NCBI RefSeq assembly: GCF_003815875.1
Contig: NZ_CP033924.1
Coordinates: forward strand, 1,240,001-1,304,000
Direction of reading: 5' to 3'
Source of the DNA: Chryseobacterium lactis
Lineage (GTDB): Bacteria; Bacteroidota; Bacteroidia; Flavobacteriales; Weeksellaceae
DNA length: 64,000 nt
Part shown: positions 1-64,000 of the stretch, one piece after another
How the letters are laid out: each line of letters starts with the position of its first letter
Position numbering within the stretch: the first letter of the stretch is position 1
The notes under the pieces: model-generated
Databases searched by the model: none
What the model saw: the letters and a program-made list of their open reading frames with translations, nothing else
Told to the model about the DNA's origin: nothing
Program-made: the position numbers and the translations under genes

Positions 1-1041
1 GTTTTTACCGTAGATTTTGCTTCCTTCAATGGATATACTGTCAATCTTATATACATTGGAGTATATTGGGTTTATTTGCTGTCTTAGACGGTCAAAGGGA
101 CGTTTAGGAAGCTCATCCAGTATTTTCGTGTATTTTAAGCCTTCTGCATACCCGCTATCGAGGATTTTTTTCTTATCATCATAACTGGTTGCAGACATTC
201 CTTTAAGGTCAGGCTTAATGTTAATATCTGTGTATCTGTACTGTTTTTTTGTATCTCTTTTTATTCCGAAATCGATCACCTGGTTCAGGATGGATATAAT
301 ATTGTTTAAATCTTCTCTTTTGGACAGATCCTGGTTCAGGTCAACACCGATGACGATATCAATTCCCTTGTCTTTTAAAGGCTTTGAAGGATAATTTACC
401 GTCATAGCACCATCAATATAAATACTGTCTCCGATTTTAACGGGATCCATTAAAGATGGAAACGCTGAGCTGGCCATGATGGATTGTACAAGATCTCCTT
501 TTTCAAATATCTGCATATTTCCACTTTCAAGATTGGTGGCAACACATAAAAAAGGAATGGGCATTTTAGAAAAATCATCAATATTTGAGACATTTTTAAA
601 AAGCTCTTTTAGCAAATAGACATTTCGTTGCCCTGTACTGATGGAAGAGGGAAGTGTAATTTTTCCGTTTTTCAAAGGAATAGATAACAGATATTTATCT
701 ACAGATTTATTGAAAAAACTGGCTTCCTGCCTGGATTTTGGATCCATAATCAGAGAATAGAAATCTGTATCCATTACAATTTTTTCTATTTCTTTCCCTG
801 AATAGCCGGAAGCGTAAAGTCCTCCAACAATGGCTCCCATACTGGTTCCGGCAATATAATCTACTTTTACTCCTAGCGAATCTAATACTTTAAGTACTCC
901 AACATGTGAAAAGCCTTTGGCACCACCACCTGCAAGTGATAATCCTATTTTGGGATTTTTCGGAATCACTAAGTTCTTTTTTACCTGAGAATGGATCAAA
1001 AGGAGCTGGAATACGAAAAGAAGAATCAGGAGTTTTCTCAT
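1..1041 (-). CDS. Patatin-like phospholipase, probable PlpD-type surface protein (3' end outside window)
   Basis: The 347 residues in the window start with a hydrophobic signal peptide ending near HSQ and continue into a patatin domain. The glycine-rich oxyanion motif LAGGGAKGFSH lies near residue 45. The nucleophile is Ser67 in GTSMGA and the dyad Asp is Asp210 in IDGA, so the catalytic pair is present. The family hydrolyses acyl esters of phospholipids. The last residues visible (…VYKIDSISIEGSKI) resemble the start of a POTRA repeat. This fits the Bacteroidota architecture of patatin, POTRA and Omp85 barrel (type Vd-like secretion), but the barrel lies beyond the left edge, so that part is inference. 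The ATG at 1041 is only two bases after the murF-alr stop, so the gene is probably the last of the tdk-murF/alr operon. Confidence 0.88.
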   Translation of the reverse strand, partial: MRKLLILLFVFQLLLIHSQVKKNLVIPKNPKIGLSLAGGGAKGFSHVGVLKVLDSLGVKVDYIAGTSMGAIVGGLYASGYSGKEIEKIVMDTDFYSLIMDPKSRQEASFFNKSVDKYLLSIPLKNGKITLPSSISTGQRNVYLLKELFKNVSNIDDFSKMPIPFLCVATNLESGNMQIFEKGDLVQSIMASSAFPSLMDPVKIGDSIYIDGAMTVNYPSKPLKDKGIDIVIGVDLNQDLSKREDLNNIISILNQVIDFGIKRDTKKQYRYTDINIKPDLKGMSATSYDDKKKILDSGYAEGLKYTKILDELPKRPFDRLRQQINPIYSNVYKIDSISIEGSKIYGKN

Positions 1042-1043
1042 AG

Positions 1044-3491
1044 TTAATCTTTTATATAAATCCGTTTCACCCGAGGTGAAATGGAGGTTAATACTTCATA
1101 GGTTATAGTTTTGCAGTAGCCTGCGAATTCTTTTAAGCTTGGTTTGGCATTGAAAACAGTTACAGTATCTCCGTCTTTTACATTCGGAATATTGTCAACA
1201 TTAATCATCATCATATCCATGCAGATATTTCCAACGATAGGAGCTAACGTTTTATTAACGCCTAAACTTCCTACCTGATTTCCGATTAATCTCGGGATTC
1301 CGTCTGCATAGCCAACAGGAATGGTAGCAATCTTTGTCAGATGATCTGCTTTATATTTTCTGCTGTAGCCTACCGATTCTCCGTTTTCAACCATTGAAAT
1401 TTGTGAAATTACAGTTTTAAAGCTAACTACAGACTGCAGTTGATTTTGTATCTTCTCGTCCGGTGATTCTCCCAACATTCCTATTCCTATTCTCACCATA
1501 TCATACTGATGATCAGAATAGCTAGTAATTCCAGAAGAATTCAAAATATGACGAAGTGGAGCGTAACCAATTTTTTCTATTAAATAACTTGAATTTTTTT
1601 CGAAAATCTCAAACTGCTTTAAAGTAAACTCTTTTTCTTCGGGCATATCTGAAGATGACAAGTGGCTGAACATACTCTGTATTTTCAGATTTTTCTCACT
1701 TAAAGTTTCACTAAGCTGATCCAATTCAAAATCTTTAAAACCAAGACGGTGCATTCCTGTTTCCAGTTTGATATGAATCGGATATTTTTTATCGTATCCG
1801 GATTTCTGTACCGCTTCATAAAATAGTTCGAGCACTCTGAAACTGTAAATTTCTGGCTCCAGGTTGTATTCAATAATAGTGTGGTAGCTGTGTTGCTCAG
1901 GATTCATCACTATAATAGGAGTGGTGATTCCTTTTTTACGAAGCTCCACACCTTCGTCTACATATGCTACACCAAGATAATCGATGTGATGATACTGAAG
2001 AAATTCAGATATTTCGTAGCTGCCCAATCCGTAAGCGTTGGCTTTTACCATGGCCATCATTTTTGTTCCGGGCTTCAGCAGTGATTTGTGATAATTGATA
2101 TTATGAAGAATAGCATTCAGATTTACTTCCAGTACGGTATCGTGTTTTCTGAGTTCAAGGATATCTTTAAGTTTTTCAATCTCAAATTTTCTTGCTCCTT
2201 TCAGTAAAATAATCTGGTTTTCTATTTCAGTAAGGTGTTTGCTTTCAATCAACTCTTTGGTATCAATGAAAGTAAATGTTTTACTTTTAAATAATTCACT
2301 AAACTTTGAAATTTCATCGCCGATCAGGAAGACGGAATCAAAATGTTGCTCGTTCACCAATTCAGAAACCTCTTCATACAGTTCTTTGGAATTCGCATTC
2401 ACTCCTACTATATCTGTTAAGACCAAAGATTTCTTTTGTTTATTGTATTCATTCAAAAATTGAAGGGCAGTCTTTAAAGAATCGAGATCCAGGTTAAAAG
2501 AATCGTTGATGATAATATTCCCTTTATTTCCTTCGATCGCTTCAAGCCTCATTTCAACGGCTTTTAAAAGGTTGATTTTTTCAACGATCTTTTTATTTTC
2601 GATATGTAACTCCTTAAGGACTGTGATAAGCGCCATAGCGTTGGTTAATGTCGCTTCGTCTCTTTGATGAGCAGGAAAACTGATTTCTTCACCAAAATAT
2701 TCAACAATGATGTTTTCATCTTTGGAAATATTGTTTTTGATGAAGACATTATTTTCTTTTTTAAAACCGTAAGAAATTAATTTTTTATCAGCATATGAAT
2801 TTTTAATTTTTTCATCAACCAAAGGATGGTCACCATTATAAATGATCACCTGCGAATCTTTGAAAAGTTTAATCTTTTCATCAATCAACTGTTCTTCGGA
2901 AGAAAAATTGGCTGCATGGGCAGTTCCGATATGGGTAAGCAATCCGATCTGAGGATGGAAAATATGTTTAAGCTTTTCCATTTCGTTCGGATGAGATATT
3001 CCTACTTCAAAAATTCCTAGTTGATGAGAACTGTTGATTTGAAGAAGAGAAAGGGGAAGGCCAATCTGAGAATTAAAACTCTTGGGACTTTTTACAGTAG
3101 CAAATTCATTCCATAAACATTGGTATAACCATTCTTTTAAAATAGTTTTCCCGTTGCTTCCTGTGATTCCGATCGATTGTAGATGAGAATTTTCAAAATG
3201 ATATTTTGCTAATTTTTGAAGAAAATCTATAGAATTTTCAACAATGATCCACGTGATATTTTCAAACTGTGGATATTGACGTTCAGAAATAATGATATTA
3301 ATTCCCCGGTCAATTGCAGATTCAATATATTTTTCACCCGAATTTTTCGGGGTATTAATCGCAATAAAAGCAGTGTTTTTTATCGAATAAATAATCCTGC
3401 TGTCATATGCGATATTTTTAATCATTAAACTTTTGTCTCCAATAACCTGACTATTGGTGATTTCTGCAATGTGTTGTACTGTATAGTTCAT
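1044..3491 (-). CDS. murF-alr: Bifunctional MurF (UDP-MurNAc-tripeptide:D-Ala-D-Ala ligase) / alanine racemase fusion
   Basis: This 815-residue cytoplasmic protein joins two steps of peptidoglycan precursor synthesis. Residues 1 to about 450 are a Mur ligase: an N-terminal UDP-binding part, the ATP P-loop GITGSNGKT at residues 108-116, and a C-terminal ligase domain. From about residue 455 it is a fold-type III PLP alanine racemase with the PLP lysine in MVKANAYG, the VGYSRKY block carrying the expected catalytic tyrosine, and the ICMDMMM motif. The racemase supplies D-Ala for the D-Ala-D-Ala that the ligase attaches. This fusion is characteristic of Bacteroidota. It sits 58 bases downstream of tdk and two bases upstream of the patatin gene, so all three are probably co-transcribed. 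Confidence 0.96.
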   Translation of the reverse strand: MNYTVQHIAEITNSQVIGDKSLMIKNIAYDSRIIYSIKNTAFIAINTPKNSGEKYIESAIDRGINIIISERQYPQFENITWIIVENSIDFLQKLAKYHFENSHLQSIGITGSNGKTILKEWLYQCLWNEFATVKSPKSFNSQIGLPLSLLQINSSHQLGIFEVGISHPNEMEKLKHIFHPQIGLLTHIGTAHAANFSSEEQLIDEKIKLFKDSQVIIYNGDHPLVDEKIKNSYADKKLISYGFKKENNVFIKNNISKDENIIVEYFGEEISFPAHQRDEATLTNAMALITVLKELHIENKKIVEKINLLKAVEMRLEAIEGNKGNIIINDSFNLDLDSLKTALQFLNEYNKQKKSLVLTDIVGVNANSKELYEEVSELVNEQHFDSVFLIGDEISKFSELFKSKTFTFIDTKELIESKHLTEIENQIILLKGARKFEIEKLKDILELRKHDTVLEVNLNAILHNINYHKSLLKPGTKMMAMVKANAYGLGSYEISEFLQYHHIDYLGVAYVDEGVELRKKGITTPIIVMNPEQHSYHTIIEYNLEPEIYSFRVLELFYEAVQKSGYDKKYPIHIKLETGMHRLGFKDFELDQLSETLSEKNLKIQSMFSHLSSSDMPEEKEFTLKQFEIFEKNSSYLIEKIGYAPLRHILNSSGITSYSDHQYDMVRIGIGMLGESPDEKIQNQLQSVVSFKTVISQISMVENGESVGYSRKYKADHLTKIATIPVGYADGIPRLIGNQVGSLGVNKTLAPIVGNICMDMMMINVDNIPNVKDGDTVTVFNAKPSLKEFAGYCKTITYEVLTSISPRVKRIYIKD

Positions 3492-3549
3492 TGGTGCCCT
3501 TTCTGCTTTATTTTAATAGCAAATTTGCTAATCAGTTTTTATGAATATT

Positions 3550-4137
3550 TTATTTTCTCTTTAAAAGTACTTCATCAATAAATACGCGGCGGCTTACTGC
3601 TTCATAACTCTCGGTTTCTCCCAGTTCTACGAGATTATCTCCTTGTGAAGTTCTCATGGAATAATTGGCAAGATTACCAGTTCTCTTACAAATAGCATGC
3701 ACTTTTGTTACATATTCTGCCGTAGCCATTAAGTTGGGCATCGGCCCGAACGGACGTCCCAGAAAATCCATATCCAATCCGGCTATAACCACTCTTATTC
3801 CACTATTGGCAAGTTGGTTGGCAACATCTACAATACTTTCATCAAAAAACTGGGCTTCATCAATGGCTACTACATCACAATTGGAAGCCAACAGCAGAAT
3901 TTCATTAGGATTTTCTACTGCGGTACTACGAATTTTATTCTGATTATGAGAAACTACATCCTCTTCAGAATACCGGATATCCAGTTTCGGTTTAAAAATT
4001 TCTACATTCTGTCCCGCCATTTCTGCTCTTCGCAATCTTCTGATCAATTCTTCAGTTTTACCAGAAAACATAGAGCCACAGATCACTTCCATCCAACCGC
4101 TTTGTTTGGAATGATTAATTGTATTTTCTAAAAACAT
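3550..4137 (-). CDS. tdk: Thymidine kinase (type II)
   Basis: This 195-residue enzyme phosphorylates thymidine to dTMP in the pyrimidine salvage pathway. The ATP P-loop GSMFSGKT is near residue 22, the Walker B-like VVAIDEAQFF segment near residue 90, and a lasso/thymidine-binding region follows around the single cysteine in HAICKRTGN. Length and order match type II thymidine kinases. The four-ligand zinc site usual in this family (two CxxC-like pairs) is not evident: only one of the expected cysteines is present and the C-terminal CxxH/C pair is absent. The gene is first in a minus-strand operon and is transcribed divergently from the acidic repeat protein at 4199. Confidence 0.95.
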   Translation of the reverse strand: MFLENTINHSKQSGWMEVICGSMFSGKTEELIRRLRRAEMAGQNVEIFKPKLDIRYSEEDVVSHNQNKIRSTAVENPNEILLLASNCDVVAIDEAQFFDESIVDVANQLANSGIRVVIAGLDMDFLGRPFGPMPNLMATAEYVTKVHAICKRTGNLANYSMRTSQGDNLVELGETESYEAVSRRVFIDEVLLKRK

Positions 4138-4166
4138 TTGTTAAATTAGCCGTATATTTTTAACAT

Positions 4167-4174
4167 CAAAAGTA
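4167..4174 (-). promoter_or_regulatory. Candidate -7 promoter element for the tdk operon
   Basis: On the minus strand this reads TACTTTTG, an exact match to the Bacteroidota -7 consensus TAnnTTTG. It lies 30 bases before the tdk start codon, giving a short leader. No clear TTG was seen at the -33 position, so support is partial. Confidence 0.4.
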
Positions 4175-4198
4175 AGCAATTTTAATAAGAATCTTATT

Positions 4199-5692
4199 AT
4201 GCAAAATATCCAAGATTTAAAGGAAAAGATTTTTTTTGAGTCCATGAATATCATTGATAATCTGGATAAAATAAATAACGTAGACGAATTACTTTCCAAG
4301 CAAGATCTTGTAGATGAGCTTGCTAACAGGATTTCTTTTTTGAAACTACTGGAAAAGAATATTGAATATTTCGTGGCTGATGATCATCTTCAGCATTCGG
4401 AAAATAAGCACGTTTCTTTTGCCTCGGGAGAACAGGATCATCATCATGACCATCACAACGAAGTAACAGAAGAAGAGGCTATTTTTAATAACGAGCTAAA
4501 TGAAATTGACGAGCATGAAAATGATCATTTCCTTCATGAAAGCAATGAGGAAGAAGCCGTATTCAATAACCAGCTGAATGAGATTGTTGAAAATGAATTC
4601 CATGAGAATATCGTAAGTTTTGCAGCAGAAAACTATGAAGGGAAGCCGGCTGAAAATAGTGAGGAAACCCTTCCTGATCCTACAGCAGAGGATGATGATG
4701 TTTTCAATAGCCAGTTGAATGATATCGAAAATGAATCTTCAGAAACAGAGCCATACGGAGCTGTTATGAGTTTTGTGGATGAAGAAAAAATTCTTTCAGA
4801 TGCTCACCCGGATTCAGATGAAGATATCAATGAAGAGATGTTTACTGATGACGTGACAGAAGAGGAGGCGATATTTAATAATCAACTGAATGAAATTGAT
4901 CAGGATGAGAACATTTCTGAGCCTGAATCAAAAAACGATGCAGATCATGCCGAAATAACTCAAATCAGAGAAAATACAGTAAAGGAAACGATTCCAAGTA
5001 TTTTTGATACGGAAACCCTTGATGATGAAATGCTGATTGAAGAAAGTGAAGAACAATTCAGTCCATCAAATTCCTCCATAGAACAAGGAGAATTGGTTAC
5101 TGAAACTTCCAATGTAGATAATATCCTGAGTGAGATTAAAAACGATCATTCAGAGGAAGAGAAAAAGGAAAATATACTTGCAGAAGTATATGACAGGAGA
5201 AAAATTGTTGAGATAGACAAACCTGTTCCCGAAGAAACAGAAATACATCCTTCTGATGAAAGTTTTGAAAATCTGGACGAATATCATCAGGAGAAAAAAA
5301 TAAAATTATCCAATATCAAAGGACTGAAAGCAGTGCAGTCACTTTTTGACGATGATCCTCTGGAAAGAGAAACTCCAAAGGAAATCGAAAATCCAGCTGT
5401 AAAAGAAGATACGGGAAGTATTCTTAAATCTAATATTCCAACCAATTTTATGGAAGCCGAAAAGCAAAAACCGGAATTTAAATTAGATTTGAATGACAGA
5501 ATTGCTTTCTCAAAAATGTTATTTGAAGGAAGTCAGACTGATCTTAATGATGCCATAGCGCAGCTGAACCATTTCAGAACATTGGAAGAAGCTAAAGAAT
5601 ACCTGAGCGATCTTTATTACGACAGAAAGTGGAGTAAGGTGGACGAATATGCACAGAGACTTTGGATATTGGTGGAAAATAAATTCTTATAA
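4199..5692 (+). CDS. Acidic repeat-containing protein of unknown function
   Basis: This 497-residue protein has no signal peptide and no membrane segment. The N-terminal 60 residues look helical. The middle is a very acidic, probably disordered stretch with a His/Asp cluster (DHHHDHH). It carries four copies of a short motif of the form EEEAIFNNQLNEID, near residues 88, 115, 161 and 218. The last 70 residues form a compact, better-conserved-looking helical domain (from LDLNDRIAFSKMLFEGS to the end). The two ends suggest folded domains held apart by an acidic tether. The gene is two bases upstream of rsmI, so it is probably translated with it. I do not recognise a function, and I give none. 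Confidence 0.85.
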   Translation: MQNIQDLKEKIFFESMNIIDNLDKINNVDELLSKQDLVDELANRISFLKLLEKNIEYFVADDHLQHSENKHVSFASGEQDHHHDHHNEVTEEEAIFNNELNEIDEHENDHFLHESNEEEAVFNNQLNEIVENEFHENIVSFAAENYEGKPAENSEETLPDPTAEDDDVFNSQLNDIENESSETEPYGAVMSFVDEEKILSDAHPDSDEDINEEMFTDDVTEEEAIFNNQLNEIDQDENISEPESKNDADHAEITQIRENTVKETIPSIFDTETLDDEMLIEESEEQFSPSNSSIEQGELVTETSNVDNILSEIKNDHSEEEKKENILAEVYDRRKIVEIDKPVPEETEIHPSDESFENLDEYHQEKKIKLSNIKGLKAVQSLFDDDPLERETPKEIENPAVKEDTGSILKSNIPTNFMEAEKQKPEFKLDLNDRIAFSKMLFEGSQTDLNDAIAQLNHFRTLEEAKEYLSDLYYDRKWSKVDEYAQRLWILVENKFL

Positions 5693-5694
5693 TT

Positions 5695-6369
5695 TTGAGC
5701 GGAATCTTATATTTTGTTCCCACACCAGTCGGGAACCTTGAAGATATGACTTTCAGGGCGGTGAATGTCCTTAAAGAAGTTGACTATATTTTATGCGAAG
5801 ACACCAGGACTTCAGGAATACTTTTAAAGCATTTCGAAATCTCCAAGCCTTTAAAATCGTATCATTTACACAACGAGCATCAGGCTACGGAAAAAGTGAT
5901 TACAGACCTTAAAAACGGTCAGAATATCGCTATTATCACAGATGCCGGAACACCCGGTATTTCAGATCCGGGTTATCTGCTGGCAAAAGCCGGTGCAGAT
6001 AATAATATTCAGATGATCTGCCTTCCGGGAGCAACAGCATTGATTCCTGCATTGGTAGTCTCAGGTCTGCCGAATAATGAATTTTTATTTGCAGGTTTTT
6101 TACCTCAGAAAAAAGGAAGACAGACAAAACTGAAGCAGCTTGCCGAAGAAAAGAAGACTATTGTTTTATATGAAAGTCCCCATAAAATCAATACAACTCT
6201 CGAGCAGATTAAAGAATTCTTTGGAGAAGAAACAAAAGTAAGTTTAAGTCGCGAGATTTCTAAGAAGTTTGAAGAAACAAAACGTGGAACAATCAATGAA
6301 CTAATTGAATTTTCCAAGTCGAAAACTTTAAAAGGAGAGATCGTTCTTATTGTCAACAATTCTATCTGA
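5695..6369 (+). CDS. rsmI: 16S rRNA (cytidine-1402-2'-O)-methyltransferase
   Basis: This 224-residue SAM-dependent enzyme of the tetrapyrrole-methylase fold 2'-O-methylates C1402 in the ribosomal P site. Diagnostic blocks are the N-terminal LYFVPTPVGNLEDMTFRA, ILCEDTRTSGILLKH, the SAM-loop region ITDAGTPGISDPG, and CLPGATALIPALVVSGL. The start is a TTG at 5695, chosen because it gives exactly the expected family N-terminus and no ATG lies upstream of the first conserved block. It begins two bases after the preceding stop, which suggests translational coupling. The WG-repeat gene follows five bases later. Confidence 0.95.
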   Translation: MSGILYFVPTPVGNLEDMTFRAVNVLKEVDYILCEDTRTSGILLKHFEISKPLKSYHLHNEHQATEKVITDLKNGQNIAIITDAGTPGISDPGYLLAKAGADNNIQMICLPGATALIPALVVSGLPNNEFLFAGFLPQKKGRQTKLKQLAEEKKTIVLYESPHKINTTLEQIKEFFGEETKVSLSREISKKFEETKRGTINELIEFSKSKTLKGEIVLIVNNSI

Positions 6370-6374
6370 TTTCA

Positions 6375-7883
6375 TTGAAAAAATTACTTTTCGTATTATG
6401 TTCTGCAGTTTGTACGGCACAAACTAACCAGTACATGAAGGTTATCCTATCCAAAAAAACCGGACAGGAAGTAAACTCCTATGCTGAAGGATATGGAACT
6501 GTTTATGATCCTGCTTCAAAAAAGCAGGGTATTGTAGACTCTTTGGGTACTATTACTTTTGAATCCCCTTACAAAGGCAGCATTTTACATATTTTTAAAA
6601 ACAGATTTATCCTATATTCGGATGAAGCCAATACCAGAAGAAAATCTGCCGTTATTGATGAAAAAGGGAATGAATTGATTCCCTTTGATGATCATGATTT
6701 TAATACTCCCTGGTGGAGTAAGGAGAGAATTATTTCTTCCAAACAGGCAAAAGAAGCGGTGTATGATTATAATGGGAAAGAAATTATCCCATATTCAGAC
6801 AGAATCCGCTTTTCGGGAAAGAATCGTTTTTTTGTTTTAAGAGATAAAAAATGGTTTCTCTATGATTTGAATGGTAAGCAGATCAGTGAAAGAGGATTTA
6901 AAGATGATTACACCTTTAACGATGGCAAAGCATTGATTGTTAACGACGATAATCAAAGCGAAATCATTGATAATAATGGGAAAACCCTGCATGTCTTTTC
7001 AAAACAAATCTCAGATATCAATGCCTATCCATTTTTAATCACCAGAAATAAAACTACCGGTAAATACGGCCTGATCGATGTCGATGAAAATATATTGGCT
7101 GAAGAACTTTTCAATGATATCACCCCTGAATATTTTGGTAAAAGAGAATTTATTTATCTTAGAAAAGGCGGTAAAACCACAGTTTTTGCAAAAAAAGATA
7201 AAAAACTTTATCCAAATAGTTTTAAATATCTAGACCCTTTATCAGACAATCTTTTCAGCGCTTACACGGATAAATCTGATAAATTCGGAATTGTTGATCT
7301 GCAGGGAAATATAATTCTTCCTCAGGAATTTGATTTTATTAAGAGTTTTACCATTTCCGGAAAGGATTTTATTTACCTTAAAAAAGGAAGAGAGGAAAAA
7401 CTTTTAGATAAGGAACTTAAAAATACAATAATTGACGGAGCGCAGATTATGGGCTTTTATCCTCAAAATGTAATCATCAGAAGAGCGGAGAAATACTTTA
7501 AATTTTCGGTAACGAATCAATCAATAACGGAGCTGAAGGATATCAACCTGATAAAAAACCAGGATATGAACTACTTTAATCTCCTTAATCAATATTCAAA
7601 ACCTCTTGTTTGTAAAAATAATGCCAATTTTTATGGTATTTTGGATGGAAAGGGTACGGAAATTGTTCCGTTCGAATACGAAGATATTATAGCGTTTGAG
7701 AATGCTGAGAATGAGGTTGTAGTAAAAAAGGAAGGGAAATATGGAGTTTTAAACTTTCAAAATGAGCCATTAAAGGAGATTATCTATGATTCCTACCTTT
7801 GGCAAAAGGAAGCGTTAAGGCTGGATAAAAACAAAAAATCTGATTTTATTTATTTCTCAAGATTTAAAAATAATTCACTGTAA
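6375..7883 (+). CDS. Secreted WG-repeat protein
   Basis: This 502-residue protein starts at a TTG with a short signal peptide (MKKLLFVLCSAVCTAQ), so it is probably exported to the periplasm or surface. The rest is a series of WG/KWG-type repeats, for example GKYGLIDVDENIL, DKFGIVDLQGNIILP, NFYGILDGKGTEIVP and GKYGVLNFQN. These form short beta-hairpin units used as interaction surfaces in many Bacteroidota proteins. No catalytic motif was seen. It is the third gene of the operon starting at 4199. An internal ATG at 6435 would remove the signal peptide, so the TTG start is preferred. Confidence 0.82.
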   Translation: MKKLLFVLCSAVCTAQTNQYMKVILSKKTGQEVNSYAEGYGTVYDPASKKQGIVDSLGTITFESPYKGSILHIFKNRFILYSDEANTRRKSAVIDEKGNELIPFDDHDFNTPWWSKERIISSKQAKEAVYDYNGKEIIPYSDRIRFSGKNRFFVLRDKKWFLYDLNGKQISERGFKDDYTFNDGKALIVNDDNQSEIIDNNGKTLHVFSKQISDINAYPFLITRNKTTGKYGLIDVDENILAEELFNDITPEYFGKREFIYLRKGGKTTVFAKKDKKLYPNSFKYLDPLSDNLFSAYTDKSDKFGIVDLQGNIILPQEFDFIKSFTISGKDFIYLKKGREEKLLDKELKNTIIDGAQIMGFYPQNVIIRRAEKYFKFSVTNQSITELKDINLIKNQDMNYFNLLNQYSKPLVCKNNANFYGILDGKGTEIVPFEYEDIIAFENAENEVVVKKEGKYGVLNFQNEPLKEIIYDSYLWQKEALRLDKNKKSDFIYFSRFKNNSL

Positions 7884-7941
7884 TTGTAGTTAAATCATAA
7901 AAAACTATAAAAAAATCATGTATTTTATTGATTTAAATGTA

Positions 7942-7967
7942 TTGAATAACAATTTATAATATCTTTG
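7942..7967 (+). promoter_or_regulatory. Candidate promoter of fabG
   Basis: TATCTTTG at 7960-7967 matches the Bacteroidota -7 consensus TAnnTTTG exactly. The nearest TTG (7942-7944) is only 15 bases upstream, shorter than the usual 19 or so, so the -33 part is uncertain. Transcription would start near 7974, leaving a leader of about 85 bases before fabG. Confidence 0.5.
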
Positions 7968-8009
7968 CAAACCGTTTAATTCCAGAAGAGAATTATAGAT
8001 ACTGAATGA

Positions 8010-8029
8010 TTCAGCTCTCACAAGCTGAA
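8010..8029 (+). other. Hairpin in the fabG leader
   Basis: TTCAGCT and AGCTGAA form a perfect 7-bp stem around a six-base loop, about 30 bases before the fabG ATG. No U-tract follows, so it is not a standard terminator. It may affect mRNA stability or translation; this is inference. Confidence 0.45.
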
Positions 8030-8059
8030 CAAGTTATAAGAAAATAATTGTTAAGAGAT

Positions 8060-8803
8060 ATGAAATTATTAGAAGGAAAAGTAGCACTAATTACCGGAGC
8101 TACAAGAGGAATCGGGAAGGGTATTGCTGAAATGTTTGCTCAACAGGGGGCAAAAGTAGCATTCACCTACGCAGGCTCTGTAGACAAAGCTAAAGAATTA
8201 GAAGCAGCTTTAAGTTCTGTAACCCAAATTAAAGGATATCAGTCTGACGCATCGGATTATGATGCAGCTCAAAAATTGGTGGATGAAGTAATGACGGAGT
8301 TCGGCCAGATTGATATTTTGGTAAACAATGCAGGGATTACAAAAGACAACCTGTTATTGAGAATGTCCAAAGAAGATTGGGATCAAGTAATCAAAGTAAA
8401 TTTAGATTCGGTTTTTAACCTTACAAAAGCTGTGATCAAGCCAATGATGAAGGCAAGATCAGGATCTATTATCAATATGACTTCAGTAGTTGGAGTAAAA
8501 GGAAATGCAGGACAAGCCAATTATGCTGCATCCAAAGCAGGTGTTATCGGATTTACGAAATCTGTAGCACTGGAATTGGGTTCAAGAAACATCAGATGTA
8601 ATGCAATTGCTCCGGGATTCATTGAAACAGAAATGACTGCTGTTTTAGATGAAAAGACAGTTCAGGGATGGAGAGAAGGAGTTCCTATGAAAAGAGGGGG
8701 ACAGCCTGAAGACATTGCTAATGCATGCGTGTTCTTTGGAAGTGAAATGTCAGCGTATATTACCGGGCAGACATTAAACGTTGATGGAGGAATGCTGACT
8801 TAA
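8060..8803 (+). CDS. fabG: 3-oxoacyl-[acyl-carrier-protein] reductase
   Basis: This 247-residue short-chain dehydrogenase performs the NADPH-dependent reduction of 3-oxoacyl-ACP in fatty-acid elongation. It has the cofactor motif TGATRGIGKG, the NNAGIT block, the catalytic Ser of the SIINMTSVVG segment, YAASKAG with the catalytic Tyr and Lys, and the C-terminal GQTLNVDGGM. I chose the ATG at 8060 over an in-frame TTG at 8048 because it gives the standard FabG N-terminus and length. It is monocistronic, with its own -7 element upstream and a hairpin terminator downstream. Confidence 0.95.
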   Translation: MKLLEGKVALITGATRGIGKGIAEMFAQQGAKVAFTYAGSVDKAKELEAALSSVTQIKGYQSDASDYDAAQKLVDEVMTEFGQIDILVNNAGITKDNLLLRMSKEDWDQVIKVNLDSVFNLTKAVIKPMMKARSGSIINMTSVVGVKGNAGQANYAASKAGVIGFTKSVALELGSRNIRCNAIAPGFIETEMTAVLDEKTVQGWREGVPMKRGGQPEDIANACVFFGSEMSAYITGQTLNVDGGMLT

Positions 8804-8810
8804 AAATAAA

Positions 8811-8843
8811 AAAGAGGTTATACAATTTGTGTAACCTCTTTTT
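8811..8843 (+). terminator. Rho-independent terminator after fabG
   Basis: AAGAGGTTATAC pairs with GTGTAACCTCTT (one wobble or mismatch) around a short loop and is followed by a T-run. It starts 8 bases after the fabG stop. The A-run on the left means it could also stop transcripts of the converging guaC. Confidence 0.85.
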
Positions 8844-8897
8844 CCTATTTCAAAGGTTAAGTTTTTAAAAAACTAGTAAGTTTCATTATTGAAATCC

Positions 8898-9935
8898 TTA
8901 GCTAAAAATTTGATTTTCCTGTTCCTGAACCCTGATAAAAGTAGTTCTTTTGGAAAGTTCTTTAAGCTTGGATGCGCCTACATAGGTGCAGGTAGAACGT
9001 ACTCCGCCCAGGATATCTTTCACCGTTTCCGAGACAGGTCCTTTGTAGGTTGCTTTTACTGTTTTTCCTTCAGAAGCACGGTATTCGGCAACTCCTCCGG
9101 AATGTTTATCCATCGCTGTTTTTGAACTCATCCCATAAAACAGACGGTATTTCTTACCATTTTCTTCAATCATTTCTCCGCCACTTTCATCATGACCGGC
9201 AAACATTCCGCCCAACATGACAAAGTCGGAACCGCCTCCAAAAGCTTTGGCAACATCTCCAGGTACCTTACAGCCACCGTCTGCAATAATATGACCTCCT
9301 AACCCATGTGCGGCATCAGAACATTCAATGATAGCAGAAAGCTGAGGATAGCCAACTCCTGTTTTTACCCTCGTTGTACAAACGGAACCCGGCCCGATAC
9401 CTACTTTAATAATATCTGCACCTACCAAAAGAAGCTCTTCAACCATTTCTCCCGTAACTACATTTCCGGCTATGATAATTTTATCTGGAAAATTGGCCCT
9501 TGCCCGCTTCACAAAGTCAACGAAATGCTCCGAATAACCATTGGCAACGTCAATACAAAGAAATTCGATTTTTGGGTGCTTATCGAGGATCAATCTGATT
9601 TTTTCTTCATCTGCTTTACCCGTTCCGGTACTCAGGGCAATATATTGATGGATGCTCTCGGGCTGGCTCTGCAGAAACTGATGCCATTCATCCGGAGTAT
9701 AGTGTTTATGGATGGCGGTAATAATTTTGTCTTTAGCCAGTTCTACAGCCATTTCAAAAGTTCCTACCGTATCCATATTAGCGGCAATAATGGGAACGCC
9801 TTTCCATTTTTTTCCTGTATGTTTAAAAGTGAATTCTCTCTCTAAATCTACTTCTGAACGGGATTTTAAAGTAGAACGTTTCGGGCGGAACATTACATCC
9901 TTAAAACCCAGTTTTATGTCATATTCTATACGCAT
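8898..9935 (-). CDS. guaC: GMP reductase
   Basis: This 345-residue enzyme of the IMPDH/GMPR family converts GMP to IMP with NADPH, linking guanine and adenine nucleotide pools. The N-terminus ([17 protein letters not shown]), the [16 protein letters not shown] block, the active-site [11 protein letters not shown] with the catalytic Cys, and the [16 protein letters not shown] phosphate-binding block are those of GuaC. It lacks the CBS domains and longer length of IMP dehydrogenase. It is a single gene converging on fabG. Confidence 0.95.
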
Positions 9936-9998
9936 CTTGTAATTTATTTATCAGAATAAAGGTAGTAAATAAGTATGAAATAGATTATTTTTGAAACC

Positions 9999-10754
9999 AT
10001 GGATTTTCCTGTAACATTTCATATTTTCGGTCAAACAATTCTTGCGCATCCTCTTTTTGAGGCTGTCGGGATGTTTTTGGGGATGCGATTTTATTTTTAC
10101 CTTAAAAGAAAATCTAAGGAGAAATTATCATTCAATACTTCTGCTGCGGTTTTGATCGGAGCTACTGCAGGGGCTTTAATTGGTTCCAAGCTTATTGGCA
10201 ATCTGGAAAGTCCGTATGCTTTATTTGAAAATTTCAGTATTAAGAAATTCTGGTCCAATAATACGATTGTCGGGGGCTTAGCCTTTGGTCTTCTGGGAGT
10301 TGAACTCGCGAAGAAAATAGTAGGTCATAAAGAAAGTACGGGAGATCTGATTGTTTTTCCTCTGATGTTTGCAATAATCATAGGAAGGGTAGGATGCTTT
10401 CTTACAGGGATTTATGAGGAAACCTATGGGGTACCCACCAATTCAATCTTTGGGATGCATTTGGGAGATCAATATTTGCGGCATCCGGTTGCGCTGTATG
10501 AAATCGGGTTTTTAATTGTTCTATGGATAGGTTTACAATATATTCAGACCTGGAAAAAATATCCACCAGGATTTCTTTTCCAGGTCTTTATGCTAAGTTA
10601 TTTTACGTTCAGATTCTTTCTGGATTTTATAAAACCGAGAGTAGAAATCGTAGGAAATCTGGGAACTATTCAGATTGTTTGCATTAGTGTAATTATTTAC
10701 TACATTTATATTATTAAAAATACCAGATCTCTGTATTTAAAATATTCAAGATGA
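9999..10754 (+). CDS. Lgt-like (prolipoprotein diacylglyceryl transferase family) membrane protein
   Basis: This 251-residue polytopic inner-membrane protein of about seven hydrophobic segments resembles Lgt. It keeps the GRVGCFLTGIYEETYG block, like the GRxGNFxNxE/G Lgt signature, and the RHPVALYE block corresponding to RxPSQLYE. Lgt moves diacylglycerol from phosphatidylglycerol to the lipobox Cys of lipoproteins. Some bases of the signature differ (Cys-Phe-Leu-Thr-Gly in place of Asn-Phe-x-Asn), so this may be a paralog with a different acceptor and not the housekeeping enzyme. It overlaps the next gene by four bases (ATGA) and sits in an operon with a radical SAM enzyme. A shared role in lipid or lipoprotein modification is inference. 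Confidence 0.8.
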   Translation: MDFPVTFHIFGQTILAHPLFEAVGMFLGMRFYFYLKRKSKEKLSFNTSAAVLIGATAGALIGSKLIGNLESPYALFENFSIKKFWSNNTIVGGLAFGLLGVELAKKIVGHKESTGDLIVFPLMFAIIIGRVGCFLTGIYEETYGVPTNSIFGMHLGDQYLRHPVALYEIGFLIVLWIGLQYIQTWKKYPPGFLFQVFMLSYFTFRFFLDFIKPRVEIVGNLGTIQIVCISVIIYYIYIIKNTRSLYLKYSR

Positions 10755-10987
10755 AAACTTTAACCATTTTAGAAGTAGGTGATTTAACCGGAGTGGTCGT
10801 CATGATCGTCGGGATGATTATCTTAGGAGCACTTTTTATTTCTCTGGTGGTCACTTTTGTTGCTAAAATAATTTACGAATGGAAAGGTGACCGGAAATTC
10901 AGCAAAAAACAATTTATACAAACCATGTTGATATGTCTTTTAATCTGTGGATTGATTAGCGGATATATTTGTGGGGGAGGATTTTAA
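10751..10987 (+). CDS. Small two-helix membrane protein
   Basis: This 78-residue protein has one hydrophobic segment near residues 11-37 (VVVMIVGMIILGALFISLVV core) and a second at the C-terminus (MLICLLICGLISGYICGGGF). A basic segment (YEWKGDRKFSKKQF) lies between them. It overlaps the Lgt-like gene by four bases and is followed ten bases later by the radical SAM gene, so it is probably translated with both. It could be an accessory or scaffold subunit. I do not recognise the family. Confidence 0.75.
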   Translation: MKTLTILEVGDLTGVVVMIVGMIILGALFISLVVTFVAKIIYEWKGDRKFSKKQFIQTMLICLLICGLISGYICGGGF

Positions 10988-10997
10988 AAGTTTAATT

Positions 10998-12401
10998 ATG
11001 CCAGTAAGAAATTATACCTATTACGATTATACAATCAGTCTTTGCCCGGAATGTCTTAAAAGAGTCGGCGCAAAGATTATTATCGAAGATGAAGCGGTTT
11101 TTATGACCAAAAGATGTCCTGATCATGGCTTTTTTAAAACAAAAATTGCCTCTGACGTACATTATTATAAAAACATAAGAAACTACAATAAAGCTTCCGA
11201 GATGCCCGTTCATTTCGGGACTGATGTAGAATACGGATGTCCTTACGACTGTGGACTTTGTGTAGATCATGAGCAACACAGCTGTCTTTCGATTGTGGAA
11301 GTTACCGACCGTTGTAACCTGACTTGTCCTACTTGCTATGCGATGTCTTCTCCGCATTATGGCAGTCACAGAAGTCTGGAAGAAATAGAAGCGATGTTTG
11401 ATACCATTGTGAGAAACGAAGGAGAGCCGGATGTGGTCCAGATTAGTGGGGGAGAGCCTACGATACATCCTGAGTTTTTTAAAATAATGGATATTGCAAA
11501 GTCAAAACCCATTAAACACCTGATGCTGAATACCAACGGAATCAGAATTGCCAATGATCCGGGATTTGCAGAACAACTGGCGACTTATGCTCCGGAATTT
11601 GAAGTATATCTCCAGTTTGATTCCTTCAAACCTGAAGTTCTGGAAGATTTCAGAGGCAAAGATCTTACGGCTGTCAGAATGAAAGCCCTGGAAAAATTAA
11701 ATGAACTTAATCTTTCCACAACGTTGGTTATCGTCCTTCAAAAAGGGAAGAATATAGATGAAATCGGAAAGATTATCGAATTTGCCCTGAAACAGAAATG
11801 TGTTAGAGGAATTACTTTTCAACCAGTGGAAATTGCCGGAAGAAACAGGGAAGATTCTGCTCATGAAAAAATAACCTTAACGGAAGTAAGACAGGAAATT
11901 CTGAATCAATTCCCATTATTAAATTCTGATGATATTATTCCGGTTCCGTGTAATCCGGACGCTTTGGCGATGGGTTATATTTTAAAACTTCAGGGTGAAA
12001 TTATCCCTTTGACCAGATATATCAATCCTGCCGATCTTCTGAATAATGAATCGAGAAATACAATTGTTTATGAACAGGATAAAGGCCTTCATATGCAATT
12101 GCTGGATATATTCAGTACCGGGATTTCTGTAGATAAAGTACAGCCAAAGGTTAACCAGTTACTTTGCTGCCTTCCGGAAGTCATTGCTCCGGATCTGGAT
12201 TATGACAATCTGTTTAGAATTATTATCATGAACTTTATGGATGCTCACGATTTTGATGTAAGAGCCGTAAAAAAGTCCTGTGTTCATATCGTCAACAAAG
12301 ACCTGAAACTAATTCCTTTTGAAACCATGAATCTTTTCTACAGAGATGATAAGAAAAGTTATCTTGAGGAATTAAGGAAAGAAGATAAAGTACTGTTTTA
12401 G
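10998..12401 (+). CDS. Radical SAM protein, COG1964-type (tetraether-lipid-synthase-like family)
   Basis: This 467-residue enzyme has the radical SAM cluster motif CNLTCPTC, followed by QISGGEPTIHPEF for SAM binding. Before it are further Cys pairs (SLCPEC, RCPDHGFF, YGCPYDCGLC) that could hold extra metal or Fe-S sites. A C-terminal Cys-rich segment follows (LLCCLPEV). This multi-cluster layout is that of COG1964 proteins, which include archaeal Tes (MJ0619 type), an enzyme joining lipid chains. The bacterial members' substrates are mostly unknown, so the function here is open. The ATG at 10998 was preferred over an in-frame GTG at 10971, which lies inside the preceding gene. The operon partners are an Lgt-like protein and a small membrane protein. 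Confidence 0.85.
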   Translation: MPVRNYTYYDYTISLCPECLKRVGAKIIIEDEAVFMTKRCPDHGFFKTKIASDVHYYKNIRNYNKASEMPVHFGTDVEYGCPYDCGLCVDHEQHSCLSIVEVTDRCNLTCPTCYAMSSPHYGSHRSLEEIEAMFDTIVRNEGEPDVVQISGGEPTIHPEFFKIMDIAKSKPIKHLMLNTNGIRIANDPGFAEQLATYAPEFEVYLQFDSFKPEVLEDFRGKDLTAVRMKALEKLNELNLSTTLVIVLQKGKNIDEIGKIIEFALKQKCVRGITFQPVEIAGRNREDSAHEKITLTEVRQEILNQFPLLNSDDIIPVPCNPDALAMGYILKLQGEIIPLTRYINPADLLNNESRNTIVYEQDKGLHMQLLDIFSTGISVDKVQPKVNQLLCCLPEVIAPDLDYDNLFRIIIMNFMDAHDFDVRAVKKSCVHIVNKDLKLIPFETMNLFYRDDKKSYLEELRKEDKVLF

Positions 12402-12429
12402 CCCCATGGGAGTAAGTCTTATTTTTTAC

Positions 12430-12455
12430 CACAGATGACACAGATTTTCACAGAT
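12430..12455. repeat. Short direct repeats CACAGAT x3
   Basis: Three copies of CACAGAT start at 12430, 12439 and 12449. An inverted relative (ATCTGTG) lies near 12508. Such CACAGAT-rich intergenic strings recur in flavobacterial genomes by my recollection. Their role is not known to me. Confidence 0.6.
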
Positions 12456-12530
12456 GATCGCGTTTGAGCTACTATTAAAGTAAAATAAATTTGTGATATC
12501 ACCTCAATCTGTGATGAGAGTTTTAAATAA

Positions 12531-12560
12531 AAAAGCGTGAAATCTGATTTCACGCTTTTT
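12531..12560. terminator. Bidirectional terminator between the radical SAM gene and surE
   Basis: AAAAAGCGTGAAA pairs with TTTCACGCTTTTT around a tiny loop, giving an A-run on the left and a T-run on the right. It can end both the plus-strand radical SAM operon and the minus-strand surE, whose stop is 21 bases away. Confidence 0.9.
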
Positions 12561-12580
12561 CTATCTTTAGTTCACAACTT

Positions 12581-13369
12581 TTACTTTGCTTCTTTCACGC
12601 TATCGAAAGCCATTACGTCTTCCAGTGTTTTCATGTATTCATACGCTGTAAGGTCAAACTTTACAGGGACGATAGAGATGTAGCCATTGGCCAAAGCCGT
12701 TTCATCAGCATCTTCAGATTCATCCATATTGTTGAAGTAACCTGTCAGCCAATAATACTTTTTGCCGTGTGGGTTTACCCTTTCATCAAAGCTTTCTTCC
12801 CATTTTGCATGAGCCTGCTTGCAAACTTTTACTCCTTTTATTTCTTCTGCAGAAAGTTTAGGGATATTGACATTCAGGACAATTCCTTTTGGCATTGGGT
12901 TTTCCAGCGTTCTTTTTACAATATTCTGAATATATTCCTTAGCCTGAGTAAAATCTGCTTCCCAGCTGAAATCCAGTAATGAAAATCCGATGGCAGGAAT
13001 TCCTTCTACACCAGCTTCAACAGCGGCAGACATCGTTCCTGAATAGATGACATTAATGGATGAATTGGCTCCATGATTGATTCCGGAAACAACAATATCC
13101 GGTCTTCTTGTAAGAATTTTATCAAGAGCCATTTTTACACAGTCAACGGGAGTTCCGCTGCACGAAAAATCAGTTTGTGGGCCATCCAGATTTACTTCTT
13201 CGTAACTTAAGGTAGAATTTATCGTAATAGCATGACCTTTCCCGCTTTGAGGAGAGTCTGGAGCTACAACAATTACTTCTCCTATTTCATTCATAAAATT
13301 GACAAGATTTCTGATACCGGGAGCTGTAATTCCGTCATCATTAGTAACCAGAATAAGTGGTCTTTCCAT
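12581..13369 (-). CDS. surE: 5'/3'-nucleotidase SurE
   Basis: This 262-residue metal-dependent phosphatase acts on nucleoside monophosphates, as in other SurE proteins. The metal and active-site blocks are all present: VTNDDGITAPG (two Asp), APDSPQSGKGHAIT, CSGTPVDCVKMAL, and the SGINHGANSSINVIYSGT stretch with Asn and Ser ligands. Length is normal. A candidate -7 element (TACATTTG on the minus strand, 13450-13457) lies about 80 bases upstream. The gene converges on the radical SAM operon. Confidence 0.95.
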   Translation of the reverse strand: MERPLILVTNDDGITAPGIRNLVNFMNEIGEVIVVAPDSPQSGKGHAITINSTLSYEEVNLDGPQTDFSCSGTPVDCVKMALDKILTRRPDIVVSGINHGANSSINVIYSGTMSAAVEAGVEGIPAIGFSLLDFSWEADFTQAKEYIQNIVKRTLENPMPKGIVLNVNIPKLSAEEIKGVKVCKQAHAKWEESFDERVNPHGKKYYWLTGYFNNMDESEDADETALANGYISIVPVKFDLTAYEYMKTLEDVMAFDSVKEAK

Positions 13370-13682
13370 AAATTATTTTTAATTTTTTAATTCAAATACA
13401 GTGCTGTATGCCCATCTTTAAAATGGGACAATAAGAATTTTCAACACATCAAATGTAGTTAAAAATAAGCTGCTATAAAACAGATTATTTATGATAATAT
13501 GAGGTGAGTTAAAACTAAATACAACTGTATTTCAATCAAAAAAGACTGCCGAAGCTTAAAAATTTTATGTAAAAATCTGTTTTTAGACCAGGAACTTTAC
13601 TTTTGAATTTTTAAAAATGAAATAGGATCTCTTCCTGTAAAAGATGGCCCGATATTAAACTTTGCTTTTAACAAGGTAACCC
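13370..13682. other. Intergenic region between surE and the Lmo0937-like gene
   Basis: These 313 bases hold no gene I can support. They contain a possible minus-strand -7 element for surE at 13450-13457 (CAAATGTA on the plus strand) and a small CCCAT/ATGGG hairpin near 13411-13427. Confidence 0.5.
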
Positions 13683-14200
<518 letters not shown>

Positions 14201-16330
14201 ATGTGGAAAAATTTCAAACTGAATAAATTTTTACTACTAATTCCATTAACCAGTCTAATGTTTTGTTTCAACTCGCCAAAGAATGACGATGAAAAGATGC
14301 AAACAATAATGGTGAGCGTAAAAAACACACTTTCTTATCTTCATTATAGCCCGAAAACTATTAATGATGCTTATTCGAAGGACGTTTATAAGCATTATTT
14401 TGAGTTAGTAGATCCCGCTAAAAGATATTTCCTTCAATCTGATATGGATGAGTTCAGCAAGCATGAAACAAAGCTTGATGACTATATTGGGCAAGGAGAC
14501 CTCTCATTCTACAAAGTTACAATAGACAGGCTTTACCAGAGAGTTGATGAAATTGATAAAATTACTCAGGATATCCTGAGCAAGCCTATTAATCTTCAGG
14601 AAGAAGAGAATCTTACTTTAGAACCAAAGCTTAAAAAGGTACCTGCCAATAAGCAGGAACAGTATAATGAATGGAAGAAGTTTATTAAATACAACATTCT
14701 TCTTGAAATGGAATCTATGAACAGCAAGGAAGAAGCCCAAAAGGAAAAGAAAGATTCTGTTCAGAAATATAAATTAAAAGACACGATTAAGTTTAAGGCG
14801 CTTAGTCAGGATGAGAAGCTTAAAAAAGCGACAGATGAAGTGAAAGATCTTGTAAAAGATACATTCACAAGATTCAAAAAGAGAAAGAAAATGGATTGGT
14901 TTACAGTGTATATGAATGCCTACACAGAGGTATTTGATCCACATACCAATTATTATTCTCCAAAAGATAAAGAAGATTTTGATACCCAGTTTACCGGTAA
15001 AGTAATTGGGATTGGTGCACTTATTCAGGAGAAAAAAGGAAATCTTTTTCTGGGAGCTCTTACGATCGGAGCACCAGCCTGGAAGTCTAAGCAGCTTTCT
15101 GAAGGCGATAAGATTTTGAAAGTGAAATCTAAACCAAAAGATGATGCTGTAAACGTTGTGGGAATGCTTTCTGATGAAGCCGTAAGACTCATCAGAGGAG
15201 AGAAAGGAACTCCTGTTACCCTGACAGTTCAGAAAAAAGACGGTAGCATCAAGGATGTAACCATGATCCGTGAAGAAGTTGCTATTGAAGATACTTTTGC
15301 AAGAAGTATTGTAGTGAATGCTCCAAACGGAAAAAAATACGGGTTTATCAACTTACCTAGCTTTAATGCTGATTTTGAAAATGCAAAAGGAAGAAATGCT
15401 TCTGATGATATTAAAAACGAAATTGTAAAGCTTAAAGCACAAAATATCGAAGGTATTATTCTTGACCTTAGAAATAACGGCGGAGGTTCTTTAACGGAAG
15501 TAGGCGATATTATGGGACTTTTCATGGATGCAGGACCTTATGTTCAGGTAAAAGATGGAAACGGGAAAATACAGACCTTAAAAAACAAATATGAGACTCC
15601 GATATGGACAGGTCCTCTTGTGATTATGCAAAACGAACTGTCGGCATCAGCTTCGGAAATCTTAGCCGGAGTAATGCAGGATTACGGAAGAGCAATGATT
15701 ATAGGGTCGCCACAATCTTTTGGGAAGGGAACTGTTCAGACCTTTGTGGATTTGAACAGATTCTTAAATACGGAAGATGATTTCGGATCTTTAAAATTAA
15801 CGATTCAGAAGTTCTACAGAATTACCGGAGAATCTACCCAAAGAAAAGGAATTGTTTCAGATATTCAGATGAAAGATTTCTTTACCTATGCAGAAGTAGG
15901 AGAGAGATATGATGATTATGCGCTGGCTTGGGATAAAATTCCGCCAACAAAATTCGAGAAACTGAACTATTTCAATATCCAGGCTCTTGAAAAAGCAAGT
16001 GCCGACAGAATGGCCAAAAACAGCAATTATCAATTATTGCTGGAATCAGCTCAATGGAGAGAAAAACTGGACAAAGAAGAAAACATTACTTTGAATATCA
16101 ATAAATTCAATGAAGTGATGAAGCATAGAAAGGCTCAGATTGAAAAGTTTAAAGTTCTGACAAAATTTGAGAACGGACTTCAGTTTACGATGTATCCGAG
16201 TGAAGTTGAAAGAGAGAAAAAAGATGAAGCGTTCAAGAAAAAATCTGAAATGTGGATCAAGAATCTGAAAAAAGATCTTTACCTGCAGGAAGCAATGAAT
16301 ATTGTATCAGAGATGGGAACAAAATCATAA
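14201..16330 (+). CDS. prc: Carboxy-terminal processing (tail-specific) protease, S41 family
   Basis: This 709-residue periplasmic serine protease has an N-terminal hydrophobic export segment (FLLLIPLTSLMFCF). A helical N-terminal domain follows, then a PDZ domain around residues 255-350 (VIGIGALIQEKKGN… to VTLTVQKKDGS). The S41 core has LDLRNNGGGSLTEV, the nucleophile block ELSASASEILAG and the Lys block SFGKGTVQ. A C-terminal helical extension (DUF3340-like) completes the Prc layout. Prc-type proteases trim or degrade envelope proteins from the C-terminus. It is monocistronic, with a strong terminator directly after the stop. Confidence 0.93.
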   Translation: MWKNFKLNKFLLLIPLTSLMFCFNSPKNDDEKMQTIMVSVKNTLSYLHYSPKTINDAYSKDVYKHYFELVDPAKRYFLQSDMDEFSKHETKLDDYIGQGDLSFYKVTIDRLYQRVDEIDKITQDILSKPINLQEEENLTLEPKLKKVPANKQEQYNEWKKFIKYNILLEMESMNSKEEAQKEKKDSVQKYKLKDTIKFKALSQDEKLKKATDEVKDLVKDTFTRFKKRKKMDWFTVYMNAYTEVFDPHTNYYSPKDKEDFDTQFTGKVIGIGALIQEKKGNLFLGALTIGAPAWKSKQLSEGDKILKVKSKPKDDAVNVVGMLSDEAVRLIRGEKGTPVTLTVQKKDGSIKDVTMIREEVAIEDTFARSIVVNAPNGKKYGFINLPSFNADFENAKGRNASDDIKNEIVKLKAQNIEGIILDLRNNGGGSLTEVGDIMGLFMDAGPYVQVKDGNGKIQTLKNKYETPIWTGPLVIMQNELSASASEILAGVMQDYGRAMIIGSPQSFGKGTVQTFVDLNRFLNTEDDFGSLKLTIQKFYRITGESTQRKGIVSDIQMKDFFTYAEVGERYDDYALAWDKIPPTKFEKLNYFNIQALEKASADRMAKNSNYQLLLESAQWREKLDKEENITLNINKFNEVMKHRKAQIEKFKVLTKFENGLQFTMYPSEVEREKKDEAFKKKSEMWIKNLKKDLYLQEAMNIVSEMGTKS

Positions 16331-16333
16331 AAT

Positions 16334-16370
16334 AAAAAAGACCCGCTAACGAAATTAGCGGGTCTTTTTA
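16334..16370. terminator. Bidirectional terminator between prc and sodC
   Basis: AAAAAGACCCGCTAA pairs with TTAGCGGGTCTTTTT around a five-base loop, a perfect GC-rich stem with A- and T-runs. It lies just after the prc stop and just after the converging sodC stop. Confidence 0.95.
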
Positions 16371-16383
16371 CAGAGTAAATTGA

Positions 16384-16887
16384 TTACTTAATTTCTACAC
16401 ATCCTACTCTTCCTCCTGCATTTCCAGTTGGCTGAGTATGGAAATCGTCTGCCGCAGCATGTAAAATAAGACCTTTTCCGATAATGTTTTTAGAATCATC
16501 TGTACAACCAAGACACCATTTGTCAGTCTTGAAAGTAAGCGTTGCTTTACCACTTTGGTCAGCTACCAGATTTCCTATATCTCCCATATGGAAGTGTTCT
16601 GCACCCCATTTTCCGTGATCATCTTTGCCTGGGTTCCAGTGTCCGCCTGTAGATGTTCCGTCTGCTGCTGAACAGTCTCCTTTTTCATGAATATGTACGG
16701 CATGAATTCCAGGGGTAAGGTTCATCACATCAAGCTTCATAACGACTTCATTTCCCTGTTGGGTAAACTTGGCCGTTCCTTCCGTTTGAGTTCCACTCTT
16801 GGCATTTACGGAGTACGTTTTTGTTGTTCCACATGAAGCGGCCAAAAATGCGCAACCTGCCAGTAATGCTAATGTTTGTACTTTCAT
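16384..16887 (-). CDS. sodC: Cu/Zn superoxide dismutase, lipoprotein
   Basis: This 167-residue protein has a lipoprotein signal ending at the lipobox LAASC, so it is membrane-anchored on the periplasmic side. The SOD fold has the copper ligands in VHIHEKGDCS, the zinc/bridging region in GGHWNPGKDDHGKWGAEHFHMGD, and the C-terminal block HAAADDFHTQPTGNAGGRVGC with its disulfide Cys. It converts superoxide to peroxide and oxygen outside the cytoplasm. An extra WCLGC loop lies before the last block. Sole gene on this strand here. Confidence 0.95.
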   Translation of the reverse strand: MKVQTLALLAGCAFLAASCGTTKTYSVNAKSGTQTEGTAKFTQQGNEVVMKLDVMNLTPGIHAVHIHEKGDCSAADGTSTGGHWNPGKDDHGKWGAEHFHMGDIGNLVADQSGKATLTFKTDKWCLGCTDDSKNIIGKGLILHAAADDFHTQPTGNAGGRVGCVEIK

Positions 16888-17048
16888 TTTTTAAATGATT
16901 TTATAGTGATTTGATGTTAAATTTAAAAAAGATTTTCCAAAGCGCTTTATGATTTCAGTCTTTTTTTCAGAAGTTACTTGAAAGGAGAGTTTAGATTGAG
17001 GCAATTTAATAGGCGTATTTCGAACGGTGAGGGTCATTAGTAATTGTT

Positions 17049-17078
17049 TTGTAAGGAGTGAAAAATTGTTTATTTTTA
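17049..17078 (+). promoter_or_regulatory. Promoter of the phosphopantetheinyl transferase gene
   Basis: TTG at 17049-17051 and TATTTTTA at 17071-17078 are separated by exactly 19 bases, the Bacteroidota -33/-7 spacing. The -7 matches TAnnTTT with A for the final G. It lies about 33 bases before the ATG. Confidence 0.6.
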
Positions 17079-17111
17079 GCTTGCTGGCAAATAAGAAAAT
17101 TTAAATAAAGT

Positions 17112-17774
17112 ATGTTATCTGAAGAATATAAAAGAGTAGTAATTCTACATGCATTCATTAATGAAGAAAAGCATCAGGATCTTTTAGACAGATATTTAAA
17201 TGCATTTTCTGAAGATTTTAAAGCGAATATTCTTAAGTACAGAAGATGGCAGGATGCTCAACTTTCTCTACTGGGGAGGATCCTTTTGCGGCATGGTTTA
17301 AATACCTACTTTCATCTGGCAGAATTTGAAGTTTGTACATCATCTAATCATAAACCCTATTTAAAAGAGAACCCGGTTTATTTTAATATATCGCATTCCG
17401 GGGATCTTGTAGTGTGTGCAATTGCTCAGTTTCCCATAGGAATTGATATTGAATTTTTAGACAGGAATATTAATTATCTCGATTTCCGATTTCAAATGAC
17501 GACGAATGAATTTGAGGAAATTCAACATGCTGAAGATAAAATCGGGAGTTTTTTTACATATTGGACGAGAAAAGAAGCCGTTATAAAGGCTCATGGTGAT
17601 GGGATGATGATTCCTTTGAATTCTTTTGAAATTTTAAATAATGAATGTGAAATTGATGGAAATAAATTCTTTATAATGGATGTTCTTGTGGATAATAATT
17701 ACCAAATTAGTCTGGCGTCTACAGATAAAAATATTAAAAATATGGTACCTTTTTTTGTCCCTTATAAAATTTGA
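17112..17774 (+). CDS. 4'-phosphopantetheinyl transferase, Sfp type
   Basis: This 220-residue enzyme transfers phosphopantetheine from CoA to the serine of carrier domains. Motifs in order: RRWQDAQLSLLGR near residue 44, YFNISHSGDLVVCAIA near residue 90, the Mg-binding IGIDIEF near residue 112, and FFTYWTRKEAVIKAHGDGM near residue 144. Length and motifs fit the Sfp/Gsp group (AcpS is about 120 residues). It lies 3.4 kb upstream of the giant NRPS and faces the same way, so it is the likely activator of that enzyme's twelve carrier domains. That pairing is inferred from position. Confidence 0.92.
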   Translation: MLSEEYKRVVILHAFINEEKHQDLLDRYLNAFSEDFKANILKYRRWQDAQLSLLGRILLRHGLNTYFHLAEFEVCTSSNHKPYLKENPVYFNISHSGDLVVCAIAQFPIGIDIEFLDRNINYLDFRFQMTTNEFEEIQHAEDKIGSFFTYWTRKEAVIKAHGDGMMIPLNSFEILNNECEIDGNKFFIMDVLVDNNYQISLASTDKNIKNMVPFFVPYKI

Positions 17775-17889
17775 GTTAATTGAAAATTACCTCTTGTACC
17801 GCCTATTATACCGATGAAATCCAAATGCTTAAAGTAAAATAAAAAGTCCTTATGCAGTGATAAAAGCTGCAAATTTTGCGGATTTTTTT

Positions 17890-17919
17890 TTGCACATTCA
17901 AAATTAACATATATCTTTA
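17890..17919 (+). promoter_or_regulatory. Promoter of the first secreted paralog
   Basis: TTG at 17890-17892 and TATCTTTA at 17912-17919 are 19 bases apart, matching the Bacteroidota -33/-7 arrangement with one deviation (final A for G). It leaves a leader of about 35 bases before the ATG at 17963. Confidence 0.6.
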
Positions 17920-17962
17920 CTCGGAGAAAAAAATTATTTTAAACACTAAAAAACATTTACAA

Positions 17963-18526
17963 ATGATGAAAAACGTATGTGTGCTGATTACTTTCGGCAT
18001 CAGTATGCTTTCCTTTGCACAGGTTGGCATTAAGACGGATAAGCCTTATCCCAGTGCAGACCTTGAACTAGGTTCAAACGACAAAACTTTAATTTTAAAC
18101 AGAGTTCTTAACACCAGTGCCATTGCCAATCCCGTTGATGGGATGATGATTTATGATAGGTCTGAAGAATGTGTAAAAGCATATCAAAACAAGAAATGGT
18201 CAAAATGCCTTGGTAAAGGTCTCAACAGCAGGAGTGCCATAAGCTCTATTTCTTTGTCATGTAGTTCTGCGACAATCTCACCTGCTCCAACTTCTGGAAA
18301 AACATATAAAGGAACCTTAACTATTCCTTATACCGGAGGAAATGGAAGCTCTTATGAAAGTCAAATAGTCAAGACCAATGGTTTGAGTGCTGTATTACCT
18401 GCAGGAATGTTTTCGCAGGGCAGCGGAAATCTGCAGTATTCGGTAACGGGTACGCCTGATCAAACGGGAAACATAACTTTTAACGTTAATGTTGTTGGAA
18501 ATACCTGTTCAGTTGCTTCCCGGTAA
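17963..18526 (+). CDS. Secreted protein, apparently truncated paralog of the FISUMP-domain protein
   Basis: This 187-residue protein has a signal peptide (MMKNVCVLITFGISMLSFA) cut before QVGI. The mature part is closely related to the first 185 residues or so of the next gene. Shared landmarks are SADLELGS, LLLNRV-type, GMMIYD, CVKAYQ, WSKC, GTLTIPYTGG and the final NTCS. The protein then stops, whereas the neighbour runs on through a linker to a FISUMP domain. At the break the bases read CTTCCCGGTAATCC against CTTCCGGTAAATCC in the neighbour, consistent with an inserted C and a deleted A. No FISUMP sequence follows. An in-frame TTG at 17876 is unlikely as start: it adds 29 residues before the signal peptide and overlaps the promoter. 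Confidence 0.75.
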   Translation: MMKNVCVLITFGISMLSFAQVGIKTDKPYPSADLELGSNDKTLILNRVLNTSAIANPVDGMMIYDRSEECVKAYQNKKWSKCLGKGLNSRSAISSISLSCSSATISPAPTSGKTYKGTLTIPYTGGNGSSYESQIVKTNGLSAVLPAGMFSQGSGNLQYSVTGTPDQTGNITFNVNVVGNTCSVASR

Positions 18527-18785
18527 TCCGATAGAAATATGGGTGGCAGGTTTCAATTAATACATTTTTAATATCTAATTCATGCATTTTATTGAATGCA
18601 GAAAGTAGAATTTGCCTTTTGCAGGCAGGTTTCTGATAATTACGGAGGTATTAGTAATTCATTAGAGCATATTTTATAAAACACAGTTGAACCTATCTAC
18701 CTGGCTTTTCTATCCTATTTTCATGGCAACTTCGTTGAGGAAATATTTTATAGACAAATTTTAAAACCACAAAAAAAATTCAAAA

Positions 18786-20546
18786 ATGAAAAAAAAATTA
18801 TTACTAACAGTCTTTTTTTGTTTTAGCATTTACTTGCTAGCACAGGTTGGGATTAATCAACCTAATCCAAATCTCAGTGCTGATCTTGAATTGGGATCTA
18901 CAAACAAAAGCTTACTATTAAACAGAGTTCCCAACCCTGGCGTAGTAAAAAATCCGATTAACGGTATGGTGATTTACGATGTGTCAGAGCAATGCGTAAA
19001 GGCTTATCAGGGAGGAGCATGGTCAAAATGCTTCTGGAAAGATAATCCCAATTTTGCACTAACCTGTGGCTCTGCTGTATTTTCACCCGCTACTGCAACA
19101 CAAGGACAACTTTATAATGGGACGCTAACAATTCCCTACACCGGAGGAGACGGAAGTGCTTATCCCGGGCAAACTGTTCAGGCTAATGGATTAACCGCCA
19201 CCTTAGCACCCGGAACATTTGCTGTAGGTCCCGGAACATTACAATTTACAGTTACAGGTTATCCGATTAGCTCGGGAAGTGCAGTTTTTAGTATTACAGT
19301 GAATGGTAGTACCTGTTCTGCAATCTCTCTTCCGGTAAATCCTGGAACACCAGTGATTCCGACAAATATTACCATTGAAGGTAGATATTTTATTGCTTCA
19401 ATTTATGATCAGGACTATTCACCATTTACGCTTCCAACTGGACCGGCGACTACGGCAAGACCTGTTGCAGCCGATGGAATCAATGATACACTGGTAGATC
19501 TTCAGGGAATTATCCCTACATCAGGCCTTACCGTTTATATTCCTGCTACAGCCACCGGAAGTGGAACTGTCGGAGCATGGAGCCAAACTATAAATATCCC
19601 TGCAAATCTTACTGAAGACGGTATTTCCAGAAATATCACTCTTTCATGGAACTCGCAGTCTTATAATGCCTCTACTAAATCGATAACGGCAACTCTAAAA
19701 TCTGAAGTAGGCACATTAAATGCCCGTAAGCTGGATGTAAATGCCGGAATTGGAAATGATTACCTGGGAGTATTGCTGGGAAGATTTGTGCTGCCAAATT
19801 CCGGAGCTCAGAAAGGATATGAGGTTCGTATTATTGCAGCTATCCCTGATAGAATGTTTAATGAACCGGATGTTCAGGGTAACTTTAATCATAATTTCCT
19901 TTATCTGCCGGTACAGGGTGAAGATAATAATGTATGGCTGAATCATAACTTAGGAGCAGATTATACTGATATCAACAGTCCTAATTTTAATCTTGGACAA
20001 AAAGCAACTTCTTCATCAGATTACCGTGCTTACGGATCGTTATTCCAATGGGGAAGAAGACCGGATGCACATGAATTGATTAAATGGACAGGGCCTAATA
20101 ACGGAACTCCTGTAAACGGAATAACCGGTACGAAAAGCGATGTTCCTGCTAATCCATTATTTATAGCTGTAGGAGGCGATTGGAGAGTAAATCCGAATTC
20201 GAATTTATGGGATAATTCAACTTCAACGAATAATCCATGTCCTATCGGATTTAAAGTTCCTACAAGAGCTCAATTGTCCAGCTATCTGGATGCCAATGTA
20301 ATCAATGGATCATCCGGAGCTTCATCAAATAAACTTGGACTCACGGTTCCTGGAATACGTGATGCCGGACAGGGAACACTTTCATCCATATATACCGGAC
20401 AACAAGGATTTTACTGGAGTAGTTCAACTGATGCCGTTGCTAATCCTGCCGCCTATGTTCTTCAGATTCCAACATTTGGAACTGCTAATACTACCAGCGG
20501 ATCTACGAAATCACAAGGAAATTCAGTTCGTTGTATTAAAGAGTAA
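18786..20546 (+). CDS. Secreted FISUMP-domain protein
   Basis: This 586-residue exported protein has a signal peptide (KKKLLLTVFFCFSIYLLA) cut before QVGI. It begins with a cell-surface-like domain shared with the preceding paralog (residues ~20-185), then a beta-rich middle region. The C-terminal FISUMP domain (Fibrobacter succinogenes major paralogous domain) is recognised by VWLNHNLGAD, YGSLFQWGRR, NPCPIGFKVPTRAQ, FYWSSSTDA and the terminal SVRCIKE. FISUMP proteins are surface or secreted proteins, common in Bacteroidota and of unknown function. The gene lies between the PPTase and the NRPS. No link to peptide synthesis is visible. Confidence 0.88.
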   Translation: MKKKLLLTVFFCFSIYLLAQVGINQPNPNLSADLELGSTNKSLLLNRVPNPGVVKNPINGMVIYDVSEQCVKAYQGGAWSKCFWKDNPNFALTCGSAVFSPATATQGQLYNGTLTIPYTGGDGSAYPGQTVQANGLTATLAPGTFAVGPGTLQFTVTGYPISSGSAVFSITVNGSTCSAISLPVNPGTPVIPTNITIEGRYFIASIYDQDYSPFTLPTGPATTARPVAADGINDTLVDLQGIIPTSGLTVYIPATATGSGTVGAWSQTINIPANLTEDGISRNITLSWNSQSYNASTKSITATLKSEVGTLNARKLDVNAGIGNDYLGVLLGRFVLPNSGAQKGYEVRIIAAIPDRMFNEPDVQGNFNHNFLYLPVQGEDNNVWLNHNLGADYTDINSPNFNLGQKATSSSDYRAYGSLFQWGRRPDAHELIKWTGPNNGTPVNGITGTKSDVPANPLFIAVGGDWRVNPNSNLWDNSTSTNNPCPIGFKVPTRAQLSSYLDANVINGSSGASSNKLGLTVPGIRDAGQGTLSSIYTGQQGFYWSSSTDAVANPAAYVLQIPTFGTANTTSGSTKSQGNSVRCIKE

Positions 20547-21160
20547 AAGTAAAAATTGACATATATCCATTGAGTAGCTGCCAACATTTGTTGGTAGCTA
20601 TTTGATAGATTAAATAATTATTAAATATGTAAAGACAAGATTGTGATTGTAAGAAAAAGTTGCAATATTGGAGTATTCCTTTTTTTTAAAAAAACACTTA
20701 ATAGATAAAATAATCATCTTTTTCTTGATGATTTCGGGTTTGCTGTACGCTGCTTTGAAATCTATTCAATCTGGTCTTATATCCTTATATGTAAATTTTA
20801 AATAATGTTAATATAAAAATAGGCATTGCTATTATAAGTAAAATGCATATTGAAATGTTATTGAGAAAGACACCAAACAAAAAAAATTATTTCTTTCCTG
20901 ATGAGGTGAGTCTTTATGGTTTGTGGGCTACGGATGTATGTCTTAAAATCAGTTCCTAACTTAATCTCATGTAACTTTTTCACCTTGTAGCTTCTTGTTG
21001 GCAAGCCTCGTTATTCATCTTTTATAAAAGTAAAGTTCTTCAGATACGGTATTCTCGTTATGCCTGGGATATTTGAATGGACGAACATTTTACATAGCTG
21101 AATGAATAAGAAATGTACCTACACCTAACCTAACCTGATATCCTTTCGGATATATTTTCT
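20547..21160. other. 614-base leader region before the NRPS
   Basis: I see no supportable gene here. It holds three hairpins: 20575-20600, 20712-20733 (AATCATC/GATGATT) and 21138-21153 (ATATCC/GGATAT with a four-base loop, ending 7 bases before the NRPS ATG). I found no clear TTG-N19-TAnnTTTG promoter, so the NRPS start site is unknown. An in-frame stop (TAA at 21131) bounds the NRPS reading frame. Confidence 0.55.
20575..20600. terminator. Hairpin after the FISUMP gene (possible terminator)
   Basis: TAGCTGCCAACA pairs with TGTTGGTAGCTA (one G-T wobble) around a two-base loop, 29 bases after the FISUMP stop. The U-tract afterwards is poor, so termination efficiency is uncertain. Confidence 0.55.
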
Positions 21161-24100
21161 ATGAAGCTAACACCATACCAATCAACATTTTATCATGAAT
21201 GGATACTGCATCCATCCAGAAGTGACTACAACATTATTTTTGATCAGTCCATGTCAGGGCATCTGAATATTCAAAGATTGAACGAGAGTTTAGTCAGATT
21301 TGTAAACAATAATTTACTCGTAAACAGTAATGTTGTAAATGAATCAGGAGATTTGTTTTGGAGACACAGACCATTGCTTTCCAAAGATGCTCAAATACTG
21401 AATTTCATTGCTCAGGAACCAAGTGACGAAGAAGTATTAAAGATTGCCTTACAACCTTGTGACCTTGAAAAAGAACTGCTTGCAAAGTTTTATGCGATTA
21501 AACAAAATAACGGAGATCATAGGATTATTTATATTATTCCTCATATTCTTTTGGACGGATTAAGCATTGATCAGATGTGCGAAGAATTAAGTCTGTATTA
21601 TAATGACCCGAATTATAAAAACAGGTTTGATCTTACGGAACAAAAGCAATTACACGAAAAACTAAGCGAAAGTCTGGATGCTACTTTACATCATCATGGA
21701 ACAGAGATGAAAAATTTCTGGAGTGATTATATGCAGGGTGTTGAAAATATTGATCTGAATTTTTTAAAAGGTGGTAAGTCTTCTCACTTCAAACCCAATG
21801 ATAGTAATATCCCATCAATATCTGAGTTTCGGTTTACCTTTTCTGACCTGGTATTTGAGAAATTAAAACAACTAAATCAGAGTTTTCAGCTCACGCCTTA
21901 CACCTTTGGAAAACTGGTATTTGCGATAATATTGCATAGAATTACAGGGATTGATGATTTAGCAATTAGCTATCCAATCGGAATTAAGGAAGGTAAAGAT
22001 TTTATTTTTGGCTCCCATGTCAATACGATCTTAAAAGTATATAGATTTACCGCAGATACGAAGCTTGAAGATATTATTAACGAGAATATAGCTCACCTTC
22101 AGGAATCCAAAGTTAATAAAGCAAAATATCTTCCCATTGGAGATTTAATCAGATATACTCCGGGATTGAATGTTTTCGAACTTGCATTTATTCAAACCAA
22201 CCTTAAAGACGGGGCAATTCAGTATGAAGGAATCAATCATTGTACAATTAACAAAGAACTGAATGTTGATCTGGTCGGGAAATTATTGTTTGAACAGGAA
22301 ATAAAGAATGAACAACTCAACTATAGAATTAAGTTCAAAAATGATGAACTTGATCAGGAGTTGGTTTTCAATTTTGCCAATATGTACAAAAGAGTATTCA
22401 TTGAGGTTCTGGAAGATCTGTTGAAAGGGAATTCAGATAAATTGATCACTCAATATGAACTTTTGACTCAAGACACCCATGATGTTATAGTAAATGCCTG
22501 GAATTCAATTGGATTAAATGATCAGTCCATAAAAACTCTTCATAAACTTTTTGAAGAACAAGTTGTAAGAACACCAGAAGCTATTGCTTTGGTTTATAAG
22601 GATGTTAAATTAACCTATAAAGAGCTTAATGAGCGTTCAAACCGCTTAGCAAATTATTTAATTAAAACCCATGGGTTGCAACCGGATGATTTAGTTCCAT
22701 TGTATCTCGACCGGTCAGAAAATATGCTGATCGCGATTTTAGGAGTCTTAAAATCCGGAGCAGCTTACGTTCCGATGGATCCTTCTTATCCTGCAAATAG
22801 AATAGAACATATTATTCAGGATACCGGAGCTAAGGTGGTACTCGCAGAAGAAAATACAATAGAAAAACTGAATCAACTTTCTGTAGAGCCGGTTTCTTTA
22901 AATGGACTGAGATTCTGTGAAGTTTTAAAACAACAGGAATCAACCAACCCTTCTACTGAAACCAACCCAACCCATTTGGCTTATGTCATTTATACCAGTG
23001 GAACGACAGGACTCCCAAAAGGAGTAATGGTAGAGCATAAAAGTGTTGTAAGTGTACTGGATAAGGTAAGGGAAGCTTATGGTTTTTCGGAAGGTGAAAG
23101 GATTACTGCTTTTACTTCCTATGTTTTTGATGTATCAGTATCAGAGTTTTTTAACACGTTATTGTACGGAAATGAGCTTCACCTTTTAGATGAGGTTACA
23201 AAAAGAGATGCTGAGGCAATAAGCAAATATTTGTTAATCAATGAGATTGCTTATGCCTATCTTCCGCCGGTGATATTATCTGTTTTGCCACGTGTAGATT
23301 ATCCTTTGTTGAAAGGACTTCTCTATGCCGGAGAGCCTTGTGATTATGAAACCGGAAAATACTGGTCGGAAAATAAAATAGTATATAATCTGTATGGCCC
23401 TACTGAAGCCACGATCTATGCCACATACAAAAAGATAGACCGGGGAGATGTTCACTTAATTGGTCGTCCTGTCGAAAACAGTTCTGCTTACGTATTGGAT
23501 GCTTCACATCGTTTACTACCTGTTGGAGCGGTAGGAGAGCTTTATTTGGGAGGTACAGGTATTGCCAGAGGATATTTGAACCTTCCCGAACTTACCAGAG
23601 AACGCTTTATTGACAATCCTTTTCAAACGAATGAGCAGAAAGAAAAAGGAGAGAATGGCCGGCTATATAGAACCGGAGACCTGGTACGGTGGCTTTCGGA
23701 TGGAAACATAGAATATTTCGGAAGAAATGATTTCCAGGTAAAAATACGGGGGTATAGAATAGAGCTGGGAGAGATTGAAAACAGACTTTCACAGTTTCCG
23801 AAAGTGAAACAATCTGTAGTTCTCGCCAAAGAGAATGCTGCCGGGATGAAATATCTGGCAGGTTATTATGTTGCTGAAGAAAAGATAGAAGCTGAAAAGT
23901 TAACAGATTATCTGTCTGAAGCTTTACCTGAATATATGCTGCCGGGAGCTTTTGTACATTTAACTGCCTTGCCACTGACAATAAATGGGAAGTTGGACAG
24001 AAACCAGCTTCCTGAACCGGAATTCACTGAAAATAGAAAATACACAGGACCAGAGAACGACCAGCAGCAGAAACTCTGCAGGATTTACGGAGAAATTCTG

Positions 24101-24290
24101 GGACTTGATCCGTCTGCCATTGGGATTCATGATGATTTCTTCCGGTTAGGAGGAAATAGTATCATGGCTATTAAGTTGATCAGTAAGATTAAACAAGAGC
24201 TAGGAATACAGGTAAATATAACGATGGTATTTGCTCACAAAACAGTTGAGTCATTGTCTGATGTACTTGATGAAGACAAGTTATCCGAGG
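21161..24290 (+). other. NRPS module 1: starter C - A - T
   Basis: Residues 1 to ~440 form a divergent condensation domain with the active-site motif PHILLDG (first His of HHxxxDG replaced by Pro, catalytic second His and Asp present). As the first domain of the assembly line it may attach an acyl group to residue 1. The A domain (~22535-24015) has SGTTGLPKG and INGKLDR. Its pocket reads DVSYLALIYK, which I cannot match to a known substrate. The carrier has GGNS with Ser1000. Confidence 0.85.
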
Positions 24291-27200
24291 AAGCTCTATT
24301 GCATGCTGTAAAAGTATCTTCTCCGGAAGAACAGCGTTTGTCATTTGCACAGGAAAGGCTTTGGTTTATAGAATCTTACGAAGGAGGTAGCAGCGCTTAT
24401 AATATTCCCATGATTTTTAAACTCAGAAGACAGCTTTCATTAGATCTTCTTCAAAATGTGTTTGAAAAACTAATGCAACGTCATGAAGTATTGCGAAGTA
24501 TTATTCTTACCACTGAGGAAGGAGTAGGATATCAGGTTGTTACAGATCAGAAACTTCATATTCATTGTATTCATGCCAATTCCAGGGAAGAGCTTGAACA
24601 GGTAACGGATCAGGCAGCCGGTAAAATCTTCAGTTTAAATGAGGAACTTCCGATACATGTCAATGTTATACAATGGGAAGATCAATACTATTTGTCGGTG
24701 GTGATTCATCATATTGCTTTTGACGGATGGTCTACAGAAGTCTTCATTAAAGAATTTAATACAATTTATCAGGCTCTTGAAGAAGGAAGAAATATTGAAC
24801 TCCCGGAGCAGGCGTTTCAGTATAAAGACTTTGCATTATGGCAGCGAGATTATCTTTCCGGGGAGATTCTTGATCAGCAAATATTGTATTGGAAAAGTAA
24901 GCTCGAAGGTTCTCATACGCTGGATCTTCCTTTAGATTGTAAGAGACCTACCCATATTTCCTATGCGGGGGCTACAACCTATTTTGAGGTGCCTTCAGTT
25001 CTCGCTTCGGATTTAAAAAAGCTTTCTAAAGATCTTGAAATAAGCCTGTACAGCATCATGCTGAGCGGGTATTACCTGATGCTGTCTGCCTACTCAGGCC
25101 AGGACGATATTGTGGTTGGAAGTCCGGTTGCCAACAGACACCACGCCGGCCTTGAAAATATGATCGGTTTCTTTGTCAACACCTTAGCTTTAAGAGAACA
25201 AATACATCCGGAGCAAGACATAAAAGACTTTATTCTCCAAGTATCACAGTCGGTGACGGAAGCTCAGTCTCATCAGGATCTTCCTTTTGAAAAATTAGTG
25301 GAAGGACTGGGAGTTGAACAAGATACATCAAGACATCCTGTATTCCAGGTTATGTTTGGAATTCAAAGTTTTGAAGCAGAAATACATTCCAAAAATGATA
25401 AAGCAATCCTTCTTCCTTTTGACGGAGATATAGATTATAAATCAGCAAAGTTTGATCTGACCATGATAATCGATGATCATGGGGAAAAAGTTCGGGGAAT
25501 CTTTAATTATGCCGTTTCTCTTTTCAGTTTTGAGACCATTTTGAGGATGAAAGAGACGTATCTGCTCATTCTGAAGCAGTTCGTTGAAATTGGAGTTTCA
25601 AAAAATACTAAGATTAATACTCTTCGTTTTTTAGAAGAAGAAGACTATAAAAAGATAACTGAGAATTGGAATCAAAATGAATCTTCATATCCTGAAGGAT
25701 TTACCATTCATCAATTGTTTGAAAATCGGGTAACAAAGTCTCCTGATGCTACAGCGTTGGTCTATCAGAATACCAGGCTTTCTTATAACGAATTGAATGA
25801 AAGAGCCAATCGTCTTGCAAATTATCTGATCAGAAAATATCATCTTCAGCCTGATGACCTGGTTCCTTTATGTCTCGATCGTTCAGAAAATATGCTTATT
25901 GCCATCCTGGCCGTTTTGAAAGCAGGAGCAGCCTATGTTCCAATGGATCCATCATATCCTGCAGAAAGAATAAGTCATATTTTGAATGATACTAATGCAA
26001 AAATAGTCATCACAGGAGAGACTTTGATAGATGATATTTCACAAGAAAATGTAGATATTATTTCTTTAAATGATTTGTCATTCAGAACAATTCTTGAAAA
26101 GGAAGATTCTCATGATCCAACTACAACGGTTACTTCCAATAACCTTGCCTACGTCATCTATACCAGTGGGACGACCGGTATGCCTAAAGGGGTTATGATA
26201 GAACATAAAAATGTAGTCAATGTCATTTCCCAGATCAGAGTGGCCTATGGGTTTAGTGAAGGAGAAAAGATAACCGCTTATACCTCTTATGTATTTGATG
26301 TATCTGTATCAGAATTTTTCAATGCGTTGTTGTACGGAAATGAGCTGCACCTTCTGGAAGAAAGCATTAAAAAAGATGCAGATTCTATAAGCCATTACCT
26401 TTTAAAACATAATATTGCGTATACCTATCTGCCGCCGGTAATGCTTTCTGTTCTGCCGCGAATAGAATATCCTGCGCTCAAAGGAATCTTATATGCCGGA
26501 GAACCTTGTGATTTTGAAACCGGAAAATACTGGTCGGAATATACATCCCTTTACAACCTTTACGGACCTACAGAAGCTACCATTTATGCAACCTATAAAA
26601 AAGTGGAACACGGTGATGTACATCTGATTGGCCGTCCCATAGGGAATACTTCTGCTTATGTGTTGGATAGCAGCCATCGTCCGGTTCCTGTTGGAGCAAT
26701 GGGGGAACTTTATCTTGGAGGAAACGGAATTGCGAGGGGATATTTAAATCAACCGGAACTTACTGCCGAACGTTTCATTGCAAATCCTTTTCAATCTGCA
26801 ATACAGGGAATGAGAGGAATAAATAGCAAGCTGTACAAAACCGGTGATCTTGTTCGCCTCCTTCCGGATGGAAATATCGAATATATAGGCAGGAATGATT
26901 TTCAGGTTAAAATCAGAGGCTACCGCATTGAATTAGGTGAAATAGAAAATAAATTGCAGCAGCATATTGCAATACAACAAGCGGTTGTACTTGCTAAAGA
27001 AAACAAAGCAGGAATGAAATTTCTTGTCGGATATTATGTATCTGATACAACGATAAGTGAAGAAAATCTCTCTGCATTCCTGGCCAAAGTTGTACCGGAT
27101 TATATGATTCCGGCTGTATTTGTGCAGCTTGAAAATATTCCGTTAACGATTAACGGAAAACTCGACAGAAAAGCTCTTCCGGAGCCGGAATTTACCGGAA

Positions 27201-30200
27201 TCAGAGAATATACAGCCCCACAAAATACACTTCAGGAAAAACTTTGTCACATCTACAGTGAAGTGGTAGGACTGGATTCCGGGACTATCAGTATCCATGA
27301 CGATTTCTTCAGGCTGGGAGGCAATAGCATTATGGCAATCAAACTGATCAGTAAAATTAAAAATATCCTGGATAGGCATATTCAGGTAAGCACTGTTTTC
27401 ACCTACAAGACTATAGCTTCCTTATCCACTTTCCTGGAAACCGGGTATAAAGATGATCAGAATATTGTAATAGAACCGATTGAGGTTTCTTCAGTTGAAG
27501 AGCAACGTTTGTCTTTCGCACAGGAAAGAATTTGGTTTATAGAGGCTTATGAGGGGGGAAGTAATGCTTACAATATTCCGATGCTATTCAATCTGGATGA
27601 AAATGTGCAATTGGATGTACTTCAAAAGTCTCTGGAGACCGTTATCATACGTCATGAAGTGCTTCGTTCTGTGATCAAAACAACAGAACAAGGAGTAGGA
27701 TATCAAATCGTCAGCGAGCTTGTTCCGGAATTTAAAATGGTAGAAGTAAATACCAAAGAAGAACTGTACAATGCAATCAGTGCTTGTGCGCACAAGGTTT
27801 TCCGCCTTGAAGAGGAGCTTCCTTTGGAGATTACTTTATTAAAGCTGAACGATCTGCATTATCTTTCAGTTGTCGTTCATCATATTGCTTTTGACGGCTG
27901 GTCGATAGATATTTTATTAAAAGAGGTACAGACGGTTTATGATGCTTTGATTAAAAATGAAAGGCATCAGCTTCCTGAGCTTAAAATCCAGTATAAAGAC
28001 TTCGCTCTTTGGCAGAGAAACTACCTGACAGGAGAAATACTTGATCAGCAAATTACGTATTGGAAAGATCTGCTAAACGATTTTGAAGCCCTCAACTTAC
28101 CATTGGATTTTAAACGTCCGGCGACTATTTCTTATGAAGGAGCAGCTATTTATTTTAGTCTGTCAGATGAAGTAGCTTCAGGATTGAGAAAAATTTCGAG
28201 AGACCTTGGTGTCAGCTTATACAGCGTGATGCTGGGCGGCTATTATCTTATGCTATCTGGCTATTCAGGACAGGAAGATATTATACTTGGAAGTCCGATT
28301 TCAAACCGTCATCATGCAGGTCTTGAAGACATTATAGGCTTTTTTGTTAACACATTGGCTTTACGGGGAAATATCCGTCCTGAGCAGAATCTTAAAGATT
28401 TTATTTTTCAGATATCAGAGTCACTAGCAGAAGCACAATCACATCAGGATCTTCCTTTTGAAAAATTGGTTGAAGAATTGGGAGTAGAACAGGATACGTC
28501 CCGTCATCCGGTGTTTCAGGTAATGTTTGGAGTTCAAAGTTTTGGAAGGGAAAGTAATGCCGGATCATTATTCTCTCTTTTTGATGGCGAAACTGATTAT
28601 CAGGCAGCCAAATTTGATCTGACCACGATGATTGATGACGGTGGAGATACCATTAAAGGAATGTTCAATTATGCTGTTTCTCTTTTTAGTGAGGATACCA
28701 TTTTAAGAATGAAAGATACTTATGTTCTGATGCTGGAACAAATGGCAGCCATAAGTATTGAAAAATATAAATCGTTTAAAATCAGCGAATTCAATCTTTT
28801 GAAAGAAACTGATCAACAAAAAATAGCAGAAGACTGGAATAATACGGTCTCTGAGTATTCTTCAGATAAGACCATTCACCGACTTTTTGAAGAGCAGGCC
28901 GCAAAGACTCCTGATCGTATTGCTATGGTATATGATGATACTAAGCTGTCTTATAAAGAGTTGAATGAAAGATCCAATCGATTTGCCCATTATCTTATCA
29001 GAACTTATGACATTCAGTCTGATGAGATAATTCCTGTATGTCTGGAACGCTCTGAGAACATGCTCATTGCCCTATTGGGAGTCCTGAAATCAGGAGCTGC
29101 TTATGTACCGATTGACCCTTCATATCCTTCAGACAGAATAAAACATATTCTTCACGATACGCAGGCAAAACTTGCGATAGGGCAGGAATCTACAAAAGGA
29201 AAACTAGAAGGACTGAATACAGACATTATTTCTTTGGATGAGGTTTATTGTAAAGCACAACTTGAATTGACGGATTCAAATAATCCTAAAACGGCTACTG
29301 GTCCTGAAAATTTAGCTTACGTCATCTACACAAGTGGAACAACAGGAATCCCGAAAGGAGTCATGGTTGAGCATAAAGGTGTATCTAATCTGATCGCACA
29401 GTTCGCTATAAATCTGGATCTTGTCTTTGGAGAATCTACGCCTAAAAACTGCTTATGGTACTCCAATTATGTCTTTGATGCCCATGTTGCGGAGCTATAT
29501 CCGGTCATCACCCAGGGCCACTGCATTTATCTGCTGGATAAAGAAAAGCAAACCGATATTGTCGAATTGCAACAGTATATCAGTGAAAATAAGATTTATA
29601 CAGCAACCATACCACCTGTACTTCTTACTAGGGACTATATTTTGCCTTTAAAAAAGCTTATAGTGGCCGGAGACATTACCAATCCACAACTGATGGCGCT
29701 TTATCAGTCTGAAGGCGTAGATGTTATTAATGCTTACGGGCCTAGTGAGGGAACCGTATGTTCAACGTTTCACTACTACAAAGATGACAATAATCCATTA
29801 AATATTGGCGGCCCGATCGGCAATATGACCTCTTATGTGTTGGATGGGCAATTACGACCGGTTCCAGTCGGAGGAATAGGTGAACTATATATCGGAGGAG
29901 CCGGAATTGCCAGAGGATATCTGAACCGTCCCGAACTTACTGCCGAACGATTCATTGCCAATCCTTTCCAGACTTTAGAAGAAAAAAGAAAAGGCGAAAA
30001 TATAAGATTGTACAAAACAGGAGATTTGGTACGCTGGTTATCTTATGGTGAGCTTGAGTACATGGGAAGAAACGATTTCCAGGTAAAAATCCGTGGTTAT
30101 AGAATTGAATTAGGAGAAATTGAAAATACATTATTAGGGTATCACGGCGTTCGCCAGGCTGTTGTTTTAGCAAAAGAAAATAAGAGCGGCTTGAAATATC

Positions 30201-33200
30201 TTGCCGGATATTATGTATCAGATCAGGAAATAGATTCCAATCTGCTTTCTGATTACATATCGGATTCCTTGCCGGAATATATGATACCAGGTGTTTTTGT
30301 TCATATGAAGACTTTACCGTTGACTATCAATGGAAAACTGGACAGAAAGCAATTACCTGAACCCGAATTTACAGGGAATAAAAATTATACTGCTCCGGAA
30401 ACGGGTCTCCAGACCAGATTATGCCAGATTTATGCAGATGTTCTCGGTATTCAGGTAGAAAGTATCGGGATTCATGATGATTTCTTCAGATTGGGAGGAG
30501 ATAGTATTATCAGCATCCAGCTGGTTGGAAGAATCAGGCAGCAACTGAATACAAGAGTAAGTGTAAAAGATGTTTTCGCAGCCCGAACTGCAGCTTCTTT
30601 ATCTATATTGATTGAGGAAAAAGAACAGAGCGAAGCATCCGAAATAGTATCAGAACAAGGCGTATTGGAAGGGAATGTACCTCTGCTGCCTGTTCAGGAA
30701 TGGTTTTTCAGTGAGAAAGAATCCACCAATCTGATAGATTTCAATCATTGGAATCAGGCTTTTTTGATTCATGTTCCTAAGCTTGACAAAGAATTGCTGG
30801 AAGAATCTATACAATATCTGATAGAAAGGCATGATGCGCTCAGATTTAGATATGAAAAAAATGACGAAATATATATTCAAACCTATGGAAATACTTCAAA
30901 CATTTCAAAGATCAAGTATCTCAATGCTTCAGGTCTGGATAAAGATGGCTTATCTACAATCTTTACAGAATGGCAATCCGGATTTGATATTGAAAAAGGT
31001 TCGTTATATCAGATAGGTTATATTGATGGTTATGAGGATGGTAGTGCAAGGATTTACTTCGCTTTTCACCATTTGATTATTGATGCGGTGAGCTGGAGAA
31101 TTATTACAGAAGATATTAAAAATATTTATCAATCTCTTGAAAAAGGAGAGAAACAAGCAATTGTTTCCCATACAAAAGGAACCAGTTATCGACAGTGGGT
31201 TAATGCTGTAAAAGCATATAAATCTGATGATACGGAGTCCAGATTACAGGAATTATCATACTGGAATACAGCCGCAGATATGGTAGAATCGGGTAACAAC
31301 TCCCTTGATGGTTTCTTAACTCAGAGCCAGCATCATGAAAGTCTGATCGTAAGTAAGGACATTACCGAATCTTTGATCAGAAAGACGCATCATGTGTATC
31401 ACACACAGATTAATGATGTATTACTTGCTGCACTCGCACTTTCTCTTTCCGAGTTGACAGGAGAAGAAAATCACTCTGTGATATTGGAAGGGCATGGTCG
31501 TGAGCAAATATTTGATAATGTTGATATTACCCAAACTATAGGTTGGTTCACGACGATGTATCCTTTACTTCTGAAAAATGGGAATGATCTAAAAGATACG
31601 ATAGTTTTAACCAAAGAAACATTAAGAAGTATTCCTAATAACGGAATCGGTTATGGAAGTCTGATGGGTTATTCTGATCGTGAATTGCCAAAGATCAGTT
31701 TCAATTATTTAGGGCAGCTGGATCAGGATTCGGATCATAAAAGCTGGCATATCACAGCAGAAGACAGTGGTGTATCCATAGGAAATAACAACAGAAACAG
31801 TCATTATATCAGCATCAACGGAGCGGTTATAGACGGTCGGTTAACCTTTGAAGTAGCAGGATATTTATCTGAGGAAAAGATCAGGTTTCTATCCGAAAGG
31901 TTTAAAACCAATCTTGAAAATATTGCTGAGATCCTTTCCTCGGAAAAGCGAACTTATCTTACTCCTTCCGATGTAGAATATATTGTTGATAAAGAGCAGT
32001 TAACGGGTATTCAGAAATCAGAAGAAATAGACGGAATATATCTTGCCAACAGCTTACAGGAAGGCTTTGTTTATCACGCTCTGAATCAGGGAGAAAAAGA
32101 TGATGCCTACAGAGTTCAGCTTATCTGGGATTATCTTTCTGAAATAGACGAAGCAAAACTTAAAAAATCATGGGAAATTACCCAGACAAATTATCCTACG
32201 TTGAGGATGAGGTTTGACTGGAGTGGAGAAATTGTTCAGGTAATCAATAAAAAAGGAAATGTTGACTGGCGGTATGAAGATATAAGTGATTTAAGTGAAG
32301 ATGCTCAGGGTGCGTTGGTTAAAGATGTTACTCAGAATGATCGATTTGAAGCCTATGATCTTTCTAAAGGAGATCTTTTCAGAGTATATCTGTTCAAACG
32401 CTCAAAAAACCATTTTACCTGTTTATTCAGTAACCATCATGCAATATTGGATGGCTGGAGTATGCCTGTCATTCTTAACAGTATTCACAATAATTATCTG
32501 AGTTTGGTTAAAGGCGAAGAAATTTCCTTGGTACCGGACATTGCCTATATTAATACTCAGAAATACCTTCAGGATCATAAAGAAAGTGCACGCAGCTTCT
32601 GGAATTCTTATATGAATTTGCTTGAAGATCAGGAAGATGTAAGCGGATTAATGAAGGAAAGTCAGAGACAGATTGATTTAGGAACCTACCGCCATATTCA
32701 GGATCACAGGTCTCAAAAATTGATGATAAATGGTGATCGATACCAGTTGCTGAAAGATTTTACCAAAACAAATGGGCTCACCATCAACGCTGTATTACAA
32801 TACCTTTGGCATCAGCAATTAAGAACGTACAGCGGATTAAATACGACGATAGTTGGAACAACGGTATCGGGGCGAAATTTACCAATAGACGGGATCGAAT
32901 CATCAGCAGGATTATATATCAATACTTTACCATTGATTGTTACTCATCAGGAAGGAAAGGTGGTTGAACATATCAGGGAAGTCCAGAACAGAATCAGTGA
33001 TCTGAATACCCACAGTGATATTAATCTGGCAGAGCTTCATCACGATGGACGCCGAGTCTTCAGCAGTCTGTTTGTGTATGAAAATTATCCTGTACCAAAA
33101 AGCAGCAATGATAACGAACTCGCGTTCGTATTCAGACACTCAGTAGAAAAACTGGATTATCCACTCGGAATAGTAGCTTATGAACGAGGAAATGAAATCT

Positions 33201-36200
33201 CATTAACCCTAAACTACGAAGGGCATCTTTTTGAAAACGAAATGATAAATCAGGTTGTAGAAGGGATGGAATTCATCCTTGATCAATTGCTTGATAATCA
33301 AAATATAACATCCGAACATCTTTCCCTTCTTACAACAGAGAAATATAAAAAGATTGCTGAAAATCAGAATACTACCTGGAATGAAATTTTCCCCAATCAC
33401 ACCATCCATGGATTGTTTGAAGATCAGGTTTTAAAAACACCGGACCAGATTGCTGTTACCTATCAGGATATTCATTTATCCTACAAAGAATTGAATGAAC
33501 AGGCTAGTCGTTTGGCCAATCATCTTCTCGAAACATATGGTATTCAACCTGATGACCTGATTCCTTTATGTCTGGAACGTTCAGAACAGATAATCATTGC
33601 AATACTGGCAATATTAAAAGCAGGTGCTGCTTATGTACCGATAGACCCATCTTATCCTATAGAAAGAATAAAACATGTGTTGGAAGATACGAACCCCAAA
33701 GTTGTTCTCCATCAGGAAAGTACCCAGGAAATAATAGTTGCCGTTACATCGGGACAAGCCGAAACAATATCTCTGGATAACCGATCTTTTAAAGCTATTC
33801 TTTCAGAGGCAAGTGCAAACAATCCTGTTACTGCTGCTACTCAGGAAAATCTGGCGTATGTAATCTATACCAGTGGAACGACGGGGCTTCCTAAAGGAGT
33901 AATGATAGAACATAAAGGGGCAATCAACCTAATGCAGGATCTTTATCCGCGTTATGGTTTAAATAGGACAGACGTTATCCTTCAGTTTGCCAATTACGTT
34001 TTTGATGCCTCGGTAGAACAGATTCTGTTAGCCTTATTAAACGGAAACAAATTAGTGCTGATAGAAAATCAAAAAATAGTAAATGAAGAAGATTTTGTAA
34101 ATACCCTTTCAGAAAATAAAGTTTCTTATATCCACCTTACTCCATCAGTATTGCAGAGTATAGATATTACTCAGGTTAAAAGTCTACGTATTTTAAACTC
34201 AGGAGGAGAAGCACTGCCAGCCGATCTGCATCATAAACTAAAGAACGGAAGCTTTAAACTTATTAATTCTTACGGACCAACAGAAACGACCGTTACCTCA
34301 ATTGTGAATACCAATATTGAGGTTAATACGATTGGGCGCCCAATCAGCAATACAAGTGTTTATGTATTGGATAATCATCATCGTCCAGTACCTGTAGGAG
34401 CTATAGGAGAATTATATATCGGCGGAACAGGCGTGGCCAGGGGATATCTGAACCGCCCTGAACTGACTACAGAACGCTTCCTGGAAAACCCGTTTCAAAC
34501 AGAAGATCAGAAAGAAAAAGGAGAAAACGGGCGAATATATAAAACCGGAGATTTAGTACGATATCTGACCTCAGGTGACCTGGAATATATTGGAAGAAAT
34601 GACTTCCAGGTAAAGATCCGTGGTTATAGAATAGAATTAGGAGAAATTGAGAACAGGATGCAAAAGTTTCCTGAAGTGAGGCAAGTAGCAGTACTGGCCA
34701 AAGAAAATAAGTCCGGGTTAAAATATCTTGCCGGGTATTATGTTTCAGATTCCTCTATAGATTCCGGGCAGCTTACATCATTTTTATCAGAGACGTTGGC
34801 AGAGTATATGATACCTTCCGTATTTGTACATTTAACCTCACTTCCATTAACCATTAATGGAAAACTGGACCGAAAAAGCCTGCCTGAGCCAACATTTACA
34901 GGAAGCACAAATTATATTGCTCCTGAAAATGATCTTCAGAAAGCACTTAGTGAAGTCTATGCCGGAATTCTTGGACTGGATTCAGCAAGTATAGGAATTC
35001 ATGATGACTTCTTTACACTGGGAGGAAACAGCATCATGGCTATAAAACTGATGAGCAGAATTAAAAAGATTCTGGATATCAGAGTAGAAGTGGCTGCCAT
35101 TTTTAGTCATAAAACAATTGCCTCTCTTTCTCAAATTTTGACCGATGAATTCCATACTGGAGAAGATACAATCATTAGTCCCGTAAAAGTCAATTTTCCG
35201 GAAGACCAAAGATTATCCTTTGCACAGGAAAGGCTGTGGTTTCTGGAAACATATGAAGGAGGAAGTAATGCTTACAACATTCCGATAACATTGGTTCTTG
35301 AGGAAAAGATAGATATTTCAGCATTATATCAGGCTTTTGAAAAGGTGATCAAACGTCATGAAGTGTTGCGTTCTATGATTAAAATTACTGAAGATGGAGT
35401 AGGATATCAGCTTGTTACAGATCTTCTTCCAGAGTTTAAAGTGACGGAAGCTGGCACCAGAGAAGATTTAGAGGAAAAAATTGACAAATCGGTCAACAAA
35501 ACCTTCCGTCTGGATGAAGAAATTCCGATAGCAGTCAACATTTTCAAATTCAATACCCGACACTATCTTTCCGTGGTTATTCACCATATTGCTTTTGATG
35601 GATGGTCCACAGAGGTATTCCTCAGAGAATTGCAAATGTTTTATGAGGCTATTCTCAATAAAGATCAGGCTTTCGAACTTGTTGACTTACAGATTCAATA
35701 TAAAGATTTTGCGCTTTGGCAACGAGATTACCTTACCGGTGATCGCCTCAATAAACAAATTGATTATTGGAAAGATCAACTCCATGATTTTGAGAATCTG
35801 GATCTCCCGACAGACTTCAGAAGACCTTCTCAGATTTCTTATGAAGGAGAAAATATTTATTTCAGTTTGAATACTGAAGCAGGAGAACAATTGAGAGCAC
35901 TCTCTAAAGAATTGGGAATAAGTCTTTATAGTGTCCTGCTCAGTGGATATTACCTGATGCTTTCTGCTTATTCCGGACAGGATGATATCGTAATCGGAAG
36001 TCCGATTGCCAACCGACACCATGCCGGCCTGGAAGATATGATCGGCTTTTTTGTGAATACGCTTGCGCTAAGAGAGAAGCTTGATCCCGATCAAAATCTT
36101 AAGGATTTTCTCCTTCAGGTTTCAAAATCAGTGACAGAAGCACAGTCTCATCAGGATCTCCCATTTGAAAAACTGGTAGAAGAACTTGGTATTGAACAGG

Positions 36201-39200
36201 ATACCTCAAGACATCCTGTGTTTCAGGTGATGTTTGGACTTCAGAATTTTGGTAATGAAACATTGAAAAATGATCACGGAAAATTGTTCTATCCTTATGA
36301 AGGGGAGATCGATTATCAGGTTGCCAAATTTGATCTGACGACAATGATTGATGATGGAGGAGACAATATCCATGGAATGTTTAATTATGCTAAAGGGATC
36401 TTCTCAAAAGAGACGATTCATAACATGATCCGTTCTTATGAGTTTTTGTTGATTCAAATAGCAGAGCAAAAAGACATCAAGCTTTCCGAATTAAGCCTTA
36501 TTCCGCAGGATCAGTACAAAAAAGTAACAGAAGGCTGGAATAATACTCACCAGGAATATTCAAAAGATATTACCATTCATCAATTATTTGAAAATCAGGT
36601 GAAAATGACTCCTAACCAAACTGCTTTAGTATATCAGGGTGTTCAACTTTCCTATTTTGAATTGAACGAAAGAGCCAATCGCCTCGCCAATTATTTGGGT
36701 GAAAAATATAATCTGCAACCAGATGACCTGGCTCCGTTATGCCTGGATCGTTCAGAAAACATACTGATTGCAATACTTGCTGTCTTGAAATCAGGGGCAG
36801 CTTACGTTCCGATGGATCCATCCTATCCCACGGACAGAATGAAACATATTCTTAAAGACACCAATGCAAGATTTGTCATCGGGAATCAAAGCGCCATTGA
36901 ACAATTAAAAGATATAGATGTTGAGGTTCTTTCTTTAGAGGATATTAATCTTAAAGCAGAACTTGAAATAATATCTTCTCAGAATCCTGATATTCAGATT
37001 AATTCACAAAACCTTGCCTACGTCATTTACACCAGCGGAACAACCGGGTTGCCAAAAGGAGTAATGATAGAACATTCGGGAGTTATAAATCTCATTGGAT
37101 CAATGATTAATGCTCACCGACTTCAAGAATACAACGAAGTAGGATGCTATTCAAACTATGTATTTGATGCTTTTGTATATGAAGCCTTCCCTGCACTTTG
37201 TAATGGGAATACTTTGTGGCTATACAGCAATGAAATCAGAACATCAGTGAATGAACTTAATCAATATATTAAAGAAAACAATATTGAAGTTTCCTTTATT
37301 CCTCCGGTTCTGTTAAGAGAAGTTGTAGAAGGAGGAACAAGTTTGAAACTGATTTTTGCCGGAGGAGAAGCTTTCCCTGCTTTAAACAAGACTGTTCATG
37401 ATATCATTTTTGTCAATGAATATGGTCCGACCGAAGCAACGGTTTGCTCTACGCTACATCATTACAAAGAAAATGATAATCCGTTGAATATCGGAGCTCC
37501 TATTGTGAATACAAATGTATATGTTCTTGACAATCAGTTCCGACTGGCACCTGCGGGAGCAATTGGTGAACTTTATATTGGAGGAGCAGGTATCGCAAGA
37601 GGCTATCTGAACCGTCCTGAGTTAACGGAAGAACGTTTCATCAGTAACCCGTTTCAAACCGCTTTTCAAAAGGCAAAAGGTGAAAACGGAAGATTATACA
37701 AAACCGGAGATTTAGTACGCTGGCTATCAAATGGCGAGCTGGAATATGTTGGAAGAAACGACTTCCAGGTAAAAATCAGGGGTCATCGTATCGAATTAGG
37801 AGAGATTGAAAATACCTTGTTAAGCTATCCCGATGTTCGTCAGGTAGCAGTATTGGTAAAAGAAAATAATGCGGGATTAAACTATCTGGCAGGCTATTAT
37901 GTTTCTGATAAAGAAATTGAACCAGCATTACTTTCAGAACATTTATCAGTCTCTCTTCCGGAATATATGCTTCTGGGAGCATTCGTTCATTTAACGACTT
38001 TACCATTGACGATCAATGGTAAATTGGATCGAAGAGCTTTACCTGAACCTGATTTTACAGGAAATAAAGAATATTCTGCTCCGGAAACGGAACTTCAGGA
38101 AAAGCTTTGTCAGATATATGCTGAAGTATTAGGAGTAAATGCAGAAAGCATCAGTATTCATGATGACTTTTTCAGGCTGGGAGGAAACAGTATTATGGCT
38201 ATAAAACTGATCAGTAAGATCAGGCAGGCTTTAGATCTTCAGATAGAAGTTGCTAAAATATTCAACCATAAAACAATTGCTTTACTTTCGCATATTTTAG
38301 AAGATCAGGTTAATGATAGCGAACAGATAATCATTGCACCGGTAGCAATACAATCTCAGGAAGAGCAGCGGTTATCTTTCGCTCAGGAAAGACTTTGGTT
38401 TATAGAAAACTATGAGGGCGGAACTAGTGCTTATAATATCCCTATGATTTTCCGTCTGGATGAGAAAACGGATATTACGGTGTTGTGTAAGGCTTTGGAT
38501 GCTATTGTGATACGCCACGAAGTGCTTCGTTCTGTTATTCGGACGACTGATGAAGGAAAAGGCTGGCAATATGTTGTGGATGATATTCCGGCTATTCATC
38601 AGCATGAGGTCAGAACAATGTCAGAACTGGAGGAAAAAGTAAGCGAAGTAGCCAATAAAATCTTCCGTCTGGAACAAGAACTGCCGATAGACATTAATAT
38701 CTTTAAACTGGATGATATATTCTATTTGTCGGTTGTTATTCATCATATTGCATTTGATGGCTGGTCATCCGATGTTTTCCTAAAAGAATTAGTCACGATC
38801 TACCATGCCATTAAAGAAAATAAACCTCATGGAGTACCGGTTTTAAAAATTCAATACAAAGACTTTGCCTTATGGCAGCGGAATTATCTTAGTGGGGAAA
38901 GGCTTGATCAGCAAATCGGTTACTGGAAAAACAAGTTAAGTGCTTTCCAAAACCTTGATCTGGCTTCTGATTTCAAAAGACCTGCCCAAATATCCTATGA
39001 AGGAGAAAATATATACTTCGACCTGGATGCAGATCAGACGAGAAAGTTAAAAAATCTATCAAAAGACCTTGGAGTAAGTTTATATAGTATACTTCTGAGC
39101 GGATATTATCTGATGCTCTCTGCCTATTCCGGTCAGGATGACATTATTGTGGGAAGCCCGATTGCCAATCGCCATCATGCCGGACTTGAAGATATGATTG

Positions 39201-42200
39201 GGTTCTTTGTCAATACATTAGCATTAAGAGAGCATATTAATCCCGATCAGCGTGTGAAAGATTTTATTTTACAGGTGGCTCAATCGGTAACAGAGGTTCA
39301 GTCTTATCAGGATCTTCCATTTGAGAAATTAGTAGAAGAATTGGGAGTTGAGAAAGATACGTCCCGTCATCCTGTTTTTCAGGTAATGTTCGGACTTCAG
39401 AGCTTTGGAGAGGAAATGTTGCCGTCTGAAAATGAAACCACCTTATTACATCCTTTCAACGGAAATGTAGAATATCAGGTAGCGAAGTTTGATTTGACCA
39501 CGATGATTAATGATATTGGACATACTTTACAGGGAATGTTCAACTTTGCCAAAACAGTTTTTGCAAAAGAAACGGTTCAGAATATGTTGAATTCTTACCT
39601 CTTCTTACTTGAACAAATTGCAGAAACTGACCAACAAGATGATCGTACATTATCAGGATTAACACTTATTCCTCAGGCACAATATCATGAAGTTTCTAGG
39701 CTCTGGTCTTCAGGAGTTAAGTATGCCGATCACAAAACAATTCATGAGTTATTTGAAGCACAGGTTGAAACTACTCCGGATCATACAGCGGTAGTGTATC
39801 AGGATATAAGATTGTCATATCGTGAGCTTAACGAACGTTCCAACCGACTGGCAAATTATCTTGTTAAAACCTATACTATTCAACCCGATGATCTGATTCC
39901 CTTATGTTTTGAACGTTCCGAAGAAATGCTTGTTGGGATTCTAGCTGTCTTAAAATCCGGAGGCGCTTATGTTCCGATGGATCCATCATATCCGGCAGAT
40001 AGAATTAAACATATTTTAAAAGATACCGGAGCCAAAATAATATTGACTGATGCTGTTTCAAAAGACAGTGTTGTTGAAGCTTGCGAAGAAAGCATTTCCA
40101 TGATTGTTTTGAACAGCCCTGAACTTGCAACAATTCTTGAAAAACAAAGTGCTGAAAATCCTGTCACTCAGGTAAATTCATCCCATCTTGCTTACGTCAT
40201 CTACACGAGCGGAACTACCGGAATGCCAAAAGGAGTAATGCAGGAACACCGAAATGTGGCACGGCTCTTTAGCGCAACAGATCATTGGTATCACTTTAAT
40301 GAAGGTGATGTTTGGAGCTTATTCCATTCCTATGTCTTTGACTTCAGTGTTTGGGAAATCTGGGGAGCCTTATTCTATGGCGGAAAGCTATTAATCCCAT
40401 CCTATGAACAGACCAAAGACACAAATTTATTCTTCAGTTTATGTTTACAGGAAGGATTAACCGTCCTGAATCAAACCCCGACAGCTTTCTACCAATTTAT
40501 AGATACAGCACTTCAGCGGGAAGAACAGCTAACAACCCTTCGCTATGTAATCTTTGGAGGGGAAGCATTAAATCTGGCCTCGTTAAAACCTTGGTATGTG
40601 CGATATCAATTCTCTCCGGACTTAATCAATATGTACGGAATTACTGAAACAACCGTCCATGTAACCTATAAAAAACTAAGCGTTAAAGACTTAGATAAAG
40701 CCTCGCTAATTGGTGAGAATATCCCTGACCAAGGGATGTATATCCTTGATAAACACCTTCGTGCAGTTCCTGTCGGAGCAGTAGGAGAGTTGTATGTAGG
40801 CGGAGCCGGTATTGCGAGAGGCTATCTGAACAGAGCTGAATTAACGGCCGAGCGTTTTATCAGCAATCCGTTCCAGACTTTAGAGGAGAAAAAAGAAAAT
40901 AAGAATGGGATCCTTTACAAAACCGGAGATCTGGTTCGTTATCTGGCTGATGGCGAGCTGGAATATATTGGTAGAAATGACTTCCAGGTGAAGATCCGTG
41001 GGTATCGTATTGAGTTGGGAGAGATTGAAAACAGGCTTCAGGAATATTCCGAGGTAAAACAGGGAGTTGTTCTGGCAAAAGAAAATAAAGTCGGAATGAA
41101 ATATCTTGTCGGATATTATGTGTCAGAAAACCTGATAGATACGAATCAACTTGCAATTTTCCTCTCAGAGACTTTACCGGAATATATGGTTCCTGCTGTT
41201 TTTGTTCATTTAACCCAATTACCATTAACGATTAATGGCAAACTGGACAGAAGAGCCTTACCGGAGCCAGAATTTACAGGAAGTAAAGAATACACAGCTC
41301 CTGAAAACGAATTGCAGGAAAAACTGTGTCAGATCTATGGCGAAGTTCTGGGATTGGATGCTTCAGGAATTGGTATTCATGAGGATTTCTTCAGATTAGG
41401 AGGTGACAGTATTATCAGTATTCAGTTGGTCAGTAGAATAAGACAACGACTGGATATAAGAGTAAGTGTTAAGGATATTTTCACTTCAAAATCAGTGTCA
41501 AAACTTTCGGAACTGATTGAAAATAAAGCCAAAGAAGAGCAAACCCAGATTCTGACGGAACAAGGTCAGTTGACCGGAAGTTTATCTTTCCTTCCTGTTC
41601 AGGAATGGTTCTTTAATCTTGTAGAAGAGGGCTTTGTAGGAAATCTTAATCACTGGAATCAATCTTTTATCATTAAAGTTCCTGAACTTAATCCTGAACT
41701 TCTGAGACACAGTGTACAACTGCTCATTGAAAAACATGATGCTTTCAGAATTTATTATCCAAAAGAAAATCAAGTCTATACACAACAATACGGAACAGAA
41801 ACAATACCTGAAATTAACGATCTGAATATTTCCGGGATGGCATCAGAAGCTATTTCAGCGGTGCTTACAGAATGGCAGTCTCATTTTGATATCGAAAATG
41901 GGCCATTATTCCAGATAGGATATATCAGTGGTTATGAAGACGGAAGCTCCGGAATTTTCTTTGCCTTGCATCACCTTATCATTGATGCCGTAAGCTGGCG
42001 AATTATTACCGAAGACCTGAAAAACATTTACCAGACTCTTGAAAATGGAGGTAAGATAGAGGCTTATACAAAAGGAAGCAGCTATCGCCAATGGGTTGAA
42101 GCGGTAAAAGGGTATTTGAATGAAAATCAGGAAGTCAAAGCAAATGAAATTGCCTACTGGAATAAAACAGCCGATACTGTTACCCAAAATAATAATATCC

Positions 42201-45200
42201 TTACTGAATTATCTTCAGCCGATTATCATTTCGCCAATCTTACTCTGGAAGAAAAATATACCGAAAAATTAATCAGAGAAGTACATCATGTCTATCATAC
42301 GCAGATCAATGATTTATTATTGTCGGCACTGGCTTCCGCACTTTCTGACCTTACGGGAATATCCGGACATACAGTTCTTCTGGAAGGACATGGCCGTGAA
42401 GAAGTATTTAATAATCTGGATATTACAGAAACGGTAGGGTGGTTTACTTCCATGTACCCGGTATTGCTCGAAAAAGGAAAAGATATAAAAGACACCGTCA
42501 TTCTTACCAAAGAATCCCTGAGAAATATTCCCAATAATGGAATTGGATACGGAAGTCTTGTAGGATATACGGAACGAGCGCTTCCTAAAATCAGTTTCAA
42601 CTATCTGGGGCAGCTTGATCAGGAAGAGAGCACAGGAGAAAAAACATGGTACATTTCCGGGGAAAATACAGGAAATTCTATGGGGGATCAAAATCTTGAC
42701 AGCCATATTATTAGTATCAACGGAGCCATTGCAGATGGACAACTTCGTTTTGGAATCTCAGGATATCTGTCACAAGATCAGATTAATCTGCTCACAGAAA
42801 AATTTAAAGAATATATAAAAAGTACTGTTGACGAATTGGCAGCAGAGCAAAGAAGCTGGCTGACTCCATCAGATACGGAACATATTGTTGGAAAAGATCA
42901 GCTGATGCACATCCAGAAATCAGGGGTTGTTGAAGGTGTTTATCTTGCTAATAGCTTACAGGAAGGATTTATATACCATGCATTAAATCAAGGAGATACA
43001 GATGATGCTTATCGTGTGCAGGTGATTTGGGATTATCTTTCTGAAATGGATCTTGACCAATTGAAAAAAGCATGGATATATACTCAGGATCAGCTTCCTA
43101 CCTTAAGATTAAGATTTGACTGGAGCAAAGAAATAGTTCAGATTATTGACCAAAAAGGAATCCTCGATTGGCGTTATCACGATATAAGTGAAATGAGTGA
43201 AGTCGATAAAGAAGATTTTATTACAGAAATGACTCAAAAAGATCGTTTTGAAGTCTATGATTTGTCTAAAGGAAGCCTCTTTAGAATCTATTTGTTCAAG
43301 CGTTCAGAGAAGCACTACACCTGTATTTTCAGCAATCATCATGCAATTCTTGATGGTTGGAGTATGCCTGTATTCCTGACGCTTATTCATGAATCTTATC
43401 TGAAATTAATTAAGAATCAGGAGCTTTCACCCGCCCCGGATACCGCATATGCAGAAGCACAAAAATATCTTCAAAAAAATAAAGACAGCAACAAGAGTTT
43501 CTGGAAAAACTATCTGGGATTGCTTGAAGATCGTGAAGACTTAAGCGGACTCCTAAAAGAATCTCAAAAACATATTGATCTTTCTGAATATAAGCAGATT
43601 GTGGATCATCGTTCCACAAAAATGTCAATCACAGGAGAACAATATCAGGTGTTGAAGAAGTTTACTGCAAAGTATGGCTTCACGATCAATGCGGTACTTC
43701 AATATCTGTGGCATAAACAGCTGGGAATCTATAGTGGTGGCGTTACTACTGTAGTTGGAACCACTGTTTCCGGAAGAAGTATTCCTGTTGATGGAATAGA
43801 ATCTTCTGTAGGACTTTACATCAATACACTACCGTTGATTGTAACCCATACAGATGGAAAAGTGGTAGATATGATTTCTGAAATTCAACACAGAATCAGT
43901 GAGCTTAATACCCACAGCAGTGTAAATCTGGCAAGCCTTCAGCATGATGGGCACAGGATTTTCAGCAGCTTGTTTGTCTATGAAAACTATCCTGTTCCGG
44001 AAGCAGATGAAGAAAGCGAACTGTCTTTTGCCTTCAAAGGTTCTGTTGAACGTCTGGATTATCCTCTTGGAATTGTAGCTTATGAAAGTGGTGATGAAGT
44101 TATATTAAATATTAACTATGAAGGGCATCTCTTCGATGATAAAACGATAAGACAATTGATTGCAGGAATGAATACTGTTTTAGAGCAAATTCTTGAAAAT
44201 ACAGAGATTTCATCAGATCAGTTAACGTATCTTACCAACGAAGAATATCATGAAGTTTCGAGGCTGTGGTCTTCAGGGGTTAAGTATGCCGATCACAAAA
44301 CAATTCATGAGTTATTTGAAGCACAGGTTGAAACTACTCCGGATCATACAGCGGTAGTGTATCAGGATATAAGATTGTCATATCTTGAGCTTAACGAACG
44401 TTCTAACCGACTGGCAAATTATCTTGTTAAAACCTATACTATTCAACCCGATGATCTGATTCCCTTATGTTTTGAACGTTCCGAAGAAATGCTTGTTGGG
44501 ATTCTAGCTGTCTTAAAATCCGGAGGCGCTTACGTTCCGATGGATCCATCATATCCGGCAGATAGAATTAAACATATTTTAAAAGATACCGGAGCCAAAA
44601 TAATATTGACTGATGCTGTTTCAAAAGCCGGTGTTGCTGAAGTTTGCGAAGAAAGCATTTCCATGATTGTCTTGAACAGCCCTGAACTTGCAACAATTCT
44701 TGAAGAACATAGTACTCAAAATCCTATCACTCAGGTAAATTCATCCCATCTTGCTTACGTCATCTACACCAGCGGAACTACCGGAATGCCAAAAGGAGTG
44801 ATGCAGGAACACCGAAATGTGGCACGCTTATTCAGTGCAACAGATCATTGGTATCACTTTAATGAAGGTGATGTGTGGAGCTTATTCCATTCCTATGTCT
44901 TTGACTTCAGTGTTTGGGAAATCTGGGGAGCCTTATTCTATGGCGGAAAACTATTAATTCCATCCTATGAACAGACCAAAGACACGAATTTATTCTTTAG
45001 TTTATGCTTACAGGAAGGATTAACCGTCCTGAATCAAACCCCGACAGCCTTCTACCAATTTATAGATACAGCGCTTCAACGGGAGGAACAATTAACAACC
45101 CTTCGCTATGTAATCTTTGGAGGGGAAGCATTAAATCTGGCCTCGTTAAAACCTTGGTATGAGCGTTATCAATTCTCTCCGGACCTAATCAATATGTACG

Positions 45201-48200
45201 GAATTACTGAAACAACCGTCCATGTAACCTATAAAAAACTAAGCGTTAAAGACTTAGATAAAGCCTCGCTAATTGGTGAGAATATCCCTGATCAGGGGAT
45301 GTATATCCTTGATAAACACCTTCGTGCAGTTCCTGTTGGAGCAGTAGGAGAGTTGTATGTAGGCGGAGCCGGTATTGCGAGAGGCTATCTGAACCGAGCT
45401 GAATTAACGGCCGAGCGTTTTATCGGTAATCCGTTCCAGACTTTAGAGGAGATAAAAGAAAATAAGAATGGCATCCTTTACAAAACCGGAGATCTGGTTC
45501 GTTATCTTGCTGATGGCGAGCTGGAATATATTGGTAGAAATGACTTCCAGGTGAAGATCCGTGGCTATCGTATCGAGTTGGGAGAGATTGAAAACAGGCT
45601 TCAGGAATATTCCGAAGTAAAACAGGGAGTTGTTCTGGCAAAAGAAAATAAAGCCGGAATGAAATATCTTGTTGGATATTATGTATCGGAAAACCAGATA
45701 GATACAAATCAACTTGCAATCTTCCTCTCCGAGACTTTACCGGAATATATGGTTCCTGCTGTTTTTGTTCATTTAACCCGATTACCATTAACGATTAATG
45801 GCAAACTTGACAGAAGAGCCTTACCGGAGCCAGAATTTACGGGAAGTAAAGAATACACGGCTCCTGAGAACGAATTGCAGGAAAAACTGTGTCAGATCTA
45901 TGGCGAGGTTCTTGGATTGGATGCTTCAGGAATTGGTATTCATGAGGATTTCTTCAGATTAGGAGGAAACAGTATTATGGCCATTAAACTGATCAGTACC
46001 ATCAAACGTGTCTTGAATATACAAGTCGGAGTGGCAACGGTATTTGGTCATAAAACGATTGTCTCTCTTTCGCATGCATTAAATGATAAAAATAATATTG
46101 ATGAAGAGGTTGCCATTATTCCAATAAAAGTTAGTACTCCTGAAGAGCAGAGGTTGTCCTTTGCTCAGGAAAGACTTTGGTTTATTGAAACCTATGAAGG
46201 AGGAAGTAGCGCTTATAACATTCCGATGGCTGTTCGTCTCGATGAGAAAACAAACATTTCCGTTATAAGTAAAGCGCTTGAAACCATCGTAATACGACAT
46301 GAAGTATTACGAACCATTATCCGTTCGACAGACGAAGGAAAAGGATATCAGTTGGTTCTTGATCGGGTTCCCGAAATCCGTTTACATCAGGTAAACAGCA
46401 AAGAAGAACTCGAAAAGGAAATCAACAGAATTTCAAACAAAACCTTCCGTCTGGATGAAGAACTTCCTATAGAAATTAACATTTTTAGGTTAGGAGACCA
46501 CCATCATCTGTCAGTTGTGATTCATCACATTGCATTTGATGGTTGGTCGACGGATATTTTCTTACAAGAAATACAAACGATTTATAAAGCTCTTATTAAA
46601 GGAGAAACTCCTCAGCTTGCTGAAGTCAAAATACAATACAAAGATTTCGCATTATGGCAGAGAAACTATCTTTCAGGAGACCGACTCGATCATCAGGTTG
46701 GATATTGGAAAAGGAAGCTGGAAGATTTCCAAAATTTGACATTACCTGCCGACTTCAAAAGACCGGCTCAGGTATCCTATGAAGGAGAAACTGTCCATTT
46801 CAAATTAGACCCGGCAGTTGCTCAAGGTCTTAGAAATGCATCTAAAGAATTGGGTGTTAGTCTGTATACGATGATGCTGGGAGGCTATTATCTGATGTTG
46901 TCAGCCTATTCCGGGCAGGATGATATTGTGGTGGGAAGTCCTATTGCCAATCGTCATCATGCAGGACTTGAAGATATCATCGGATTCTTTGTGAACACCC
47001 TTGCGTTGAGAGAAAAGGTTGATTGGCGGCAAAATTATAAAGACTTTATTCTTCAAATATCTCAATCAGTGACAGAGGCACAGTCTCATCAGGATCTTCC
47101 GTTTGAGAAACTGGTGGAAGAACTTGGAATAGAGCAGGACATGTCCCGTCATCCTGTATTTCAGGTGATGTTTGGTCTTCAAAGCTTTGGAAGAAACTCA
47201 GGTGTTGAGGAAGCATTATTTCATCCTTTTGAAGGAAACATGGATTATCAGGTGGCCAAATTTGATCTGACAACGATGATCGATGATGGGGAAGAAACCA
47301 TTCAGGGAATGTTCAACTATGCTAAGGCACTGTTTTCAAGAGAAACGATCGACAGTATGATCAATTCTTACCTATATCTTCTTGAGCAGATTTTTGGAGC
47401 AGATAAGATTCAGTTGGAAAATATCAGACTTTGTGATCTTCATCTGATTCCGGCACAAGTACGTAAAAAAGTACTGGAAGAATGGAATGATACTGAAACA
47501 GATTATCCATCTGATACCACCATTCACCATTTATTTGAAAAGCAGGTACAAAGAACCCCTGATCATATCGCGGTAGTATATGGGGACATAAAGTTATCTT
47601 ATCAGGAGCTTAATGAGCGTGCAAACCGTTTGGCAAATTATCTCATTGAAACCTATGATCTCCAGCCGGATAATATTGTTCCTTTATGCCTGGATCGTTC
47701 TGAGCAGATGCTTATTGCCATTTTAGCAGTATTAAAATCCGGAGCAGCATATGTTCCTATGGATTCCTCATATCCCGCAGAAAGAATAGAGCATATTCTT
47801 CAGGATACCGGAGCGGGATTGATATTGGCAGAAGAAAGCACAACACAAAAACTTCAAAATGCAGAAGTAGATATTCTTTCCTTAAATCATGTAAATTTCC
47901 AGGCAATTCTTGAAACAATGCCTTCAGAAAATCCGGCAACTAAGGTATGTCCGGCAAATCTGGCCTATGTTATTTATACCAGCGGTACAACAGGACTGCC
48001 AAAAGGAGTAATGGTTGAGCATGGAAACGTAGTGAACCTAATCCACCAGGAAGCAAAAGAATTTGGATTGATATCTGAAAAAGTGATTCCTAAAAGATGT
48101 CTGTGGTATGCCAACTATGTATTCGATGCTCACGTATGGGAATTGTATCCATCTATCACCCATGGTCATACTATTTACATTCTTGATAAAGAAAAACAAA

Positions 48201-51200
48201 CGGAACTTCCTGCTTTACAAAAATATATAAAGGATCACAAGATTAGTATTGCTACAATACCGCCGGTACTTCTTACTAAAGATTATATTCTACCATTAGA
48301 AAAACTGGTCGTTGCCGGAGATGTCACAAACCCTCAGGTGATGCTTTTGTATAAGGAACATGGTGTAGATCTGATTAATGCCTATGGACCTACAGAAAGT
48401 ACTGTATGTGCCACATTGCATCGTTACAACAAAGATGGTAACCCATTGAATATCGGAGGGCCGATTGGGAATATGACAATTTATGTTCTGGATAATAATC
48501 AGCGTCCGGTTCCTGTAGGAGCAGCGGGGGAACTCTACATTGGTGGAGAGGGTATTGCCAGAGGTTATCTCAACCGTCTTGAATTAACGGAGGAACGCTT
48601 TATAGCAAACCCTTTCCAAACTTTAAAACAAAAGGAAAAAGGAAGAAACGAAAGACTATACAAAACAGGAGACCTTGTTCGGTGGTTATCTACCGGCGAG
48701 CTGGAATATCTTGGTAGAAATGACTTCCAGGTAAAAATCCGGGGCTATCGTATTGAGCTGGGTGAGATTGAAAATACCCTGTTAACCTATCCGAAAATCC
48801 GTCAGGCAGCGGTTTTGGCTAAAGAAAATAAAGCTGGAATGAAATACCTGGCAGGATACTATGTTTCTGATGCAGAGATTGATTCAACATTGCTTTCAGA
48901 GCATTTAGCGGTATCCCTTCCTGAATATATGGTTCCCGGAGCATTTGTTCATCTTGCCGCTTTACCATTGACTATCAATGGTAAACTGGACAGAAGGGCT
49001 TTACCTGAACCCAATTTTACCGGAAATAAAGAATATACAGCTCCTGAAACGGAGATTCAAAAGAGTCTCGTAGAAATTTATGGAGAAGTCCTGGGAATTG
49101 ATGCTAAAAGTATTAGTATTCATGATGATTTCTTCCGATTGGGAGGTGATAGTATTATCAGTATTCAGTTGGTGAGCAAAATAAAACAACAATTGGATAC
49201 AAGGTTGAGTGTAAAAGAAATTTTCTCATCAAGAACGGTTGCTGCCTTAGCATTGTTGATGGAAAGCAAAGAATCCTCAACGGGCATTGAAATCCTTACA
49301 GAACAAGGACAGCTTACAGGACTTGTTCCACTTCTACCGATCCAGGAATGGTTCTTTAGTGAAAAAGAAAGGGGGTACCTGGCGGATTCGAACCATTGGA
49401 ATCAGTCATTTTTAATCCATGTCCCGGACTTAGACAGAGATCTTTTAGAAAAAAGTATCACACTTCTTATTGAAAAACATGATGCATTCAGAATGTATTA
49501 TCCTCTGGAAAATGGAGTGTTGAATCAACAATATGGAGGAGTAAATCCAACTGTGAATATCAATTATCTTGATGCATCCGGAATGAGCGGGGAAGAACTT
49601 TCCAATACCCTGACAACGTGGCAGCAACAGTTTGATATAGAGGAAAGTCCTTTGTATTGCATAGGGTATATAACAGGTTACCAGGATAAGAGTGCAAGAA
49701 TTTTCTTTGCTTTCCATCACCTCATCATTGATACGGTGAGCTGGAGAATTATTGTGGATGATCTTAAAAATATATATAAGACTCTGGAAAAAGGAGAAGA
49801 TTTTAAAATACCTCAAAAAGGCAGCAGCTATCGCCAATGGATAAAAGCCATAAAAAGTTACAAATCCGATGATGCCGAATCCAGACATAAAGAATTGATA
49901 TACTGGAATAAGACAACAGAACAGGTTGGTGAAAGTAATAGTCATCTCGAAGTATTGTCGGGTTCAGAATACAACCACAGTAATCTTATTTTAGATAAAA
50001 ACTATACAGAACAACTGATCAGAGGCAGCCATCATGTATATCATACCCGGATCAATGATTTGTTGTTGTCAGCACTCGCATTAGCGCTCACCGAGTTCAC
50101 AGGAAAATCTCGTCACGCGGTTGTGCTGGAAAGTCATGGTCGTGAAGACGTGTTTGGAAATATGGATATTACGGAAACGGTAGGCTGGTTTACATCAATG
50201 TATCCGATAGTATTGGAGAAGAAAGAGAATTTGAATCAAACCATCATATCGACTAAAGAAACACTGCGATCGATTCCTGAAAACGGGATCGGTTATGGAG
50301 GTCTTATCGGATATATTAGTCATGAACTTCCAAAGATCAGTTTCAACTATCTGGGACAACTCGACCAGGAAGACCTTTCAGGTGAAAAAACATGGTATAT
50401 TGCAGCAGAAGACAGTGGAGTTGCCATAGGAAATAATAATAGAAACAGCCATATTATTGGGATTAATGGTGCTATCATTGATGGACAACTTCGGTTTGAT
50501 ATTTCGGCATATTTGTCTCAGAAACAAGTCGGTGATCTGGCTAAATGCTTTAAAAATCAAATTATTGCAATTATAGAAGAGCTTTCACAAAGCGCTCGTA
50601 GTTTCCTTACTCCTTCAGATATCGGATATATCACAGGTCATAAACAACTCACATATATTCAGGATTTTGGAGAGATAGAAAAAGTATATCTTGCCAACAG
50701 TCTTCAGGAAGGGTTTGTATATCATGCATTAAATCAAGGCGATACGGACGATGCTTACCGGGTTCAGTTGCTATGGGATTATCTGTCTGAAATCAATGGT
50801 GATGTCATGAAACAAGCCTGGTCATACACACAACAGCAATTTCCTGCATTGAGACTCAGATTCGACTGGAACGGAGAGATTATTCAGGTCATAGATAAAG
50901 CAGGGATTTTGGATTGGCGCTATCTTGATTTATGCGAAATGATGGAGATTGAGCAGGAAGAGTTGATCCGTGAAACGACTCAAAATGATCGTTTTGAAGT
51001 CTATGATTTGTCTAAAGGAGGACTATTCAGAATCTATCTGTTTAAGCGCTCAGAGAAACACTATACCTGTCTCTTTAGCAATCACCATGCTGTTTTGGAT
51101 GGATGGAGCATGCCTGTAATTCTCACAAGAATTCATGAGATCTATCTGAAACTCATGAAAAAGGAAAAGCTTACCCTTGTGACGGATCATGCGTATACCA

Positions 51201-54200
51201 ATACTCAGCACTATCTTCAGCAGCATAAAGAAGAGAGTCGTGTTTTCTGGAAAGACTATATGAAACTTCTGGAAGATCGTGAAGATCTCAGCAGTCTGAT
51301 CAAAGAATCCCACAGGCATATTGATCTGGGAACCTATCGTCAGGTCAGAGAGCATCGCTTTGTAAAAATGATCATTGCAGAAGAAGAATACCAGCAATTG
51401 AAAAAGTTTACCCTTGAGAATGGGTTTACCATCAATGCCGTGCTTCAGTACCTGTGGCATAGCCAACTTAGTCTGTATGGAGGAGTGCAAACAACGGTTG
51501 TAGGAACAACCGTGTCCGGACGAAGCCTTCCAATAGACGATATAGAAGCTTCAGCGGGTCTTTTCATCAATACATTGCCGTTAATAGTTCAGCATAATGA
51601 TGGAAAAGTAGTGGATGTTATTTCTGATATTCAGCAAAGAATCAGTGAATTGAATACCCATAGTGATGTGAGTCTTGGAGAACTTCATCAGGATGCACGA
51701 CGTATTTTCAGCAGTTTATTTGTATATGAAAACTATCCTGTACCAAAAGGAGGCGATGATAATAATGAATTAGGATTTGTTTTCCGTGATTCAGTTGAAA
51801 AATTAGACTATCCGTTAGGGATAATGGCTTTTGAGCAAGGAGAAAGTGTAACGATGAAAATCAATTACGAAGGCGTTCTCTTTGAGCAGCATACTATGGA
51901 ACAAATGATCGAAGGAATGAAGACTGTTTTACATCAAATCCTTAAAAATTGGAAAGTAAATGCTGACCAACTTTCATACGTTTCTGAATCCCAGCTCAAC
52001 CAAATGCTGCTTTGGAATGCTACAGAATCTGATTATCCTTCTCATAAAACAATTCACACATTATTTGAAGAGCAGGTAGAAAGGACACCGGACGAGATCG
52101 TATTGGTATATCAGGATACTAAACTTACCTACCGTGAATTGAATGAAAAGTCAAATCGTCTGGCTCATTATCTGATTAAAACGTATGATCTTCAGCCGGA
52201 TAATTTAGTCCCTTTATTGCTTGATCGTTCCGAGCATATGTTGGTTGCAATCCTGGCCGTATTAAAAGCTGGAGCTGCATATGTACCTATGGACCCATCC
52301 TATCCGATAGAAAGGATTGAACATATTCTTAAGGATACTCAAGGAAAACTGATCATTGGGCAGGAAAATACAATTGAAAAATTACAAATGCTCAATGCGG
52401 ATGTTATTTCCATAGATAATGCAGTATTCCAGGTGATTACCAGAAGGATGTCGTCAGAAAATCCTGTTACGGAAGTGACCTCAGACCATCTTGCATACGT
52501 AATCTTTACAAGTGGAACAACCGGATTGCCTAAAGGCGTAATGATCGACCACAGGAATGTGTCCAACTTAATTGAACAGGAGGCGAAAGAGTTTGGTTTA
52601 TTCCATAATGAGGAAATTCCTTTCCAACAAAAAAACTGTCTGTGGTATGCCAGCTATGTATTTGATGCCCATGTTTGGGAACTCTATCCGGCTATTACCC
52701 ATGGACATCGTATCTACTTGTTGGAGCAGGAAAAACGGATTGATCTCTCTGCATTACAAGAATATATCAAAGAAAATACTATCAGCATAGCGACAATACC
52801 ACCTGTTCTTCTGGCAAGTGATTGTATCCTGCCACTAGAAAAGCTTGTGGTGGCCGGTGATATTACAAATCCGCAAATCATGTCTCTGTATAAAGAAAGT
52901 GGAGTAGACCTTATCAATGCCTATGGTCCTACGGAAAGTACAGTATGTGCAACTTTACACCATTATAATGAAGATGGAAACCCTTTAAATATCGGAAAAG
53001 CGATTGGTAATATGACGGTGTACGTTTTGGATCGGCATCAGCGTCCTGTACCGGTAGGTGCCGTTGGTGAACTGTATATCGGAGGAGCAGGTATTGCGAG
53101 AGGATATCTTAACAGACCTGACCTGACGAAAGAACGATTTATAGTAAACCATTTCCAAACTTTTAAACAAAAAGAAAATGATGATAACGGAAAATTATAT
53201 AAGACGGGTGACTTAGTTCGGATGTTATCCAATGGTGAATTGGAATATATTGGAAGGAACGACTTCCAGGTAAAAATCCGTGGTTACCGTATCGAATTAG
53301 GTGAGATTGAAAATACCCTGCAAAGTTATCCTGAAATTCGCCAGGCTGCCGTATTGGCAAAGGAAAATAAATACGGATTAAAATATCTGGCAGGATACTA
53401 TGTTTCAGATCCAGTAATTGATCCGGGATTGATTGCAGAGTTTTTGTCAGCATCTCTTCCGGAATATATGGTTCCTGAAGCATTTGTTCATTTGAAGGCT
53501 CTGCCATTAACCATTAATGGAAAATTAGACAGAAGAGCCTTACCTGAACCTGATTTTAAAGGAAATAAAGAATATACAGCACCGGGAAGCGATCTTGAAG
53601 CCGTATTATGCAGGATCTACAGTGAAGTGCTGAAGTTAGATCCAGACAATATAAGTATCCATGATGATTTCTTCAGATTAGGAGGAAACAGCATCATGGC
53701 GATTAAACTGATCAGTAAGATCAAGCAGGATCTCAATATACAGGTCAGTGTAGCTGTAGTATTTAATCATAAAACCATTGCTTCACTTGCAGGTATTTTG
53801 AAAGATAAAAACCATTTTGAAGAGCAAATTAATATTGTTCCGATACAGGTTAGTGCTGAGGATCAACAGCTGTTGTCCTTTGCACAGGAAAGATTATGGT
53901 TTATTGAATCTTATGAAGGAGGAAGCACTGCCTATAATATTCCGATCACGACGATATTAAATGAAAATATACAGCTTGATCTTCTTCAGCAATCTCTGGA
54001 AACAGTGATTATGCGCCATGAAGTTCTTCGCTCTATGATCAGAACAAATGAAAAAGGAGTAGGCTATCAGGTGGTTACAGATCAGATTCCTGAATTCAAC
54101 ATCATAAAGGTAGAATCAAGACCAGAACTGGAAAATGCAATCAACAGAAGTGTTAATCAGATTTTCCGGTTGGATCAGGAAATCCCTGTTAAAATTAATG

Positions 54201-57200
54201 TTTTCAAGTTTGAAAATCGTTATTACCTTTCAGTGGTGATTCATCATATTGCCTTCGATGGATGGTCTACGGACATCTTCCTGCAAGAAGTAGCAACGAT
54301 TTATGATAGGCTATCCGGAAAAGAAGCACCGGAATTACCGGAATTAAAATTCCAGTATAAAGATTTTGCATTATGGCAGCGTAATTATCTTACGGGAGAC
54401 CGCCTTGATCAACAGATTAAGTACTGGAAAAATAAATTTGACAACTTCGAGAATCTTGACCTGCCTGCCGATTTTCAAAGACCACCTCAAATATCTTACG
54501 AAGGCGAAAATCTATATTTCAGCCTGAATAAAGAGCAAGGCGAAAAGCTGAGATCGCTTTCCAAAGATCTTGGTGTAAGTCTTTATACGGTAATGCTAAG
54601 CGGGTATTACCTGATGCTCTCCGCCTATTCCGGGCAGGATGATATTGTGGTGGGAAGCCCTGTTGCAAATCGTCATCATGCCGGTCTTGAGAATAGTATT
54701 GGGTTCTTTGTCAATACTTTGGCTTTGAGAGAGAAAATCAATCCTGTACAAACTATCAGAGAATTTATTGTGCAGGTTTCCACATCAGGTACGGAGGCTC
54801 AGGCTCATCAGGATCTTCCTTTTGAGAAGTTGGTGGATGAACTTGGCGTAGAGCAGGATACCTCAAGACATCCTGTGTTCCAGGTAATGTTTGGTCTTCA
54901 GAATGTTGAAGGTGAAACAAAGGATCATGGAGAAATATTATTCTATCCTTTTGATGGTGAGCTAGATTATCAGGTAGCCAAATTTGACCTGACGACCATG
55001 GTAGATGATGACGGAAAAGGAATTAATGTCATGTTCAATTATGCAAAATCTCTGTTCAGAAAAGAAACCGTCATTCGTATGGCAGATTCTTATCAGCTTT
55101 TCTTAGATCAGATGATACAAGGCAATGCCGCTGGCAGTATGACTCTGATTTCCGAAAAAGAAACTCAACAAATTATAAATGATTGGAATAATACACAGCA
55201 AGAATATCCAAAAGAACTGACTATTCATCAACTTTTTGAAAGCCAAACGAAAACAACTCCTGACCAAACCGCTTTGGTATACCTGGATACAAAGCTTTCT
55301 TATCGGGAGTTAAATGAAAGAGCCAATCGTCTGGCTAATTATCTGATTGAAAAATATAATCTTCAGCCTGATGATCTCGTTCCAATATGTTTAGAACGCT
55401 CTGAAAATATACTTGTAGCAATGCTTGCTATATTAAAATCCGGAGCGGCGTATGTTCCAATGGATCCGTCGTATCCGTCAGACAGAATACAGCATATTTT
55501 AACGGATACCTCAGCCAGAATTGTTCTTGCACAAAAAGGCTCTGTTGATAAAATAGGAACGGAAAACGTTGAGGTTCTTTCCTTGGATGATGTTAATCTT
55601 AAAGCAGCACTTGAAATAGAAGCCTCTTATAATCCTGTTACAAAGGTACATTCACGGAATCTTGCCTATGTGATTTATACCAGTGGAACAACCGGGCTGC
55701 CAAAAGGCGTAATGATAGAGCATTCAGGAGTCATAAATCTCATTGGATCAATGATCAATGCTCACCGACTTCAAGAATATAACGAAGTGGGATGCTATTC
55801 CAACTATGTATTCGATGCTTTTGTATATGAAGCTTTTTCAGCCTTGTGTAATGGTAATACCTTATGGTTGTACAGCAATGAAATCAGAACATCAGTCAAT
55901 GATCTTAATGATTATATTAAAGAAAATAAGATTGAGGTTTCCTTTATTCCACCTGTATTATTGAGAGAAGTTGTAGAGAGTGGAACAAGTCTGAAACTGA
56001 TTTTTGCCGGTGGAGAAAGTTTCCCTGCTTTACGCAAAAAAATAGAAAATATTATATTAATTAATGAATACGGTCCTACGGAAGGTACCGTGTGTACCAC
56101 TCTTCATCACTATAAAGATGATCAGAATCCACTGAATATTGGTGCTCCGATTGCCAATATGACGACTTATGTTCTCGATCATTATTTACGCCCTGTGCCG
56201 GTAGGTGCGGTAGGAGAGCTTTATATCGGAGGAGCAGGAGTTGCCAGAGGCTATCTGAACCGTCCTGAGTTGACCGAAGAACGTTTCATTAGCAATCCAT
56301 TCCAAACTGTAAAAGGGGGAAATGCAAGATTATACAAAACCGGGGATTTAGTACGCTGGTTACCAAATGGAGAACTTGAATATGTGGGAAGAAACGATTT
56401 CCAGGTAAAAATTCGGGGGCATCGTATTGAATTGGGTGAGATTGAAAATACCTTGCTCAATTATCCCGATGTTCGTCAGGTGGCAGTATTGGTACAAGAA
56501 AACAAATCAGGATTGAAATATCTTGCAGGCTATTATGTTTCCGATAAAGAAATTGAACCGGGATTGCTTTCAGAACATCTTTCAGCATCTCTTCCCGAAT
56601 ATATGGTTCCCGGAGCTTTTGTACATTTAACAAGTTTACCACTAACGATCAATGGTAAATTAGACCGAAGAGCTCTGCCTGAACCTGATTTTACAGGAAA
56701 TAAAGAATATGCTGCCCCGGAAACGGAACTTCAGAAAAAACTTTGCCGAATTTATGGTGAAGTATTAGGATTGGATACGGAAACAATAGGGATTTATGAT
56801 GATTTCTTCCGACTTGGAGGCGATAGTATCATCAGTATCCAGCTTGTAGGAAGAACCAGACAGCAACTGGAAGTAAAATTAAGTGTTAAGGAAGTCTTTA
56901 CTTCCCGAACAGTTGCTTCATTAGCTCTGGCTATTGAAGAGAAAAAAGATAATTCAGAAACTCATATTCTGACCGAGCAGGGAATACTAACAGGCGAAGT
57001 TCCTTTCCTTCCTGTCCAGGAATGGTTCTTCAGCCAGAAAGAACAAGGGTATCTGAAGGATTTCAACCACTGGAACCAGGCATTCCTGATCCATGTTCCA
57101 CAGCTGAATCCGGAATATTTAGAAAGGGCAATACAATTATTGGTGGAAAGGCATGATGCTTTCAGACTCTATTATCCTAAAACAGAAGGAAGATACGGAC

Positions 57201-60200
57201 AGGAATATAGAGAAAACACTTCTTATCAGGAAATCTCCTTCCTTGATATATCAGGAGCGGATCAGGAAGCAATTTCCCAACAATTGACAAAATGGCAAAA
57301 CAATTTTAATATAGAAAATGGACCATTATATCATATTGGTTACATCAATGGTTATCCTGATGGAAGTTCAAGAATTTTCTTTGCCCTTCATCACCTTATT
57401 ATCGATGCGGTAAGCTGGAGAATTATTACCGAAGATCTTAAAAATATGTACCGATCTGTTGAAAATGGAGAAATTGAAAATATTCGCTCCCACAGCAAAG
57501 GAAGCAGTTATCGTCAATGGGTCAATGCTGTAAAAAGCTATAAATCTGAAGATAAAGAATCGAGAGAAAAGGAAATAGCCTACTGGAATGCAATCACAGA
57601 CATTGTAGAAGAGAACAATAGTCTCCTGACTTCATTATCCGGCTCTGAATCTCATCATGGACACTTTATTCTCGATAAAGAAACAACAGAGAAATTAATC
57701 AGAAAGACCCATCATGTGTATCAAACCCAGATCAATGACTTATTGCTGTCGGCATTATCTTCTGCATTGACAGATCTAAATGGGAATACCAAACATGCCA
57801 TTTTATTAGAAAGTCACGGACGGGAAGAAGTCTTCGGAAATCTGGATATTACCGAAACTGTAGGCTGGTTTACCACCATGTATCCACTATTACTGGAAAC
57901 AGGTGAAGATGCAAAAGACACTTTAATTTTTACCAAAGAATCCTTGAGAAATATTCCTGATAATGGGATTGGATATGGCAGCCTTATAGGATATGTAGAT
58001 CGTTCTCTTCCAAAGATCAGCTTCAACTATCTGGGGCAGCTGGATCAGGAAGAAACAAAAGGTGAAAAAACCTGGTTTATTGCTGCTGAAGACTGCGGTT
58101 CAGGAGTTGGAAGCAATAACCGGGACGGCCATCTGATCAGTATCAATGGTGCAGTGGTTGATGGACAACTTCGGTTTGGAATATCCGGATATTTGTCTGA
58201 ATCACAGGTTTTAATGTTGTCAGAAGATTTTAAAAAACATATTGTTGCGATCACCAACTACTTGTCCGAAGAAACAAGAAGTTATCTGACACCTTCAGAT
58301 GTAGATCATATTGTCGACAATGACCAGCTGCAGCATATTCAGGAATCGGGAGAAATAGAAGGCGTATACCTGGCAAACAGTTTACAGGAAGGGTTTGTAT
58401 ATCATGCTTTAAATCAGGGAGAGAAGGATGATGCCTACAGGGTACAGCTGATGTGGGATTACCATACTGAAATTAATCTGGAACACCTTCAGAAATCATG
58501 GAGGCTTACTCAAGATCATTATCCTTCTTTGCGATTAAGATTTGACTGGAATGGGGAAATCGTCCAGATAATTGATAAAGAAGGCCGTGTTGACTGGCGT
58601 TATAAAGATATCAGTCATCTCAATGAAGAAGAGCAGGAAGCTTTGATGACAGAAGTAACAGCTCAGGATCGTTTTGAAATCTATGATTTATCCAAAGGAA
58701 GTTTATTCAGAATTTATCTGTTTAAACGAAATGAAAAACAGTACAGCTGCTTATTCAGTAATCACCATGCCATATTGGATGGTTGGAGTATGCCTGTGAT
58801 ACTGAACGGAGTTCATGATACTTATCTTAACCTGATAAGAAATCAAGCTCCAAATCTGATAAAAGATGAAGCGTATCCTGTAAGTCAGAAATATCTTCAG
58901 AAACATAAAGAGAGCAGCCGTACTTTCTGGAATCAATATATGAACCTGCTTGAAAATCATGAAAACCTGGGCAATTTGGTTAAAGAAGAGCAAAAACAGA
59001 TTGATTTGAGCAATTATCGACATATAAAAGACCATCAGGTTTTACAGATGTCGATAACCGGAAACCAGTATCATCAATTGAAAAGCCTTACCCAGGAACA
59101 CGGATTTACAATAAATGCTGTTCTTCAGTATCTGTGGCATCAGCAGCTAAGTATTTATAACAGAACAGGAAACACGGTTGTAGGAACTACAGTATCAGGA
59201 AGAAGCTTGCCGGTAGATGGTATTGAGTCTTCAGCAGGTCTTTATATCAATACCCTGCCATTGATTGTTACCCATAAAGAAGGGAAGGTTGTAGATCAGA
59301 TCACAGAAATACAAGAGACAATCAGTGATCTGAATACCCATAGTGATATTAACCTTGCAGAACTTCATCATGGGGGACGCAGGATTTTCAGCAGTTTGTT
59401 TGTATACGAGAATTATCCTGTACCGAAAGGAGGAGACAGTAATGAACTTGGTTTTGTATTCAGGGATTCGGTGGAAAAACTCGATTATCCGCTAGGTATA
59501 ATGGCCTCTGAACAAGGCGATAAAGTGATCCTGAAAATCAATTATGAAGGTGATCTTTTTGAATCAGACATGATAGAACAATTGATACAGGGAATGTCAT
59601 TTGTGCTCAATCAGATTGTAGAAAATCGGAAGATTACATCTGAAGAAATTATATATGTTTCAGAAAATCAGTTTATTCTGATGCGAAATTGGGATAAATC
59701 TTCAGGTTATATTTTAGATGATTCCTATCGCTTATTACCGGTTGGTGCCGTAGGAGAACTTTATCTCTCTGAGGAAGATTATCTGAATCAAGCTGATATA
59801 AAATTAGAATACTTCATTATTAATCCTTTCCAAACTGCTGAAGAGAAAAATGAAGGAAGAAAGAGCAAGCTGTATAAAACAGGAGATCTGGCACGATACC
59901 TTCCGGATGGAAATATTCAAAACATGGGCAATGCTGATCTTCAGATGGAGATCAATGGGAAATCCTTAGATGAGCATGAACTTACCGAAGATCGGGAATA
60001 TGTAGCCGGAGAAAATGAGTTGCAACGGAAATTATCCCATATTTACGGAGAAGTGTTAGGAATTGCACCGGAAACAATAAGTATCCATGATGATTTCTTC
60101 AGATTGGGAGGAAACAGTATCATGGCCATTAAGCTGATCAGTAAAATTAAGCAAAAGTTGGATGCTCATGTTAATGTAGGGATGGTCTTCAACCATAAAA

Positions 60201-63200
60201 CAATCGCGTCCATGGCGAATGCGATGGGTGAAGAAAATATTGAGCAGATTGTTATAAATCCGGTAAAAGTCGATTCTCCTGAAAAACAGCGTTTATCTTT
60301 TGCTCAGGAAAGACTTTGGTTTATAGAATCTTATGAAGGTGGAAGCAAGGCTTACAATATTCCAATGACTGTTTTATTAGATAAGGAGTCTGATATTTCA
60401 CTTCTTTCTACTGCCTTTGAAGCTATCATCATGCGTCATGAGGTACTTCGTACAATGATTCATACCACAGAAAATGGGGTGGGTTATCAGGTAGTTACAG
60501 ACGTCGTGCCGGAATTTAGTATAATAGACGTAGAGACAAAAGAAGAACTCGAAGAATCCATAAACAAATGCGCCAATAAGGTTTTCCGTCTGAATGAAGA
60601 AATTCCGGTGAGTATTACTATATTCCGGCTGGGAGACGAACGTTACCTGTCAGCAGTTATCCATCACATTGCTTTTGACGGATGGTCTATTGACCTGTTT
60701 ATGCAAGAAGTTACCATAATCTATGATGCCCTTGTAAAAGGATATATGCCGAAACTTCCGGAATTAAAAATCCAGTATAAAGACTTTGCATTGTGGCAGC
60801 GTAATTATCTTACGGGAGAACGTCTTGACCGTCAGATTGAATATTGGAAAACCAGATTTGATGAGTACCAGAGTCTTAATCTGCCACTTGACTTCCATAG
60901 ACCTGCAGAGATTTCTTATGAAGGAGAAACGATTAATTTTAACCTTTCCGGAGATCTTGCAGAAATACTTAAAGAAGTCTCTCAAAACCTTGGTGTAAGT
61001 TTATATAGCGTAATGTTAAGTGGATATTACCTTATGCTTTCTGCGTATTCAGGGCAGGGTGATATTGTGGTCGGAAGTCCGATTGCCAATCGACATCATG
61101 CAGGTCTTGAGAATATGGTGGGATTCTTTGTGAATACGCTGGCATTGCGGGAAAAAATAGACACCAAACAAAGTATCAGAGATTTTATTATGCAGGTTTC
61201 AAATTCTGTGACAGAAGCTCAGTTACATCAGGATCTTCCGTTTGAAAAATTAGTGGAAGAGCTGGAAGTAGAACAAGATACCTCAAGACATCCTGTTTTC
61301 CAGGTTATGTTTGGTATTCAAAGTGCCGGAAAAAGCAAATCTTCTGCTCATGAGAATCTGACGATATTCCATTCTTACGATGGCGAAGTAAATTATCAGG
61401 CGGCGAAATTTGATTTGACTACCATGGTCAATGAAAGTCCGGAAGGAATACTGCTCACATTCAATTATGCAAAATCTCTGTTCAGAAAAGAGACGATCAT
61501 CCGCATGTCGGATTCTTACCAGTTGCTTCTAAGTCAGATGGTACAATCCGGTGTGTTGGAGTCAGAAAACACCGTAATTGGTGATCTTTCTCTGATCTCA
61601 GGAGAAGAGTCGAAACAGATTATAAGCACCTGGAATGCTACAAATAAAGAGTACCAGTTAGAAATGACGATCCATGCATTATTTGAAGATCAGGTTTTAA
61701 AAACTCCGGAAGACACCGCATTAGTCTATCAGAATATCAGGTTGTCTTACAGAGAATTGAATGAGAAATCAAATCGACTGGCCAATTACCTTATCAAAAC
61801 CTATCAGCTTCAGCCGGATGATCTGGTGCCATTATGTTTTGAACGTTCAGAAAATATGCTTATTGCGATGTTGGGGGTGTTAAAAGCCGGTGCAGCTTAT
61901 GTTCCGATGGATCCGTCTTATCCTGCAGATAGAATAAAGTATATTTTAGAAGATACAAAAGCAAAAATTGTACTGACTGAGCTGAGCACCGGAAATACAA
62001 TAAGAGAAACTGAAGTCATATTCCTGGATGAAATAAAAGAGGCCCTTGAAACATCAGATCCAAAGAACCCGGTTACCGAAGCGCGCTCAGAAAACCTTGC
62101 TTACGTAATCTATACCAGTGGAACAACAGGGCAGCCAAAAGGTGTGATGATTGAACACAAAGGTGTAATCAACCTTATCGAATCAATGACGGAGGCTCAT
62201 CGTCTTGATGAATACAAACAAGTAGGCTGTTTCTCAAACTATGTATTTGATGCCTTTGTGTATGAAGCTTTCCCTGCTTTGTGTAAAGGGAATACCTTAT
62301 GGTTATACAGTAATGATCTTAGAACCTCTGTAGCAGAACTTAATGAATATATTAATGAAAATAAAATAGAGGTCTCCTTTATTCCGCCTGTGTTACTGAG
62401 AGAGGTAATAGACCATGGAACGAATTTAAAACTGATCTATGCCGGAGGTGAAAGTTTCCCCGCTTTAGATAAAAATATAGAAAATATTACTCTGATCAAT
62501 GAGTATGGACCGACTGAGGGAACTGTTTGCGCCACTCTTCATTACTTTAAAGAAGATAGAAATCCGTTGAATATCGGAACCGCCATTTCTAATACCACCT
62601 TGTACGTCCTGGATGGTGATCAACGTGCTGTTCCTGTTGGAGCAATCGGAGAACTTTATATCGGCGGAGCAGGTATTGCAAGAGGATATCTGAACAGAGA
62701 AGACCTTACAGAAGAAAGATTTATCACAAATCCTTACCAGACGTTAGAACAGAAAGAAAGAGGCGAGAACGGACGTTTGTACAAAACGGGAGACCTGGTA
62801 CGCTGGTTACAGAATGGAGAACTTGAATATATTGGAAGGCAAGACTTCCAGGTGAAAATTCGGGGGTATCGTATCGAATTGGGCGAGATTGAAAATACCT
62901 TACTCAGTTATCCCGATATCCGCCAGGCAGCCGTGGTAGCAAAAGAGAATACAACTGGAATGAAATACCTTGTAGGATATTATGCTGCCGATCCGATGAT
63001 TGATCCACAATTGCTTTCGGATTTCCTGATGAGATCCCTTCCGGATTATATGATTCCGAATATTTTTGTTCATCTTGACCGTCTTCCGGTAACCATTAAT
63101 GGTAAATTAGATAGAAAACAACTGCCGGAACCTGAATTTACAAGCATTACAGAATATGCCGCTCCGGAAAATGCACTACAGAAACAATTGGCAGAAATCT

Positions 63201-64000: not shown

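Follow-up and report, generated by a model that had tools for sequence, protein, structure and literature searches.

How does a giant nonribosomal peptide synthetase (NRPS) fare with a module that has no adenylation (A) domain between its condensation (C) and carrier (T) domains, and does such a module still add a residue? The question is raised by module 11 of a 12-module NRPS of Chryseobacterium lactis, encoded in the window, i.e., the whole 64,000-nucleotide stretch of DNA that was analyzed (G000:C1:1240001-1304000; the genome comprises 5.62 Mb in one contig). In our judgment, the origin of an A-less module is usually visible only afterwards. Here, the state before the loss, represented by the A11 domain of 18 relatives, can be compared with the state after it, a changing remnant between two constrained domains. 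The case lends itself to a direct test of the distance over which an A domain of a giant synthetase can load a carrier not its own, a question of relevance to enzyme engineering, and it is a warning for prediction: residue counts derived from A domains alone may be one short.

The synthetase and its domain layout

The NRPS gene occupies the right two thirds of the window on the forward strand, from position 21161 to the window edge at 64000 and on to 64138, so that its final 138 bases lie beyond the edge. It consists of a single frame (14,325 codons and a stop codon), with a C-terminal thioesterase domain (63428 to 64000 and on to 64138, approximate start). The frame is open over its whole length, as the first-pass annotation had claimed, with no stop or frameshift across 43 kb. 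A phosphopantetheinyl transferase is encoded upstream (17112-17774), and a type II thioesterase, an MFS transporter and an AraC-type regulator downstream; a search of the genome for an MbtH-like gene found none. The gene contains 12 carrier motifs and 11 A3 motifs, the A3 motif being missing from module 11 alone. Judging by the 12 modules, the expected product is a 12-residue peptide.

The domains around module 11 are all on the forward strand. The A10 core (55235-56257) is followed by T10 (56699-56935, motif LGGDSI) and by the epimerization domain E10 (approximate boundaries 57008-58315), which is read directly in the sequence and contains the motif HHLIIDA, the same as in the orthologs. E domains are inferred after T3, T6, T8 and T10 because these carriers have the LGGDSI motif and the spacing to the next C motif is longer. 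C11 (approximate boundaries 58352-59650, motif HHAILDG) belongs to the E-following type: the stretch from C11 to T11 shares 60-61% identity with modules 4, 7 and 9, the C domains of which come after LGGDSI carriers and E domains, versus 27-31% with the remaining seven of the modules compared. C12 (approximate boundaries 60266-61570, motif HHIAFDG) bears the motif of the other C group, that of C domains not following E domains; we take the two groups to accept D- and L-donors, respectively. The last module continues with the A12 core (61682-62692) and T12 (63146-63379, motif LGGNSI).

What is left of A11

The first-pass annotation described module 11 as a module with C and T domains that has lost its A domain, with about 410 residues gone in two in-frame gaps. 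A Pfam search of module 11 detects Condensation and PP-binding and yields no AMP-binding match, and the A3 motif is absent. C11 retains an intact HHAILDG motif and C12 an intact HHIAFDG, and in T11 (59990-60223) the LGGNSI motif is intact, its attachment serine lying at 60116-60118. Module 11 therefore has the composition of an A-less module, i.e., intact C and T motifs without a functional A domain between them. Together with the preceding E domain, it comprises 1098 aa versus 1504-1523 aa in five orthologs, a difference of 406-425 residues that agrees with the earlier estimate. Alignment with the nearest relative (G083) refines the count of gaps to three, all in-frame and summing to 406 residues: a large one of 319 residues, beginning after the C11 linker and ending just past A5; one of 4 residues within A6, which the first pass had not listed; and a large one of 83 residues, from A8 to A10. 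The alignment is ambiguous as to whether the INGK beside the last junction originates from A8 or A10.

The approximately 100 residues that remain between C11 and T11 (59696-60001) match the A6-A8 region, corresponding to residues 357-444 of gramicidin synthetase 1 (1amu). Core 7 of this remnant, YKTGDL, is intact, and A6 and A8 are decayed; the decay of core 8, noticed already in the first pass, consists in the replacement of GRSDFQVKIRG, as found in G083 and G114, by GNADLQMEING. Structure prediction for C11-remnant-T11 gave a mean pLDDT of 61.9, with 26-46 in the remnant blocks, and the control, the intact module of G083 run with the same 16 rows, was equally low in A6-A8 (22-46), so the low values carry no weight for or against folding of the remnant.

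Loss of A11 in this lineage

A DNA search of the genus covered 173 genomes, with two candidate stretches scored in each. Matches at E<=0.001 were obtained in 34 of the 173, the genome itself included, and 19 others match strongly (E < 1e-100). Among the best 80 of 125 confirmed stretches, the relatives include C. phosphatilyticum ISE14, Chryseobacterium sp. PMSZPI, C. elymi, C. rhizosphaerae, C. shigense, C. jejuense, C. contaminans, C. pennae, C. pennipullorum and C. panacisoli. Module 11 is readable in 18 of the 19 strongly matching relatives, and all 18 carry A11, over the whole length in 17 and as far as core A8 in one (G016). Seven relatives were read by alignment (in G095 and G092, starting inside the module), seven from named records, and the other four as G039 and G100 in full, G016 to A8, and G164, in which the frame is broken within the module; G170 was left out of the count because the pieces used did not cover module 11. 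No single alignment spanning the junction was found in any other genome of the genus (173 genomes, two stretches scored in each), and no deletion shared with a relative was seen in the same search or among the 120 proteins listed of 2415 found. The comparison with orthologous genes, which the first pass had proposed as a check, thus identifies a loss and not an ancestral lack, given that all 18 readable relatives carry A11. At the level of sequence, these data show that A11 was lost in this lineage through two large in-frame deletions and one 4-residue deletion.

In three of the relatives, the orthologous NRPS is itself split into several frames, namely in G083 (L041-L043), G016 (L055-L057) and G164 (L155), through either sequencing error or real decay.

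Specificity codes at position 11

Specificity codes were read for A11 of 14 relatives: DVSYLALIY in eight, DVW(H/A)FSLVD, presumably a Ser-like code, in five, and DAYFIAEVC in one, a MAG relative. They come from anchored patterns and no curated predictor, with nine residues read and the tenth assumed, and some letters unread; for the DVSY-type A11, two scripts concur wherever both read letters. With at least three codes among 14 relatives (L050, L052, L069, L074, L085, L088 and others), position 11 is labile, a putative spot of A-core exchange. The commonest code, DVSYLALIY, is that of A1 (core 22550-23578) and A2 (core 25718-26746) of the C. lactis synthetase. DAYFIAEVC is the code of its A5, A10 and A12 (the fourth letter of A12 being F by the first script and I by the second), of which A10 is the closest A domain upstream of T11 and A12 the closest downstream. 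The A10 code differs from the A11 code of 13 of the 14 relatives coded. A literature search for three specificity codes returned no match.

Rates of change in module 11 and its neighbors

The rates were compared by counting private changes, i.e., residues altered only here at sites that are identical in G083, G114 and G158; for module 6, only two relatives were used, and G083 was left out because its gene is split there by a frame break. The remnant has 19 private changes at 61 sites; across the other 11 modules, the corresponding region has 29 at 774 (p=3.6e-11). The excess persists when the four residues beside the A6 gap are removed (15/57, p=2.8e-8). The changes are unevenly distributed, with two in the first 24 residues and most others near A6 and A8; possibly, the remnant is under some constraint, or surfaces without their former partners have been reshaped.

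The flanking domains, which the first-pass annotation had called intact, present a different picture. C11 has 28/285 private changes versus 269/2959 in the other C domains (p=0.67), and T11 has 2/52 versus 62/601 (p=0.22). C1 was excluded from the comparison as unusually divergent (117/317); its inclusion would only raise the C background. There is no clear acceleration in E10 (26/309 versus 104/970) or C12 (30/284, with 25.8 expected) either. Drift like that of the remnant would have given about 100 changes in C11 and about 19 in T11, and the one-sided 95% limits on such drift are at most 17% for C11, 7% for T11 and 20% for C12. Pairwise dN/dS with G083 is 0.31 for the remnant, 0.04-0.12 for the same region of other modules, 0.11 for C11 and 0.06 for T11, but these NG86 values come with synonymous sites near saturation in many comparisons, so the argument is carried by the private-change counts. 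As far as substitutions tell, C11 and T11 are shown to evolve like the domains of intact modules, under continuing constraint.

Proposed charging of the orphan carrier

The first-pass annotation listed loading of T11 in trans, skipping of the module and a stalled line as outcomes, without a choice among them. The contrast between a changed remnant and constrained C11 and T11 makes a dead synthetase unlikely and favors a working module 11. We consider it about an even chance that module 11 still adds a residue, with an A domain from a different part of the same synthetase charging T11. This domain, belonging to another module, would load T11 of its own chain or of a second copy of the synthetase; C11 would join the T10-borne peptide to the residue on T11, and C12 would continue as before, with the A6-A8 remnant serving at most as a linker.

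The main rival is that module 11 is skipped, T10 handing the chain on to C12, either directly or through thiol transfer across T11, to give an 11-residue peptide. A product shorter by one residue would explain the tolerance of the loss of A11. Skipping is clearly the less probable reading, although still a serious one, considering that C11 and T11 would be dispensable as catalysts and yet show at most 17% and 7%, respectively, of the drift of the remnant; that E10 is conserved; and that C12 retains the motif of C domains not following E domains although E10 follows T10. The point, made in the first pass, that C12 would face a D-residue donor if T11 were skipped appears sound; it depends on the D- and L-donor assignment of the C groups, which is taken from general knowledge of the family. 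Neither of the marks expected of skipping, relaxation of C11 and T11 or refitting of C12 to a new donor, was detected, but constraint on C11 and T11 could stem from folding alone and mask relaxation. Precedents for skipping are described in the portion of PMC5984369 available to us: a plipastatin synthetase from which A6 was removed makes module-skipping products, and the text names myxochromide S as a natural instance of skipping. The same portion reports a truncated product upon removal of A7, which is the outcome to be expected if the present line stalls, as a dying pseudogene not yet broken elsewhere or with release of truncated chains. A recent loss of A11 would leave little time for more damage, and the absence of junction-spanning alignments from the other genomes of the genus (173, two stretches each), together with the presence of A11 in the 18 that were read, fits such recency. 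Nevertheless, a stalled line seems a poor explanation: the excess change in the remnant implies that the loss is not very recent, and 43 kb have remained without a stop or frameshift while C11, T11, E10 and C12 change at the rate of their counterparts. The sole outlier domain outside module 11 is C1, in which dS is raised as well.

Two further possibilities are less probable still. Charging of T11 by a separate adenylating protein is very doubtful, although stand-alone loading is well known from syringomycin (SyrB1), ramoplanin and albicidin, as far as the part of PMC8949500 at hand describes them. Of the nine AMP-binding proteins outside the NRPS, two pass the amino-acid-adenylation cut-off, and the best NCBIfam matches of the other seven are acyl-, acetyl-, propionyl-, phenylacetyl- or succinylbenzoyl-CoA ligases. 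The two are a single-module A-T-thioester reductase (L151:9105-12212), about 103 kb downstream of the NRPS, and a Pls-type protein; each has its own carrier domain, neither is in the cluster, and no dedicated stand-alone A or A-T gene was found with the cluster, none of the nine AMP-binding proteins adjoining it. The reductase is present in four of the six relatives searched (77-85% identical in G083, G114, G158 and G032), all four with intact A11, and therefore was not gained; G092 has a 37% match only, and in G095 the matches are to NRPS modules only. Least probable of all is an assembly error, whereby an A domain present in the organism was collapsed. NRPS genes are repetitive and prone to misassembly, but there are two separate large in-frame gaps and a third small one, with private substitutions clustered between them. 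The whole remnant is matched by no other module, only parts of it having matches within the genome (two stretches of 132 and 83 bases, 74 and 72%), so it is not a copy of another module and a simple collapse between repeats is unlikely. In addition, the database protein P0001, which corresponds to residues 7751-14325 except for the start residue and is identical over 6575 aa, contains the same junctions; it belongs to a cluster of three member sequences that may be one strain, possibly the same as ours. In the search of 2415 proteins, P0001 alone covers the whole query among the 120 matches listed.

The Pls-type protein just mentioned is a Pls/PosA-family single-module NRPS (L152:8865-12848) that consists of A and T domains and a terminal domain with weak hexapeptide-repeat matches.

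Taken together, a stalled line would be relaxed everywhere and skipping would relax C11 and T11; neither is seen, which argues for T11 being still charged. The rates thus speak against stalling and favor loading in trans, with skipping kept as the rival. Since no dedicated loader gene was found, the A domains of the synthetase itself are the candidates: A1 or A2, whose code is the one most often found in A11 of the relatives, or, by closeness, the neighbors A10 or A12. That the loaders are specifically A1 or A2, located on the same chain at a distance of nine or ten modules, so that the residue was kept while about 410 residues were shed, is a tentative proposal that we hold to be somewhat improbable. 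T11 did not clearly converge on the T1, T2, T10 or T12 carriers when compared with G114 and G158: its identity to T1 is 0.63 here versus 0.68 and 0.82, respectively, a fall; to T2, 0.67 versus 0.65 and 0.63, and to T10, 0.54 versus 0.50 and 0.45, both a slight rise; and to T12, 0.56 versus 0.56 and 0.55. The span from A1 or A2 to T11 is 9-10 modules, whereas in the available accounts of the precedents the loader and the carrier are one to two modules apart or on separate proteins. Loading by A1 or A2, if true, would represent a natural step by which an A-less module arises, while sister species still carry the ancestral form intact.

Comparison with known A-less modules

The closest parallels to charging by another module's A domain are capreomycin CmnI and viomycin VioI, which have C and T domains without A. 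According to the part of PMC12400406 available to us, in E. coli CmnA-A1 loads CmnI, which has no A domain, and in vitro it loads the T domain of CmnI. Unlike CmnI, a separate protein of a multi-protein line, the A-less module described here lies inside one 12-module chain, and, unlike both CmnI and VioI, it retains an A6-A8 remnant, with the intact A11 persisting in sister species. Modules 4 and 5 of the fungal ferrichrome synthetase SidC are likewise A-less C-T modules within a large synthetase, and inter-modular loading has been shown: in the accessible portion of PMC10192304, loading by A3 is described for T4 in one construct and for T5 in a two-protein assay, T4 and T5 are loaded in the two-protein assays only with their C domains present, and A-domain loss or degeneration is invoked across the SidC family. 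In this fungal siderophore synthetase, as far as that portion describes it, the A-less modules come close after the loader, whereas here the nearest upstream domain, A10, mostly differs in code from the A11 of relatives. The orphan C and T domains of module 11 remain under selection, the signature expected of inter-modular loading of the CmnI/SidC type.

A C-T module without a working A domain is also shared with SyrE/SyrB1, ramoplanin and albicidin; these, in the section of PMC8949500 seen, employ a separate stand-alone A-T gene, and none is found beside the present cluster. Myxochromide S and plipastatin without A6 demonstrate that a line with a disabled module can go on, and for plipastatin synthetase without A6 or A7 the available text of PMC5984369 reports skipping or truncation and no trans loading. 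The plipastatin case is engineered, and in contrast to it C11 and T11 here show no relaxation. A literature search combining 'lacks an adenylation domain' and 'nonribosomal peptide synthetase' returned no matching paper, none of the titles on Chryseobacterium with NRPS and lipopeptides concerns this synthetase, and no like case was apparent by title among the matches listed. Loading of A-less modules by a different module has precedents in CmnI and SidC, and module 11 would be a newly evolved form of this arrangement.

Other unusual domains

The divergent C1 (21161-22600), with 117 of 317 conserved residues privately changed versus 22-30 of 262-343 in C2-C12, has both dN and dS high and retains the HxxxDG motif; possibly, a different starter C domain was imported.

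In G114 (Chryseobacterium sp. PMSZPI, L044-L046), module 4 contains an additional A core, about 450 aa long, with the code DFLCIGIVF. This core has a degenerate A8, is devoid of the C-terminal subdomain and directly precedes an intact A domain. It may be either a truncated A domain that was gained, a mirror image of what module 11 underwent, or a chimera produced by assembly.
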